Assembly: GCA_947489315.1 (NCBI GenBank)
Contig: CANLCX010000001.1
Span: 871,501 to 935,500 of the forward strand
Length of the DNA stretch: 64,000 nt
Origin: an uncultured Sphingomonadaceae bacterium
GTDB taxonomy: Bacteria; Pseudomonadota; Alphaproteobacteria; Sphingomonadales; Sphingomonadaceae
Direction of reading: 5' to 3'
Below, one piece after another: positions 1-64,000 of this stretch (position 1 is its first letter; each line of letters starts with the position of its first letter). Under the pieces are notes generated by a model. That model made no database searches and had not been told where the DNA came from. It was given only the letters and a program-made list of their open reading frames with translations. The position numbers and the translations under genes were made by a program.

Positions 1-760
1 ATGTCACACGTTTACCGGTGACCTTATCGATGTCACCGCCCACATTCTCAAAACCAAGAATGCCGTTTGACAAGATCGCGTTGTGACAAGGCTCCCAATG
101 TGGGAAATCCTCAATAACCTTGCGGCCGGTTTCCTGCTCATATTCCAGATTGAGCGCGGGCAGCAGACCATTTGGCGCTCCTGGCCCGTGTGGGCCAATG
201 GCAGTTCCCAATGGATGATCAAGCGCTTGGGTATCATTCCCAACCATCTTGACTTTCTTCTCGACAAACCAGTCACCAGCGCTTTTGTAAAAGCCCGGCG
301 AATATCCATAATATTGCTGATTATCGCCGTAATATTTATGCCAGCCGGTATTCACGATGACGATATCGCCCTCACGAATTTGCGGGCGCGCATTTTCCAG
401 ATCTTCCGCAGTAATGACTTCCCATTTTTTCTTAGGGATAGAAACTACGACGCCGGTTCCAAAGAAATATGGCAGAGGAACTTCATCCATAAATGGCGTG
501 CCAGGAACAACATGCGCAGGCGCATCAATATGGGTTCCCGAATGCATCACGGTCGTGATTTTTTGAGTCAGGACCCCTGATTTGGACATGCCATGCAGAC
601 GTTCGATTTTGACGTCCTCAAAATAGGGCCAGCATGGTTGGCCAAGCCCCCATGGATGGCTCAGGTCATAAAACTCCAAACCCATGCTGTTGAGCAAGTT
701 TGATTCTTTAAATTGGCAAAGACTTTCATCACGCCAGTCGCCTTCTTCCCATCCGGGCAT
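1..760 (-). CDS. Cyclase family protein (kynurenine formamidase-like), partial, runs off the left edge
   Basis: Reverse-strand frame from ATG at 760: MPGWEEGDWRDESLCQFKESNLLNSMGLEFYDLSHPWGLGQPCWPYFEDV...VMHSGTHIDAPAHVVPG; HxGTHxDxPxH metal motif. Absent from the ORF track because it is open at the edge. Confidence 0.85.
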   Translation of the reverse strand, partial: MPGWEEGDWRDESLCQFKESNLLNSMGLEFYDLSHPWGLGQPCWPYFEDVKIERLHGMSKSGVLTQKITTVMHSGTHIDAPAHVVPGTPFMDEVPLPYFFGTGVVVSIPKKKWEVITAEDLENARPQIREGDIVIVNTGWHKYYGDNQQYYGYSPGFYKSAGDWFVEKKVKMVGNDTQALDHPLGTAIGPHGPGAPNGLLPALNLEYEQETGRKVIEDFPHWEPCHNAILSNGILGFENVGGDIDKVTGKRVT

Positions 761-974
761 AGCTTTCTCTCCATGCTATATTTATTGAACCACATTGTGG
801 TTTATATGAATTGCATGGTGATATGGTCTGATATTCTTATTGTCAATGGTGGTTGGTTACAATTTGACAAAACCACACTGACTAAAATGATGATGGGGAA
901 AATTGTTCGTTCCCCGTTTAGATGGGTTGACTATCAATCAGGTGTACCGCATTGTGGTATAAATAAACATATTA

Positions 975-1790
975 ATGAGACAAGTGAACATGAGCAACGA
1001 CGAATCGTCAAACAATAAGGCTGGCACTCCAAGCAAGCGCGGCGGTATTCAGGTCATCGCGAGAGCGGCGATGATCCTTAGGACGTTGGAAGATGAAGCA
1101 GATGGACTGAGCCTGGGTGAAATTGCGGCCCGCGTAGATCTAGCCCGATCTACTGTTCAACGCATAGTCGCCGCTTTGGCCGATGAACAAATGCTCATCG
1201 CCGCCTCACCAAAATCGCGGGTAAAGCTCGGTCCTGCTCTGATCAGGCTGGCGCGGGCGACAAACATAGAAATCGAACAAATTGTCCATCCAATCATGGA
1301 AGCAATCAGCCGAGAAATAAACGAGACTATCGATCTCTCTGTCGTTCAAGGAAAGTCGGCAGTCTTTATCGATCAGGTGCTGGGTACACATAGGTTGCGG
1401 GCTGTGTCTGCTGTTGGGGAACGGTTCCCGCTTCATTGCACAGCATGCGGAAAAGCCCTCCTGTCCGCCATACCCGCAAAGAATCTCGATAAAATCCTCG
1501 CTTCTGATCTCCAGCAGTTTACAGAAAATACCATCACCGATCCGGATCGACTTCGAGAGCAAATCGCGAAAATGAAAAATGGCGATCCTGCGATAGATAA
1601 TGAAGAACATACCGAAGGTATTTGCGCGATCGGCATGGCCTTTACAGATCCGTTGGACCGCATTTTCGCAATCTCTATCCCTGTTCCAACCAATCGATTC
1701 AAACGCAATAAAGACATACTACAAGAAGCACTGCTCGATTGTCGTAGTCAGATTGTAGCGACGTTGGGAGAGATGCGAGGAGCAGACTAG
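975..1790 (+). CDS. IclR family transcriptional regulator
   Basis: N-terminal HTH (GGIQVIARAAMILRTLEDEADGLSLGEIAARVDLARSTVQRIVAAL) plus IclR effector domain. Confidence 0.92.
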   Translation: MRQVNMSNDESSNNKAGTPSKRGGIQVIARAAMILRTLEDEADGLSLGEIAARVDLARSTVQRIVAALADEQMLIAASPKSRVKLGPALIRLARATNIEIEQIVHPIMEAISREINETIDLSVVQGKSAVFIDQVLGTHRLRAVSAVGERFPLHCTACGKALLSAIPAKNLDKILASDLQQFTENTITDPDRLREQIAKMKNGDPAIDNEEHTEGICAIGMAFTDPLDRIFAISIPVPTNRFKRNKDILQEALLDCRSQIVATLGEMRGAD

Positions 1791-1872
1791 CACCTCGCCG
1801 CACCGTCTAGCCTTAACCCGGCGCTTTTATATGCGACAGCCAACCTATGCCTTCGCATCTCAAAAAAGTTAT

Positions 1873-2880
1873 TCAGTCCGTGGGTGGCGGCCGTAGATTG
1901 TCGACCAACCGGAAACCGATATGATCGGTGCCAAGCCCACGTTCCTGAAACTGACGGGCAGAAGGCCGGTAGCGCGCGCAATAATTCTCTGCACAGAGGA
2001 AGGAACCTCCCTTTATGACATTAACCGATTCCATGGCACCAACGCGAGATTCTGGCTGACTGGTCCATTCCCAAACGTTTCCGAGCATATCATGCAGGCC
2101 ATAGCCATTGGGCTTGAAACATCCCACAGGCGCACGACCTATAAAGCCATCTTTATTGATGTTCTTTGCCGGAAATACGCCCTGATAATAATTGGCTTGC
2201 GGGACTCCATTTTCGTCGATGGGTTCAGGCAGAACATCCCCGCCACCTCGCGCAGCATATTCCCATTGCGCCTCGCTTGGTAATTCTTTGCCTGCCCATT
2301 TGGCATAGGCTTGCGCGTCCTGATAGGCGATTTGAACAACGGGTTCGCGGGGTTGGCCTTCTATTGACTCTTTTGGCCCAGACGGGTGTCGCCACTGTGC
2401 GCCCACTTCCCATCTCCACCAACGCCTATCTTCCGGTGTCGGGACATTAAATACAGCCGAGCCCGGCTTCAACATCTCTGGCGGCGCATTAGGCGTTTTT
2501 GGCGGATCACGTTCTGCCATCGTTATGTAGTCGGTCGCTTTGACAAATACCGCAAACTCGGCATTGGTCACTTCATGCACGTCAATCCAGAAACCATTGA
2601 CCGTAGTTTCTCGTGGCGGCCCCTCTTCAGGATAGCGGGGTTTCTCGCCCATTATAAAGCTGCCGGCTGGTATCCAGGCTATTTCGTTTGTTGGCAAGCC
2701 GGTACATATTTTCTCTGATCGCGCATCGCCATTGGCCGCGGTCTGTTTCGCTGGACCGCAAGAAATAAGAGCCGATACCAGCAAAAGTGTTGCCAATCGT
2801 TTTAGTCCGTCTCTCCGATCCGAGAATATTGGGTGTTCAATTGTTTCGTCTTGGTAAGCTGAAATAAAACGCATGGCCAA
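1873..2880 (-). CDS. Formylglycine-generating enzyme/SUMF1 family protein with lipoprotein-like N-terminus
   Basis: IPAGSFIMGE..., VTNAEFAVFVKATDY, LPSEAQWEYAARGG, NVWEWTSQP, GGSFLCAENYCARYRPSARQ; N-terminal LLLVSALISCG. Confidence 0.88.
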   Translation of the reverse strand: MAMRFISAYQDETIEHPIFSDRRDGLKRLATLLLVSALISCGPAKQTAANGDARSEKICTGLPTNEIAWIPAGSFIMGEKPRYPEEGPPRETTVNGFWIDVHEVTNAEFAVFVKATDYITMAERDPPKTPNAPPEMLKPGSAVFNVPTPEDRRWWRWEVGAQWRHPSGPKESIEGQPREPVVQIAYQDAQAYAKWAGKELPSEAQWEYAARGGGDVLPEPIDENGVPQANYYQGVFPAKNINKDGFIGRAPVGCFKPNGYGLHDMLGNVWEWTSQPESRVGAMESVNVIKGGSFLCAENYCARYRPSARQFQERGLGTDHIGFRLVDNLRPPPTD

Positions 2881-2919
2881 GCAATATCTGACTCAGCCAA
2901 ATTGAGCAACTTGGTATCT

Positions 2920-3415
2920 CGACCATCTTACGCTGACCGGCCCAGTCTAACCGGATTTTGTTGATACGCATGATCTTGCGTCCTGTGAGGTCAGGTGGCT
3001 GTGTTCCATCTTCAATGGCAGAGATAATATCTGAGGCCATGAAGCTTAGTCGAACCAGTTGCTGCAAGTGCCGCTGCTTATTGAAACACGAGTTTTATAA
3101 CTGAGCAACGTTCCCCGTTGGTCACTGACAGACATCGCGAGAAGATCGATTAAGGTTTGGCGATCAAGATCAAATTTGCACTTTCATTCCTCGTGCGTCA
3201 TCAGTTCCCGAGTTCCTAAATGTTACCAGCTGCTTGGCAATCGCATCGATTACGAGTTGTTCGATTTCTCCAGCGGGCAATCTCCATTTGGGATATCTAT
3301 GTCTAGTTGGTGCTCGCGTGACGTAGCAGCGATAGCGCTTCGAACCCTGCACCGCGTGCGTCTTTCTCATCACTTAGAGTATAACGTCCAAGTAAGGGTG
3401 GCGAAAAATGAATCT
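2920..3415 (-). pseudogene. Degraded serine recombinase (C-terminal half), several frameshifts
   Basis: Successive frames read GRYTLSDE / MRKTHAVQGSKRYRCYVTRAPTRHRYPKWRLPAGEIEQLVIDAIAKQL / QLVRLSFMASDIISAIEDGTQPPDLTGRKIMRINKIRLDWAGQRK, matching the order of a large serine recombinase C-terminus. Confidence 0.75.
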
Positions 3416-3892
3416 GCGACGCCGCAAGTATTGAGCATCCTATCCACCGATCAATATATTCCATTCTAGCAGAACCAGCATTGCACTGGTTGATGGCATC
3501 ATGCCACTAGTGTTTCATTAGCGAAATTTGCCTCCGACGGTCTATCCTATTTTGAGTGGAGTCACCCCTGAATGTGCGACGGAGACATTTTCGGCGACGC
3601 CAAAGCGCCATCCAACCGAATCGCTGTTAACTGAACATATCGACTCGATTCAACCTAGATTGGATGTCTGGCAGATGAACCAAAAACCGTCAGTTCATCG
3701 ATTATTCACCCAAATGTTCAGGTAAAAATCATCAACATGAAGATCGCGTGAATCCAATGTGAAGGCGCGCTTAAATGGTGCCTGATCCGGTTTACATCCG
3801 ACCCTCTTTGAAGCGATCTGGCGTTGGGGCAGTTATCGAGCGGCGATCGCAGGAGGATCAAAGCGGACTGTTTTACTGAAAGGGTTATTAAG

Positions 3893-5020
3893 ATGAAATT
3901 CGAGAATATGGACACACTGAACTTTAAGGCCGTGAAGCGGGCTTTTGTTACCCGCAACGTTAGAATAGAAGATGCGAAAGGATTTCGGAGTGATTTGAAA
4001 CCACGCAATGGCGACCTTTGTATCGCTCGCGTCAAGCAGCTGGGCCACCATCAGAAAATTGAGCAAACCGATGGGCGCCGTGCGCGGATGTTCCCCGGCG
4101 ATATGATCATCGTGGCCTATTCCAACCGCTACGCCACCGATCAGTTTGAAGGGAAAGTCCCTGAGGCCGTTGAGCCATGTTCGCTGGTGGCAGCGGGCGG
4201 CATCGCCGCGACTTTGTTGTCGCGCCACAGCAGCACAAGAAAACCGACAGAGATTGAGCCACTCGGCATTTTGTGCCGCGAAGATGGGAGTGCGATGAAC
4301 GTCATGGACTATGCGCTGCCAACAGCTGCCATTGACCGCACCGTGCGTCCGCATATGGCATTGGTGGTCGGGTCTGGTATGAATGCTGGCAAGACGACGA
4401 CGGTATCAGCCATTGTCCGGGTCGCCAAACGCGCTGGCCTGAAAGTGGGCGCGATCAAGATAACTGGCACTGGTGCTGGCGGAGACCTCTGGTTCTATAA
4501 AGACTCTGGCGCGAAAGTTACGGTCGACTTTACCGATGCTGGCTATGCCGCCACGGTTGGCCTGAATCTGTCTCAATTGGAAACGATCGCTGACACGCTT
4601 TATGCTGAAGCGGCGAAATCTTGCGATATCATCATCGCTGAAATCGCGGACGGCCTGTTCCAGACCGAAACCGATTTGCTGATGAAGTCGCCTAAATTCC
4701 AGAACATGGTCGATAGCGTATTATTCGCTAGCGGCGACCCAATGGGTGCGCTTGCCGGTGTCCGTCACTTGCGGGCTTTGGGTCTGATCCCAAGCGCGGT
4801 TTCTGGTGCGCTCACTGCATCAGATCTGGCAGCTAAAGAGGCTGCTGCTGCAACTGGCTTGCCAGCATTGACACTTTCCGAGTTTGAGAAAAACGAGAAA
4901 GTTCTCAGCCTGATCATGAAGCCAGCCAAGCCGACCAAAACTGCACCGCCTGTTGGAATTGCGACTGGTCTTGGACTTGCAAAGGATTGTTCCGATGAGC
5001 AGTTTACCGCAGCTGTTTAA
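3893..5020 (+). CDS. P-loop NTPase, DUF1611-like
   Basis: Walker A in ALVVGSGMNAGKTTTVSAIVR; ATP-binding domain at the C-terminal half; overlaps the next gene. Confidence 0.6.
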   Translation: MKFENMDTLNFKAVKRAFVTRNVRIEDAKGFRSDLKPRNGDLCIARVKQLGHHQKIEQTDGRRARMFPGDMIIVAYSNRYATDQFEGKVPEAVEPCSLVAAGGIAATLLSRHSSTRKPTEIEPLGILCREDGSAMNVMDYALPTAAIDRTVRPHMALVVGSGMNAGKTTTVSAIVRVAKRAGLKVGAIKITGTGAGGDLWFYKDSGAKVTVDFTDAGYAATVGLNLSQLETIADTLYAEAAKSCDIIIAEIADGLFQTETDLLMKSPKFQNMVDSVLFASGDPMGALAGVRHLRALGLIPSAVSGALTASDLAAKEAAAATGLPALTLSEFEKNEKVLSLIMKPAKPTKTAPPVGIATGLGLAKDCSDEQFTAAV

Positions 5021-6686
5021 CCGCACGCGCGGAACTATCCTCTCTCAGCTGGTTCTGAATGGTTTCGCGCAAGCGGCGGCTATTGGCGGCATCGGCCTGG
5101 CATTAAAATCGCAATTTGATGCGATGCAAAATGCAGCCAATAGCAGTCTTACCACTCTGGTTTCCCCCGCGATCATCATGGCTGGACTGGCCATGATGAT
5201 CGCATCCCTGAAGTGGCGCGAGCGCATTGATATGGAGCGACTGGGTCAGGACTATGTGTTTGAAACACGCATGCTGATTTTCAGCCATATTAACGGCATG
5301 TCCGCGAACGGGATTGAAGAGCTTCGCAAAGGCGTCGTCATGCTGCGCTTTGTGAATGACCTCACTGCGCTGCGCCAGTGGATCAGCATGGGCATTGCCA
5401 GCGCTATTGTTGCAGCGATCATATTATTGGGTGCGTTGATTTTTCTAACAGTCATAAATCCGATGATTGGTCTGGTGTCATTTGCTGTCATGCTTGCAGG
5501 CGTCATGGCGATCCTGTTGATGGGCAAGCGGGTTGATCGAACCATTCGTGAAGCCAGACGGCGGCGCGGTAATATTGCCAGTAATATTGCCGAAAAGCTT
5601 GGTAACATGGTGATGATACAGGCCTTTGGCCAACGTCAGACGGAGCGTAAAAAACTGCGCCGTCAATCCAAGAGCTTGCAAAATGCGATGATCGAACGCG
5701 CATCCGCCACAGGGCTTGTTCGGGCGCTCGCCTATCTTGTGACCAGTATGACATTGGTCGCGGCCATGGGCATGGGTGCCTATGCGATCTACAATGGTGC
5801 TGCCACTATGGGAGAGATTGTCGCCGCTTTCGGCATCGTGTCTCTTGCGGCTCCGGCGTTAAACGGTTTCGGTCGTTTGTTTGAATATTGGAAAGATGCG
5901 ACGGTTGCGCGCGAAAAAATTGGTTCGATTTTTACAAAAGGACCAGCAATTTCGACCTCGACCAGCCGGGAACCTCTGCGCAAGCTGCGCGGGGAATTGC
6001 GCTTTGACAACATCAGTTCGGGCACCGCTATCGAGAATTTCAGCGCTCGCGCTGCCGCGGGATCTGTAATTGCAGTCAAGGGTCGCAGCGGTAGCGGAAA
6101 GACAACGTTGCTGCGATTGGCCCAGCGCCTGATCGATCCGGATGAAGGTGCCATATACTTGGACGATCGCAACATATTGTCGGTCCGGACCGGCGAGTTG
6201 CGGCGGGCGATTTCGATTGCCTCTTCCCTCATGCCGCTGATGCGGGGGACGATATGGTCCAATATTGCCTATGGATGTGCCAAAGCGTCCAATAGCGATA
6301 TTCAGGATGCGGCGCGGATTGCCGGGATCATGATCAACAATCCTGATGCGGCTCTGCATGGGGATCGCGTGGTTCACGAACTCGGCACCAATCTAAGCGC
6401 TGGTGAGCGGGCACGGGTCATTTTGGCCCGCGCTTTAGCCAGCAAGCCAAAAGTCCTGCTGCTCGATGAACCGGAGCAAAATCTTGATGAGCTTGGTATT
6501 GCCGCTTTGCGCCGGATCATCAAAACCTTTTCTGGCACCGTCATTATGGCCACGCATGATGCACAACTTCTGGCCATGGCTGATGACATCTGGACTCTTA
6601 GGGCCGGTCATCAGCCAGCCCTTTCTTTAATTGAAAATCACCACCACCAGGACCGCATTGGTCCTGTACGGTTCAGTAAATATTGA
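4995..6686 (+). CDS. ABC transporter, fused permease/ATP-binding protein (type I exporter-like)
   Basis: TM-rich N-terminus; Walker A GRSGSGKTTLLRL; LSAGERARVILARAL; LLLDEPEQNLDE. Confidence 0.88.
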   Translation: MSSLPQLFNRTRGTILSQLVLNGFAQAAAIGGIGLALKSQFDAMQNAANSSLTTLVSPAIIMAGLAMMIASLKWRERIDMERLGQDYVFETRMLIFSHINGMSANGIEELRKGVVMLRFVNDLTALRQWISMGIASAIVAAIILLGALIFLTVINPMIGLVSFAVMLAGVMAILLMGKRVDRTIREARRRRGNIASNIAEKLGNMVMIQAFGQRQTERKKLRRQSKSLQNAMIERASATGLVRALAYLVTSMTLVAAMGMGAYAIYNGAATMGEIVAAFGIVSLAAPALNGFGRLFEYWKDATVAREKIGSIFTKGPAISTSTSREPLRKLRGELRFDNISSGTAIENFSARAAAGSVIAVKGRSGSGKTTLLRLAQRLIDPDEGAIYLDDRNILSVRTGELRRAISIASSLMPLMRGTIWSNIAYGCAKASNSDIQDAARIAGIMINNPDAALHGDRVVHELGTNLSAGERARVILARALASKPKVLLLDEPEQNLDELGIAALRRIIKTFSGTVIMATHDAQLLAMADDIWTLRAGHQPALSLIENHHHQDRIGPVRFSKY

Positions 6687-6695
6687 GGATATAGA

Positions 6696-7574
6696 ATGAC
6701 TTATTCAGATAATCTCGCTTTCAAGGAAGACGAAACGCTTCATTTTGAAATGGAAAAACCCCTGCATGTCCGAGGGCGTATTGCATCAGCGGTTACCCAT
6801 GGCCCTAGCCGGCTGTCCTATTTCATTTATCGGCCAAAAAAGCCTAGGGCCAGAGAACAAGTCATATTTTCCATCCATGGCTATACTCGCAACGCGTTGC
6901 AGCACATCTTTGTCCTGCAGGAACTTGCCGAAGAAAAAGGCGTCACGATTGTAGTGCCGCATTTTACCAAGCAAGATTTCCGGCGCTATCAGCAGGTCTG
7001 CCCGCACGGTGATGGCGCTAGTCCGGACGCTGCCTTGATGGAATTGGTGGCAGAGTTGCAAGCTGTTGATGATCTCGATCTGTCGACGATACGGGCGGTT
7101 GGCTATTCCGGCGGTGGACAGTTTCTGCACCGGCTGAACATGTTGCGCCCTGATCTTGTTGATCGGATGGTCCTGTTCGCGCCGGGCTGGTACACCATGC
7201 CTGACAGGGCCTATCCCTATCCGTTGGGCCTTGGCGCATCGGAAATATTGGCAGACCGGTCACTGTCGCTCGAAGGATTTCGAAAAGCGGATGTCTTAGT
7301 ACTGGTGGGCGACAATGATGTCAGCCGCAATGGTTCGCTGAATCAGGACGAACAGATTGATCTGGCGCAAGGCCGGACCCGGGTGGCACGGGCGCAGAAC
7401 TGGACCCGGACAATGAACGCCAATCTGCCGGCCGACAACCAGATTAAATTGCAGCTTCTCAAAGGCCTGCGACATGGCTTCCGACGGAACTTTGAGACGA
7501 AAGGCTATGGTCGCCTCGTCTTTGATCATCTGCTGGCTGATCTGTTTAAACCATCAAACCTTCAGGAAAGTTAG
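6696..7574 (+). CDS. Alpha/beta hydrolase
   Basis: FSIHGYTRNALQH; nucleophile elbow AVGYSGGGQFLHRL; C-terminal GLRHGFRRNFE. Confidence 0.75.
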   Translation: MTYSDNLAFKEDETLHFEMEKPLHVRGRIASAVTHGPSRLSYFIYRPKKPRAREQVIFSIHGYTRNALQHIFVLQELAEEKGVTIVVPHFTKQDFRRYQQVCPHGDGASPDAALMELVAELQAVDDLDLSTIRAVGYSGGGQFLHRLNMLRPDLVDRMVLFAPGWYTMPDRAYPYPLGLGASEILADRSLSLEGFRKADVLVLVGDNDVSRNGSLNQDEQIDLAQGRTRVARAQNWTRTMNANLPADNQIKLQLLKGLRHGFRRNFETKGYGRLVFDHLLADLFKPSNLQES

Positions 7575-7578
7575 ATTT

Positions 7579-8742
7579 TTGGCAAAACATTTCTCGTTGT
7601 TGAGCGCCGGGCTGTTGCTCGGTGTTCCTGGCACTGCTCTGGCGCAGGATATCAGTGCTGGATCGGACGGTATCGTCGTGGAAACCGGTGACGCCCGTTT
7701 GACCTTGGGTGGGCGCTTCCACCTTGACGCCGTGGCATCCGATGATGATGTCACTGCAATCAGGGATGAAATTAATATACGACGTTTGCGCGTCGATGCG
7801 ACAGTCGATGTCGGAGATGATTGGACCGCCAAATTTGACGCTGATATTGGCGGCATTTCGACCGGCCTACGTAACGTCTGGCTGGCCTATAGAGGCTTTG
7901 ACAATGTCACTTTGCGCGCTGGAAACCTCACCACACCTTTTTTGGGTGAGCGACAGAAAAGCTCCAATAATCTAAAATTTTTGGAACGATCGCTCTCCGC
8001 TGCACTGGCTCCTGGTTTTCGTGCTGGCGGCGCGGTGACTTATAGCGGTGAGAATGTTGCGTTGACCGCTGCCTATGTCGAAAACCCTATTGATGCCGAT
8101 GATGACAGGCAACCGCGCGAAGACGGTAACAGCATTGTTGGTAAGATCGTTTGGGCGCCGATAAGAGAAAGAGAGCAAAGCCTGTTTGTGGCCGCGGCGA
8201 TCGATCGGCGCGATCTCAATCCAGGCGCGGAAACCCGTGTTCGATCCACGCCCGAATTTGGTTTGAGTTTCACGCGTCTGGTGGACACTGGCAATCTTGA
8301 TGACGTCGATAGCTATGTTAATATTGCCGCAGAGGCCGGATATGCCAAAGGACCATTTGTCATAACCGGCCAATATTTGCGCCGTTTCAACGATGCTCCA
8401 GCTTTGGACAATCCCCAATTTTCGGGTGGATCGATTGAGGCAGCTTACGTCATCACTGGCGAGAGACAACGATTTAGCTTGTCTTCCGGCAGTTTCGGGG
8501 CGGTCCGACCAACCGGGAAATTGGGCGCTTTGGAGATTGCTGCACGGGTTAGTTTTCTGGATTTGGAGGATGGACCAGTGACGGGCGGTAAAGAGAAAAA
8601 TTTCACCGCTGGCGTCAATTGGTATATTGGAAAGAATATTAAAGTCGCGTTGAACTATGTTCGTGCGGAGGCGGACCCCGGCCGTTTTGGCTTTTCCGAA
8701 TCCGTCAATGCTGTGGCCACCCGCCTGCAACTGGCCTTCTAG
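7579..8742 (+). CDS. OprO/OprP-like phosphate-selective porin family protein
   Basis: Signal peptide, RLTLGGRFHLDAVASDDD...NIRRLRVDATVDVGDDWTAKFDADI, C-terminal aromatic strand TRLQLAF; probable TTG start. Confidence 0.75.
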   Translation: MAKHFSLLSAGLLLGVPGTALAQDISAGSDGIVVETGDARLTLGGRFHLDAVASDDDVTAIRDEINIRRLRVDATVDVGDDWTAKFDADIGGISTGLRNVWLAYRGFDNVTLRAGNLTTPFLGERQKSSNNLKFLERSLSAALAPGFRAGGAVTYSGENVALTAAYVENPIDADDDRQPREDGNSIVGKIVWAPIREREQSLFVAAAIDRRDLNPGAETRVRSTPEFGLSFTRLVDTGNLDDVDSYVNIAAEAGYAKGPFVITGQYLRRFNDAPALDNPQFSGGSIEAAYVITGERQRFSLSSGSFGAVRPTGKLGALEIAARVSFLDLEDGPVTGGKEKNFTAGVNWYIGKNIKVALNYVRAEADPGRFGFSESVNAVATRLQLAF

Positions 8743-8761
8743 ATATGGCCAAGGAGATTAT

Positions 8762-10411
8762 ATGATCAGGTCGTCGAGTAAGAAAATCTGGCACATGATG
8801 TTCGGACCCAGCCCGCGCACCTTATCCTTTCGTACCCGGCTGTTCACGACATTGGGGGCGCTGCTGATATTGGCGATCTGCGCCAGCGTGGCCAATTTTT
8901 ATGGTACCACCCGGTCCAACCTGTTGTTCGAACGCAACCAGCTCGCCAATGATGTTGTTCACAGCTATAGCGAAGCCGCGATGCTGACCGAACGGTTAGT
9001 GAAAAAGATGAACGTGGCGGTCAATCAGCCACCGAACAGCTCCATTACCCCTATCACCGAAGTTAAGATGCAGATTCAGAATCAGCTTAATACCGCGCGT
9101 CAAAGCATCGCGAAAGAAGTCGAACTGGTCGGTAAAATCGAAGATGAGGCCGCAGAACTTGAAGAATTGGCGGCGTTGGAACGGTTGATCGGGCGAGCGA
9201 TCAACCAGTTTGACGAGGTGTTACTATTGCGGGATGCAGGGCAGGTTGAAATCGCACGCGAACGATTTCTTGCAGTGGTCTCAGAGCAGATTGAGGGTCA
9301 GTTTTCGGAATCGATCAATGCACTGCTCGCAGAAGAACGGTCCGAGATCGAAGAAGCGCAACGTAATATCCGATTTCTTGGTCGCCAGCTAACCGTCTTT
9401 GCGGGCGTGATTATTTTTCTGGCGCTATTGTTCATCGTACCGGCCGTGCTGCGCTTGTCTCATATTTTCAACCGTTCGATGACGGAACTGCAAGACGGCC
9501 TTGATCATTATGGACAGAATAAGTTTGACTACAGCATCCCGAAGTTACCGGCGCGCGAATTTAACTATCTGGGGCACCGGTTCAATCATATGGCAGAACA
9601 AATCGGTTCCGCACAGACAAGCCTGATGTCGGCCAATGCCGGGCTGGAAGAAACTGTGTCATCGCGGACGGAAGAGCTGGAAGAAGCAAACAAGGCGTTG
9701 CTAGAGAAAGATGAAGGCCGCAAAAGGCTGTTCGCGGATATCAGTCATGAACTGCGGACGCCGCTGACCGTGATCCGCGGAGAGGCGGAGATCAGCTTGC
9801 GCGGCAAAAAGAAAAATCCAGAAGAATATGAATCGAGTCTGAAACTGATCGCCGATCAGGCCATTCACACCGCGCGCCTGATCGATGATCTTTTGTTTGT
9901 CGCCCGCTCCCAGGCTGGCGAGCTGAAACTGGTCAAAAAGCCCCTCGACATCGCGGCGCTGGTTGCAGAGAAGCAAGCTGCTTTTGAAGCGTTGGCGACG
10001 AAGAAGAATATCCAGATCGTTGCCGAAAAGAATGTCTCGGATTTGATTGTTTTCGGTGATCGCGGTCGTTTGGGACAGGTTTTTGCGATCCTGTTTGATA
10101 ACGCAATCCGCTATGCGCCAGCGGACAGCAAAATATCCGTCCTTTTGAATAGCGCTCCAGGCGGTGTTGCCGTGACTGTCGATAATATTTCCGAAGCGGT
10201 TAGCGATGATGATCTGCGTCACATATTCAACCGCTTCTATCGCGGGGACAATGCCGGGCAACAGGATGACGGCACGGGACTCGGCCTTCCCGTCGCCAAA
10301 GCCATTGTCCAAGCCCATGACGGCACTATCGGGATCACTCGAAAAGAAGAGAACATCATTTCGGCGACGGTCATATTGGCCGCCGAACAACAGATGAGGA
10401 TCGTATCATGA
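8762..10411 (+). CDS. Sensor histidine kinase (HAMP, HisKA, HATPase_c)
   Basis: LFADISHELRTPLTVIRGEAE H-box; TGLGLPVAKAIVQAHDGTIG G-box. Confidence 0.92.
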   Translation: MIRSSSKKIWHMMFGPSPRTLSFRTRLFTTLGALLILAICASVANFYGTTRSNLLFERNQLANDVVHSYSEAAMLTERLVKKMNVAVNQPPNSSITPITEVKMQIQNQLNTARQSIAKEVELVGKIEDEAAELEELAALERLIGRAINQFDEVLLLRDAGQVEIARERFLAVVSEQIEGQFSESINALLAEERSEIEEAQRNIRFLGRQLTVFAGVIIFLALLFIVPAVLRLSHIFNRSMTELQDGLDHYGQNKFDYSIPKLPAREFNYLGHRFNHMAEQIGSAQTSLMSANAGLEETVSSRTEELEEANKALLEKDEGRKRLFADISHELRTPLTVIRGEAEISLRGKKKNPEEYESSLKLIADQAIHTARLIDDLLFVARSQAGELKLVKKPLDIAALVAEKQAAFEALATKKNIQIVAEKNVSDLIVFGDRGRLGQVFAILFDNAIRYAPADSKISVLLNSAPGGVAVTVDNISEAVSDDDLRHIFNRFYRGDNAGQQDDGTGLGLPVAKAIVQAHDGTIGITRKEENIISATVILAAEQQMRIVS

Positions 10412-11091
10412 GGGTTTTGATTGTTGAGGATGATCCTCGTGTGGGCGACTTTATCAGCCGGGGCCTGCGTTCGGAGGGCTATGCGGTGACCCTGATCGAC
10501 AATGGCATGGCCGGGTATAAGGAGGCACAGGCTAATGATTATAATGTCGTGATTCTAGATCTGATGCTGCCGGACATGTCGGGAACCCAGATTTGTCAGG
10601 CACTGCGCAGTGAGGGCAATGCAACACCCATCATGATGCTGACCGCAATGGATTCGATGAACGACAAGATTACCGGTCTGCGCATGGGCGCAGATGACTA
10701 TATGACCAAGCCCTTTTCATTTGACGAGCTGGTCGCCCGAATAGAGGCGCTGGGGCGGCGTTCGATCGGCTATAGCGAAGGGGACAGCGTGCTTGAGGTC
10801 GCTGATCTGAAATTTGACCTTAAAGCGGTGCGCGTATGGTGCTGTGGCGACGAGCTGACATTAACCGACAAAGAGCTAGCGATTTTGGAATTGTTGATGC
10901 GGGAGCCCGGCGATCTATTCAGCCGTGAACGGATATTAAGCAATGTCTGGGGCATGCATACCGATCCGCTGACCAATGTTGTCGATGTCTATATCGCCAA
11001 ACTACGCAAGAAAATCGATTGCGATCGAGGGCAGCCGCTCATCGAGACGGTGCGCGGCCGGGGGTACCGGCTTTCCAAGCCAAGCACCTGA
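10408..11091 (+). CDS. OmpR-family DNA-binding response regulator
   Basis: MRVLIVEDDPRVGDFISRGLRSEGY; VVILDLMLPDMSG; winged-helix C-terminus; 4-bp overlap with the upstream kinase. Confidence 0.93.
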   Translation: MRVLIVEDDPRVGDFISRGLRSEGYAVTLIDNGMAGYKEAQANDYNVVILDLMLPDMSGTQICQALRSEGNATPIMMLTAMDSMNDKITGLRMGADDYMTKPFSFDELVARIEALGRRSIGYSEGDSVLEVADLKFDLKAVRVWCCGDELTLTDKELAILELLMREPGDLFSRERILSNVWGMHTDPLTNVVDVYIAKLRKKIDCDRGQPLIETVRGRGYRLSKPST

Positions 11092-11134
11092 AATATTCTA
11101 AATGTAATTCGACGAAAATAGTGAGGGAAGACTC

Positions 11135-11956
11135 ATGCCTAAAATCCTGTCTCGACGCCATTATTTGCCCCGCATCTGCACATCGCTTGGCCTGATCGGT
11201 TCAGTCGCTCTCGTCCCGCAACAAGCGGTTGCATCAAACCCGGAAGACGAATTTGATGGGCAGGAAATTCTCTTCCTCTTGGAGGAAGCGTATACGCAGG
11301 AAAAGAGCGAATGGCAGATTGGCGCTTCGCTGAGTCAAAGCCTCGAAGGCCCGGATGAAAGAGGGTGGGAGCTGGAGGTTGAATATGGTTTTACCGACCG
11401 CTTGCAGTTTTTTGTCGAACTGCCAATAGTCGATGGCCCCTTTAATAGCGGCGGCATGGGTGATCCCGAAATCGGTTTGGATTATGCGATTTTGAAAGAT
11501 ACCGGCAGAAGCACTCCGGAATTTACCGTCGGGGCTGCAATCACTTTGCCGGTCGGCGACAATGAAAACGGTCCCGGCAACGGCGGTGTCGGCTATCAAC
11601 TAAGCGCCCGGGTCAGCAAAGCGCTCGCGCCCGATATATTCATTCATGGCCTGGCAGAATATGAAGCGGTCCCCAATGCGCGTCAGGATGGTGCAGACCT
11701 ATCTCTGCGCGAATATAGTTTCGGTGCTGGATTTGCGTATGCGCCGATTGATAATCTGTTTCTCGTCAGCGAATATCTCTGGGCAAAGGAGAGACAAAAA
11801 GAGGGCGGGTTTGTTGAGAGGGAAATTGAACAATATCTGTCCATTGGCGCAACCTACGAATTTGAAAACGATATCTCCATTGGCCTTGGCGCAGCTGTCG
11901 GCTTAAATGAAAATAGCCTTTCCCAGTTGTTCTTGCTTACACAGTGGGAATTCTAG
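11135..11956 (+). CDS. Outer-membrane beta-barrel/transporter-like protein
   Basis: Signal peptide, alternating beta-strand pattern, C-terminal LLTQWEF. Confidence 0.6.
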   Translation: MPKILSRRHYLPRICTSLGLIGSVALVPQQAVASNPEDEFDGQEILFLLEEAYTQEKSEWQIGASLSQSLEGPDERGWELEVEYGFTDRLQFFVELPIVDGPFNSGGMGDPEIGLDYAILKDTGRSTPEFTVGAAITLPVGDNENGPGNGGVGYQLSARVSKALAPDIFIHGLAEYEAVPNARQDGADLSLREYSFGAGFAYAPIDNLFLVSEYLWAKERQKEGGFVEREIEQYLSIGATYEFENDISIGLGAAVGLNENSLSQLFLLTQWEF

Positions 11957-12089
11957 ACTGTTCATTTGAATGCATGAAAAACAACGCAAAAAATCGACCA
12001 TCAACACGCGACACATTGTCCGACAGGAATCGCGGTAATTGAATATTTTGAATGCGTTCTGAGGATATTGCAGACATAACGCCAGTGTC

Positions 12090-12119
12090 CGCTATGGGCG
12101 CAAAAGCGGACATTAGAAT
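12090..12119. repeat. Dispersed hairpin-forming repeat, copy 1 (cgctatgggcgcaaaagcggacattagaat)
   Basis: 29/30 identity with 21605..21634; includes most of hairpin tgtccgct-atgggcgcaaa-agcggaca (12086..12112). Confidence 0.75.
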
Positions 12120-12228
12120 TTTCCATCGAATTCCCTTTCTACTTTGATCGATTTTAGCTCAGATCGAATAAAATCCAACGGAATATTAGTCTAGTTAGTA
12201 GCCACACCGCAGATATGTAATGAGTTCA

Positions 12229-12837
12229 TTACTTCGTCGAAAACTCATGCGAAACGGATGGGAAAGTCGGTAAAAGTTGATATAGTGTTTCATTGATCAT
12301 AGGTGCATGTAACGCCGTTTTTAATGGTAGTATTGCACTATCATGTGTCAGGCTTTTACCTGCATCAGCTGAATGGGACATCAATGACAAAGCTTCTTCA
12401 ATCAAGATTGCATATTCCATGCGGGAACTCATTGTGGACACTCTATTCCCTTTTTTCGGATCATTCAGAAATTCAACCCTACCTGAAAGAAGCGTTCCAT
12501 CGCCGGATGATGTTGGCTGCAACTCGAAATTTATACGAGTAATTGTTTCTTCTTCGTAGAAGGCCGAAAAGCTTAATGTTTGATTGTGCTTTCCATTCTT
12601 AACAAGTTTACCTCCAAAGGTTTCCAGCTTATCCCTCTTCATCGGAGGGCTGCCGTCAATAGCCATTAAAGCCGCGTAAACCTCTTGTACTGGTCGATTA
12701 ATTTCTTCAGCAAAGCGATCACTAATCCTGATTTCTTGAACGATAGGATCATCGGGATAGCTGTCCCAGAATAATAAGCTTGCCGCTACAAAACCGACAA
12801 GGACAGTAATACTCAAGGTTCCTGTTAATATTTTCAC
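12229..12837 (-). CDS. Hypothetical membrane-anchored protein
   Basis: N-terminal TM segment ITVLVGFVAASLLFW; intact ORF. Confidence 0.6.
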   Translation of the reverse strand: MKILTGTLSITVLVGFVAASLLFWDSYPDDPIVQEIRISDRFAEEINRPVQEVYAALMAIDGSPPMKRDKLETFGGKLVKNGKHNQTLSFSAFYEEETITRINFELQPTSSGDGTLLSGRVEFLNDPKKGNRVSTMSSRMEYAILIEEALSLMSHSADAGKSLTHDSAILPLKTALHAPMINETLYQLLPTFPSVSHEFSTK

Positions 12838-13532
12838 TAATTTACCCCTTCTAAAGACTTAGATGCGATATTTTTTATAAGAAACAGTTAAGCGTTGAAT
12901 TGGTTCTAAATGCGAATTGTCGAAGAAACAGAATATGCGATTAAAGTTGATGAGAGGGTTTTTAGGGAGTTTTAAGTGCAAACAGACATCGATCTTGATC
13001 GAGCCTTTGCTGCTGGAATAATTCTTCTGGCTTTTTCGTGGGGATGGACGCCTATGCGGAGAGGCTTACTAGGTTATTTACCACTAGGTATTGCTGCGCA
13101 ACTACCACGGGCAAAAACTAGTCCTGCCGGCCAGCGTCCAACACGTCGACATCTTGAATTGGCTTTGCGAAAGAGATTTAGAAATCGCGGAAACAATCGC
13201 CCAGAAAATCCATATTCGTCGGATAGCTAGCGTCCGCTTTCGGGGCCAAAGATCGCAACGGCCACGTCGGCTTGTTTTTCCTGTGACAAGATACACAGCT
13301 GATTATCGCTGGCAATCGGCATACGTATCACTGCGTATTGAAAGGTCTCGTCCGGTGTGCGAAATGTTTCGGTAGCAGCATCGGTACAGTGAATGGCCGA
13401 ACCTGCGGGAGACGAACATGACGGCTACAGGGCCCTCACAATCGCTTGCAAATTTCAAAACTATCTTTGCAGCATTGGCTAACCATATTGCAGAAATGAC
13501 GTCATGAACCTGACCCAAATAGGTTTGTTCAA

Positions 13533-14939
13533 ATGACCAAGAGCTTTGGAATAGCTGGCTTATTATTATGCGCGTTACTGTTGTGGGCGGTTCCCGGTTC
13601 AACTCAGCGTAGCCCTTCAGCGCTGGTGCTCCATGTCGATGGCGCAATTGGCCCCGCGTCTTCGGACTATGTTGCTAAGGGCATCGCAAAAGCTGCCGAA
13701 GAAAAATCTCCCATGGTCATCATCCGGATGGATACGCCAGGTGGTCTGGACAGCTCCATGCGCGAGATTATCAAGGAAATTCTGGGCGCTCCGATTCCGA
13801 TCATCACTTACGTTAGCCCAAGCGGCGCGCGAGCGGCCAGCGCAGGCACATATATCTTATTTGCGAGCCATATAGCAGCAATGGCACCGGGCACTAATCT
13901 CGGGGCGGCAACGCCTGTCCAGATTGGCGGTGGCAGCCCTTTGTCGCCGCCATCGGACCAAGACGGCCCGGACAATGAGACGGAGCCCAAGGCAGAAGAC
14001 GCGAGCGCATCAAAGGCTGTGAACGATTCGGTTGCCTATATCCGGTCGCTCGCAGAATTAAGAGGGCGCAATGCCGATTGGGCGGAGTCGGCAGTCCGAG
14101 CCTCAGCTAGCCTGTCGGCAAATGCCGCCCTGAACGAAAATGTCGTTGATCTGACGGCACGTGACATGAACGAACTTATGGTCAAGCTTCATGGCCGGAA
14201 GGTCTCGGTGAATGGTTCCGATGTTATACTTGATACGCAGAATCTGTCCCGCATCGACATTCTGCCCAACTGGCGCACCAAGCTCCTCGGGGCGATAACC
14301 AATCCAAATATCGCGCTAATTTTCATGATGATCGGCATATACGGGTTGCTGTTCGAGTTCATGAATCCCGGCGCGCTTTATCCGGGAACGATCGGAGCCG
14401 TGTGTCTGATCGTCGGGCTCTATGCGCTGGCGGCACTGCCCGTAAACTATGCTGGAATTGCTCTCATAATACTCGGAATTGCGCTGATGATCGGCGAGGC
14501 GTTTTCGCCATCGTTCGGGATATTGGGAGTAGGAGGCATAATTGCCTTCATTTTTGGGGCGACGATCTTGATCGATACCGACGTTCCCCAATTCCAGATC
14601 AGTTGGCCCTTGCTCGCCTCGCTGGCAATTATCAGCTTGGCATTTGTGGTTCTTGTTGCCCGCTTGGCGTTCACCTCGCACCGGCGAGCGGTTGTCAGCG
14701 GAAGAGAGGAGATGATCGGAAAAATTGGAATAGTAGACGATTGGACCGGAAACCGGGGACATATAATCGTCCATAGCGAGAGATGGCGTGCTGCCAGCGC
14801 AAATGCTCTCGATAAAGGTCAACAGATCCGCGTCATCGGAATACGCGGCTTAACGCTGAACGTTGAGCCTGAATATGTTGCCACGACAGCTTACAACGCA
14901 CCCCCAACGATGGAGACTAAAAATGCAAACATGGACTGA
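13533..14939 (+). CDS. NfeD family protein (ClpP-class serine protease plus NfeD membrane domain)
   Basis: [54 protein letters not shown]; multiple TM helices. Confidence 0.92.
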
Positions 14940-15711
14940 TCTGGCTTTTCTCATTGCTGCAATCGGTTTCGGGCTCGTGTTTCTTGGTGCCGCAATCAAA
15001 ATTTTGCGCGAATATGAACGCGGTGTCGTCTTCACGCTCGGACGGTTTACCGGAGTCAAGGGACCCGGTCTTATTATACTCATACCTTTTATCCAACAGA
15101 TGGTGCGCATGGATATGAGGACCTTGGTGCTGGATGTTCCAACGCAGGATGTCATTTCGCGTGACAACGTTTCGGTTCGTGTAAACGCCGTCATTTATTT
15201 TCGGGTGATAGACCCTGAGCGGGCGATCATTCAGGTCGAAAAATTTATGGAAGCGACAAGCGAACTTGCACAAACAACGCTGCGTTCTGTGCTCGGCAAA
15301 CACGAGCTCGACGAGATGCTTTCGGAGCGTGATAAGCTCAACGAGGATCTGCAGGAGATTTTGGATACGCAAACTGATGCATGGGGAATCAAGGTGGCGA
15401 ACGTCGAGATCAAGCATGTTGATATCGACGAATCAATGGTCCGCGCCATTGCCCGTCAGGCCGAAGCCGAACGTGAACGGCGGGCAAAGGTTATCAATGC
15501 CGAGGGTGAACAGCAGGCAGCGCAAAAACTGTTTGAAGCCGCCGAGATACTGGCGCAGCGGCCCGAGGCGATGCAGTTGCGTTATCTCTCAACATTGAAT
15601 GTCATTGCGAACGAACGAAGCTCAACCATTGTCTTCCCTTTCCCCATGGATTTGAGGGATTTTTTGGGCACGGGTGCCAAGGTTAAGAGCAAGGCCAGTA
15701 CGCAGGGATGA
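14923..15711 (+). CDS. Slipin/SPFH-band 7 domain protein
   Basis: [49 protein letters not shown]. Confidence 0.95.
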
Positions 15712-15951
15712 CGAGTCACAAGATAGCTGTCATTACTAGCCGCCGAGCTTTCCAGTCTACCGGCCATTACGGACGGAACCGTCTGCCCAATGCTGGGTGT
15801 TGATCGAAGCCGTCAGCTATACGCTCATGTCCAATAAAGGAAAGCAGATCGGACGCCAAACGGGAGCTTTGCCAAAAACCACAATCATTCAGTGGCCCAG
15901 AAAAGCGCTGTCATTGATCTGATCACGGCCAGAAAAGGGAATGGTACCATA

Positions 15952-17514
15952 ATGTCCGATAGGCCCAACCAGCGGGAAGCCAGCGAACAGGCAGAAGTCA
16001 TTGCATTTCTCGCTGATGCACAGACATATGGCGAGATGGGAGACGTGACACGGATCGACACGCATATCTCCCATGTTTTTCTGGTTGGTGATCAGGCCTT
16101 TAAACTCAAACGGGCAATCAAACTCCGCTATGTCGATTTTTCAACTCCGGAAAAGCGGCACGAAGCCTGTTTGACGGAATTGCGCCTTAATCGCCGAACC
16201 GCACCGGAAATCTATCAGGATGTCCGCAGTATAAATCGCTCTTTTGATGGAACCATCGGTTTTGAAGCGGGAAAACCAATAGACTGGTTGGTTGTCATGC
16301 GGCGCTTTGACCAGGATAGCTTGCTCGAAGCGGTTGCGGAGCGCGGAGAACTGACTGCGCCGCTAGTTGATCAACTAGCCGATATCATTGCAAGCTTCCA
16401 CGGTTCGCTTGAGCCGCTTTCCACCTACGATGGTAGCTCGAAAATCGCTGAAGTGATTCATGAAAACAGACAATGTATGCTCGACCATGCGCCCGAGATT
16501 TTCTCAAAATCAGAATCCGAAAAACTCCTCCATCAAAGCAAAGAACTGCTTTCATCGATTGCGCCGCTGCTCGATCGCCGAGCCAAACAGGGTCATGTCC
16601 GGCGTTGCCACGGCGACCTGCACCTCGCAAATATCTGTCTTTGGAAGGACGTTCCCACGCTGTTCGACTGTCTTGAATTCAACGAGGATCTGGCCACCAT
16701 TGATGTGCTATATGACCTTGCATTTCTCCTGATGGACCTTTGGCAAAAGGGACTACACGTTCAGGCCAACGAGCTGTTCAACCGTTATCTCTATATGAAT
16801 GAACAGGGGGATGGAGTGTCAACTTTGCCTCTGTTCCTCTCCATGCGTGCTACAATACGGGCGCATGTCTATGCCCACCAAGCGAATCTCCAAGCAAATG
16901 ACAAACGTCATCAACTCATTGAAAAGGCAAAAGCATATCTTAGGATGGCGTTCGAATTTCTGGATGCGACACGGCCTCAGCTTGTCGCGATTGGCGGCTT
17001 GAGCGGTACCGGAAAATCGACGACATCCAGGGTGATTGCTCCTGAACTTGGTTCTCCCATCGGTGCCCGACTTTTGCGTACCGACATATTACGCAAACGC
17101 ATATTTGGTGTTTCACCGGAGACGCCTCTTTCCCCCGAAGGTTATAGTCCAGCGCAGAGTGAACGTGTTTACGCTACACTTTTTAAGGAAGTTGAAACCG
17201 CGCTCAAATCCGGTTTGACAGTCATTGTCGATGGTGTTTTGGCCAGCCAATCCGAGCGGCAACAAATTGAAGCCATTGCCAAGCGATGCAATGTGCCATT
17301 TACCGGAATTTGGTTGGAGGCTCCGCTGGAAAAGTTGCAGAGCCGCGTAGATAATCGCTTAGGCGACGCCTCGGACGCAGATAGCAGCGTGGTGGAGCGC
17401 CAGTTTGGTTACGACATTGGTGATCTAGGCAATTGGCAAATCGTGGATAGCAGCGGTGGGTTGGATCAGGTCGCCAGGGCAGTGCGGTCGCTTCTGTCAA
17501 AAACAATATGTTGA
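15952..17514 (+). CDS. AAA family ATPase/aminoglycoside phosphotransferase-like bifunctional protein
   Basis: THISHVFLVGDQAFKLKRAIKLRYVDFS; RRCHGDLHLANICL; kinase P-loop GGLSGTGKSTTSRVIA. Confidence 0.88.
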   Translation: MSDRPNQREASEQAEVIAFLADAQTYGEMGDVTRIDTHISHVFLVGDQAFKLKRAIKLRYVDFSTPEKRHEACLTELRLNRRTAPEIYQDVRSINRSFDGTIGFEAGKPIDWLVVMRRFDQDSLLEAVAERGELTAPLVDQLADIIASFHGSLEPLSTYDGSSKIAEVIHENRQCMLDHAPEIFSKSESEKLLHQSKELLSSIAPLLDRRAKQGHVRRCHGDLHLANICLWKDVPTLFDCLEFNEDLATIDVLYDLAFLLMDLWQKGLHVQANELFNRYLYMNEQGDGVSTLPLFLSMRATIRAHVYAHQANLQANDKRHQLIEKAKAYLRMAFEFLDATRPQLVAIGGLSGTGKSTTSRVIAPELGSPIGARLLRTDILRKRIFGVSPETPLSPEGYSPAQSERVYATLFKEVETALKSGLTVIVDGVLASQSERQQIEAIAKRCNVPFTGIWLEAPLEKLQSRVDNRLGDASDADSSVVERQFGYDIGDLGNWQIVDSSGGLDQVARAVRSLLSKTIC

Positions 17515-17599
17515 AAAGCCAATTCAACCAATATGGCCTGCCGGATATGATGCTTTAGCGCGCACTGTTCATAGGTAGATTACGAGGTTAGCCCACAAA

Positions 17600-18391
17600 G
17601 TGAGGTTGCATGTGGAGCACATGAGGATTCCTAGATTATTGAACGCGGACAATGGCCTTGCGGGACCGCACAAGGGTTTGTCCGTTGTTTCCATTGCCAA
17701 ATCCTTCGGCAAACGTCCGGTCCTTAAGGATATCTCTCTGAAAGTTGATCACGCAGAGGTCGTTGGGCTGCTTGGCCGCGACGGCGCGGGCAAAACGGTC
17801 ACTTTCTTTTCAATCCTCGGACTGATCAAACTGGATTTTGGTCGCATCTTAATCGACGGCGAAGACATCACAAAACTGCCACTGGACCGGCGCGCCCGGC
17901 TTGGTCTGGGTTACTTGCCACAAGAAGCCTCGATTTTCCGAGGCCTCACGGTGGCGCAAAATATCATGGTAGTACTCGAACAGTTTGAGCCAGATGCGGT
18001 CGCTCGTGAAGCAAGGCTCAATACACTCCTCACCGAGTTTCGTATCAGCTATGTGCGCGACACCCCGGCTAGGGCTTTGTCTGGAGGGGAACGGCGACGT
18101 TGCGAGATTGCACGGGCGATGGCAGCGCAGCCGTCGATCATGCTGCTGGACGAACCCTTTGCTGGCATTGACCCGATGTCAGTCGTTGATATCAAGAATA
18201 TGATTGTCGACCTGAAAAGCCACAATATCGGGATATTGATAACCGATCAGAATGTTCACGAGATGGTTGAACTGGTGGATCGCGTCTATGTGATTCACGA
18301 GGGGGTGGTTGTGTTCCAAGGCAATCCCAAGGAAATGCTCGCGGATCATGAAGTGAGAGACATCTACTTGGGTGAAGAGTTCTCCCACTAG
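17600..18391 (+). CDS. LptB-like ABC transporter ATP-binding protein
   Basis: GLLGRDGAGKTVTFFSILGLI; GYLPQEASIFRGLTVAQNIMVVLE; LSGGERRRCEIARAMA; LLDEPFAGIDPMSV. Confidence 0.88.
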   Translation: MRLHVEHMRIPRLLNADNGLAGPHKGLSVVSIAKSFGKRPVLKDISLKVDHAEVVGLLGRDGAGKTVTFFSILGLIKLDFGRILIDGEDITKLPLDRRARLGLGYLPQEASIFRGLTVAQNIMVVLEQFEPDAVAREARLNTLLTEFRISYVRDTPARALSGGERRRCEIARAMAAQPSIMLLDEPFAGIDPMSVVDIKNMIVDLKSHNIGILITDQNVHEMVELVDRVYVIHEGVVVFQGNPKEMLADHEVRDIYLGEEFSH

Positions 18392-18624
18392 CCAAAATCA
18401 TGGTCTCATTCTGCCCACGAGACCATTGCCTGCTACGTAGATTCCACGACTGCGAGACATAGTGATTACCGCTATTCTGAAGCAATATACCGAACAACGG
18501 CTAAAACTGAAAACAAGGGGCGAGATGCCAGCGTTTGGCAGTGTGATTGCGCATGACCGCGCTGCACTGGAACTGACGGCACATCAATGAAGTTGCAGAT
18601 ACACTAACACTAACATTGAGGATA

Positions 18625-19056
18625 ATGGAAATGAGTGCCCTAGGATTACCGATTTTCGACAAGGCCATACAGGATGCCAATATCTGGGTGAACGATATTA
18701 TGGATGAGTTGGGTTGGACCGACAAGCAGAGGGCCTTCACACTGCTGCGCGCGACGCTTCATGTACTCAGAGACCGTTTACAGTCAAATGAAAGCGCGCA
18801 TTTCGCGGCGCAACTTCCAACATTGATCCGTGGCGTCTATTTTGAAGGCTATAAACCGTCAAAGCCTACTTCTCATATCCGGCACAAAGAAGAGTTTGTG
18901 GCCGCTGTTCAGGAAGCCTTTAGGGATGACCCCATTGTCGAGCCCTTCGAAATGGTGTCGGCCGCACTGAACGTCATTGCCGATCATATATCCGAAGGCG
19001 AAATAGACGATGTAAAGGCCAGTCTGCCGAAAGAAATTCGAGATTTGTGGGATTAA
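18625..19056 (+). CDS. DUF2267 domain-containing protein
   Basis: WVNDIMDELGWTDKQRAFTLLRATLHVLRDRLQSNESAHFAAQLPTLIRGVYFEGYKP. Confidence 0.88.
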   Translation: MEMSALGLPIFDKAIQDANIWVNDIMDELGWTDKQRAFTLLRATLHVLRDRLQSNESAHFAAQLPTLIRGVYFEGYKPSKPTSHIRHKEEFVAAVQEAFRDDPIVEPFEMVSAALNVIADHISEGEIDDVKASLPKEIRDLWD

Positions 19057-19105
19057 GCTCTGCTTTCGGCGCCCATCTCCACCGATTTAAGCCAAAGGAA
19101 ATGTC

Positions 19106-19762
19106 ATGGGCCAGATAACAGTACCTTTCGAAAATCGCCGCGCTGCTGGCCGGGAACTGGCAGTTCACTTGCTCGATAAAGCGGCTGAGGATCCCGTGGT
19201 ACTGGCCCTGCCTCGCGGTGGCGTGCCAATCGCTTATGAAGTGGCAAAGGCACTGAATGCGCCGCTGGATTTGCTTATGGTTCGCAAAATCGGGGCACCG
19301 GGCTGGGCCGAATATGGCATTGGTGCGGTGGTCGATGGTTCCGATCCCCATCTGGTTCTCAATGAGGAAATTGTCCGTCAAATTGCGCCGAGCCCGGATT
19401 ATATCCGGGCCGAAATGCGCCGCCAGCTCAAAGAGATAGAACGACGCCGGTTGATCTATTGTGGCGAACGAAAATCAATTGACCTGACTGGGAGAACCAT
19501 CATCATCGTCGATGATGGGATTGCCACCGGTGGAACTGTCAAAGCGGCGTTGAAGGGTGTGAGCAAAAACAGTCCCAAGCGCATAATATTGGCGGTTCCG
19601 GTGGCGCCTCAATCAGTTATCAAGGAACTCGAAAGTGATTGTGACGCGGTCATCTGCCTGCTTGCACCTATCGACTTCGAAGCCGTCGGAAACTTCTATC
19701 ATGATTTCACGCAAACAGAGGATAGCGAGATTATCGCGCTTATGGATGATATAGGGCGATGA
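19106..19762 (+). CDS. Phosphoribosyltransferase family protein
   Basis: VLALPRGGVPIAYEVAKAL...; PRPP motif TIIIVDDGIATGGTVKAAL. Confidence 0.92.
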   Translation: MGQITVPFENRRAAGRELAVHLLDKAAEDPVVLALPRGGVPIAYEVAKALNAPLDLLMVRKIGAPGWAEYGIGAVVDGSDPHLVLNEEIVRQIAPSPDYIRAEMRRQLKEIERRRLIYCGERKSIDLTGRTIIIVDDGIATGGTVKAALKGVSKNSPKRIILAVPVAPQSVIKELESDCDAVICLLAPIDFEAVGNFYHDFTQTEDSEIIALMDDIGR

Positions 19763-19867
19763 ACCCGCCGAAGTTTAACAAAACATCCCTGCTACCAACT
19801 GCGACAAGTGAACGGGTATTTTGCCCACCGCTTTGAAATTCGCATTCTTCATGCCCGCGGGATTGCC

Positions 19868-20056
19868 CTAGCCACACCGAGATTTGGTTGCTGTAAGTAA
19901 AGCCCCTAGGGAGATTATTGTGGTGATGGAGGGAAAAGCGCCGCTCGATTGATCAAGGTTAATCTGTGATGCAACGCGACTTGTTGCAAACATAACCAGT
20001 ATCACGAAGGCCACCACGAAAATGACTTTCCAGACGATTCCGTGCTTATTGGTCAT
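19868..20056 (-). CDS. Small single-TM protein
   Basis: VIFVVAFVILVMFATSRVA; 62 aa. Confidence 0.4.
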   Translation of the reverse strand: MTNKHGIVWKVIFVVAFVILVMFATSRVASQINLDQSSGAFPSITTIISLGALLTATKSRCG

Positions 20057-20107
20057 TGCGAAAAATCCTTTGCAGTAAGAGTCGGCTTTAGAGCGTCGGA
20101 ACAGGAG

Positions 20108-20324
20108 TCACATCTCAACTAATTCGGTGTGTCCAAATCCTTTTTGTAGTCCAATGTCGAGATGACTTTTGGTTCTACCCGAAAATAACAAAGCTCCGTC
20201 GGATCGCCTCATTGGGTTCGAACTGGGCCGCTTGCGGAAATCCATCCTTGCGGATGGTCGCAATTGTTATGTCATCGACGTCATCGATAATCGAGGCTAT
20301 CTGGTCATTCAGTTTTTCGTCCAT
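20108..20324 (-). pseudogene. Pyridoxamine 5'-phosphate oxidase-family protein with internal deletion and frameshifts
   Basis: N-term MDEKLNDQIASIIDDVDDITIATIRKDGFPQA; C-term in other frames GDPTELCYFRVEPKVISTLDYK and GFGHTELVEM*; central domain missing. Confidence 0.75.
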
Positions 20325-20572
20325 GATATCCTCCAGTAGAAATACCTGTCTCCTCCAATCACCGCGTTTCGCCAATCGGGAAATCTCCGTAGGGATTTTT
20401 ACGCTGATTTACGGTAGCAGCATTGATGGCGATTTTTCCGTATTTTGCCGGTCCGGCATCGTGGAGAATACGTAATTACAACAGAGCGGGGATATTGTCT
20501 GTTGTGCCAATCTTGGTTTGAAGGGCGCAGTTTTGCTCCATCAATTCAAAAAATCTGGCATGGAGACCATAT

Positions 20573-21160
20573 ATGAAAATCAATATATTCGCCGTTGGCG
20601 CGCTTTTTGTTATTTCAGTTGCCGGTCACGGCTGCACCCAAGAGGTCGAAAATATTGCATCGGAACAAGACGCAAAAGACGCCGCCAAAGAAAGTCTCGG
20701 CAACGCAGCAGACGATGCGAAAGGCGCGGCCCAAAAAGCAATGGAGGCGGCAAAAATGGCGGTCATCGCTGCTAAACTGGCGGTCTGTTCAGAGGCCCAG
20801 AAAGACAGGGAGGCGGCCGCTCAAATGGCGTCCAATGCAGAGGCTGCGGCCATACAGGCGCAAACAGATATCAAGATTATCAACGCGGAAATCGGTACAG
20901 CTATTAGTGAAAATGCGAGAAAAGCCGAGGAACTGGCAGAAAAGGCAGTAACCGAAACGCGCGAAGCCGTGCGCAAAACGATCCAGTCTGTCGAAGCTGG
21001 TGCTAAATCCGATGCTGCTGCCGCTGAAGCGGCCGCTGCCGAGGCTCAAAAGGCCGTAATCAAGGCCGCTGCCGCTGCAGCGGACGCCAGCAAAGCTGCG
21101 GAAGCAGCGGCAAAAGAAACTTGGGAAAAAGAGATGCGGGAGACCGAACCGGAAAACTAG
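20573..21160 (+). CDS. Ala/Lys/Glu-rich coiled-coil lipoprotein-like protein
   Basis: Signal MKINIFAVGALFVISVAGHGC; continuous AAxxA heptad-like sequence. Confidence 0.65.
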   Translation: MKINIFAVGALFVISVAGHGCTQEVENIASEQDAKDAAKESLGNAADDAKGAAQKAMEAAKMAVIAAKLAVCSEAQKDREAAAQMASNAEAAAIQAQTDIKIINAEIGTAISENARKAEELAEKAVTETREAVRKTIQSVEAGAKSDAAAAEAAAAEAQKAVIKAAAAAADASKAAEAAAKETWEKEMRETEPEN

Positions 21161-21200
21161 CCTGTCAATCACGCTTTGGTTTGTCGACAGGCTAGTTTTC
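21152..21200 (+). terminator. Terminator-like perfect 15-bp inverted repeat overlapping the stop codon
   Basis: gaaaactagcctgtc (21152-21166) / gacaggctagttttc (21186-21200). Confidence 0.7.
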
Positions 21201-21604
21201 AAGCGATTGGAGGCAGATATGCATGTGGCCTCGAAAAAGGTCTATCATCTAAACAGCCTACATTTTCTCGAGGCCGGAGCTGGATGATTGCGCTCGGCAT
21301 CATGACAACAATCATGGATTCAGACGCAATCCTGCTTCCGTTATTCAGTAGCCTTGCGGTAGCCATAATCATCGGGTTCAATCTTACTCTGGCTGGCATT
21401 GCTCAGGTCATAGTGGCTTCGCCCCCCCCCCCCCCCCAAGCTCCAACGAACCCTTTGCAGATTTCGACCCATTCGGGTGACGATCCACGGTGGCCGAAGG
21501 ATACCTCCCACGTCTTCGGGCGGCGATATTGAATATCGCCGCCCAATAGCGGACGGACAGCAGACTAAACATTGCAGCCTTCCAACAAGGCGGGGCTTAA
21601 CGTT

Positions 21605-21634
21605 CGCTATGGGCGCAAAAGCAGACATTAGAAT
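21605..21634. repeat. Dispersed repeat, copy 2 (cgctatgggcgcaaaagcagacattagaat)
   Basis: 29/30 identity with 12090..12119; hairpin arm partly lost. Confidence 0.75.
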
Positions 21635-21666
21635 AATTGTCCTCGATTACACTCCGATCATTCACC

Positions 21667-22015
21667 TTAAGCTTCAGGCGAATGCCAAACCGGTGATCCG
21701 TGGGCGCGTTCTTGCCCCGTCAGTTCGGTATTTTCGGGTAAGCTTGTACCGTATTTCAGAGCATCAAATGCCGGCCAACGTGGGGTTGGGATTTCTAGGG
21801 CATGAACATAGTAAAAGGCGCGTTCGGTTGGATCAAAATCTGGATCGGTCCAGATCGTCTGCAATTTGCCTTTGTTATCACGCCAACCTTTGACGATCTG
21901 TGTGCGGTTGAGATGGGCTCCATCCGAATCTTTAAGCGCGGTGACTAAGAAACGAGGTGCCTGTCTTTCACCACCCGTGATATTCCCGCCCTTGGGAGCA
22001 GCGCGATCATATACA
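21667..22015 (-). pseudogene. C-terminal remnant of a DUF3604 family protein
   Basis: [116 protein letters not shown]; in-frame stop directly upstream. Confidence 0.75.
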
Positions 22016-22126
22016 GGCTAAAATGGCCAATGATCTTGATGGCCTGAAACGCTGGCACCAGATGCACTTTCATATATCGATTAACTTAGGAGTTTAGTTG
22101 AACCCAAGCAGCCAGCGCGTACTGCC

Positions 22127-22274
22127 GAGGAAGCGGGGATAAAAACCAATGCCGATTCCGCAAAAACCAAGGTATTAGCTCAAAATGGCAGTGATTAAGG
22201 CCGCTGCTGCTGATCCGAGCAAGGCTGCAGAAGCTGCAGCTAAGGAGACCGAGGATAACGAAATGAAGGAATAG
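22127..22274 (+). pseudogene. Decayed paralogue of the C-terminus of the 20573..21160 lipoprotein
   Basis: EEAGIKTNADSAKTKVLAQ, frameshift, MAVIKAAAADPSKAAEAAAKETEDNEMKE*, versus VEAGAKSDAAAAEAAAAEAQKAVIKAAAAAADASKAAEAAAKETWEKEMRE. Confidence 0.75.
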
Positions 22275-22400
22275 AGACAACTGAAGGCCATAACTTCTAG
22301 ACGCAACGATAGGGACTATTACGGATTACCGCGCTGAACTCCAGACATCATATTCGCCGGATCACCATGACTCGACAGGATAACCTAAAGGAAATTCGTA

Positions 22401-22988
22401 ATGTCAGTTTCGACAAAACACCCAAAGGCACCACAACATAAAGAGAACCACGATTTGATCGTGAGCAAGAGTATTCCCCTGACAACGCGATCCGGATTTG
22501 AATTCCATGTCCGGCCCGTCACGCCTTCGGATGAAGAGGGGCTCGCGGAGTTTTTCAATCATGTAACCAAGGATGATCTGCGCTTTCGCTTTCTGTCTCC
22601 GATACCGGAAGTTGGTAAAGAGATGTTGTCTTACCTGATCAATGTCGATCATGATCATAAGGAAGATTTTCTCGCTCTTGATATTGATGACAAGACGATC
22701 ATTGCCAGTGCGATGATAGGTGCGAATGAGGATAAGTCTGTCGCCGAAGTCGCGATTGTTGTGCACAGCGACTATAAGCATCGCGGCATGAGCTGGACCT
22801 TCCTGGAATATGTCGCCAGCGAAGCCAGAAGAAGCGGCATCAAGAAATTACAGTCCATCGAAAGTCGAGAAAATCACGCGGCAATCGAACTGGAACGCGA
22901 AATGGGCTTCACCGCCAAAAGCTATCCCGGCGACGCGACGCTGATGTTGTTGGAGTTTGACCTTACTACCAACAATCCGGACGCCTGA
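22401..22988 (+). CDS. GNAT family N-acetyltransferase
   Basis: FHVRPVTPSDEEGLAEFFNHVTKDDLRFRFLSP; EVAIVVHSDYKHRGMSWTFLEYVASEARRSGI. Confidence 0.88.
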   Translation: MSVSTKHPKAPQHKENHDLIVSKSIPLTTRSGFEFHVRPVTPSDEEGLAEFFNHVTKDDLRFRFLSPIPEVGKEMLSYLINVDHDHKEDFLALDIDDKTIIASAMIGANEDKSVAEVAIVVHSDYKHRGMSWTFLEYVASEARRSGIKKLQSIESRENHAAIELEREMGFTAKSYPGDATLMLLEFDLTTNNPDA

Positions 22989-23015
22989 AAAAGGGCCGTC
23001 GTCGGTGTAACGATG

Positions 23016-23056
23016 CCATCGGGATCTGATGATTTTTCAGGTCCCGATGGTTTTAT
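23016..23056 (+). terminator. Rho-independent terminator downstream of the GNAT gene
   Basis: ccatcggga ... tcccgatgg followed by ttttatt. Confidence 0.75.
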
Positions 23057-23065
23057 TCAATCATC

Positions 23066-23509
23066 CTACACGTCATGCTTCTCAAGCATCTTGGCCAGCG
23101 GCTCTGATTCATGCGGACCAAAGGCCTTGGCAATTTCTGCCAGTAATTTCTGGCTCGTTTCCGGTCTTAGGTTCTGACGTATAACGCCCAATGCGCGCGG
23201 CGCCGCGACCAACACCAGGCCCACTTTAGAATCGCGCGCTATCTGATCAATCCGCTCGGCCGCCTCCCGGGCAAAGCGGTCCTCCGCCTGCTGGTGCAAA
23301 TCAGTCTGCTCATAGGCGCCTTTGCGCGGACTTGTGCTCTGCGAGCTGCGGCCCGGTCGGTCTGTACCCAGTTCGGATGACCGGGGCGTAGGATCCTGAT
23401 GTTCTTCCACAAGTTCCAAGGCGGGCTTGAATGCCTCGCCAATATTGCGGAAAATCGACATGCGCGATCCATCGACCGCGACGATCAAACTACCATTGCG
23501 TATCAGCAC
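23066..23509 (-). CDS. Host attachment family protein
   Basis: LIVAVDGSRMSIFRNIGEAFKPALELVEEHQDPTPRSSELGTDRPGRSSQS...; HQQAEDRFAREAAERIDQIA. Confidence 0.82.
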   Translation of the reverse strand: MLIRNGSLIVAVDGSRMSIFRNIGEAFKPALELVEEHQDPTPRSSELGTDRPGRSSQSTSPRKGAYEQTDLHQQAEDRFAREAAERIDQIARDSKVGLVLVAAPRALGVIRQNLRPETSQKLLAEIAKAFGPHESEPLAKMLEKHDV

Positions 23510-23778
23510 ATATTTTTCCTGTATTTGAGTTCAAGCCCTAAGCTGTATCGAGATACAGCATGTTACAAGTTACGTTGCAATGACATTAAATTACGACGAC
23601 TGGGGTCGCTGTTGCGATAGGTATTGTTACGGATGAAGCGTCAGGAAGTGATGGATATCAAAACAGATCGTCAGGCCTGACGGTCCCGCTCCGAACAAAT
23701 ACGTAAAGACATATGACGCCCGCTCATTGAGATTGGACCATCTGGTTCTAACCAACCGTAATCCGATGGGAGATAATC

Positions 23779-24372
23779 ATGCCCCTCACGCTCAACCTCC
23801 GCAAACACGCTGCCAAGATGATGGCGTTGATGCTCACGCTCGTGCTTGTCGCCTGTGCGACCGCGACACCTTATCAACCCAATCTCTATGGGCAAAAAGT
23901 CTCTGGCGGCTATTCCGACAAACGTCTTGCTGATGATCGATACCGGGTCAGTTTCGCGGGCAATATTTTTACTTCGCGTGACCGGGTGGAAGGCTATTTG
24001 CTCTACCGGGCCGCCGAACTGACCGATCAAAATGGCTATGATTGGTTTATGCTGGTGGACCACAGGACCGAGCGTGAGCGCCGGACCTATGTCGATCGCT
24101 CTCCCCGTTATGATCCGTGGTATGGCGTCGGCTACAGCTATTGGCAGCCGCATTGGCGCTACTATCGCGGGCGCAGCTGGACAACCTGGCATCCGCATCT
24201 TGGTCATCGATTCTGGACTTATGACGTTGATGTCCGGACGGTCGAAAAATTCGAAGCCCATGCCGAGGTAAAAATGGGCAGGGGGCCGATGCCGGAAGAT
24301 GGCCAGCGCGCGTTTAATGCCGATAAAGTTCTAGCCGATCTGGGGCCAACGATTGAGTGGCCGAAAGGCTGA
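23779..24372 (+). CDS. CC0125/CC1285-type lipoprotein
   Basis: Lipobox LVACATATPYQP; GGYSDKRLADDRYRVSFAGN; WYGVGYSYWQPHWRYY. Confidence 0.75.
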   Translation: MPLTLNLRKHAAKMMALMLTLVLVACATATPYQPNLYGQKVSGGYSDKRLADDRYRVSFAGNIFTSRDRVEGYLLYRAAELTDQNGYDWFMLVDHRTERERRTYVDRSPRYDPWYGVGYSYWQPHWRYYRGRSWTTWHPHLGHRFWTYDVDVRTVEKFEAHAEVKMGRGPMPEDGQRAFNADKVLADLGPTIEWPKG

Positions 24373-24463
24373 ATATTTGTCCACGTCTAGTGGCAATTAC
24401 GTAATGACCGCGAGTTCTGAGAGGCATATTTTGATCCGCAACAATGAAGAAGGAGTGAGAGAG

Positions 24464-24826
24464 ATGAATAAAGAAGCAACGTTAAGCCATCCCCAACATG
24501 ATCATGATTACGGCAGTCAGATCGCCGTCATCCGCAGCGATTTGGACCGTTTGCAAGGCGATATTCGCAAGTTAAAGGACGATGTTGCTGAAGACGCATC
24601 CGAACGGATGAAGCAATTCACCGAACAGGCGACAGAAACGCTGCGGGAAAAGAGCGAGGTGCTCAAAGAGCGCAGCGAACAACTCCGCGCAGCCGGCGAG
24701 CAACAAAAAGAAGTGATTGCTAGCGAAGTACAGCAACATCCCTTTGCCAGTGTCTTGGCCGCAACGGGCGCTGGTCTGGCCATTGGCGCCCTTGCCATGT
24801 GGGCCCAAAATGGCATTAAATCCTAA
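24464..24826 (+). CDS. DUF883-like membrane-anchored protein
   Basis: Coiled-coil plus C-terminal QQHPFASVLAATGAGLAIGALAMW. Confidence 0.65.
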   Translation: MNKEATLSHPQHDHDYGSQIAVIRSDLDRLQGDIRKLKDDVAEDASERMKQFTEQATETLREKSEVLKERSEQLRAAGEQQKEVIASEVQQHPFASVLAATGAGLAIGALAMWAQNGIKS

Positions 24827-24834
24827 GAACAGGG

Positions 24835-25014
24835 CTATCGAGAGGGTTCGTCAGGCGCAGGATATTCCGGCGGACGCTCTGCGGGCTGTTCAGGCTGCGG
24901 TGGCGGCATTTCGGGCGCGCTGGGGTCGCTAATCCGATCTGGTTCCAAAGGCGGTGTTTCTGATGGTTTCGGTGTCGGGAATTCATCCGGTTTCTGTTGG
25001 GCAAAATTGATCAT
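24835..25014 (-). CDS. Small proline-rich protein (59 aa)
   Basis: MINFAQQKPDEFPTPKPSETPPLEPDRISDPSAPEMPPPQPEQPAERPPEYPAPDEPSR*, SD-like gagcctctc complement upstream; not in the supplied ORF track. Confidence 0.5.
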   Translation of the reverse strand: MINFAQQKPDEFPTPKPSETPPLEPDRISDPSAPEMPPPQPEQPAERPPEYPAPDEPSR

Positions 25015-25085
25015 GAGAGGCTCCTTGGGCTTCCCGTAACAATGTCTCTAATTCCCCTTTCAAGCTATCCGCAGATTTACGTAAG

Positions 25086-25730
25086 TCAGTGCTGGATAGG
25101 TTTTGCGTTCACGGTTTCACCAGCTTCTGCTGCAAATCCGATCCTCAGCGCTTCAGCTAGGCTCCTGACGCGCAGTTTTTCCATCATATTGGCGCGATAA
25201 ATCTCTACGGTGCGCGGCGAAATACCCAGATCATAGGCGATAGTCTTGTTGGGATAGCCGGTCATTAAACCGTCGAGTACATCCCGTTCTCGACCCGTCA
25301 GACAAGCCAGCCGGACTGTTGCTTCGGAAGATGCCATTTCTTTAAGATCGCTATTTTCTATCCGTTCGAATGCTTCCTCCATCGCCGCCAATAGTGCTTC
25401 TTTCTCATAAGGCTTTTCAAGAAAATTAATCGCCCCGGCGCGCATCGCCTGAACCGCAATTTCCACATCACCATGACCCGTCAGGATGACCACGGGCATA
25501 TCAATGCCTTCTTTGACCATGTGCTGTTGAACCTCAAGCCCGTTCATTTCCGGCATACGGATATCCAGCAGCACGCAGCCGCGTTCAGCATTTTTTGCGA
25601 GCTTCAGAAAAGCGATCCCTGATTCAACCGGGCGCACCTGAAACCCGGCATGGCGCAACATGAAGGCCGCGGACCGGCGTACTGCATCATCATCGTCAAC
25701 GACGTAGACTAAACGTTCATTCAACATCAT
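25086..25730 (-). CDS. fixJ: FixJ-family (REC plus LuxR HTH) response regulator
   Basis: LVYVVDDDDAVRRSAAFMLRHAGFQV; VVILTGHGDVEIAVQAMRAGAINFLEKPY; LTGRERDVLDGLMTGYPNKTIAYDLGISPRTVEIYRANMMEKL. Confidence 0.9.
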   Translation of the reverse strand: MMLNERLVYVVDDDDAVRRSAAFMLRHAGFQVRPVESGIAFLKLAKNAERGCVLLDIRMPEMNGLEVQQHMVKEGIDMPVVILTGHGDVEIAVQAMRAGAINFLEKPYEKEALLAAMEEAFERIENSDLKEMASSEATVRLACLTGRERDVLDGLMTGYPNKTIAYDLGISPRTVEIYRANMMEKLRVRSLAEALRIGFAAEAGETVNAKPIQH

Positions 25731-27249
25731 GTTCTTCCTTATTGGCTTTTAACAGAGTGATACGGAAAATTGTACCCCCTTCCGGATTAGGCTCCGCGTT
25801 TATAGTCCCTTCATGCGCCTCGATAATGGTGCGACAGATTGACAGGCCCAGCCCCATGCCGCTGCTCTTGGTGCTAGTGAAAGGGTCAAAAATTTTCTCA
25901 GCGACGCTCGCATCAATTCCGCTGCCAGTATCCGATATGGCAATTTCTACTTTTTTATTGGGTACAGAGCGGACTGAAATATTGAGATGCTTAACCGGAC
26001 TATCGGCCATCGCTTCAATAGCATTGCGCATCAGGTTGATCATCACTTGCTGAATCTGCACCCGGTCGGCAAAGACGTGATTAGTATCTGGATCGATCGT
26101 GATCGAAAATCCAATGCCTTTGTCATAAGCGCCAACCAAACCTAACGTTGTGGCATCCTCGACCAGCTGCGCAATGGACAAGAGTTCGCGGTTAATCTCT
26201 CCCTTGGCAACAAATTCGCGCAGCCGTCTTACGATGGTGCCGGCGCGCAAGCTTTCGGATACGCTTTCCTGCAAGGCCTCGTGAAGAAATTCCTTGTTAT
26301 CCTCCACCCCGCTATCGAGCATGTCGCGCGCCGCAGAAAGATAGTTGGAAATCGCAGCAAGCGGTTGGTTAATTTCATGGGCTAGGGAAGATGCCAGGGT
26401 TCCGACAGCGCTAAGCCGCGAAGAATGTAGCAAATCGGCCTGCAAGGCCTGTAATTCTGCTGCGGTATTACGCTGTTCAGTGAGATCGATGATAAAGCCG
26501 GTGAACAGACGATGGCCGCCTGTTTTTGCTTCCCCAACGGCCAGTCGCATGGGAAAAATAGTACCATCTTTTTTCTGCCCCTCGACGGTGCGGCCAATCC
26601 CGATAATCCGTTTCTCCCCCGTACGGATATAGCGCTCGACATAACTATCATGTTCTTCATGATAGGGCGGCGGCATCAGCATGTTGATATTCTTGCCGAG
26701 CACTTCGTTTTCCGGATAACCAAACAAGTCTTCGGCCGCTGCGCTGAACGAGGTTATTCGACATTTCTCGTCTATCACCACCATCGGATCAGGAACCGTG
26801 TCCAATATCGACTCCAATATCGCAGTGGATTGTTCGGCAACCTCCAACGTGTTTTGCCAATCTGATATATCACGGGCCGTAATGACGATGGCGCTAATTT
26901 GGCCATCATGCTCTTTCAGAGGTGCGAGCCGAAATTCCAGAAGATGAGAGATACCATCCAGAGACTGTATTTCAATCTGCAGAGGCTTGCCGACTTGCGT
27001 AGTATCGCCGCTGAGAACAGACTCAAAAGCATCTTTGAAAACAGGACGATAAGGTTCGGAAATCAATGACATGGGTTCGCGTTTAGGCAAGTCTTCCAGG
27101 CGCTTAACTCCAATCAGGTCAAGGCCGGCCTGATTTAGATCAATCATTTGCATATCGGGGTCGTTAACGATGACATATTCGGGCAAGGTCGACAGCACAG
27201 CTTCTAAATAAGCCGATCGGTCAATCTGATCCAATCCGAAAGCGCGCAC
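25717..27249 (-). CDS. fixL: FixL-like PAS sensor histidine kinase
   Basis: PAS ILDTVPDPMVVIDEKCRITSFSAAAEDLFGYPENEVLGKNINMLMPPPYHEEHDSYVERYIRTGEKRIIGIGRTVEGQKKDGTIFPMRLAVGEA; H-box SSLAHEINQPLAAISNYL. Confidence 0.88.
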   Translation of the reverse strand: MRAFGLDQIDRSAYLEAVLSTLPEYVIVNDPDMQMIDLNQAGLDLIGVKRLEDLPKREPMSLISEPYRPVFKDAFESVLSGDTTQVGKPLQIEIQSLDGISHLLEFRLAPLKEHDGQISAIVITARDISDWQNTLEVAEQSTAILESILDTVPDPMVVIDEKCRITSFSAAAEDLFGYPENEVLGKNINMLMPPPYHEEHDSYVERYIRTGEKRIIGIGRTVEGQKKDGTIFPMRLAVGEAKTGGHRLFTGFIIDLTEQRNTAAELQALQADLLHSSRLSAVGTLASSLAHEINQPLAAISNYLSAARDMLDSGVEDNKEFLHEALQESVSESLRAGTIVRRLREFVAKGEINRELLSIAQLVEDATTLGLVGAYDKGIGFSITIDPDTNHVFADRVQIQQVMINLMRNAIEAMADSPVKHLNISVRSVPNKKVEIAISDTGSGIDASVAEKIFDPFTSTKSSGMGLGLSICRTIIEAHEGTINAEPNPEGGTIFRITLLKANKEEHDVE

Positions 27250-27469
27250 AGTGCAAAGCTCCTCTCATACCCGGAGCATCAGATATACTATGAATTTCCA
27301 GTCATTCCCAAATGTTAAATCGCTCATGATCTAAGCATGAGGAACAGCGAAGTACGAAATACGTAAAACTACGTAGGGAACACCACTGATTTTATCTACC
27401 GGGCAAAAATAATATCTCCTTTTGGCAGCGGCAGAGTGAAAAGATTCAAGGCCGAGAAAGGAACTGACA

Positions 27470-27985
27470 ATGACCAAGAAGAAAATGAAATTACCAGCTG
27501 AAACCGGCAGTTCACGACGCACGAATATCCCGGTCCAGGCCAGCAATGTCTGGGAACCGCTCAACCGACTACGCGACGAGTTTGACCGGATGTTTGATGA
27601 CACGCCGGGTAATGCTTTTGGTTCCAGAATGCTGCAAAAATTCTATGACAATGCCGACCCGGCTGTCGAAATGCGCGACAAGAAGGATGAATATGAACTG
27701 GTTGCTGAAGTACCAGGCATGAGCAGCGAAGATATCGATATCAAGCTATCCGACGGCATGCTTCGCCTGTCGGGCGAAAAATCCGAAAGCCATGAGGAAA
27801 CAGGCGAAAGCTTCCTATTCTCAGAGCGGCATTATGGAATGTTTGAACGGGCAATCAAATTACCTACCGGTATCGATCATCAAAAAATCAGTGCTGAAGC
27901 CAAGGATGGCCTGCTGACAGTCCACCTTCCCAAAAGCGCCGAAGCGCTTGAAAAAGAACGAAAGATCCCGATCAATACCGCATAG
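27470..27985 (+). CDS. Hsp20/alpha-crystallin small heat-shock protein
   Basis: EMRDKKDEYELVAEVPGMSSEDIDIKLSDGMLRLSGEK; SFLFSERHYGMFERAIKLP. Confidence 0.95.
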   Translation: MTKKKMKLPAETGSSRRTNIPVQASNVWEPLNRLRDEFDRMFDDTPGNAFGSRMLQKFYDNADPAVEMRDKKDEYELVAEVPGMSSEDIDIKLSDGMLRLSGEKSESHEETGESFLFSERHYGMFERAIKLPTGIDHQKISAEAKDGLLTVHLPKSAEALEKERKIPINTA

Positions 27986-28128
27986 ACAGCGGATTGAGAA
28001 GGTACGCAGGTCGCCTTTCTATCCCCTCAAGCGCCCCTTCCCCCCCACTCCCCCCAACGGGCGTACAAAGGAGGAAGGGCGGCCTGTATCCACTTTCCAT
28101 TTTGACATAACGGGGAGAATTTCTGCAC

Positions 28129-28971
28129 ATGGCTGATATCAAGACGACACACAAACCCATCCTTCTCGCGACCGATATGACGGCCCGCTGTGATCGCGCT
28201 TTTGATCGCGCGCTGATGCTGGCGAAGATATGGGAAACGCGCTTGATCGTTGTCCATGTACTTGATCCCAAACAGGCCAAGAAAAAGGGACTGGTCCCGA
28301 AAGAGGCGCGGGTCCAGTTGGAAGAAGAATTGCCCGAAACCGATGTGGATGTGCAATTCATTATCGAAATGGGCCATGTCGGCGAGTTAGTGATTGAGAC
28401 CGCCAAGCGGGAGCGCTGCGGGCTAATCGTGACGGGCGTGGGCCATTATGACGGATTTAGTGATATTTTCCTGGGATCACCGGTTGATCATATCGTGCGT
28501 CATGCCGATGTGCCGGTGCTGATCATCAAGCGCAAGCCGGCAAAACCCTATCGCAATATAATGATTGCGACCGACTTCTCCCATTGTTCCATGACAGCGC
28601 TGAACACTGCTGCAGAAATGTTCCCGGACATACCGCTGCATCTCGTCCACGCCTATAATGTGCCCTATAGTGGCTGGCTAAAATCCGATCAGGTCGCGAA
28701 GGATATAGGCTCTGAGGAAACCAAATTAATGGAACGGTTTCTGGCTCAAACCACGATCAACAACGCTACCTACAAACGTCTAGAGGCTTCCAATGAAAAG
28801 GGAGAACTGGGCGTCGTCCTTTTCAAAAAGATTAAGGAATTGAAATCGGATCTGGTGGTATTGGGAACCCATGGCAAAAGCGGTTTCATGCGGGCTAGCA
28901 TGGGCAATAATGCGCGGGTGCTATTGGGCTGGCTCAAGCAGGATGTGATGATGGTGCGCGATTCGCAGTAG
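28129..28971 (+). CDS. Universal stress protein (two UspA domains)
   Basis: ILLATDMTARCDRAFDRALMLA; NIMIATDFSHCSMTALNTAAEMF; VVLGTHGKSGFMRASMGNNARVLL. Confidence 0.93.
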   Translation: MADIKTTHKPILLATDMTARCDRAFDRALMLAKIWETRLIVVHVLDPKQAKKKGLVPKEARVQLEEELPETDVDVQFIIEMGHVGELVIETAKRERCGLIVTGVGHYDGFSDIFLGSPVDHIVRHADVPVLIIKRKPAKPYRNIMIATDFSHCSMTALNTAAEMFPDIPLHLVHAYNVPYSGWLKSDQVAKDIGSEETKLMERFLAQTTINNATYKRLEASNEKGELGVVLFKKIKELKSDLVVLGTHGKSGFMRASMGNNARVLLGWLKQDVMMVRDSQ

Positions 28972-28992
28972 GGCGAATCCAATAATTCCGTT

Positions 28993-29607
28993 TCAACCTT
29001 TATCGGCATATAGCAGTCGGCCGGTGCCGAGCCGCTGGAGAATTTCCTGCAGGTCTGTTTCCGAAAAGGCAAAACAACCTTGGCTGCGCCCGATTTTCCC
29101 GTGCTGGCTGACCATCTTGTTATCGACATACCAGGCGCCGTGGATCACAATAGCGCGCTGATAGGCTAAATCATTGCTCGGATCGAGGCCCGTCAGACGC
29201 CGGGATCTGCCATGTTTTCCGACATAAGCTTCGGCAGTCATATAGCTGCCGCCGGAAGAGGCTTCGGAGCCAGGGACATTTGAAAATTGCTGCAACCAGC
29301 CGGTATGCTTTTTGTCTGATCCCTTGCCATGTGCCACCAACAAAGATGTAGTGCGACCGTTCATCAGATTCACCAGATGAAAACGCGGTTTGGCCGAGTG
29401 CAGCGCGTAATCCGCGATCCCGATAATATCTTTATGCACTATCGTAGTGTCGTGCGCTTCCAAAGCCGCTTTGGCTTTGGCCAGCAATTTGGGATGAAGC
29501 AGAGAGGGCGCTTTGGCGACGGCCGGCAAGGCAGGCGATAAAAGCGCACCCAAACCAGTGCCGAGCCCCACGAGGCCTGTTTTCAATATTGTTCTGCGCT
29601 TCATCAT
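28993..29607 (-). CDS. Murein L,D-transpeptidase catalytic domain family protein
   Basis: IHGAWYVDNKMVSQHGKIGRSQGCFAFSETDLQEIL. Confidence 0.88.
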   Translation of the reverse strand: MMKRRTILKTGLVGLGTGLGALLSPALPAVAKAPSLLHPKLLAKAKAALEAHDTTIVHKDIIGIADYALHSAKPRFHLVNLMNGRTTSLLVAHGKGSDKKHTGWLQQFSNVPGSEASSGGSYMTAEAYVGKHGRSRRLTGLDPSNDLAYQRAIVIHGAWYVDNKMVSQHGKIGRSQGCFAFSETDLQEILQRLGTGRLLYADKG

Positions 29608-29690
29608 AATATTCTAACAAAATCCGCGATAGATGGGATTATGTAGTTATACCTATTGTGGGAAGGAACGGCGCCCGAAACAAGGGATGG

Positions 29691-30845
29691 ATGAAAAAAC
29701 TCCTAATCTGCATCATCGCTATATTGGCCATTGGAACGGCCTCGGCACAGCCGGTAAGCCCGCCCGAATGGACGCCACCCAAATGGACTCCGGCGCAGGT
29801 CGTTCATTTGCAGGCACTTATTGACAACATACCCGCCGAAGGGCTTGCCGACTGCCAGATTTCTAGCAGTTTTGACATTAATGACGCAATTGCGGCGACA
29901 GCAGCCGCAAAGCAGCTGGCGCAGATCTATCTGCAGGGATGTCTGAAAGGTCTGGAGCGCGCGCGATGGCATATCAAAAGTCGCGATCACCTTATCGACA
30001 ATGACAAATTAATCCGGCTGGCGTTGAGCCGGAACGAGCTTGGCCCATTGTTTGAAGCCTATAAACCGCAAAACCCCCATTATCAGGCGCTTCGATCAGT
30101 ATTGGCTACAGAGTCCGATCCACAGAAGCGCGCTGCAATCGCCCTGAATATGGAACGCTGGCGCTGGATGCCGCTTTATCTTGGGGAGACTTATTTGATT
30201 GTCAATGCCGCTAGCTTTGAAGTCACGCTGTGGAAGAACCACAAAAAAACCGGCACTTGGCCGGTAATTGTCGGCAAGACCAAAACACCGACGCCGATAT
30301 TTGATACAAAGGTCAGCGAGGTGATCCTCAACCCCTGGTGGGAAATACCGTCCTCGATCGTGGCCGAAGGGATCGGGGCGATGGTGCGTAACCGGCCCGC
30401 AACCGCGCGCCGCAAAGGATATGTGTTCCAAAATGGCCGCTATCGCCAGCGACCGGGACCCGGCAATGCGTTGGGGCAAATGAAGCTCATCATGCCAAAT
30501 TCCTATGCGGTCTATCTGCACGACACGCCGAACAAGAAATTATTCGCTAACAGCGTCCGAACCTATAGCCATGGTTGCGTGAGGGTCGGCGATGCAATTG
30601 GTTTCGCCAAGACGTTGTTGGCCAGCGATCGATCAGGCGCAGAGGTGGATGCCATTCTCGATGAACGCACAACAGAAACGCTGAAAATAGCGAAATCCAT
30701 CCCAATCTATATCGCCTATTTTACCGCCGAAGGCATTGAGGAGGGCGGCGTTACTTTCTATCCTGATATTTATCGGCGCGATGGTAAAATTTCCGTCCAG
30801 ACGGCATCCAACCGGCGGTACGAACCGGATGGTTGCTATTCGTAA
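29691..30845 (+). CDS. L,D-transpeptidase (YcbB-like)
   Basis: LNMERWRWMPLYLGETYLIVNAASFEVTLWKN; YLHDTPNKKLFANSVRTYSHGCVRVGDA. Confidence 0.9.
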   Translation: MKKLLICIIAILAIGTASAQPVSPPEWTPPKWTPAQVVHLQALIDNIPAEGLADCQISSSFDINDAIAATAAAKQLAQIYLQGCLKGLERARWHIKSRDHLIDNDKLIRLALSRNELGPLFEAYKPQNPHYQALRSVLATESDPQKRAAIALNMERWRWMPLYLGETYLIVNAASFEVTLWKNHKKTGTWPVIVGKTKTPTPIFDTKVSEVILNPWWEIPSSIVAEGIGAMVRNRPATARRKGYVFQNGRYRQRPGPGNALGQMKLIMPNSYAVYLHDTPNKKLFANSVRTYSHGCVRVGDAIGFAKTLLASDRSGAEVDAILDERTTETLKIAKSIPIYIAYFTAEGIEEGGVTFYPDIYRRDGKISVQTASNRRYEPDGCYS

Positions 30846-30852
30846 AGTCCAA

Positions 30853-32421
30853 TCACCGCAATTTTTCTTGTTCATAGCCTTCCAGAGCGCGTTCGAGCGA
30901 TTTGAGCATTTTGTCGCGGTCCTGATCCGACGGCAATGCGCGGACTTTTTGTTGGACCGAAGCGCGCAGGGCGGCGAGCCGCGATGTCCAGTCCTGCGGC
31001 GCGATCAGTTGCTCGGCATCACTCCGGGCCGGTGATTGCAATCGGGCCTGCGCTTGCGGGCGTAATTCCCATTGCTGGCCAAGGGCCGGGATGACGGGGT
31101 CATTATACTGCTTTGTCGCAACCAGATCGCTGGCCAGCGCCTGTAGGCCTTGTTCTTCGCCATGGACGATAAATATTGTCCCCGAAATCGGGCTATGTTC
31201 CTCTATCCAGTGCGCCAGCCCTTGGCGATCGGCATGATTGGAATAGCCGTCCAGAAACGCGATGTTGGCATTGACTATCACATCATTACCAGAGATGCGC
31301 ACCAGCTCGGCACCACCGACCAAAACAGAACCCAATGTTCCGGCGACTTGAAAGCCAGTAAACAAGACCCGGGATTGCCGCTTTGGCAGGTTGCGAACCA
31401 GATGATGACGGATCCGCCCACCTTCGCACATTCCCGACCCGGCAATGATTACGGCTCCGGTGATCTGGTTCAGTTGTTTGGATTCCGCAACTGATTGAAT
31501 GAAGCGGATATTCGGGCGCTTGAGCAGTTCTGCTCCATTATCGCGATATTTGAGCATTGCGCCGGTGATTTTTTGAGCGAGGGGAGCGTCCAGGAAGACG
31601 TTGACCGAAGATAATCGTCCAGCGTCAAACAACGCCAAAAAATCTTCCAATATGACTTGCGTCCGTTCGACAGCAAAAGCCGGGATAAGCAGATTACCTC
31701 CGGCCCTAAGGGTTTCCTCGGTAAAATTGGCTAGCGCTTCCCGGCGTTCGCTGATTAACGTCTCTTCCCTCTCTCGCGCACCATAGGTCGCCTCGCAGAT
31801 GATATGGTCATAACCGCCCAGTTCCTGATCCGCGCAATGTATCGCTGTGCCGGAGCCGATGTCGCCGGATATCAAAAGCCGCTGACCAGCGATGTTAATC
31901 TCCGCCGAAGCCGAGCCGACGATATGGCGCGCATCCCATAAGCGAAAGGATACGCCATTGCCCAAATCCACTTGCTCACAATATTCTACAGCAGTGATGT
32001 TCTTCATCAGCTTTGTAACATCTCGGCCCGTATAAAGCGGGAAAAATGGCGGCAGGCCCGCACGATCCGCACGCCGGTTACGCCGCTCCACCGACGCGGC
32101 TTGCAACTTCGCTGAGTCAAGCAGCAGCGGTTTCAATATATCGGCCGTGGGCGCAGTACAATAGGTTGGTGCTTTGCAGCCATGGGCATACAGGCAGGGC
32201 AGTCGACCACTATGGTCCAGATGGGCATGGGTGAGAATGATCGCATCGACTTTCCCGATGTCGAACGGGAGTTTTTCGTAGTTAAGCCGTTCGAGTGATC
32301 GCGTACCCTGAAACAAGCCGCAATCAACCAGGATCGTCTTGCCCGCGCCGCTAATTTCAAAACAGCAGCCGGTAACTGTGCCTGCCGCGCCGTGAAATTT
32401 GATGTTAGTGGTTTCGGCCAT
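30853..32421 (-). CDS. MBL-fold/beta-CASP RNA metallo-hydrolase
   Basis: HAHLDHSGRLP; DIGSGTAIHC; IAGSGMCEGGRIRHHL; IVHGEEQG. Confidence 0.92.
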   Translation of the reverse strand: MAETTNIKFHGAAGTVTGCCFEISGAGKTILVDCGLFQGTRSLERLNYEKLPFDIGKVDAIILTHAHLDHSGRLPCLYAHGCKAPTYCTAPTADILKPLLLDSAKLQAASVERRNRRADRAGLPPFFPLYTGRDVTKLMKNITAVEYCEQVDLGNGVSFRLWDARHIVGSASAEINIAGQRLLISGDIGSGTAIHCADQELGGYDHIICEATYGAREREETLISERREALANFTEETLRAGGNLLIPAFAVERTQVILEDFLALFDAGRLSSVNVFLDAPLAQKITGAMLKYRDNGAELLKRPNIRFIQSVAESKQLNQITGAVIIAGSGMCEGGRIRHHLVRNLPKRQSRVLFTGFQVAGTLGSVLVGGAELVRISGNDVIVNANIAFLDGYSNHADRQGLAHWIEEHSPISGTIFIVHGEEQGLQALASDLVATKQYNDPVIPALGQQWELRPQAQARLQSPARSDAEQLIAPQDWTSRLAALRASVQQKVRALPSDQDRDKMLKSLERALEGYEQEKLR

Positions 32422-32438
32422 TACGCAACTCCCGAAAC

Positions 32439-33251
32439 CTAGTGGGAGACAATGAGCGGCACTGGGCAATCCCGGAAAAGACTTCGTGTAACGCCGCCAA
32501 AAAGAAATTCTCGGGCCCGGCTGTGGCCATAAGCGCCCATCACCATATAGCTGGCATGCAGGGCTTCAACAGTCGATAGCAGTACCGCTTCAACAGAAGG
32601 CTTTTTCGCCGACATGCTGTGTATTTCAGAGGTGATGCCGTGGCGGGAGAGATATTCTGACGCGGCCAGTGGAGGCAGGTCGTGGTCTTTGTCCTCATCC
32701 ACCGTCAGGATATGAACCGCGCTCGCCAAATGCAGCATGGGTACCGCCGCACGCAAGGCATTGCCTGCCTCAAAACTGCCGTTCCAGGCGACGACAGCCG
32801 TACCGGTGGCATCAAATTTCTTCACATTATCGGGCTGAACAAGTGCTGGCACTTGCGTGCTGAACAGCACATCACCCAATATGCCGAGCGGCAGAACATT
32901 ATCCTTGTCGCCACTGGCAGAGCTTAAAATCATGATATCAGTGAGTGCTGAATTGCGCGCCAGACCACGAGCCGGACTGGCATTGACTTCCTGATAATCC
33001 CAAGGAACATCTTCATCTGCCAATCGGCTTTCGATTTCGGCGCGCAATTTTTCGTCAGCTTCCCGCGTCAATTTCGCGACGTCATAGACGACCGACATGC
33101 CGGTCACGCCATCAAAGGCCATTTGTGGATTATAGGGATTAGCGCGCAGGCAGTGAAGATATCCACCAACGGCGCGGGTCACGTCCAGCGCCGCTTGGAG
33201 CCTTGCCTCCAAACCGGAGTCGTCGTTGACGTAGAGCAGCACGGATTTCAT
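32439..33251 (-). CDS. Universal stress protein
   Basis: MKSVLLYVNDDSGLEARLQAALDVTRAVGGYL; VMGAYGHSRAREFLFGGVTRSLFRDCPVPLIVSH. Confidence 0.9.
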   Translation of the reverse strand: MKSVLLYVNDDSGLEARLQAALDVTRAVGGYLHCLRANPYNPQMAFDGVTGMSVVYDVAKLTREADEKLRAEIESRLADEDVPWDYQEVNASPARGLARNSALTDIMILSSASGDKDNVLPLGILGDVLFSTQVPALVQPDNVKKFDATGTAVVAWNGSFEAGNALRAAVPMLHLASAVHILTVDEDKDHDLPPLAASEYLSRHGITSEIHSMSAKKPSVEAVLLSTVEALHASYMVMGAYGHSRAREFLFGGVTRSLFRDCPVPLIVSH

Positions 33252-33386
33252 GATTTTTCTCCTATTTTTGATGATCTTCCGCTTGGAAAGCATCAACAGG
33301 AGAAGTGTATGCCGATCATTTTGTGCTCTGTATAAGGGATGTTACGGAGCCGGTAGATACTCGCGAAGACTGACGCAGACTTTGTT

Positions 33387-33968
33387 TCAATCACCGTTGG
33401 CGCCGTGCGCGATCATTTTTTTCAGCCACCGCTCACGATGCTTGGCACTGCTGTCGACATTACCGATTAGGGACGTTGCAACCGGGTCTATCCCCGCCAT
33501 CGCCAATATGTTTCGCTTGAAACTGCGCACGCTATGCGAAGCAAAATAAGCGCGATAGAAAAAAGCTGGCATGCCCATGGTGACAATCAGCCGCGCTGAG
33601 CGTCCGCGCAGCAATTTCTTGGGCATGCGTTTGTCTTCTTCATAGCTGAGCGCGAAACCCGGTCGAAACGCCTGCTCGATAAACGCCTTTAGCAGCGCTG
33701 GCATATCGCCCATCCAAAGGGGATAGAGAATGACCATATGTTGTGCCCATTTGATCGCATCCTGACCCGGTTTGACATCGGCGGGCATGGGTTCATCCAT
33801 CCATTGGCTCCGGCTTTGCAATATCGGAATATCCTTTCCCGCTAACCGGATTTCTCTCACTTCATGTCCCGCTTCTTTCGCCGCATGGGCATAGGCAGAG
33901 ACTAGGGCATGTCCAAAACGTTCCGGATCAGGGTCGGGATGAGCGTCAATAATCGCGATGCGTTTCAT
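33387..33968 (-). CDS. NAD(P)H oxidoreductase (flavodoxin-like fold)
   Basis: IIDAHPDPDPERFGHALVSAYAHAAKEAGHEV; MVILYPLWMGDMPALLKAFIEQAFRPGFA. Confidence 0.88.
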   Translation of the reverse strand: MKRIAIIDAHPDPDPERFGHALVSAYAHAAKEAGHEVREIRLAGKDIPILQSRSQWMDEPMPADVKPGQDAIKWAQHMVILYPLWMGDMPALLKAFIEQAFRPGFALSYEEDKRMPKKLLRGRSARLIVTMGMPAFFYRAYFASHSVRSFKRNILAMAGIDPVATSLIGNVDSSAKHRERWLKKMIAHGANGD

Positions 33969-33980
33969 GGCCTTACTCCG

Positions 33981-34601
33981 CTATTTTTCTTTGCTTGCCG
34001 GGCTTTGCCACTGGAATGCTGCTACCAGCTCCATCAGCGCCTCTTGCGCAGGCACATCAAGTTCGTGAGGATAGGATGCGATCAGACGGGCATCCCAATA
34101 GCCATAGTCAATCGCGGTCAAGCTCACATGCCACGGCACGTCATCTTTCTGTCCGTCAAATATGCCTTGATAGGCGGTCAGGTCTTCTCGCCCCGATACG
34201 AAATAATCACCTTCCGACTCAATCGACGCGCTGGCATAATGCGACATGACCGTGGGCTTGATGATCTGATAATGGTCGTGGGCGGTCAGATCTTCGAGAT
34301 GGACGACAGCAATATCGACGGCGATGAGCTGCTCGCCGATTGTTCGTTCATAGCGGATCTGGAAATTGTCGCCGGAGAAATCGGTGGTCATTTCGCACAG
34401 ACGTCTGAACCCAGCCGTTTCGGCAGGAAAAACGAAACCGCTATCCTTATGGACGATGGCGGAGCCGCCTTTATAGGGTGCGAAGGGATCGAAGAGAGGT
34501 TCGGAACCGATTACACATTCCGCTGCGGCGGGCGTACTGGCGAAGCAAAGCAGGCCTGCGCCGATCAAAAGATTGCGAGAAAATTGCGTACGAAAAAGCA
34601 T
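33981..34601 (-). CDS. Hypothetical exported protein
   Basis: Signal peptide NLLIGAGLLCFASTPAAAE; intact ORF. Confidence 0.6.
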   Translation of the reverse strand: MLFRTQFSRNLLIGAGLLCFASTPAAAECVIGSEPLFDPFAPYKGGSAIVHKDSGFVFPAETAGFRRLCEMTTDFSGDNFQIRYERTIGEQLIAVDIAVVHLEDLTAHDHYQIIKPTVMSHYASASIESEGDYFVSGREDLTAYQGIFDGQKDDVPWHVSLTAIDYGYWDARLIASYPHELDVPAQEALMELVAAFQWQSPASKEK

Positions 34602-34641
34602 GATGGTTCCTCCATTTTAGCCCCCATGGCTGGCGAAAACC

Positions 34642-35001
34642 CTATTCGTGACAACTAACCACCTTAAACGGCAGCTCACTGCCATCGGTTTCCGTGATGG
34701 TCAGATATTCACCGACCCTGATCGGATGGTTTTGTAATCCGAATATCGTTTCATCATCATCATCACCGACCTTGTAGGAAAAGGCCCAACCCTTGTCGGT
34801 TGTGATCACGACCCCATTTTGATCCCGCTGACCGGGCCAGAAACGTCTGACCACAGGCCGCTTTTCTGCCTTGCGGAGTACAGCGGGATCAATCATTCCT
34901 TTATCGTCCAGAGGGACGCGAAACACATAAGCATGAGCTGATGATCCGTTGGGATGGTCAGCGGTTCGGGCCAGTTCAAGGCGGATTGTTTTCCAAGTCA
35001 T
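34642..35001 (-). CDS. Hypothetical protein
   Basis: Intact 119-aa ORF with consistent codon usage. Confidence 0.65.
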   Translation of the reverse strand: MTWKTIRLELARTADHPNGSSAHAYVFRVPLDDKGMIDPAVLRKAEKRPVVRRFWPGQRDQNGVVITTDKGWAFSYKVGDDDDETIFGLQNHPIRVGEYLTITETDGSELPFKVVSCHE

Positions 35002-35036
35002 AGTCGATATCTGGCGAGAGTTTCAGCGCGGCGCGA

Positions 35037-35052
35037 TACGCAATATTGCGTA
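35037..35052. promoter_or_regulatory. Perfect 16-bp palindrome upstream of the 34642..35001 gene
   Basis: tacgcaatattgcgta. Confidence 0.5.
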
Positions 35053-35436
35053 GGTAAAATGGGCTGGATTAAGCGGCGGCATATTGGCCATTGATCAATC
35101 TCTGGTTTCTCATCATCATCCGGTTTCGCTACGGTCGAAAAGTATGCGACCAGAAAACTGATCGAGAAAACTAATGCGTTCTAAATAATCCGGGGCCTAC
35201 CATTTGCCCTTAGAAGGTTAGAACTTTCTCCTCGCGCAGGCGAGTGGGTGGTTGATTGCTTGGATATGCCATGACTAAACCAGCCGTGAACTGTATCGCA
35301 CGCGGAATAGACCGCTCGAAAAAGATTCAAACCGAACGTTCGCTTTTTCGCCAACACAAGACACCAACGCGTGGACGATAACTGCTCTCATGTGAGGACA
35401 GGTGGACGATTGCTGTCCAATATTCGAAGCTGAGTA

Positions 35437-35550
35437 AAAAATATGCCCCGCTGACTTGAGGAGTCGAGCGGGGCTTGGAACGATGGGTCGCAAAATTCGT
35501 TCCGTAAAAACGGTTAGCTTATCAAGCCTGATCGGCATTGTATGGAATGG
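35437..35550 (-). ncRNA. Candidate small RNA ending in a Rho-independent terminator
   Basis: Minus strand: GGAACGA-N13-TCGTTCC, then GCCCCGCTcGACT-CCTCA-AGTCAGCGGGGC followed by ATATTTTTT; intergenic. Confidence 0.4.
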
Positions 35551-35704
35551 ACTCACTGCCTATAATTTTTCGAGATCGCGTCGTTCGATACTATGATTCT
35601 AGATGTTACATCCATTATCGGGCCGCCTGCTGGGATCATCTAGGTATCTAACCACACCAATTATTGGGCGTTGACCAAATCAATGCGCTATAATGGTGGC
35701 AAGT

Positions 35705-36058
35705 CTAGTTTCCTTGAGCGCGGTCCATGAGATCCATAAAATCACGTGCAGAGTTGCGATCTGTCTCAATCTCAAAAGCGCTATCGAGGTCTGGCGCCGC
35801 GCCAAACATATACATAACTGCCCAGAGGGCGAAGCGTCGTCCGCTATCTGTTTCCAAGCCCAGATCGACGCGCATGCGTTCTAGACCTGCATTCATCGCC
35901 TCTGGGTGGATTGACGAAAGGTCGGTTGTACCGAAATAGCGCTGCAGTTGATCATCGAAATCCATTCGAGTTGATCTAAGCCATAGCTCGTACATTCGCA
36001 ACTCGGTCAAAAAATACTCCGGTTTGACCCGTTCGATCAGTTGCAACTTCATAGCCAT
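35705..36058 (-). CDS. Hypothetical protein
   Basis: 117-aa ORF divergent from the 36076 ATPase gene. Confidence 0.55.
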   Translation of the reverse strand: MAMKLQLIERVKPEYFLTELRMYELWLRSTRMDFDDQLQRYFGTTDLSSIHPEAMNAGLERMRVDLGLETDSGRRFALWAVMYMFGAAPDLDSAFEIETDRNSARDFMDLMDRAQGN

Positions 36059-36075
36059 CTCGGTAGGGCCACGAT

Positions 36076-37545
36076 GTGAGTGTTGGTATAGAAATTGGAA
36101 GTGATGACACGGGGCAATCCGTGCATATCAACATCGAAGAGCTGCTAGCGACGCGGTTGCTGGTGCAGGGCAATTCTGGGTCGGGAAAGTCGCACCTTCT
36201 CCGCCGCCTGCTCGAAGAAAGCGCTCATCTCGTTCAACAAGTTGTGATCGATCCAGAAGGCGATTTTGCCACGTTGGCTGATGCTTATAATCACGTCGTG
36301 ATTGACGCAGGCGACTATAACGAACGGGAAATAGCGACGATGGGTAGCCGCATTCGCGAGCATCGCGCATCGATTATCTTGAATTTGGAGGCGTTGGAAC
36401 TGGAAGCGCAAATGACCTGTGCAGCGGCCTTTCTCAATGCCATGTTCGATGCGCCGCGTGATCATTGGTATCCCGCATTGGTGGTGGTAGACGAAGCACA
36501 GATGTTTGCGCCTGCTGTTTCCGGAGACGTGCCGGATATCGTACGACGTGCCAGCCTTGGTGCCATGACCAATTTAATGTGCCGTGGGCGCAAACGTGGC
36601 CTAGCGGGCGCGATAGCGACGCAAAGACTTGCCAAGCTGGCAAAAAATGTTGCAGCCGAGGCGAGTAATTTCCTCATGGGACGCACCTTCTTGGATATTG
36701 ATATGGCGCGTGCCGCCGACTTGCTGGGCATGGAACGCCGGCAAGCGGAACGCATTAGAGATTTGGAACGCGGATGTTTTCTCGGTCTGGGACCAGCAAT
36801 TTCCCGCCGGCCGATATCCATGAAAATTGGGCCAACACAAACCAACACACGGATGGGTACACATAGTCTCTTGCCCATGCCTGAAGCTGAGCCAGAAAAT
36901 TTGCGGACCATGCTATTCGCTGAAATGGAATCGGACCCGGTGCAAGCCCGCCCCCAAGCCACGCCGCAACCTATTGCTGCTGCAGAGTTGATCCGCCGCA
37001 TCGCTGCTCCAGAGCCAGCGGTTGAAGCAGCATCTGTCCCTGATGATCTGGGTGATGGAACATCAGCAGATGCTATTGATATTGAAGCGACCATTGTCGA
37101 CGTTTTGCAAGAGATGCTCGCCGACACCGATAGCGCATATCAGACCGATGCTTTGTTATATCAGGATTTTTCGGTGCGATGCAGAATGCAAAAGCTTGTT
37201 GGCGTACCGCTGGAACTGACCGATTTCCGTCGCCGATTTGCTTTGGCGAAAGGAGGGATCCTTGATCCAACAGATTCGCGTTGGACAGAAGTTTTGGGCG
37301 TTGCCACATCTTTGCCAGAAGATATGGCTGCCCCTTTCCTGCAAATCGCTCGTGCTGCGATGGAAGGCAATCCATGCCCTGATGATGAGGCATTGGGGCG
37401 CGCTTATGGAACGAGATCGCCGGGCCGTGTCCGTAGGTTGATCGAATATATGGAAAAACAAGGTGCTGTCGTTGTTCGCGCTGATTTTGGGGGAAGGCGT
37501 TCAATTGGCATTCCGCAACTCGGTCTCAGCACCGAAGCTGAGTAA
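36076..37545 (+). CDS. HerA-like/DUF87 ATP-binding protein
   Basis: LLVQGNSGSGKSHLLRRLLEES; VVIDPEGDFATLAD; LVVVDEAQMFAP; IATQRLAKLAKNVAAEASNFLMGRT. Confidence 0.85.
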   Translation: MSVGIEIGSDDTGQSVHINIEELLATRLLVQGNSGSGKSHLLRRLLEESAHLVQQVVIDPEGDFATLADAYNHVVIDAGDYNEREIATMGSRIREHRASIILNLEALELEAQMTCAAAFLNAMFDAPRDHWYPALVVVDEAQMFAPAVSGDVPDIVRRASLGAMTNLMCRGRKRGLAGAIATQRLAKLAKNVAAEASNFLMGRTFLDIDMARAADLLGMERRQAERIRDLERGCFLGLGPAISRRPISMKIGPTQTNTRMGTHSLLPMPEAEPENLRTMLFAEMESDPVQARPQATPQPIAAAELIRRIAAPEPAVEAASVPDDLGDGTSADAIDIEATIVDVLQEMLADTDSAYQTDALLYQDFSVRCRMQKLVGVPLELTDFRRRFALAKGGILDPTDSRWTEVLGVATSLPEDMAAPFLQIARAAMEGNPCPDDEALGRAYGTRSPGRVRRLIEYMEKQGAVVVRADFGGRRSIGIPQLGLSTEAE

Positions 37546-37573
37546 GTCGCGTAATTACTCGTGTTCTTCCGGC

Positions 37574-38200
37574 CTAAAGATCAAATTCTCGACGGGACAT
37601 AATCTCGACAGATTTATTTTCAAATACCGCGTCGCCCAGTTCCGCCTTCTTTTCCGCCAATAGTTTGTCGCGCTCTTGCAGCATGTCGACGATCGGATCT
37701 TTGAAAACTGCTACTGCAGCGGTGAGCCAGTCGTTGACCAACGAGTCGCCGGGCGCCTTGTTCATAGAAAAAAGCTTGAGCCGCGAAGCAATGGCGTCTG
37801 CGGGCATGAAATATTCGTAGGTGACCCAATAGTTGGTTGTGAACCAGCTGAGCGGCATGCCATCCAGGCCAAAGCTCAATGCGCCAAAATGGACGACACC
37901 TTGGGTCGGTTTGCCATTGGGTAATTTTTTGGGTGGTTCGTAAAGGGCGGTTTCGCCTTTGAACATGTCCAGCGGCAGAAACATGTGAAAATGGCCATGT
38001 TCGCCTTCTTCACGTTCCTCGGGCTTGTGCGCGTGGTAGAACCACCGAGACTTATTGCCGGGTGCAACACAGTCGCCCTTCGGGTAATGTTCATATTGAA
38101 CGAAAGGGGCGTCTGCCGGTACCACTCTGGGTACTAGCGAGACGCCCTCTTTAGCTATTTGGCCCGTAAGCTCAAACAGCCTTTCTAATGCATTAGTCAA
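37574..38200 (-). CDS. Hypothetical protein with His-rich motif
   Basis: SRWFYHAHKPEEREEGEHGHFHMFLPLDMF; intact 208-aa ORF. Confidence 0.65.
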   Translation of the reverse strand: MTNALERLFELTGQIAKEGVSLVPRVVPADAPFVQYEHYPKGDCVAPGNKSRWFYHAHKPEEREEGEHGHFHMFLPLDMFKGETALYEPPKKLPNGKPTQGVVHFGALSFGLDGMPLSWFTTNYWVTYEYFMPADAIASRLKLFSMNKAPGDSLVNDWLTAAVAVFKDPIVDMLQERDKLLAEKKAELGDAVFENKSVEIMSRREFDL

Positions 38201-38218
38201 TGCTCAAGTAAGCTTGGC

Positions 38219-38515
38219 TTACTCGGTAACTGCGTCTGCAGCTGCACAAGCAGCGTCACTAGCAGCACAAGCAGCGCCTTCAGCGGCACAAGCAGCTTCG
38301 CCAGCAGCACAAGCAGCGGCATCGCCGGTTGCTTCAGCAGCACAGTCAGCGGCACATGCAGCATCGCTAGCTGCACATTCAGCTGCACATGCAGCACATT
38401 CAGCTGCAGCAGCCGCATCTTCAGCTTGCTCAGCACATGCTGAAAGAGCAGGAACTGCAAGAGCAAGGCCACCGGCTACTACCAGCATTTTGCGGAAACT
38501 TGTTTCGTTAGACAT
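38219..38515 (-). CDS. Cys/Ala-rich repeat lipoprotein
   Basis: MSNETSFRKMLVVAGGLALAVPALSAC lipobox, then AACAAE/AACAAS-type repeats; 10 Cys. Confidence 0.65.
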   Translation of the reverse strand: MSNETSFRKMLVVAGGLALAVPALSACAEQAEDAAAAAECAACAAECAASDAACAADCAAEATGDAAACAAGEAACAAEGAACAASDAACAAADAVTE

Positions 38516-38697
38516 TTAAATATCCCCTTTGGAATGAACTAGACTTTCCCCTCTATCTGCAAAGATACTGGCATGGCAAGTCTATTTCTGCGCTATCCGA
38601 AAAAATGGCAGAAATTGTACATTTGTTGGGCAATAAAATAGTTAATTGCTTAAAAATTGGGCGATGAATCCACCCGATTCTCTGTCATTTTTCTTGG

Positions 38698-39111
38698 TTA
38701 CTTCTCGGCGCCACGAATTTTCCCCCATTGGCGAGCAACAGTATAGCCGAGATAGCCGGTCCCGAATAAGGCATATAATGGTTCGGGAATGCCGGCGAGA
38801 TAAGCGTTCATACCGCTGGCAATGTCATGGGCGGTTTCGGGCCTGAAAGCGGCAATCAGGCCCATGGGTATCGACCAAAGCAGCAAAATATACATGACAT
38901 AGAGAAAACTGGGTCGTGCGCGACTGGTCCAAGGGTCGGTAGATTGTGCTTCGGCCAATATCGCAGACATCTGAACCCGGACCTGTTCCATTTCCTGGCT
39001 GCCTTCGAGCTTGAGCAGTTCGAGCTTGGCGCGGTCGCGTGTATCCTTGTCGGGAATGATCTTGTCGATAATTTTGGAAACGGGTCCGATGAGCGTGGAA
39101 AGTAGAGACAT
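38698..39111 (-). CDS. Holin family protein
   Basis: MSLLSTLIGPVSKIIDKIIPDKDTRDRAKLELLKLEG...; WTSRARPSFLYVMYILLLWSIP; C-terminal TM; next to an endolysin. Confidence 0.8.
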   Translation of the reverse strand: MSLLSTLIGPVSKIIDKIIPDKDTRDRAKLELLKLEGSQEMEQVRVQMSAILAEAQSTDPWTSRARPSFLYVMYILLLWSIPMGLIAAFRPETAHDIASGMNAYLAGIPEPLYALFGTGYLGYTVARQWGKIRGAEK

Positions 39112-39202
39112 GGATTTTAATTCCTTTTCTGAAAGAGGATGGGGGAGGGGAAGGATTTTCCAAAGTTCACAAGCGCTATTAGTGATCAATTGGTGGGCGC
39201 TT

Positions 39203-39742
39203 TCAGCCGATGCGATTGGCCAGCCAACCATAAAGAAAAGCCTCATTGGCCGGACGCTGTTCGGCAAGCTTTATGTAACGCTCGCCCTGCAACGCCTCGA
39301 CGGCCTTGAGCAAAACCGTCTCGCCGCTTATCCCGCGCTTCCGTAAAAACTGTTCCAAAGCGCCGATAGTCTGTGGCCCGATTTTCCGGTCGGCTCTAAT
39401 GTCAGCGAAATCCTGACCGTTGCGATTCAGCGCATTGAGTGCCCGCTGCAAGAAACCGATTGCAACGCCTGGTCCCATATTAATGCCGGTATCGAATAAT
39501 TCCTCCGCCAGTTGCGGGGCATGTGTGCTGATTTTATCAAAGCCCGGACGCAGCCAATAGTTGCGTTTATATACGGCCACCGCCTCGGTATAAGGAAAAT
39601 GTTGCATATCGCCGGCATAGCCATGGCGGCGCGCCACCGCTTCGGTCACACCCCAGCGGGTCGGGCCGCCGCGGTCTGCCGGATGGTTGGAATAGTCGCC
39701 TTCTATCGCGATCACGTCCTCGATTAGTTTTTCGATAGTCAT
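39203..39742 (-). CDS. Glycoside hydrolase 108 family endolysin
   Basis: IEGDYSNHPADRGGPTRWGVTEAVAR; YWLRPGFDKI; LFDTGINMGPGVAIGFLQRALN. Confidence 0.9.
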   Translation of the reverse strand: MTIEKLIEDVIAIEGDYSNHPADRGGPTRWGVTEAVARRHGYAGDMQHFPYTEAVAVYKRNYWLRPGFDKISTHAPQLAEELFDTGINMGPGVAIGFLQRALNALNRNGQDFADIRADRKIGPQTIGALEQFLRKRGISGETVLLKAVEALQGERYIKLAEQRPANEAFLYGWLANRIG

Positions 39743-39935
39743 TGTCAGAACCTTTTCTCTTAGGGGAGGAAAGTTAGTAAATAACCTATTTGGTTATATG
39801 TAGGAAAGCGGTTATTGTTTCCTATGGAATTTAATTGACTGATTAATATCATTCGGGCCTATTCTGATCATATTAGGTGCTGCGATTCGCCCGCTGGATG
39901 CTGCGCCGAAAATAATAATTTTAGGAGCTGGTAGA

Positions 39936-41054
39936 TTGAACTTTGATTTCTCTGACGATCAGAAATTCCTGCGCGATGAAGCGCGTAAATTTCTGGAAGC
40001 CCAGTGTACGAGCGCCCATGTCCGTGCTGTGCTCGACGACGATGCGATGAGCCACAATGACGAGGTTTGGCAGAAAATTGTCGAAATGGGCTGGCTGGGT
40101 GCGGCCATTCCAGAAGAATTTGGGGGCCTTGGTTTGGGCATGTTGGAATTATGCGTGATCGCTGAGGAATTGGGTCGGGTGTTGGCGCCTGTGCCATTTG
40201 GGTCTTCCGCTTTCTTTTTTGCCGAAGCAATCAAGCTGGCCGGAACCGACGAACAGAAAGCCGAATTGTTGCCCAAAGTCGCTGATGGCAGCATTGTCGG
40301 ATGCCTGGCGACGACTGAAGGCCCTGGATCCTTGTCCGCATCATCGGTGCAGGCAACTGTAAAAAAAGGAAAACTTTCGGGTACTAAACTGCCAGTGACC
40401 GATGGTGACATCGCCACGCATGCAATTGTGTTGGCTAAAGAAGGTAGTGGCATCGAATTATATGTTGTTGCTCTTGATCAAGACACCGTGTCGCGCAAAT
40501 CATTGAAGACGATTGAACCGACCCGCAGCCATGCCGAGATGAAATTTGATGGCGCATCCGCTATGAGAATGGCGCCTCATGAGGGTAATGGGATGGAGGT
40601 TCTGGATAAGATCATGAATCGCGCGGCCGTGTTGCTGGCCTTTGAGCAATTGGGCGGTGCATCCCGTTGTCTGGAAATGGCCACTGAATATGCCAAGGAA
40701 CGCCATGCTTTCGGTCGTCCCATTGGCGGCAACCAAGCTATCAAGCATAAGCTCGCCGATATATATGTGAAAAACGAAGTGGCGCGGTCCAATGCCTATT
40801 ATGGTGCATGGGCGTTGTCGACGGACGCGACTGAATTGCCGGAAGCAGCGGCGGCGGCGCGGGTCGCGGCATCAGAAGCTTTCTGGTTTGCGAGCAAAGA
40901 GAATATTCAAACCCACGGCGGCATGGGCTTTACTTGGGAGGTGGATTGTCACCTCTATTATCGCCGTGCGAAATTGCTGGCCGTGCAAGCGGGCAGCCCG
41001 GCGGTCTGGAAAGAGAAGCTTGTTCGCGCGTTAGAACACAAAAACGCGGCTTAA
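39936..41054 (+). CDS. Acyl-CoA dehydrogenase
   Basis: MNFDFSDDQKFLRDEARKFLE; ATEYAKERHAFGRPIGGNQAIKHKLADI. Confidence 0.95.
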   Translation: MNFDFSDDQKFLRDEARKFLEAQCTSAHVRAVLDDDAMSHNDEVWQKIVEMGWLGAAIPEEFGGLGLGMLELCVIAEELGRVLAPVPFGSSAFFFAEAIKLAGTDEQKAELLPKVADGSIVGCLATTEGPGSLSASSVQATVKKGKLSGTKLPVTDGDIATHAIVLAKEGSGIELYVVALDQDTVSRKSLKTIEPTRSHAEMKFDGASAMRMAPHEGNGMEVLDKIMNRAAVLLAFEQLGGASRCLEMATEYAKERHAFGRPIGGNQAIKHKLADIYVKNEVARSNAYYGAWALSTDATELPEAAAAARVAASEAFWFASKENIQTHGGMGFTWEVDCHLYYRRAKLLAVQAGSPAVWKEKLVRALEHKNAA

Positions 41055-41081
41055 TAGACAATCCCCATAAAGGACGACAAA

Positions 41082-42266
41082 ATGGATTTTACAGACTCAA
41101 CCGAAGAAGCGGCCTTCAGAGCAGAAGCCAACGCTTTCCTGAGCCAGCATTTGGAACCCAAAAAAGGCGCGGCGACCCGTTCCGGCAATTATTTGCAGCG
41201 CGCCAAGGATTGGCAGAAGGTCAAAGCGGAAAACCAATTCGCCCAAATCACCTGGCCGAAAGAAATTGGCGGACGCGGCGGATCGTCGATGCAGCAGGTC
41301 ATCTGGAATCAGGAAGAAAGCAAATTTGATGCGCCGACCGGTCCCTTTGCCATTGGCCTTGGCATGTGTGTGCCAACCGTCATTGCCTTTGGATCGGATG
41401 AGCACAAGCAACGCTATGTGCAAAAAGCTTTATTCGGCGAAGAAATCTGGTGTCAACTTTTCTCTGAACCAGCAGCTGGTTCCGACGTCGCCGGCCTAAA
41501 GACCAAAGCGGTTAAGGATGGCGATGACTGGGTGATCAATGGCCAGAAGGTCTGGACCTCCGGCGCCCATTATTCGGACTATGGCATTGTGCTGGTCCGC
41601 ACCGATCCCGATGTGCCCAAGCACAAAGGCCTGACCATGTTCATCATCGATATGAAACAGGAAGGCGTTGATGTGCGTCCGATCCATCAGGCTTCTGGTG
41701 GCAGCGAGTTTAACGAGGTTTACTTTACCGATGTTCGTATTCCGGACAGTGATCGGCTCGGCGAACCCGGCATGGGCTGGAAAGTGGCCTTGGTTACATT
41801 GATGAACGAGCGGCTGGCTGTGGGTGGCTCTCCTGGACCAGACTGGGCCGAGATTATGGACTATGCAAGGTCATCCGGTTCTATGAGTGATCAGGCGTTC
41901 CGCGCCAAGCTTGCCGACTGGTATGTCGCGGCGCAGGGTTACAAGCTCACCAAATTCCGTACCCAGACCGCCTTGTCAAAAGGCGAAACCCCGGGGCCGG
42001 AAAATTCGATCGGCAAGGTGATCACTGCCAACCATCTGCAGGATATCTGCAACAGCGCGATCGAGATGCAGGACCATTACGGGATTATCTCCGATAAAGA
42101 TCATGCACCAGCGGACGCGATTTTTCAGGAAAGCTTTATGTGGGCGCCGGGTCTTCGGATTGCCGGCGGCACGGATGAGATTTTGAAAAACATCATTGCT
42201 GAACGCGTTCTTGGTCTGCCGCAGGATGTGCGGGTCGACAAAGACAAACCTTTCTCAGCGTTTTAG
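41082..42266 (+). CDS. Acyl-CoA dehydrogenase
   Basis: LFSEPAAGSDVAGLKTKAVKDGDDWVINGQKVWTSGAHYSDYGIVLVRTD; RIAGGTDEILKNIIAERVLGLP. Confidence 0.95.
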   Translation: MDFTDSTEEAAFRAEANAFLSQHLEPKKGAATRSGNYLQRAKDWQKVKAENQFAQITWPKEIGGRGGSSMQQVIWNQEESKFDAPTGPFAIGLGMCVPTVIAFGSDEHKQRYVQKALFGEEIWCQLFSEPAAGSDVAGLKTKAVKDGDDWVINGQKVWTSGAHYSDYGIVLVRTDPDVPKHKGLTMFIIDMKQEGVDVRPIHQASGGSEFNEVYFTDVRIPDSDRLGEPGMGWKVALVTLMNERLAVGGSPGPDWAEIMDYARSSGSMSDQAFRAKLADWYVAAQGYKLTKFRTQTALSKGETPGPENSIGKVITANHLQDICNSAIEMQDHYGIISDKDHAPADAIFQESFMWAPGLRIAGGTDEILKNIIAERVLGLPQDVRVDKDKPFSAF

Positions 42267-42274
42267 CAGCGGGG

Positions 42275-43276
42275 TTAGGCGGCGATTAAGTCGCGCACTT
42301 CGGCAGCTAGACCGTAGGATTTTTCGCGCGCGGCTTGATCGAAAATCGAGCCGCAGACGATCAGTTCGTCCGCTTGGGTCCGGTCAAGAAACGCCCGGAC
42401 ATCGCTCAGCACCGCATCTGGCGCGCCGACCGCGCTGCCTTGCATGATCTGCGCGAGCATGGACTGTGCTTGCGGCGGCAGGCTTTCGCGATAGCCTTCT
42501 ACCGGCGGCGGCAATTTCCCGGGATTACCAGTGCGCAGGGCGACAAAGCTCTGCATCATTGATGTTGCGAGATGTTCGGCTTCATCATCTGTATCGGCAG
42601 CAAATATGTTGAAGCCACACATGGCATAGGGCTCAGACAATTGCGCCGACGGTTTGAAATCACGCCGGTAAATGGCGAGCGCTTCGTCGAGTGCTTGCGG
42701 CGCAAAATGCGACGCAAAGGCATAGGGCAGGCCCAAAGCTGCGGCGAGTTGCGCGCCAAATAGGCTGCTGCCCAAGATATAAAGCGGAATTTTTGAACCA
42801 GCGCCCGGGGTTGCCTCAATGCCAAGCCCTGCATCGCCTTCCAGCAGGGCCTGCAGTTCGAGAACATCGCGTGGAAACTGGTTGGGGTCGGTGTTCAAGT
42901 TACGCCGCATCGCCTGCGCCACGCGCTGGTCAGAACCGGGCGCACGGCCAAGGCCGAGATCAACACGGCCGGGGAACAAGGCTTCCAGTGTTCCAAATTG
43001 CTCGGCAATCACCATCGGCGCATGATTGGGCAGCATGATCCCGCCCGCGCCGATACGGATGGTTTTCGTGCCCGCACCAACATGGGCGAGAGCAACAGAA
43101 GTTGCGGCGCTTGCAATTCCGGCCATGCCGTGATGTTCGGCCATCCAAAAGCGTTCAAAGCCCAAGGATTCACCATGCTGGGCTAATGCCCGCGAGCGAT
43201 CCAACGCAGTTTTGACGTTCTCGCCTTGGGGTACGGGGGATAGGTCCAGAATGGAAAATTTTACTGCTTTGTTCAT
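42275..43276 (-). CDS. LLM class flavin-dependent oxidoreductase
   Basis: FSILDLSPVPQGENVKTALDRSRALAQHGESLGFERFWMAEHHGMAGIASAAT. Confidence 0.92.
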   Translation of the reverse strand: MNKAVKFSILDLSPVPQGENVKTALDRSRALAQHGESLGFERFWMAEHHGMAGIASAATSVALAHVGAGTKTIRIGAGGIMLPNHAPMVIAEQFGTLEALFPGRVDLGLGRAPGSDQRVAQAMRRNLNTDPNQFPRDVLELQALLEGDAGLGIEATPGAGSKIPLYILGSSLFGAQLAAALGLPYAFASHFAPQALDEALAIYRRDFKPSAQLSEPYAMCGFNIFAADTDDEAEHLATSMMQSFVALRTGNPGKLPPPVEGYRESLPPQAQSMLAQIMQGSAVGAPDAVLSDVRAFLDRTQADELIVCGSIFDQAAREKSYGLAAEVRDLIAA

Positions 43277-44022
43277 TATTTACCTTTTTGACCCAATTGG
43301 CCTGCCACTTTGATGGCATAGCCGCTTGGCACCTTTTGAAAACCTAGCGTTGGTAATAGCATTGTCCATGCCCGCTCATTCCCATTGAGGAATAAGCGGG
43401 CGGTATAAAAGCCATTGCCTTCCAGCTTCATCGTCAATTCTTCCATGCCCGATCCACTGACCAGTGGTAGCACGAGTACTCCATCCTCGCAGAGCGCATT
43501 GCCGAGCAGGCCTTGCTTGAGATCCAGCCCCGGAATATTGGCGTCGAGCGACAGTCGTACCTTACCGCTGGCCGACTGACAGCGGCCACCGGCAAAGGCG
43601 ACACTGACATTATCCAGAGCGATATTGGAGGCGGGCAGGGGCGCAAGCGTCTGACCCACGCTCAGATTAGTAGTAGCATTTTCAACAAGCAGCGCAGAAC
43701 CTTGCTTGCCAATCGTAGCGACAAGACCGGTGTCTCCGGGATTGGCCGGGCGTTCTAGGTCCATCTTCACCTTGCCGGTCAGCAAAGGAAAAAACTGGAC
43801 TCCTGCATCGAGATCACCAAGGGCCAATGGTCCCAGCTGCGCCTGTTCAATCCGCCCGCTCCAGATGCTTCCGCTAATTTCCCGCGCAGAAAATTTCGAG
43901 CTTTCTAGTCCTGCCATGCTGACCGCCAGCTTGAGTGGCATGAAGACGAGCGCCAATATTATCAGCCCGAGGATAATCATTATGTAGATCAAAGCGCGCG
44001 GCACCTGCTTTCGTTTTGTCAT
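43276..44022 (-). CDS. Type II secretion system protein N (GspN)-like protein
   Basis: TM N-terminus, REISGSIWSGRIEQAQLGPLALGDLDAGVQFFPLLTGKV. Confidence 0.75.
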   Translation of the reverse strand: MTKRKQVPRALIYIMIILGLIILALVFMPLKLAVSMAGLESSKFSAREISGSIWSGRIEQAQLGPLALGDLDAGVQFFPLLTGKVKMDLERPANPGDTGLVATIGKQGSALLVENATTNLSVGQTLAPLPASNIALDNVSVAFAGGRCQSASGKVRLSLDANIPGLDLKQGLLGNALCEDGVLVLPLVSGSGMEELTMKLEGNGFYTARLFLNGNERAWTMLLPTLGFQKVPSGYAIKVAGQLGQKGK

Positions 44023-44507
44023 AATTCAGGTGTGAATTGATAGAAATAGGAAAAGATATCGTCTTCATCGCGGCTCGCTGCATTGCGCCAAGTCGGCGCG
44101 GATTTAGGGTTCAGCAAAGCGCCGCGCGGCGAAAGAATCAAAACGGTGGGCGTGCCGACAATTTTATCAATCCCGAAGCGTTGTGCGATATCAATGTTGC
44201 GGTCGCGATGGCCAACATCAACATAGACAATCTCATATTTTGGCTTGAGCATCTCGGCAAAGCGCGGCTGTTCAAACCATCCAGCAAGCCCGCGACTATC
44301 GTGACACCAGTTCGCGCCCATTACGAGCAGCACGCGTTTGTCCGCCGCCACAGCGCGGGCCAGGGCGGCATCGACGTTTTCCGATGCCTTGGCTTTCTTC
44401 TCAAATGGTTTGGCTTCCGGGTGCTCGGCTTCCGTCTTTTCTACGCTCGCAGCAGCAATGGTCGGAATGGCCAAAAACAGGCCCAAGGCAAAAATCAAAC
44501 GTTTCAT
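44019..44507 (-). CDS. Thioredoxin family protein
   Basis: VLLVMGANWCHDSRGLAGWFEQPRF; VGTPTVLILSPRG. Confidence 0.85.
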   Translation of the reverse strand: MKRLIFALGLFLAIPTIAAASVEKTEAEHPEAKPFEKKAKASENVDAALARAVAADKRVLLVMGANWCHDSRGLAGWFEQPRFAEMLKPKYEIVYVDVGHRDRNIDIAQRFGIDKIVGTPTVLILSPRGALLNPKSAPTWRNAASRDEDDIFSYFYQFTPEL

Positions 44508-44511
44508 CTAT

Positions 44512-45933
44512 TCATCCACCCGCCTGCGCCATGAGTTTTGGCAGGTTCCCCATGGCCGCCATGGCATTGGTCCGGAATTCGCCCAATATCGCCATCTTTT
44601 CATCATCCTCGGGGGACACGCCAAAAATCATTTTGCCGAAACCGTCGAGCCTACTCTGCGTGATCCATTTATTGACGACCTTGTCTTGCGACCATTGGAA
44701 CTGGTTCATCATATTGACCATGGTTGCTGCGGGATATGTGTCAATGCCATCGGGCAGGGGGATCGGTTGTCCCAAGCGGTTTTTGGTCTCGTCATCATCA
44801 TAAGTGACTTCGAGAAAAGCACTCAGTGCCGCGCTGAAAGCCGGTTGCGGGACGCGGATCATCTGCAGCGTGATGAGGCCCTCTTGGAATTGCGGCACCA
44901 CCGGACGGCGCTCGACAGCAGTGGCGGTGCAATCAATATAAAGCGTCTCCGCTGGCATTGGATAGTCGCCCTCTTTCAGGTGCATGCCGTCTTGGTCAAT
45001 CGTCTCGACATGTCCCATGCGAACGACATTTCTAATCTGTCGCAAGATATCCACTTCGCCCTGAGAAATTGTGGCATAATGGAACATGCTAGGCTTGGCT
45101 TCGAGATCGATACGCAGCATCACGCCGCAGGCTTCGAGCTTTAGGAACAGGTCGTCCGGTGTTTCCGCCGCTGCCAGCGCCGCCATCAAATCCCTTTGGC
45201 CGCCAATGGTCTGGTGAAAAAATTCCTGACCGGGCTGGGTATTGTTCCGGTTGAGCAACCAGCTATCGCGCGGACAGACCCAGACGATGTCATCCGCGTC
45301 CGCTCCGGAACGCAGTAACCAGACGCCAACATCCATTGCTGTCTTGCCAGCGCCGAGGATCACGAATTTCTTGGGCCGGGGTCCGGTGCCTTGCCACAAT
45401 TTTGGCAGACTATTGGGCGGGATCATCTGGACGCCTTCGCCCACGGAAAATTTCGGCGTGTGGGTCGATGGTACGGTGGTGCCATAATAAGTGGCATCGA
45501 CGGTTTTCTTGCGAATCTGGACTTCGCTTTCCTTACCCGAAAGCAGGGAAACAAATTTGCCGACACCATTTTCGGAGCCGGTATAATCACACATCGGATG
45601 ATAGCTCACCCGCCCGCTGGGAAGGAAGCGCTGGTGCATCACTTTTTCAAAATAGCTGTTCACCTCGGCACCAGTGGCCAGCTCATAATAGCCTTTGTTG
45701 AGGCCAGTTGTATCGATTTCGCCGCTGCCCAATTGGGTGGAGTTAACCCCGTAAAAAGCAGACGGCTGATGCAAGGAAACAAACGGATAGGCATCATTCC
45801 AATGGCCACCGGGTTTGCCGTGGCGATCTACTATGGTGATATGCGCGTCGCTTTCGTCGAGCAACGTATCGGCAAAGGCCATGCCGACAGCACCACTGCC
45901 GATAATCAGATAGTCCGTTTCGGCCTTTGCCAT
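44512..45933 (-). CDS. FAD/NAD(P)-dependent oxidoreductase
   Basis: DYLIIGSGAVGMAFADTLLDESDAHITIVDRHGKPGGHW; KFVILGAGKTAMDVGVWLLRSG. Confidence 0.85.
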   Translation of the reverse strand: MAKAETDYLIIGSGAVGMAFADTLLDESDAHITIVDRHGKPGGHWNDAYPFVSLHQPSAFYGVNSTQLGSGEIDTTGLNKGYYELATGAEVNSYFEKVMHQRFLPSGRVSYHPMCDYTGSENGVGKFVSLLSGKESEVQIRKKTVDATYYGTTVPSTHTPKFSVGEGVQMIPPNSLPKLWQGTGPRPKKFVILGAGKTAMDVGVWLLRSGADADDIVWVCPRDSWLLNRNNTQPGQEFFHQTIGGQRDLMAALAAAETPDDLFLKLEACGVMLRIDLEAKPSMFHYATISQGEVDILRQIRNVVRMGHVETIDQDGMHLKEGDYPMPAETLYIDCTATAVERRPVVPQFQEGLITLQMIRVPQPAFSAALSAFLEVTYDDDETKNRLGQPIPLPDGIDTYPAATMVNMMNQFQWSQDKVVNKWITQSRLDGFGKMIFGVSPEDDEKMAILGEFRTNAMAAMGNLPKLMAQAGG

Positions 45934-45992
45934 ATAAGAGTCCCTTCGCTGGATTTATCCGATTTCTTAGGGACTAAAGAGCAAGAGGGCAA

Positions 45993-46925
45993 TCAAACTT
46001 CCATCGGCGTCAACGAACAGGCCTTGGTCAGGCCAAGGCCGCGTTTCATTGCCGGATAGCTGCGAACTATGGCCGCACCCATGGCGAGTTCAAACCGAAC
46101 ATCTCGGCTATATTGGGACTCAATTTTATCGCCCAGTGCAAAGGCTTCCGGTGCCCCGTTCGCAATGGCTTGCCCAAAGTCGAAGGCCAGCTTTTCATCT
46201 GCTTGTAGTGCGTCACCGCCTGCGAGCATTTGATTGATCTGCTCCCTTGGCACGTCGTCGGTCAGTGCACCATTGGCCGCAGTGATCGCACAGGGACCGC
46301 AATCCTCAACCAGTGTCGCGCCAATCCGCGCGGCATGAAATAACGCGGCGGGTGCAGCATGGCGATGATTGGCGGCGGGAGAAAAATGCATCATCTTTTC
46401 AAAGGCATGGCCGGGGGCGCTCGCAACATCTCTCATATATTCGCTTTCGCCGGGATTGAGCTTGTCGATCGCGTTCATCACCGCCGCTTTTGGCAATCCC
46501 GCTGGCGTAATCCGCTGGCGAATGAACAATATGGCCAGTGCCGCAAATACCAATAGTGGTGGTCCCAAAACGCCCGGCGCATCGGCGACAAAAACTTCGG
46601 GCGAGCAAATGCCGACCGACACCTCATAAATATGCAATATGCCGTGAAGCGACAGCCACAATCCGCCGGCCAAGGCCGCCATCCAGCGCATATGGATATT
46701 GATCGACGCATAGAGCAATATGATCCCGCAGCTCGCATAAGCGATGCCGATATCGCGAATGAAATGTTTGTTCGGCGGGCCAGTGGTGATGACGGTGGGG
46801 ATTGCGGTGTACCAGTCGAGCGGACTGATGATCATGAACAGGCCAAAGAGCAGCGCGAATATGCCAACGGCGATAACAAGCAGCTGCGCCAGCCTGTCTA
46901 GAAAGTCGGGTTTTCCGGTTTGCAC
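45993..46925 (-). CDS. Multi-TM protein fused to a carboxymuconolactone decarboxylase/AhpD-like domain
   Basis: Four TM-like segments, then FHAARIGATLVEDCGPCAITAANGAL with CxxC. Confidence 0.6.
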   Translation of the reverse strand: MQTGKPDFLDRLAQLLVIAVGIFALLFGLFMIISPLDWYTAIPTVITTGPPNKHFIRDIGIAYASCGIILLYASINIHMRWMAALAGGLWLSLHGILHIYEVSVGICSPEVFVADAPGVLGPPLLVFAALAILFIRQRITPAGLPKAAVMNAIDKLNPGESEYMRDVASAPGHAFEKMMHFSPAANHRHAAPAALFHAARIGATLVEDCGPCAITAANGALTDDVPREQINQMLAGGDALQADEKLAFDFGQAIANGAPEAFALGDKIESQYSRDVRFELAMGAAIVRSYPAMKRGLGLTKACSLTPMEV

Positions 46926-46966
46926 ATCAAATCCCCTTATATGTCCATTTTTAATTCAGACAATTA

Positions 46967-47047
46967 ATATCCGAATAAAAAATAATGTCAATGTGGCTTC
47001 GGGAAATTGCTGCGGCTATGCTATTCGGATATGAAATATCGGAATAT
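46967..47047. promoter_or_regulatory. Candidate Rrf2-family operator repeats
   Basis: ATATCCGAAT (46967-46976), ATTCGGATAT (47023-47032) and ATATCGGAATAT (47036-47047) in a divergent intergenic region. Confidence 0.5.
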
Positions 47048-47066
47048 GGTAAGAAACAGGTAGGCT

Positions 47067-47576
47067 ATGCAGATTTCCAAGGGTGTTGAATGGGCGGTGC
47101 ATGCAGCCGCATTGCTGAATGGCCTTCCCGCTGGTCGCGGCCTTAAAGCCGAAGCTATGGCCCGCTATCATGGTGTTCCCGCGCCCTATATGGCAAAACA
47201 GTTGCAAGCATTGAGCAAGGCCGGAATCACCCAAACATCGCGCGGCGCGCATGGTGGCTATCGCCTCGCCAAACCGGCCGACCAAATCTCGCTATGGGAT
47301 ATTACGGCGGCGGTTGATGGCAAAGGCCCGGCTTTCCGCTGTACCGAGATTCGCCAAAATGGCCCCTGCGGATTGAAGCGCAGTGACTGCAAACGACCCT
47401 GCCAGATTGCAGCAGCTTTTGCAGCCGCAGAACAAACGTTTCGGGACAGTCTGGCAGCGATCTCTTTGGCAGATCTGGCCGGTGAGGTTGTTAATGATTC
47501 AAAACCAGATCATCTGTTCGCCATAATGAACTGGCTGAATGCAGAGGCTGAACCGCTCAGCCAAAAAGGCGGTTAG
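47067..47576 (+). CDS. Rrf2 family transcriptional regulator
   Basis: QISKGVEWAVHAAALLNGLPAGRGLKAEAMARYHGVPAPYMAKQLQALSKAGITQTSRGAHGGYRLAKP. Confidence 0.93.
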   Translation: MQISKGVEWAVHAAALLNGLPAGRGLKAEAMARYHGVPAPYMAKQLQALSKAGITQTSRGAHGGYRLAKPADQISLWDITAAVDGKGPAFRCTEIRQNGPCGLKRSDCKRPCQIAAAFAAAEQTFRDSLAAISLADLAGEVVNDSKPDHLFAIMNWLNAEAEPLSQKGG

Positions 47577-47580
47577 TCAA

Positions 47581-47874
47581 TTATATGAGCTTGGTCATGG
47601 TCTCAAACCGCAAAGGTTCGGTCAGCCAATTGTCATAATTGTCCATCACCGCCTTCGTATAAGGCTTGCCATGATGTTCTTTTAGAGCGGCCTCATCCTG
47701 CCATTCCTCAAACAGGAAAATATCACCCTGATCTGGATCGCTCAAGACGGTGAACTGGATGCAACCAGACTCGGCGCGGGTTTCCTCAACAATAGCGAGG
47801 ATGGCGTCCTGCGCGTCGGTATAATGTTTAGATTTGGGGGTAATTTTAGCGAAACCGAAAAGGGTGTTTGTCAT
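47581..47874 (-). CDS. Putative quinol/antibiotic biosynthesis monooxygenase
   Basis: ETRAESGCIQFTVLSDPDQGDIFLFEEWQDEAALKEHHGKPYTKAV. Confidence 0.9.
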   Translation of the reverse strand: MTNTLFGFAKITPKSKHYTDAQDAILAIVEETRAESGCIQFTVLSDPDQGDIFLFEEWQDEAALKEHHGKPYTKAVMDNYDNWLTEPLRFETMTKLI

Positions 47875-48018
47875 AGGTTCCAGACTTAATGTTTGATTGG
47901 CCCCCGCTGTGCCAGGCATTTTCAACGCCTTCCCGTTCCGTTGCAAGGCAAAAACCACTTGAACTGCAAATAAGTGGTAATATGTTATAACATATCATAA
48001 ATAGTAAAGAAGGTACCT

Positions 48019-48771
48019 ATGATCAATCCAAGCAATGTTCCGACATCACGATTCTTGCGCGATGCCGGCTTGAAGCCAGGCATGCGTGCTCTGGATATTG
48101 GCTGTGCGAATGGCTTGTTAACCCGCGAATTGGCTGAACTGGTGGGGAAGAATGGACATGTCCATGGGGTCGATAGCAATGAGGGCCTGCTTATTGAGGC
48201 CAGAAAGCAGACCACGGGCCCCGACCACGCCGCCATCACCTATGAGAATGTTGATCTTGTCGGAAGTCTGCCGGACTTGGAGCCGTTCGACGCCATAGTC
48301 GGTCGCCGGATATTAATGTATCTGCCGGAGGTCGCGGAACTATTGCAGCGATTGACGGCCTTGCTCAAGCCTGGTGGTTTGATGATCTTTCAGGAACATA
48401 GCGCGACCGGCATGCCATTTGCTGCGCAGTCCATTCCGCAGCACAGGCAGGCTCATGACTGGATGTGGCGCACGATTGCAGCTGAGCAGGGTAGTATAAC
48501 AATGGGTCTCGATCTTCCGAACCTTTTCCAGCAGGCGGGATTGAGCATTGATCACTATCGAGCCGAGGCGATTATGCTGGGTTCCGCACCCGACCAGGGA
48601 ATAGAGGATATCGCCCGTTACATGGTTGGCAGGGTCATCGATGCCGGCGTTGCGGATCGCGAGACGGTCCAACCTGATAGTCTGACAGATCGTCTTGTTG
48701 AGGAGCGCCGGTTAGCCAGTCCGATTGTCTGGGACATGGCTTATCTGATTGGCGGGAAAAAGCAGGACTGA
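48019..48771 (+). CDS. Class I SAM-dependent methyltransferase
   Basis: MRALDIGCANGLLTRELAELVGKNGHVHGVDSNEGLL. Confidence 0.9.
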   Translation: MINPSNVPTSRFLRDAGLKPGMRALDIGCANGLLTRELAELVGKNGHVHGVDSNEGLLIEARKQTTGPDHAAITYENVDLVGSLPDLEPFDAIVGRRILMYLPEVAELLQRLTALLKPGGLMIFQEHSATGMPFAAQSIPQHRQAHDWMWRTIAAEQGSITMGLDLPNLFQQAGLSIDHYRAEAIMLGSAPDQGIEDIARYMVGRVIDAGVADRETVQPDSLTDRLVEERRLASPIVWDMAYLIGGKKQD

Positions 48772-48798
48772 CTCTTAAGCCAGTATGCGAACGGGTTT

Positions 48799-49935
48799 TT
48801 ACTCCGCCGCTTCCACCTGCTCGGTCGCGGTTTCAATCTCCGCCGCTTTGGCTTCGACCAGCTTCACAATATGCTCGACCATATCATTGTCTGCGACATG
48901 ATGGTCGGTGACACCGGAGAGATAGACCATATGCTTGCCCGCGCCGCCGCCGGTGATGCCAATATCGGTTTCGCGCGCTTCGCCGGGGCCGTTGACAACG
49001 CAGCCGAGGATGGAGAGTGATAGCGGCGTCCGGATATGTTGCAGGCGTTCTTCAAGCGTCTGTACGGTGCGGATCACGTCAAAGCCTTGGCGGGCACAGC
49101 TCGGGCAGCTCACCACACGAACACCGCGTGTGCGCAGGCCGAGGGCCTTCAGCATCTCATAGCCCACCCGGACTTCCTCTTCGGGTTCGGCGGACAGGCT
49201 CACCCGGATGGTATCGCCAATGCCGGACCAGAGCAGATTGCCCATGCCGATAGAACTTTTCACCGTGCCGCCGATCAGGCCGCCTGCTTCGGTAATACCC
49301 AGATGCAGCGGACAGTCGACGGCTTCCGCCAATTGCGTATAGGCCGCAACCGCAAGAAACAGATCGCTCGCTTTCACGGCAACCTTATATTCGTGGAAAT
49401 CCTGATCCTGTAGCAGCTTGATATGGTCCAGCGCGCTTTCGACAAGGGCATCGGGACAAGGCTCGCCATATTTTTCGAGCAGATCCTTTTCGAGACTTCC
49501 GCCATTTACGCCGATGCGGATCGCGCAACCATTGGACTTGGCCGCATCAACCACCTCTTTGACACGCGCTTCGCTGCCGATATTGCCGGGATTGATGCGC
49601 AAGCAGGCGGCTCCTGCGTCGGCGGCTTCCAAGGCGCGTTTATAATGAAAATGAATATCCGCGATAATCGGCACGCGGCTGGCGCGGACAATTTGTTTGA
49701 GCGCGGTGGTGCTTTCCACATCGGGGCAAGACACGCGAATAAGGTCGACGCCCGCTTCTTCACAACGGCGGATTTGCTCAATTGTCGCTTTGGCATCGCT
49801 GGTCAGCGTGTTCGTCATGGTCTGCACTGTAATCGGCGCATCGCCACCCACAGGGACATCGCCAACCATGATCTGACGGCTCTTGCGGCGTTCAATATCG
49901 CGCCACGGACGCAGGGAAGGATTATTGGCTGTCAT
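48799..49935 (-). CDS. ispG: 4-hydroxy-3-methylbut-2-enyl diphosphate synthase (flavodoxin-dependent)
   Basis: [63 protein letters not shown]. Confidence 0.97.
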
Positions 49936-50021
49936 ATTTTGCTCTTGTCAGAAGGGCTCTAATGCAAGACATATAAACCCTTCGCCACAAAAAGATAAGA
50001 GCGAAGTGGGAGAGTTTTGCA

Positions 50022-51131
50022 ATGAACCGCCTTTTAGTGCCTTTAGCCGGTCTTTTTATCTTATTTTCATCATCCGTTTCTGCGGTTCATGCAGAAACAG
50101 TGTCGGAAGAGCAGCCAAGCTGGTCGATCGCCATTCATGGCGGCGCTGGGACACTTAATCGTGACAGGATTACACCCGAGAAAGATGCGGAAATCCGGGC
50201 TGCGCTGAACAAGGCGTTAGAAGCTGGCTCCAAAATCCTGAAAGAGGGCGGCAACGCGATGGACGCCATCACCGAAACCATCACGCTTTTGGAGAATGAT
50301 CCCAATTTTAATGCCGGAAAAGGCGCGGTTTTTACATGGGACAAGACCAATGAGCTGGATAGCAGCATCATGGATGGCAGCGATTTGTCCGCCGGAGCTG
50401 TTGCCGGCGTAATGGCCACGAAAAATCCAATATTGCTGGCGCGTGCCGTGAAAGATAACAGCCCGCATGTTATGCTATCGGGTAAAGGCGCAGACCAGTT
50501 TAGCCGCGAACAAGGGCTGGAACAGGTAAAGCCGGACTATTATGCCACTCCCTATCGACTTAAACAAATAGAGGATGTGCTGGCTGAAAAAGTCAGCATT
50601 GCCGATGTCGATTATAAATTCGGCAACGTCGGTGCGGTCGCGATGGACAGCGACGGCAATATGGCTGCGGGCACCTCCACCGGCGGTATGACCGGAAAAA
50701 GATGGGGCCGGATTGGCGACAGCCCGGTTATCGGCGCAGGCACCTATGCCGATAACCGAAGCTGCGCGATTTCCGCCACCGGTGCGGGCGAATATTTCAT
50801 CCGGCTCGGCGTTGCTCATGAGATTTGCACGCGGATAAAAATGGATGCTCGTGCGATCAGAGACGAAGTTCAAAAGACTGTCCCCACAGACAAGGGCGGG
50901 GTTCCTGAAAATTATGTCGACCCTAACCGATTGATGCTGGCGTCCAAAGACGTGCAAAAAATCGCCGATGACGTAATCGCGGAACTGGGTCAACTCGGCG
51001 GCACCGGCGGGATCATATTCGCTACGCCATGGGGGCAGGCGGGATACAGTTTCAACACCCCCGGCATGTATCGCGGCCGCGCGACCAGCGATGGCGCGAT
51101 GAGCGTGTCGATTTATGGGGATGAAGAGTAG
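50022..51131 (+). CDS. Isoaspartyl peptidase/L-asparaginase
   Basis: WSIAIHGGAGTLNRD; GGNAMDAITETITLLENDPNFNAGKGAVF; VGAVAMDSDGNMAAGTSTGGMTGKRWGRIGDSPVIGAGTYA. Confidence 0.95.
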   Translation: MNRLLVPLAGLFILFSSSVSAVHAETVSEEQPSWSIAIHGGAGTLNRDRITPEKDAEIRAALNKALEAGSKILKEGGNAMDAITETITLLENDPNFNAGKGAVFTWDKTNELDSSIMDGSDLSAGAVAGVMATKNPILLARAVKDNSPHVMLSGKGADQFSREQGLEQVKPDYYATPYRLKQIEDVLAEKVSIADVDYKFGNVGAVAMDSDGNMAAGTSTGGMTGKRWGRIGDSPVIGAGTYADNRSCAISATGAGEYFIRLGVAHEICTRIKMDARAIRDEVQKTVPTDKGGVPENYVDPNRLMLASKDVQKIADDVIAELGQLGGTGGIIFATPWGQAGYSFNTPGMYRGRATSDGAMSVSIYGDEE

Positions 51132-51137
51132 CGGCAG

Positions 51138-52391
51138 CTACTCCCCCAATGGCGTCGCAGCCTTCGCTGCTTTTGTCGTGACAATATAGTCAAAGCCCAG
51201 CACCACAAATTTGCCAAAGGTCGACAGGTCATTAATGCCTTTGCTTTCCAGCCGGCGCCGGATCGGGGCCAGCGGGATCAGATAATGGCCGGTATCGCCG
51301 ATCCGGGTAGTATCAATCCGTGCGGCCTCAAGGATAGGAGTGATGATCTTGTCATCCACCGCTTTCACTTGCGTATAGCCCTCTGGCGAGGGGCGCATCG
51401 CTAGTTGTTCCCCACCGAGGCCGCTAAAAGCAATATGCAGCGATTGCATCCGGTTGGCGGCAGCCAGACCGGGGAGCAGCGATCCGATATCGAACATCTT
51501 GGTCGGCGTTGTCCCGCGACCGAGATGATAGGCGCCCATTTTCAGCAATACACGCGGCGCGTCCTCTTCGGCGGCATGATATTGTTCGAGAAACAGCTGG
51601 TGAATCAGGGCAATGCGATCATCATTATTGGCGAAATAGCGCTTGGCATTGTTATGCTGATAGATGACCGCGCTTTCGGCCAGCGCGTCAATAATGTCCT
51701 GGCCCTCTGGAGAGCCTTTAAATTTGTCCCGGAGCGCGGCAAAGGTCGCGGGCGGAGCCGATAGCATCAGCAGGCTCCCCAGATCAGCGGCGGCAACGGC
51801 GGCTAAATCTTTCTGCAGTAGTTCATCCGCAGCTTTACTGGCGGCGGCATTGGGGGCCATGGCTTTCAATTTCTCCAGCAAAATTGTCGGCGCGCCGATA
51901 AATTCTTGATCAATGCCCCACAAATCCACCGGGCCTTCGGGTTCGGCAAAATCATTGGCTAGCTGCGCGTCTTCACGGTTGCTGACAAAGGGCAGGGCAA
52001 TCGGCTTGCCCGCCACCAATGTGGCGACGCCGGTCGCGCCATCGGTGCGAAGCGCGCGCTGCACCAGCTTGTTGGACCGAGGGCCGATTTCGACGGCATG
52101 ATAGGTGCGGCCATATTTCTTCATCTCGGCGGCCAGACCGCGGCCCAATTCCGGCGAATCCGCAAAGCCATGATCCTCACCCAGCGCAACAAATTGCGAC
52201 TTTGCTATCTCGGCACGCAGGATATCGCCGCCCGGACCGGACAGACCTTCAGGTCCGAAAGAAATCTCCCAAATCGGAATGTCAGAGGTTGGCGCGGCCA
52301 CTTTGTTGGCTATTGCCGGTGTTGTGAGCGCCAGTATGACTATTCCCGATAGAGCCGCAAAAAACCTCCGCATATCACCTCTCCTGTCCAT
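51138..52391 (-). CDS. Exported protein, erythromycin esterase/ChaN-TraB-like fold
   Basis: Signal peptide; KSQFVALGEDHGFADSPELGRGLAAEMKKYGRTYHAVEIG. Confidence 0.5.
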   Translation of the reverse strand: MDRRGDMRRFFAALSGIVILALTTPAIANKVAAPTSDIPIWEISFGPEGLSGPGGDILRAEIAKSQFVALGEDHGFADSPELGRGLAAEMKKYGRTYHAVEIGPRSNKLVQRALRTDGATGVATLVAGKPIALPFVSNREDAQLANDFAEPEGPVDLWGIDQEFIGAPTILLEKLKAMAPNAAASKAADELLQKDLAAVAAADLGSLLMLSAPPATFAALRDKFKGSPEGQDIIDALAESAVIYQHNNAKRYFANNDDRIALIHQLFLEQYHAAEEDAPRVLLKMGAYHLGRGTTPTKMFDIGSLLPGLAAANRMQSLHIAFSGLGGEQLAMRPSPEGYTQVKAVDDKIITPILEAARIDTTRIGDTGHYLIPLAPIRRRLESKGINDLSTFGKFVVLGFDYIVTTKAAKAATPLGE

Positions 52392-52496
52392 TGTCTTAGT
52401 GATTTATATCACCAATACAGTAATTGTAAATCCATCTTCGAAAGCGGTTGCAAATTCCCGCTTCCCCTTGCTTAACCACTCGGTTAAACCCTGCGG

Positions 52497-54020
52497 ATGA
52501 CATGGAAACCGGAAATTGAAGAGCTGCGCGAGCGGCAACGTTTGGCAGAGAAAATGGGTGGCGAGGAGAAAGTCTCTCGCCAGCATGGGCGAGGCAAGCT
52601 CGATGCGCGTGCCCGGATCGCGGGCATTGTCGATGAAGGCAGCTTTCGCGAAATTGGCAAAATTGCCGGACGCGGGACTTATAATGACAAAGCAGAATTT
52701 GAAGATTTTGCGCCCAGTAATCTGATTTTTGGCCGCGCGAATATTGAAGGGCGGCCAGTAGTCGCAAGCGCAGATGACTTTACTGTGCGCGGCGGGGCCG
52801 CCGACGCGGCGCTGCATCGCAAATTTACGCAATGCGAAAAAATGGCCCATACGCTCGGCATTCCGATGATCCGGATGATTGATGGCACCGGTGGCGGCGG
52901 ATCGGTCAAGTCGCTTGAAGATATGGGGTTTACCTATGTGCCAGCAGTGCCCGGCTGGGAAGATATTATCAAGAATCAAGATACGGTTCCGGTAGTGGCG
53001 CTCGCGCTCGGGCCGACAGCTGGCATGGGCGCGGCGCGCACCGTGGCGAGTCATTACTCCATCATGGTGCGTGAATTGTCTCAGATTTTTGCCGCCGGTC
53101 CGGCGGTCGCGGCGGCAATCGGTGATACGCTGACCAAGGAAGAATTGGGCGGCAGCGAAATTCACGCCCGCAACGGCGTGGTCGATGAAGAGGTTGGCAG
53201 CGAGGCCGAAGCCTTTGTCACGGCCCGCAAATTCCTTTCTTATCTGCCGAGCAATATCAACCAGCGCGCCGAACGGATCGTGACTGGCGATCCCGCTGGC
53301 CGCCGTGATGAAGCTCTGCTTTCCGCCGTGCCGCGCGGCGACAAGGAAGTTTACTCCATGCGCAAGATCATGGAATCCGTGTTCGACAAAGGCTCGGTTT
53401 TCGAAATGGGCAAACGTTGGGGCAGGGCGGCAATCACCGCCTTTGCCCGGCTCGACGGTTATCCGGTCGCGGTCCTCGCGAATGATCCCAGTTTTCTTGG
53501 CGGAAGCTGGGAAGCCAAGTCATCGGAAAAGGTCGAGCGTTTTGCCAAGCTCGCCGACCAGTTTCGTCTGCCGGTGGTTCATCTGGTCGACAATCCCGGC
53601 TTCATGATTGGCGAAGATGCCGAACGGACCGGTACCATCCGTTACGGCGTACAGGCAATGAATGCGGTTTATAGGGCTACAGTGCCATGGGCCAGCATCA
53701 TCGTCCGGCGGGCCTATGGGATTGCGGGCAGCGCCATGTCCAACGCAGAAAATTTTCAATATCGCTTTGCCTGGCCCAGCGGCGACTGGGGTTCTCTGCC
53801 CATCGCTGGCGGGCTTGAAGTCGCCTACAAGGCGGATATCGCAGCATCCGAAGATCCCGCAGCGCGGCTGGAAGAAATCAAGGCTAAGCTCAATTTGGTG
53901 ACCTCGCCATTTCGCACGGCTGAACAATTTAGCGTCGAAGATATTATTGACCCGCGCGAAACCCGGCCGTTGCTCTGCGAATTTGCCGATCTTGCTTGGC
54001 GGAAATTGGACGCTGAGTGA
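52497..54020 (+). CDS. Acyl-CoA carboxylase, carboxyltransferase (beta) subunit
   Basis: [76 protein letters not shown]. Confidence 0.92.
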
Positions 54021-54067
54021 TGGAATTGCCGTTCAGCGGCGACAAATCTGCAAAGCTATTGATAAAT

Positions 54068-54144
54068 TGGTCGGGACGAGAGGATTCGAACCTCCGACCC
54101 CCACACCCCCAGTGTGATGCGCTACCAGGCTGCGCTACGTCCCG
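54068..54144 (-). tRNA. tRNA-Pro(GGG), CCA encoded
   Basis: Minus strand CGGGACGTAGCGCAGCCTGGTAGCGCATCACACTGGGGGTGTGGGGGTCGGAGGTTCGAATCCTCTCGTCCCGACCA folds as a cloverleaf; anticodon loop CTGGGGG. Confidence 0.95.
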
Positions 54145-54432
54145 ACCTTCGATGCGGCATTGCCGACCGAGGCCGGGGATATATGGTGGTCGAGCGGCCT
54201 TGGCAAGCGCTTTGCCAAGCATATTTTGCAGCCCTTGATCTCGCGGCATCACTCACCCATTTACGGAGCAGCATAGGACGCACTTCTCGATGCTATGGTG
54301 TCGCTGTCTATTAGATTGCTTTCACCCGGGGTGCGTGATAGGCGCGCGCAGCATTAATGTCCGGCATTTTGCAGAAGCAATATTGACGGTCAATGGGCCT
54401 GGAAATCAGGCTGTTTAATTGGGGATATTGAA

Positions 54433-54762
54433 ATGACTTCACTTCTAATCACAGCGCAGGCAGCTTCTGGCGGAGCGGGCGGATTTCTGATTTCGATCAT
54501 GCCGCTGGTATTGATCTTTGCTGTGTTCTATTTCCTTTTGATCCGTCCACAGCAAAAAAAGATGAAAGAACATCAAGGTAAAATTGCTGCCGTGCAGAAA
54601 AATGACGAAGTAGTGACCGGCGGCGGTTTGGTCGGCAAGGCGATGAAAGTCGATGACGAATATGTCGAAGTTGAAATTGCCAAAGGCATTCGCGTGAAGG
54701 CGGTTAAGGCTACGTTATCTGACGTAATGCCACGCGGCAGCGGCAAACCGGCCAACGATTGA
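54433..54762 (+). CDS. yajC: Preprotein translocase subunit YajC
   Basis: FAVFYFLLIRPQQKKMKEHQGKIAAVQKNDEVVTGGGLVGK; followed by secD and secF. Confidence 0.96.
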   Translation: MTSLLITAQAASGGAGGFLISIMPLVLIFAVFYFLLIRPQQKKMKEHQGKIAAVQKNDEVVTGGGLVGKAMKVDDEYVEVEIAKGIRVKAVKATLSDVMPRGSGKPAND

Positions 54763-54790
54763 ACCTGTTTAGGGAACGGATAGTTTTACG

Positions 54791-56395
54791 ATGTTAGATT
54801 TCCCGCGCTGGAAAGTCATTTCCATATCTTTGTTACTGGCTTTTGGCGTGTTGATGTCGCTTCCCAGTCTGTTTTTCGGTGAAAGTCATAAATATTGGCC
54901 CAGCTTCTTGCCGGACGAGACCATCAACCTTGGCCTCGATCTGTCGGGTGGCAGCCACATTCTTTTGGAAGCTGATCCGGCAGATGTAGGGGAAACCCGT
55001 TTGCAGACAATGGAAGAATCCGTGCGCGCTGAAATGCGGCGGGCGAGTCCCCGGATTAATATTGGCGATATCTCACGGAAAGATGGCGTTTTGTCTTTCA
55101 TGGTCCGCGATTCCACGCAGGTGGATGCCGCACGGGAAGCGCTGTTGCCACTAACCACCGGCGCAGGTCTGACCGGCCAGCGGGATTGGGATATCGAAGT
55201 GCGTGACGATACGCGCTTTGTTGTTTCTCCCACATCGGCAGGTCTCGACAATGCGGTTGATAATGCGATGGATACGGCAACCGATGTCATCCGTCGGCGT
55301 ATCGATGAAATGGGGACACGCGAACCGACGATTATTCGCCAAGGCGACACACGGATTGTTGTTCAGGTCCCTGGTTTGGAAGACCCTGAAGCCTTGAAAG
55401 AGCTATTGGGTAAAACCGCTAAGCTCGAGTTTAAGCTGGTTGATTTTGAAGCTGACCCGAACGCTGTTGCTGCGGGGCGTCCGCCGGTAGGGAGCCAGAT
55501 ATTCCCTTATCCTGACAACCCGGCCGGAGTACCCAATATTGCGGTGAAGCGTCTCGGTGGTATTTCGGGTGACAAGCTCACCGACGCTGGTCAGGGCTTT
55601 GATCAGGAAACCAACGCACCGGTTGTGAATATTACTTTTGATACCGAAGGCGGGGCAAAATTTGCTCGATTGACGCAGAATAATGTGGGTCGGCCTTTTG
55701 CTATTATATTGGATGGCGAAGTGCTCTCTGCCCCCAATATCAACGAGCCCATATTGGGCGGTTCCGCCCAGATTTCCGGTAATTTTACGGTGGAGGGAGC
55801 CAACCAGCTTTCGATTGCCTTACGTTCAGGCGCTCTGCCGGTTGAATTGCAGGTCGTCGAAGAACGCACCGTTGGTCCCGACCTTGGCGCTGATTCCATC
55901 CGCAAAGGCATGATTGCTGCGATCATTGGTACCGCCGCCGTGCTGGCGTTTATGGTCGTAACTTACGGCCGTTTTGGTCTCTATGCGAATTTTGCGCTGA
56001 CTCTGAACCTCTTCTTGATCCTTGGGGTCATGGCGATCTTCAATGCCACTTTGACGCTGCCAGGAATTGCTGGTTTCATTCTGACAGTTGGTTCTGCGGT
56101 TGATGCGAATGTGCTGATTAACGAACGCATACGCGAAGAAAGGCGTCGCGGCAGACGTGTGGTCCAAGCCGTGGAAGTGGGCTATAAAGAGGCCTCACGC
56201 GCCATTTTTGACGCGAATATTACCAACGTCATCGCCGGCTTACTTTTGTTTATCTTTGGTTCCGGTCCAGTTCGCGGCTTTGCCGTGGTCTTGATTATCG
56301 GGATCATCACATCAGTCTTCACCGCCGTTGTCGTGACGCGGATGTTGGTCGCCTTATGGTTGCGCCGCACCCGTCCGCAAGAGCTGTATATATAG
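54791..56395 (+). CDS. secD: Protein translocase subunit SecD
   Basis: LGLDLSGGSHILLEAD; GIAGFILTVGSAVDANVLINERIREE. Confidence 0.97.
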   Translation: MLDFPRWKVISISLLLAFGVLMSLPSLFFGESHKYWPSFLPDETINLGLDLSGGSHILLEADPADVGETRLQTMEESVRAEMRRASPRINIGDISRKDGVLSFMVRDSTQVDAAREALLPLTTGAGLTGQRDWDIEVRDDTRFVVSPTSAGLDNAVDNAMDTATDVIRRRIDEMGTREPTIIRQGDTRIVVQVPGLEDPEALKELLGKTAKLEFKLVDFEADPNAVAAGRPPVGSQIFPYPDNPAGVPNIAVKRLGGISGDKLTDAGQGFDQETNAPVVNITFDTEGGAKFARLTQNNVGRPFAIILDGEVLSAPNINEPILGGSAQISGNFTVEGANQLSIALRSGALPVELQVVEERTVGPDLGADSIRKGMIAAIIGTAAVLAFMVVTYGRFGLYANFALTLNLFLILGVMAIFNATLTLPGIAGFILTVGSAVDANVLINERIREERRRGRRVVQAVEVGYKEASRAIFDANITNVIAGLLLFIFGSGPVRGFAVVLIIGIITSVFTAVVVTRMLVALWLRRTRPQELYI

Positions 56396-56401
56396 GAGGG
56401 A

Positions 56402-57391
56402 ATGATCATGAAACTTCTCAAACTCGTTCCTGACAATACCAATATCGCATTTCTGAAATGGCGGAATATTGCAGTTGCCATCAGCATCCTGATGATCATT
56501 GGTTCGATGGCACTGGTTGCACAGCGCGGGCTCAATTTCGGCGTTGATTTTGTCGGTGGTCAGATGATACGGACAACTTTCACGCAGACCGTCGACGCGC
56601 CGATTACCGAATTGCGCGAAAAAGTGGGTGCATTGGGCTATGGTGATCCGACCATCCAACGTTTCGGCGATCCGAACGAGGTATCGATCCGGATGAAACT
56701 GCCAGACGGCGCGGATCAGGATCCAGAATTGGCCAATACGATGGCGGATCAAATTACTCTGATGTTGAAAGCGGACTATCCTGATGTCCGCATAGACGGT
56801 GTAGATTCTGTTTCTGGCAAGGTTTCCGAGGAACTCTTGTCGAAAGGCGTCTGGTCGCTGGTTGGCGCGATGCTGGCGATTACGCTCTATATTTGGATCC
56901 GGTTTGAGTGGCAATTTGGCGCCGGGGCGCTGTTTGCTCTGTTCCACGATGTCGCGCTGACCTTCGGGTTTTTCGCGCTAACGCAGCTTGAGTTTAACCT
57001 CAATATTGTGGCCGCTTTGCTGACTATTATCGGTTATTCGTTGAACGATACGATTGTGGTCTATGACCGGATCAGAGAAAATCTGAAGAAATATCGCAAG
57101 ATGGATATCGTCGCTCTGTTGGACCTGTCAGTCAACGAAACGCTGGCGCGTACGGTGATGACCAGCTTGACTATGCTCATTGCCTTGATCGCATTGATGG
57201 TCTGGGGACCCGATGTTATTTTCGGTTTCTCGGCTGCGATGTTCCTCGGTGTTCTTATTGGTACCTATTCATCTGTCTATATGGCAGCGCCAATATTGAT
57301 CTGGTTGAAAGTGGGTCCAGACAGCTTTGTGCCCCCAGCGACAGCAGGAGACAGGGCAGAAAAAATCGGCGGACCGGAAGAAATCGGCTGA
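56402..57391 (+). CDS. secF: Protein translocase subunit SecF
   Basis: LNFGVDFVGGQMIRTTF; LLTIIGYSLNDTIVVYDRIREN. Confidence 0.97.
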   Translation: MIMKLLKLVPDNTNIAFLKWRNIAVAISILMIIGSMALVAQRGLNFGVDFVGGQMIRTTFTQTVDAPITELREKVGALGYGDPTIQRFGDPNEVSIRMKLPDGADQDPELANTMADQITLMLKADYPDVRIDGVDSVSGKVSEELLSKGVWSLVGAMLAITLYIWIRFEWQFGAGALFALFHDVALTFGFFALTQLEFNLNIVAALLTIIGYSLNDTIVVYDRIRENLKKYRKMDIVALLDLSVNETLARTVMTSLTMLIALIALMVWGPDVIFGFSAAMFLGVLIGTYSSVYMAAPILIWLKVGPDSFVPPATAGDRAEKIGGPEEIG

Positions 57392-57401
57392 TTGTTGAAG
57401 G

Positions 57402-57785
57402 TTGATGGTTGAACTCAGACGCGACGTTGATTTTGAAGGGCCAGTCGTCACGGGCTTTACGCCTAATGGCTATAAAATTGGTGACCAGCGGTTTGACAAC
57501 GGCCTGTTGCTGTCGCCGGAACAAGCATTGTCTTGGGATACGCCGGCCCGTGATGATCTGAATTTGGCGGACATTATGACTGCTCTTGATCTGTCTCCGG
57601 CACCTGAGTTTTTGCTATTTGGCAGCGGCACCAAGATGGAACAACCGCCTGCGGCCTTCCGCCGTGCGGCTGATGCCGTGAAACTGGGTATCGAGGTTAT
57701 GGATAGCCGCGCCGCGGCGCGTGCCTGGGGCGTGTTGCGGGCAGAGGAGCGCTGGATTATCGGCGCGTTCATGCCGCTGCGCTAA
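57402..57785 (+). CDS. Mth938-like domain-containing (DUF498) protein
   Basis: RRDVDFEGPVVTGFTPNGYKIGDQRFDNGLLLSPEQAL; EFLLFGSGTKMEQPPAAFRRA. Confidence 0.85.
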   Translation: MMVELRRDVDFEGPVVTGFTPNGYKIGDQRFDNGLLLSPEQALSWDTPARDDLNLADIMTALDLSPAPEFLLFGSGTKMEQPPAAFRRAADAVKLGIEVMDSRAAARAWGVLRAEERWIIGAFMPLR

Positions 57786-58961
57786 TCAGCGTTGAGCGAT
57801 GTCCGCGAACAGTTCTACCAAAGCATCTCCATTATTCTCCCAGCTAAAATCACGGACGGTTGCGCGTACATCCTCTTGTTTTGGCGGGTTGGCCAATATA
57901 GCTTTCACTGCTTCAACAATCGCCAAACTATCCTGCTTCACAATCCGCCCGGCAATATCGGAGCGAACCAGCTCCCGGGCTCCACCGGCTTCGCTGATGA
58001 TGATCGGCGTGCCACAGGACAGCGCTTCTACCCACGCATTGGCAAGGCCTTCGGATTTTGATGGCAGGATCGAAATATCGGCTGCAGCGACCAGCTTTGG
58101 TAGCTGGTCATGCGGAACATTGCCGAGGAAACGGACGCGATCCTTGATACCCAATTTGTCCGCCAATGCCCGGTACGCCTTTTCTTCCTCACCAGTGCCA
58201 GCAACCATGAGGGTGGCGTCTGGAAAGGACGTCATAGCTGCGATCACCAAAGCCTGGTTCTTACGCTTGATAAGCGCGCCAACGCAGATGAATAGCGGGC
58301 CCTCGACGCCTAGTTCTCTTTTGGCGACAGCGCGATCAACGGGCTTGAATTTGCTCTGATCAAGACCGGTATAATGCACTGTGATCTTATCGCCATCCAT
58401 GCCGAGCTCTACCATATCCTGCTTCAACGCCTTGGATACCGCCAACAGGCCCGATGCTTTGTCAGCTGCAGACAATATCTGCGGCGAGCATTTGGTATCG
58501 CTGCCCCAATGATGGATGTCTGCGCCGCGGGCCTTGATCGTGAAGGGTATGTCCAGCGCTGCTGACAATCGCATTGCGGCGGGGCCATCCGGATAGAAAA
58601 ACTCTGCATCAATCAGATCAAATGGATTTTCTTCGTGAAGTTCCCGGACGAGCGGCAGGATTGCCGCCGCAATCCGTTCGGGGTTTTTGGGTCCGCCAAA
58701 TTTCGGGACGATCGGGAAACGGGGACGATGAACGTTGAGTTTGCCCCAATGTTGATGAAGGGGCAGTGCAGCAAGCGCGCGATAGGGTGCCAGCCCTCTC
58801 AGCGGCTGCGGCGGCATCCCGATGGGGTTGATGACCGTGACCTTGGCTTCCGCTCTGCCCGCAAGCTCCGCCGTTTGTCGCTCGACAAAAATCCCGAAAT
58901 TGGGTGACACCGCATTGGGAAATAACGTTGATAGCGTCAATATGTTGAGCGGGCGGGTCAT
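57786..58961 (-). CDS. Glycosyltransferase family 4 protein
   Basis: LTLSTLFPNAVSPNFGIFVERQTAELAGRAEAKVTVINPI; ILPSKSEGLANAWVEALSCGTPII. Confidence 0.93.
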   Translation of the reverse strand: MTRPLNILTLSTLFPNAVSPNFGIFVERQTAELAGRAEAKVTVINPIGMPPQPLRGLAPYRALAALPLHQHWGKLNVHRPRFPIVPKFGGPKNPERIAAAILPLVRELHEENPFDLIDAEFFYPDGPAAMRLSAALDIPFTIKARGADIHHWGSDTKCSPQILSAADKASGLLAVSKALKQDMVELGMDGDKITVHYTGLDQSKFKPVDRAVAKRELGVEGPLFICVGALIKRKNQALVIAAMTSFPDATLMVAGTGEEEKAYRALADKLGIKDRVRFLGNVPHDQLPKLVAAADISILPSKSEGLANAWVEALSCGTPIIISEAGGARELVRSDIAGRIVKQDSLAIVEAVKAILANPPKQEDVRATVRDFSWENNGDALVELFADIAQR

Positions 58962-58984
58962 GGTCCTAGCTTAGCGCAAAGCCC

Positions 58985-59548
58985 TTAAAGTGCCCTTATC
59001 AGTCTCACCGCAACGCCAATCCATTCGGGGTCTTTAACAACCTGTTGCCGCGCACCGCTGCCCAGCGGTAAAACCTGTATCATGTCGCCTTCTCGGCCAA
59101 TCAGGCGACCAAATAAAAACCGCCCAGCAGGTCGCGGCACCAATATATCACGGTTGAGCGCGCCGCTATATTGGTCAGGGGTACGGCGGGATAGCCACAC
59201 GTCATCTCCGGTCCGGTAATCCCCGACGCTGCTCTTTACGCGGAGAGCGACCATGTCCGTTTCAATTGTCGGTTGGGAAATGCTCTCGGTCTTCTTGAGT
59301 GCGTGCGCGCCTTTATGATCGAGTATCGCAGCAACGGGCAACTCATCCTGATTAGGAAGGGCGAGCAATTCCGCGCTATCAACACCAAGGGCATCGGCGA
59401 TCCGATTGAGCCAATCCAGCGAAAGTGTGCGCATGCCGGTTTCCAAACGGCCAATGGTTTGGGCTGTGGTTGACGGAGCGCAACGTTTTGCGACATCATC
59501 TAACGTCAATCCCTTGGCCTTGCGAACATCTCTTATGCGGCTAATCAT
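58985..59548 (-). CDS. XRE family (Cro/CI HTH) transcriptional regulator
   Basis: MISRIRDVRKAKGLTLDDVAKRCAPSTTAQTIGRLETGMRTLSLDWLNRIADALGV. Confidence 0.88.
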   Translation of the reverse strand: MISRIRDVRKAKGLTLDDVAKRCAPSTTAQTIGRLETGMRTLSLDWLNRIADALGVDSAELLALPNQDELPVAAILDHKGAHALKKTESISQPTIETDMVALRVKSSVGDYRTGDDVWLSRRTPDQYSGALNRDILVPRPAGRFLFGRLIGREGDMIQVLPLGSGARQQVVKDPEWIGVAVRLIRAL

Positions 59549-59570
59549 GGTTACCTCCAACTTATAGTAT

Positions 59571-59587
59571 AAAACCTATATGGTTTT
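59571..59587. promoter_or_regulatory. Palindrome upstream of the XRE gene, candidate autoregulatory operator
   Basis: AAAACC-TATAT-GGTTTT. Confidence 0.45.
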
Positions 59588-59605
59588 TTCTTGGCACTAT
59601 TATAG

Positions 59606-59896
59606 ATGACGTACCCAAGCAAGAAAGATCGTGGACAGAAGTCACAGGAAAGTGTTGAAATTCTTGGCCCCGAGTCTGCTTTGGAGCAGGCTTCGAAGAT
59701 TCTGCGTGCCAAGATGGAACATCTTGATCCGACTGAACTAGGAGAATTAGATTGGGAAGAACTCACCGATTGGCACAAAGATTATTGGCGTTTTTGCGTA
59801 GAAGATTTACTTGAACGCAGTGATCTTATCAAATCCTGCTTGCGTGAGCTCTCCGACGACGATTGTGAAAATTGGAGTATCGTACAAAGCGAATAA
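59606..59896 (+). CDS. Hypothetical 96-aa acidic protein inside the IS1595 element
   Basis: Intact ORF beginning within the left TIR; protein-like composition. Confidence 0.4.
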   Translation: MTYPSKKDRGQKSQESVEILGPESALEQASKILRAKMEHLDPTELGELDWEELTDWHKDYWRFCVEDLLERSDLIKSCLRELSDDDCENWSIVQSE

Positions 59897-60664
59897 CTGA
59901 AGTTGAACTACCGCATATGGAGCGCTGTTTATTACTCGCGAGAATACCACTGATCGGTGTAGCGCAGAAATTACCTTGCCCTTCTCAAATTCAATTTCTG
60001 CTTCAAGCGTTCCACCGACAAATGAAGTCCAGTCTGAACCAGTTTCGCAGATTATCTCTTTGATTTTTTGAGAGTTGAAACTGTCCAATCCAACAGCAGA
60101 AATTGTGAGGCAGAAAGCTATTTTAGCCAAAAGCTTTGCTTGATAATCAACAGCGATTTGGTGATAAAATTTACTCGCCTTGTTTGGTATATTTATTTTC
60201 AATTTTGATGGTTTTTCAAAAACCTTAAACCATATGCTGCCTTGTTTTTGACGTAATAGCAGTGGATTCTGCAAGATTTTTGGAGCTTGGAAATCGGCCA
60301 ATACGAGGAGCCCTGGATGATCAGAAATCGGTACTAAAAACTCATTTTGAGGCTGCCCCATTTTTCCGAAATTAGCCACTGCCTTAAAATGGGTTGGCGG
60401 TTGTTTCATGCGCAGACCCAAATTTAACCGAACATGCTGAAACATCTTTCTAGCAGCGTATAGCTCTATTTTTTTTGTAACATCCTCGTGCTTCCTGCAA
60501 CTAGCTTTCGGTAAAGTGGCATTTCCGCCCAATGAACGAGGGACAATATGCTCGCGGCCCAATTTAACATTCGGTTCGTGTATGTCGCAATATATACACC
60601 TTCCGATAGCTGCGTTAGCTTTTGACTGCTTAATCTGAATATAGCTTCTATTTCCTAGATTCAT
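59807..60664 (-). CDS. HNH endonuclease, IS passenger
   Basis: CIYCDIHEPNVKLGREHIVPRSLGGNATLPKASCRKHEDVTKKIE. Confidence 0.82.
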   Translation of the reverse strand: MNLGNRSYIQIKQSKANAAIGRCIYCDIHEPNVKLGREHIVPRSLGGNATLPKASCRKHEDVTKKIELYAARKMFQHVRLNLGLRMKQPPTHFKAVANFGKMGQPQNEFLVPISDHPGLLVLADFQAPKILQNPLLLRQKQGSIWFKVFEKPSKLKINIPNKASKFYHQIAVDYQAKLLAKIAFCLTISAVGLDSFNSQKIKEIICETGSDWTSFVGGTLEAEIEFEKGKVISALHRSVVFSRVINSAPYAVVQLQLFALYDTPIFTIVVGELTQAGFDKITAFK

Positions 60665-60806
60665 GCCGCTCCTGTTGGATTAGAACATCTAAAGCTGCGT
60701 CCGCTTCTGTGGGGTTTAGTTCTCCAGCGGCGATCATGTCTTGAACGGCTTTTCTGAACCTTTCTGACTGTTCTTTCTGCGTTTCTTCTTTTTTCTTTTT
60801 CGGCAT
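60648..60806 (-). CDS. Small charged protein (52 aa) between transposase and HNH gene
   Basis: MPKKKKEETQKEQSERFRKAVQDMIAAGELNPTEADAALDVLIQQERHESRK*; overlaps the HNH start; 2 nt after the transposase stop. Confidence 0.6.
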   Translation of the reverse strand: MPKKKKEETQKEQSERFRKAVQDMIAAGELNPTEADAALDVLIQQERHESRK

Positions 60807-60808
60807 CA

Positions 60809-61738
60809 CTAGTCTCGGTGAGATTGTTGGTATGTCAAGCGCTTGCCAATAACGCCCATTAGCATTTCATCAGCACGCTCTATATCACTAACCCCTTTTG
60901 CCACGCGATTGCTATAGCGGAAGTCATATTCAGCTAGATACCGGTGCAAATGCTTCTCACTGCAATGCTGGTAGATACCGCGCATACCGCGCTTAAAGAT
61001 GCTGAAAAAACCTTCAATATGATTGGTGGTGACACCAGTTTTCGAAACATATTCGCCAGCGGCATGGGTAACGCTCTGATGACTCAGAAATTCACGCCCT
61101 ACAGCGCGATAAGCACGAGCTTCATCAGTAACCAAGTGGGAGTCTTTTGCTACGTTGTCGCGTACGATTTGAGCGATTTGGCCGGGTTCCATGGTAGGAG
61201 TATGGATTGAACGAGTACGGCCAGTTTTCTTGTCGAGCAAGCTAACAACCCGCATCTTGTGACCAGCGCCCCGCCGTTTCTTCATGTAACGCATTTCAGG
61301 CTTGTTTCCGATGTAAGTTTCATCTGTCTGTACTTCGCCGCCACCACCGCCAAACATTTCCATGTTGCTATCACGCATAGCCTCACGGATGCGATGAGAC
61401 ATGAACCAAGCAGTTTTAAGGGTAACACCAAGGATGCGATGAAGCTGGTTGCTGCTTATGCCCTTCTTGCTGCCAGCAATAAGATACATGGCCTGCAACC
61501 AGACATTCATGCGAACGTGACTGGCTTCAAAGATGGTTCCAATCTTGACGGTAAAGGGCTTACGGCACTCATAGCACTTGTAAGTGCCAATGCGGGTCGA
61601 TTTGCCACCCATTTTACCTATACGGTCAAGTCCGCCGCAACGCGGGCAAACCGCACCATGGGGCCAAAGACGCTCTTCAACGTAGGTGTAGGCTGCTTCT
61701 TCATCGTGAAAGTGTTTTGCTGAAAGGCCGGATGCCAT
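60809..61738 (-). CDS. IS1595 family transposase
   Basis: CPRCGGLDRIGKMGGKSTRIGTYKCYECRKPFTVKIGTIFEASHVRMNVWLQAMYLIAGSKKGISSNQLHRILGVTLKTAWFMSHRIREAM; VQTDETYIGNK; TNHIEGFFSIFKRG. Confidence 0.95.
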   Translation of the reverse strand: MASGLSAKHFHDEEAAYTYVEERLWPHGAVCPRCGGLDRIGKMGGKSTRIGTYKCYECRKPFTVKIGTIFEASHVRMNVWLQAMYLIAGSKKGISSNQLHRILGVTLKTAWFMSHRIREAMRDSNMEMFGGGGGEVQTDETYIGNKPEMRYMKKRRGAGHKMRVVSLLDKKTGRTRSIHTPTMEPGQIAQIVRDNVAKDSHLVTDEARAYRAVGREFLSHQSVTHAAGEYVSKTGVTTNHIEGFFSIFKRGMRGIYQHCSEKHLHRYLAEYDFRYSNRVAKGVSDIERADEMLMGVIGKRLTYQQSHRD

Positions 61739-61867
61739 CGTTTGTCTCCTAATTGGTACAAACTAGGGCTTTTCCGTGGGTACGTCAAGTATAATATCGC
61801 CTTTTTCTTTCCTACATATTTGCCATAATGGCAAGAGAGATTCGAATCATTTGAAACGGAGCTCTAT

Positions 61868-62395
61868 ATGTCCTCAACCGGAAAAGACAAATTTGAAGAC
61901 CCACGCCTGTTGGCCGAGCGACCACTGCCGCAAGATGGCAGGGTTCGCGTAAAAGCCCGGACGAAAAAACGCCTAGCGCGTAGTGTGACAGTGAACCTGT
62001 CGGAGTCACCGTTAGGCTGGCTCCATGCGCGCGGGCATTTGACGGATCGCCAGCTCGATAGTGGAGAGAAATTGCGCGCCGATTGGGAGCGCGCCAATCT
62101 CGCTCCCAGCGTAACCATGAGTTGGAACATCACGCCGCCGAGCGGTGGTCGGCGCGGCGCTCCTGATGGGCTCGATCCGACGGAAGCGCAGATTGCTGCC
62201 AAGCAGCGTTTCGACAATGCTATAGCCTATCTCGGTAGGGACCTATCCGACATTGCTTGGAGAATAATCTGCGCAGGTGAGGGAGTTCCAGCTGCGGAAA
62301 AAAATCTTGGCTGGCCCGCGCGATCGGGAAAATTGGTGCTGAAAATTGCTCTGGATCGGCTTGGTGATTTCTATCGGCTTCCGGGAGAAGCCTAG
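61868..62395 (+). CDS. DUF6456 domain-containing protein
   Basis: SPLGWLHARGHLTDRQLDSGEKLRADWERANLAPSVTMSW; QRFDNAIAYLGRDLSDIAWRIICAGEGVPAAEKNLGWPARSGKLVLKIALDRLGDFY. Confidence 0.88.
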   Translation: MSSTGKDKFEDPRLLAERPLPQDGRVRVKARTKKRLARSVTVNLSESPLGWLHARGHLTDRQLDSGEKLRADWERANLAPSVTMSWNITPPSGGRRGAPDGLDPTEAQIAAKQRFDNAIAYLGRDLSDIAWRIICAGEGVPAAEKNLGWPARSGKLVLKIALDRLGDFYRLPGEA

Positions 62396-62493
62396 CTTTC
62401 CCAATAATGACGATGAGCGTTGAAATCCGGTTGATTGCGTGGGGCGATAGGATAAGGTCATGAGGAAATCCATCTGTCAGGAAATACTGCCTC

Positions 62494-63603
62494 ATGAAAA
62501 CTCGCGCTGCCGTTGCCTTCGAAGCCAAAAAGCCCTTGGAAATTGTCGAACTGGATCTGGAAGGTCCGAAAGCGGGCGAAGTTTTGGTCGAGATAATGGC
62601 GACCGGCATTTGTCATACCGATGCATACACGCTGGATGGTCTCGACAGCGAAGGCAAGTTTCCGAGCGTTTTGGGCCATGAAGGGGCCGGGATTATCCGG
62701 GAAGTGGGCGCGGGCGTTACGTCGGTAGCACCCGATGATCATGTGATCCCTCTATACACGCCCGAATGTCGGCAGTGTAAATCCTGCCTTAGCGGCAAAA
62801 CAAATCTGTGCACCGCGATTCGAGCGACCCAAGGGCAGGGCTTGATGCCCGATGGCACCAGCCGCATGTCCTATAAAGGGGAACCCATTTATCACTATAT
62901 GGGCTGCTCGACCTTCTCCAATTTCATTGTCCTGCCGGAAATTGCAGTGGCCAAGATCCGCAATGATGCACCATTTGACAAGAGTTGTTACATCGGTTGC
63001 GGCGTGACCACCGGCGTCGGCGCTGTCACCAATACGGCCAAGGTTGAGCCGGGTGCCAATGTGATCGTTTTCGGTTTGGGCGGCATTGGTCTGAACGTCA
63101 TTCAGGGCGCCCGCATGGTTGGTGCTGACAAGATTATTGGTGTGGACCTAAACGACGACAAGGAAGCATGGGGTCGTAAGTTTGGCATGACCCATTTCGC
63201 TAATCCGGCGAAGATTGATGGTGATATTGTTGAGCATCTGGTCGCGCTGACCGATGGAGGCGCAGACTATACGTTCGATTGTACCGGCAATACGGACGTG
63301 ATGCGTCAAGCATTGGAATCCTGCCATCGCGGGTGGGGCGAGAGCATTATCATTGGCGTTGCAGAAGCCGGCAAGGAAATCGCAACTCGCCCATTTCAGC
63401 TGGTCACAGGGCGGGTTTGGAAAGGCACAGCTTTTGGGGGTGCACGAGGCCGAACCGATGTGCCGAAAATTGTCGACTGGTATGTCAACGGCAAGATCGA
63501 GATTGATCCGATGATCACGCACACGCTGACACTCGAAGACATTAACAAGGGTTTTGATTTGATGCATGCGGGCGAGAGCATCCGCAGCGTCGTGGTTTTC
63601 TAA
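62494..63603 (+). CDS. S-(hydroxymethyl)glutathione dehydrogenase/class III alcohol dehydrogenase
   Basis: [82 protein letters not shown]-type C-terminal region. Confidence 0.97.
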
Positions 63604-63627
63604 AAAATTCAACACAGGAGAAGAGTA

Positions 63628-64000
63628 ATGTACAGTCACATCATGGTAGGCGCGAACGATATCGAAGCGTCGAAGAAATTTTACGATGCCGTTTTGGGCG
63701 CTATGGGACATGCTCCCGGAACCCCGGACGACAAGGGCCGTGTTTTCTGGTTTACCGATAGCGGCATATTCTCGATTACGCCGCCGATTGATGGCGCGCC
63801 TGCAACATGCGGCAATGGCAGCACGGTTGGTTTCGCGGCAAAAGACCCTGCGACTGCAGATGCTTGGCATGCCGCTGGTCTCGCCAATGGCGGAACGACG
63901 CTGGAAGATCCTCCAGGTGTTCGCGAAGGCGGCCTTGGGAAGCTTTACCTGGCTTATCTGCGCGATCCTGCAGGCAATAAGCTTTGCGCTCTGCATCAAA
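63628..64000 (+). CDS. VOC family protein, partial at the right edge
   Basis: MYSHIMVGANDIEASKKFYDAVLGAMGHAPGTPDDKGRVFWFTDSG; YLRDPAGNKLCALHQ. Confidence 0.9.
   Translation, partial: MYSHIMVGANDIEASKKFYDAVLGAMGHAPGTPDDKGRVFWFTDSGIFSITPPIDGAPATCGNGSTVGFAAKDPATADAWHAAGLANGGTTLEDPPGVREGGLGKLYLAYLRDPAGNKLCALHQ

Follow-up and report, generated by a model that had tools for sequence, protein, structure and literature searches.

The window examined here, a 64,000-nucleotide stretch of a contig from an uncultured Sphingomonadaceae bacterium, contains what an initial annotation described as a complete IS1595-family insertion sequence (IS) with an HNH endonuclease gene as cargo. The question raised by this locus is why a transposon of this kind carries such a gene: by accident, as a partner in its own maintenance, or because carrying genes is what the element does.

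The element and its ends

The element spans positions 59593-61801 (2,209 bp), and the ends, octamers and four open reading frames (ORFs) originally reported were all located exactly to the base. The terminal inverted repeats, 30 nt each and 80% complementary, lie at 59593-59622 (the far end; forward strand, GGCACTATTATAGATGACGTACCCA...) and at 61772-61801 (the transposase side; reverse strand, GGCGATATTATACTTGACGTACCCA...), and both start with GGC, in keeping with the GG start of IS1595-family ends. The octamer claimed to lie directly outside both ends was confirmed by reading the letters: TTTTTCTT is found at 59585-59592 and again at 61802-61809, an exact 8-bp target duplication of the kind expected for the family. 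By chance, this octamer would occur at any given position with a probability of ~2.5e-5.

The transposase gene (60809-61738, reverse strand) is intact and encodes 309 aa, with its conserved columns visible in alignment A1. The protein matches PF12762 (DDE_Tnp_IS1595; 120 bits, E=1e-34, cut-off 27), PF12760 (the N-terminal zinc ribbon; 41.3 bits, E=1.5e-10, cut-off 25.4) and NF033547 (192.5 bits, E=8.5e-57, cut-off 75). Together with the matched repeats and the exact duplication, these family models bear out the description of a complete IS1595-family element, which has the DDE_Tnp_IS1595 domain, zinc ribbon, GG-starting ends and 8-bp duplication that characterize the family. The zinc ribbon is a trait of all IS1595-family groups (ISPna2, ISH4, IS1595, ISSod11, ISNwi and ISNha5) other than IS1016, and members of the family usually, but not absolutely, have a single transposase gene (PMC8101967, after Siguier et al. 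2009). In this last respect the window element and all 53 of the relatives described below are unlike the usual family member, as all carry cargo; since the cargo-bearing tISCpe8 is counted in the IS1595 family (PMC5704250), the additional genes do not exclude membership.

Between the transposase gene and the far end lie a small companion ORF (60648-60809, reverse strand), the gene for a 285-aa HNH-family cargo protein (59807-60664, reverse strand) and a putative 96-aa ORF (59606-59896, forward strand). The small companion ORF encodes 53 aa from a GTG, or 52 aa from an ATG at 60806, and overlaps the transposase stop. A conserved protein of ~52 aa with the pattern MPKKK..EQSERF..LIDAGELNPTEAD is shared by the window element and most of its close relatives, and profile matches, a few of them weak, follow the transposase in 34 of 54 elements. 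It had no match above cut-off in Pfam or NCBIfam, and is possibly a transposition accessory or regulatory protein.

The two ends differ in one further respect. TTGACG at 61783-61788, within the transposase-side repeat, resembles a -35 box facing the transposase, and an inward TTGAC is present in 46 of 54 transposase-side ends versus 2 of 54 far ends. This asymmetry is consistent with one end containing a promoter for the transposase. A promoter and terminator scan of the element gave no excess over shuffled sequences, so the promoter role is one that we infer from the box.

The insertion site

The element lies between divergent genes, one for an XRE-type regulator (58985-59560, reverse strand) and one encoding a DUF6456 protein (61868-62395, forward strand). 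The two flanks were joined with one copy of the octamer and the product was searched against 33 genomes of the genus. The joined flanks matched in all 33, and most of the alignments cross the joint. Eight sister species were aligned at the joint itself: four read GGTTTTTTCTT followed across the joint by TCCTAC, with a single, uninterrupted octamer, three have a one-base variant of the octamer, and one (L140) has a 2-base alignment gap. This is the uninterrupted, pre-insertion site that had been anticipated in relatives, found here by sequence comparison. The element is absent from all eight species, which most simply places the insertion after the split from them.

The intact ends had been taken to suggest recent or live transposition. 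The empty sites and the intact genes do place the insertion within the history of the genus, but 'live' finds no support: the genome holds one copy and only two repeat sites, and neither another IS1595 transposase, nor full or non-autonomous copies, nor further copies of the ends were found in it.

Related elements

Relatives of the transposase were drawn from 401 genomes of the order and 80 named genome contigs. They occur mainly in Sphingomonadaceae, and also in Rhodobacter, Caulobacter, Bradyrhizobium, Methylobacterium and some Betaproteobacteria. Around these transposases, 53 other elements, mostly alphaproteobacterial, were found to have the same end core (near GGCGATATTATACTTGACGTACCCA), which is also common to their far ends, making 54 distinct elements with that of the window. 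The 8-bp duplication is exact in 45 of the 54 (44 of 53 when the window element is set aside); among the others, two match at 7 of 8 bases, three match at 6 of 8, and four have no duplication. When left and right flanks from different elements were paired at random, 0.5% gave exact octamer matches, and the recurrence of the same ends around 53 other transposase loci, with 44 exact duplications, is therefore more than chance. The possibility that no related element has these ends, raised at the outset as a reason for doubting the annotation, is clearly contradicted. The duplicated octamers have a G+C content of 22%, and the target sites are thus A+T-rich.

The 54 elements range from 1,831 to 4,902 bp in size, and in every complete one (54/54) the transposase is followed by cargo; the branch yielded no bare IS. 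The view that IS1595-family elements have occasional passenger genes is therefore correct as to the presence of cargo, but within this branch the cargo is not occasional. Because the elements were picked by similarity to the window transposase, with those that have divergent ends or lie on cut contigs left unscored, the universality of cargo is a statement about this branch. A second finder, which relies on no prior end sequence and was applied to 172 loci (viral contigs among them), returned 53 elements with exact duplications, the smallest being 1,914 bp. A similar search did pick up a bare element, of 832 bp, at a distant IS1595 transposase (L275), which shows that such elements are within its reach; the set of PF12762 loci of the class, most of which are too short to hold both ends, served to establish this point only.

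Transposases of this branch are also frequent in IMG/VR viral contigs (L166-L245), several of which hold complete, cargo-bearing elements with exact duplications. Transposons of this branch therefore also sit in phage or prophage DNA.

Exchangeable cargo

Close pairs of elements, such as L044/L079 and L041/L070, can be aligned over the first ~1.1 kb (end, transposase and small ORF) and over the last 25-58 bp; the DNA in between does not align. As the relatives keep the ends and the transposase and differ in the genes in the middle, the element resembles a small vehicle for cargo that can be exchanged. Cargo class does not follow the transposase tree (33 elements, quick tree): it takes 19 changes, versus a mean of 18.8 after shuffling.

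L089 and L126 are candidates for cassette exchange in place: they occupy an orthologous insertion site in different lineages, with homologous flanks on both sides and the same octamer (TAGGATTT), and their transposases are 94.5% identical, but the cargo is unrelated. L092 has the right flank in common with these two and holds yet another, barely related cargo. The site is most simply read as one of exchange in place, and may alternatively record repeated insertion. The L126 element (5939-10091) is itself split by ORFs with integrase-core features, probably those of an IS3-type IS, and both its transposase and its RelA/SpoT-like cargo are interrupted.

The nature of the cargo was surveyed in 76 cargo proteins, each of at least 125 aa. 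Most had no informative match. The families represented more than once were DUF3800 (13), RelA_SpoT (4), GmrSD_N (3), HNH (3), HNH_5 (3), SocA_Panacea (2), PIN (2) and HEPN (2), and single matches were to Abi_2, a DNA methylase, DUF5343, DUF4145, a trypsin-like protein and an SMC-like protein. DUF3800 has a predicted RNase H fold and is associated with some Cas12 systems (PMC10910872). PADLOC candidates were also found, among them PDC-S33, matched by a RelA/SpoT protein at E=1e-123, and PDC-S46, matched at E=5e-255 by a protein of 732 aa. When 76 genes flanking the elements were scanned in this way, they gave housekeeping-type families; none of DUF3800, RelA_SpoT, GmrSD, HNH, PIN, HEPN, SocA_Panacea, Abi_2 or the PADLOC candidates had two or more members among the 25 flanking-gene families listed, a tally in which single matches could be hidden. 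By these comparisons the cargo of the branch appears universal within the sample and exchangeable, and it leans to nucleases, toxins and phage-defence candidates.

In one cargo protein of 508 aa (L131:7122-8648), a DNA methylase domain (N6_N4_Mtase) is fused to an HNH domain, an arrangement resembling that of restriction-modification enzymes made of a single chain.

A probable carrier of gene cassettes

In the reading that we regard as highly probable, the transposase moves the element, which serves as a carrier for an exchangeable cassette of one or two genes; in this case the cassette encodes an HNH nuclease, probably a defensive or toxic one. The transposase would recognize two ~25-bp ends that start with GG and, by a presumed catalysis, insert the element into an A+T-rich octamer that is then duplicated; the ends, the duplication and the empty sites are what is seen of this step. 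The backbone comprises the transposase-side end, the transposase and the ~52-aa ORF (in most close relatives), together with the terminal 25-58 bp of the far end. Comparison of the elements indicates that the cassette between these arms is swapped among them, probably through homologous recombination in the conserved arms on either side, or through capture as the element transposes. As the cassette genes lean to nucleases, toxins and phage-defence candidates, the element probably persists through a benefit such as defence or addiction.

A bolder reading, which we put forward tentatively, is that this branch of minimal DDE transposons specializes in transporting defence systems of a single gene each, the cassettes being exchanged in situ between a pair of short conserved arms. 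The HNH gene and its convergent small ORF would then constitute an undescribed defence module, and the unclassified cassettes would be further new defence genes.

Cargo-bearing IS1595 elements are already known, under the name 'transporter IS'. MTnSag1 and tISCpe8 belong to the IS1595 family and carry lincomycin resistance (PMC5704250 and its references), and copy-out transposition via a circular intermediate is reported for MTnSag1. The elements described here resemble these two in their IS1595-family transposase, 25-bp inverted repeats, 8-bp duplications and cargo between the ends. MTnSag1 and tISCpe8 are, however, mobilizable elements of Streptococcus and Clostridium that carry antibiotic resistance, whereas those of this branch are chromosomal, mostly alphaproteobacterial, and carry nuclease, toxin and defence-like cassettes. 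No conjugation functions were seen in the elements here.

Tn7-like elements are larger, with multiple core genes for transposition; the elements of this branch differ in having one transposase, usually one or two cargo genes and a total length of 1.8-4.9 kb. They are like Tn7-like transposons in that the cargo is decoupled from the transposition core and is rich in defence and toxin-antitoxin families (PMC8649781). PIN, RelA/SpoT, HEPN and AbiF are common to both, and PMC8649781 counts them among the defence or toxin-antitoxin cargo that Tn7-like elements carry.

What appears to be new here is a clade in which cargo is universal, exchangeable and defence-leaning. No account of such universal, exchangeable cargo in a clade was found in the open literature searched, a scope outside which lie ISfinder and the founding 2009 paper (Siguier et al.), where part of it may already be described. 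With their small size, base-exact ends and usual content of one or two cargo genes, the elements offer, in the DNA between their ends, a set of precisely bounded candidates for defence or toxin genes. They also open cassette exchange to direct testing in a transposon of very small size.

The HNH gene and its neighbor

The HNH protein passes PF14279 (HNH_5) narrowly, with 28.3 bits versus a cut-off of 27.5. Like HNH_5 nuclease proteins, it has an intact CxxC...EH..P...C core, which is conserved in its relatives (C23, C26, E38, H39, P42 and C56 are invariant in the alignment). It is unlike them in the narrowness of the match and in its C-terminal half, which is conserved in relatives and has no recognized fold or family. 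A structure model of moderate confidence (pLDDT 71) gave nothing significant in a fold comparison with the PDB, and no PADLOC defence model matched the protein. An RNA-guided (IscB/Cas9-like) nuclease was considered and rejected, as the similarity is confined to the HNH core. This putative nuclease is probably a DNA-cutting defence or toxin protein.

Relatives of the HNH protein are rare, occurring in 4 further genomes of the 401 in the order and 3 further of 386 in a class sample, and are also found on plasmids and in viral contigs. Of 19 loci with such relatives, an IS1595 transposase is nearby only at L042 and, in degenerate form, at L154, where no matching ends were found that would make it a third HNH-bearing element. 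L042 is the only other intact element found with HNH cargo of this kind (26% identity over the full alignment). The initial annotation singled out an HNH nuclease as unusual cargo; the HNH gene is indeed cargo, but it is one of many cargo types, and L042 is its nearest intact counterpart. On a plasmid of Paraburkholderia sp. FT54 (L152), the setting of an HNH relative is island-like, with genes for a DUF262 protein and a PDDEXK nuclease close by.

The 96-aa ORF starts inside the far repeat, which holds its ATG, and is convergent with the HNH gene, overlapping its end by 90 bp. The two could form a toxin-antitoxin-like or nuclease-inhibitor pair that stabilizes the element by addiction, an explanation that we consider somewhat unlikely. 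It draws on the rarity of this arrangement: an ATG lies inside the far repeat in only 3 of 54 elements, two of which are the HNH-bearing elements, those of the window and L042. The layout in L042 is the same, with a convergent small ORF that starts in the far repeat and overlaps the HNH end by about 90 bp, and the two small proteins have weak similarity beyond the repeat-encoded residues (5 of 5000 shuffles). Toxin-antitoxin-like cargo is also present in other elements of the branch. However, the similarity is marginal by phmmer (E=4) and so suggestive only, searches of 349 other family genomes and of viral contigs gave no homolog of the 96-aa ORF, and no ribosome-binding site is evident before its ATG. 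As a putative gene, the ORF is possibly a cargo partner of the HNH gene.

It is unlikely that the element is an ordinary IS that trapped a neighboring gene by accident, with the HNH gene a neutral passenger of no role for element or host. The G+C content of the HNH gene (41%) is below that of the transposase (50%) and the flanking genes (55-57%), as in a recently acquired gene, and the single copy of the element and the lack of a matching defence model also speak for this reading. A neutral passenger is nevertheless hard to reconcile with cargo in all 54 complete elements of the branch, with a lean to defence and toxin families that the flanking genes do not have, and with an HNH reading frame and core residues that are intact.

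HNH domains are common in homing nucleases and this HNH gene is carried in the same element as the transposase, but a homing-type nuclease that aids spread or retention at the site is very improbable, as nearly all related elements are without an HNH gene and still show exact duplications, an IS1595 transposase is near only two of the 19 HNH-relative loci, and the octamer duplication at the insertion is that of DDE transposition.
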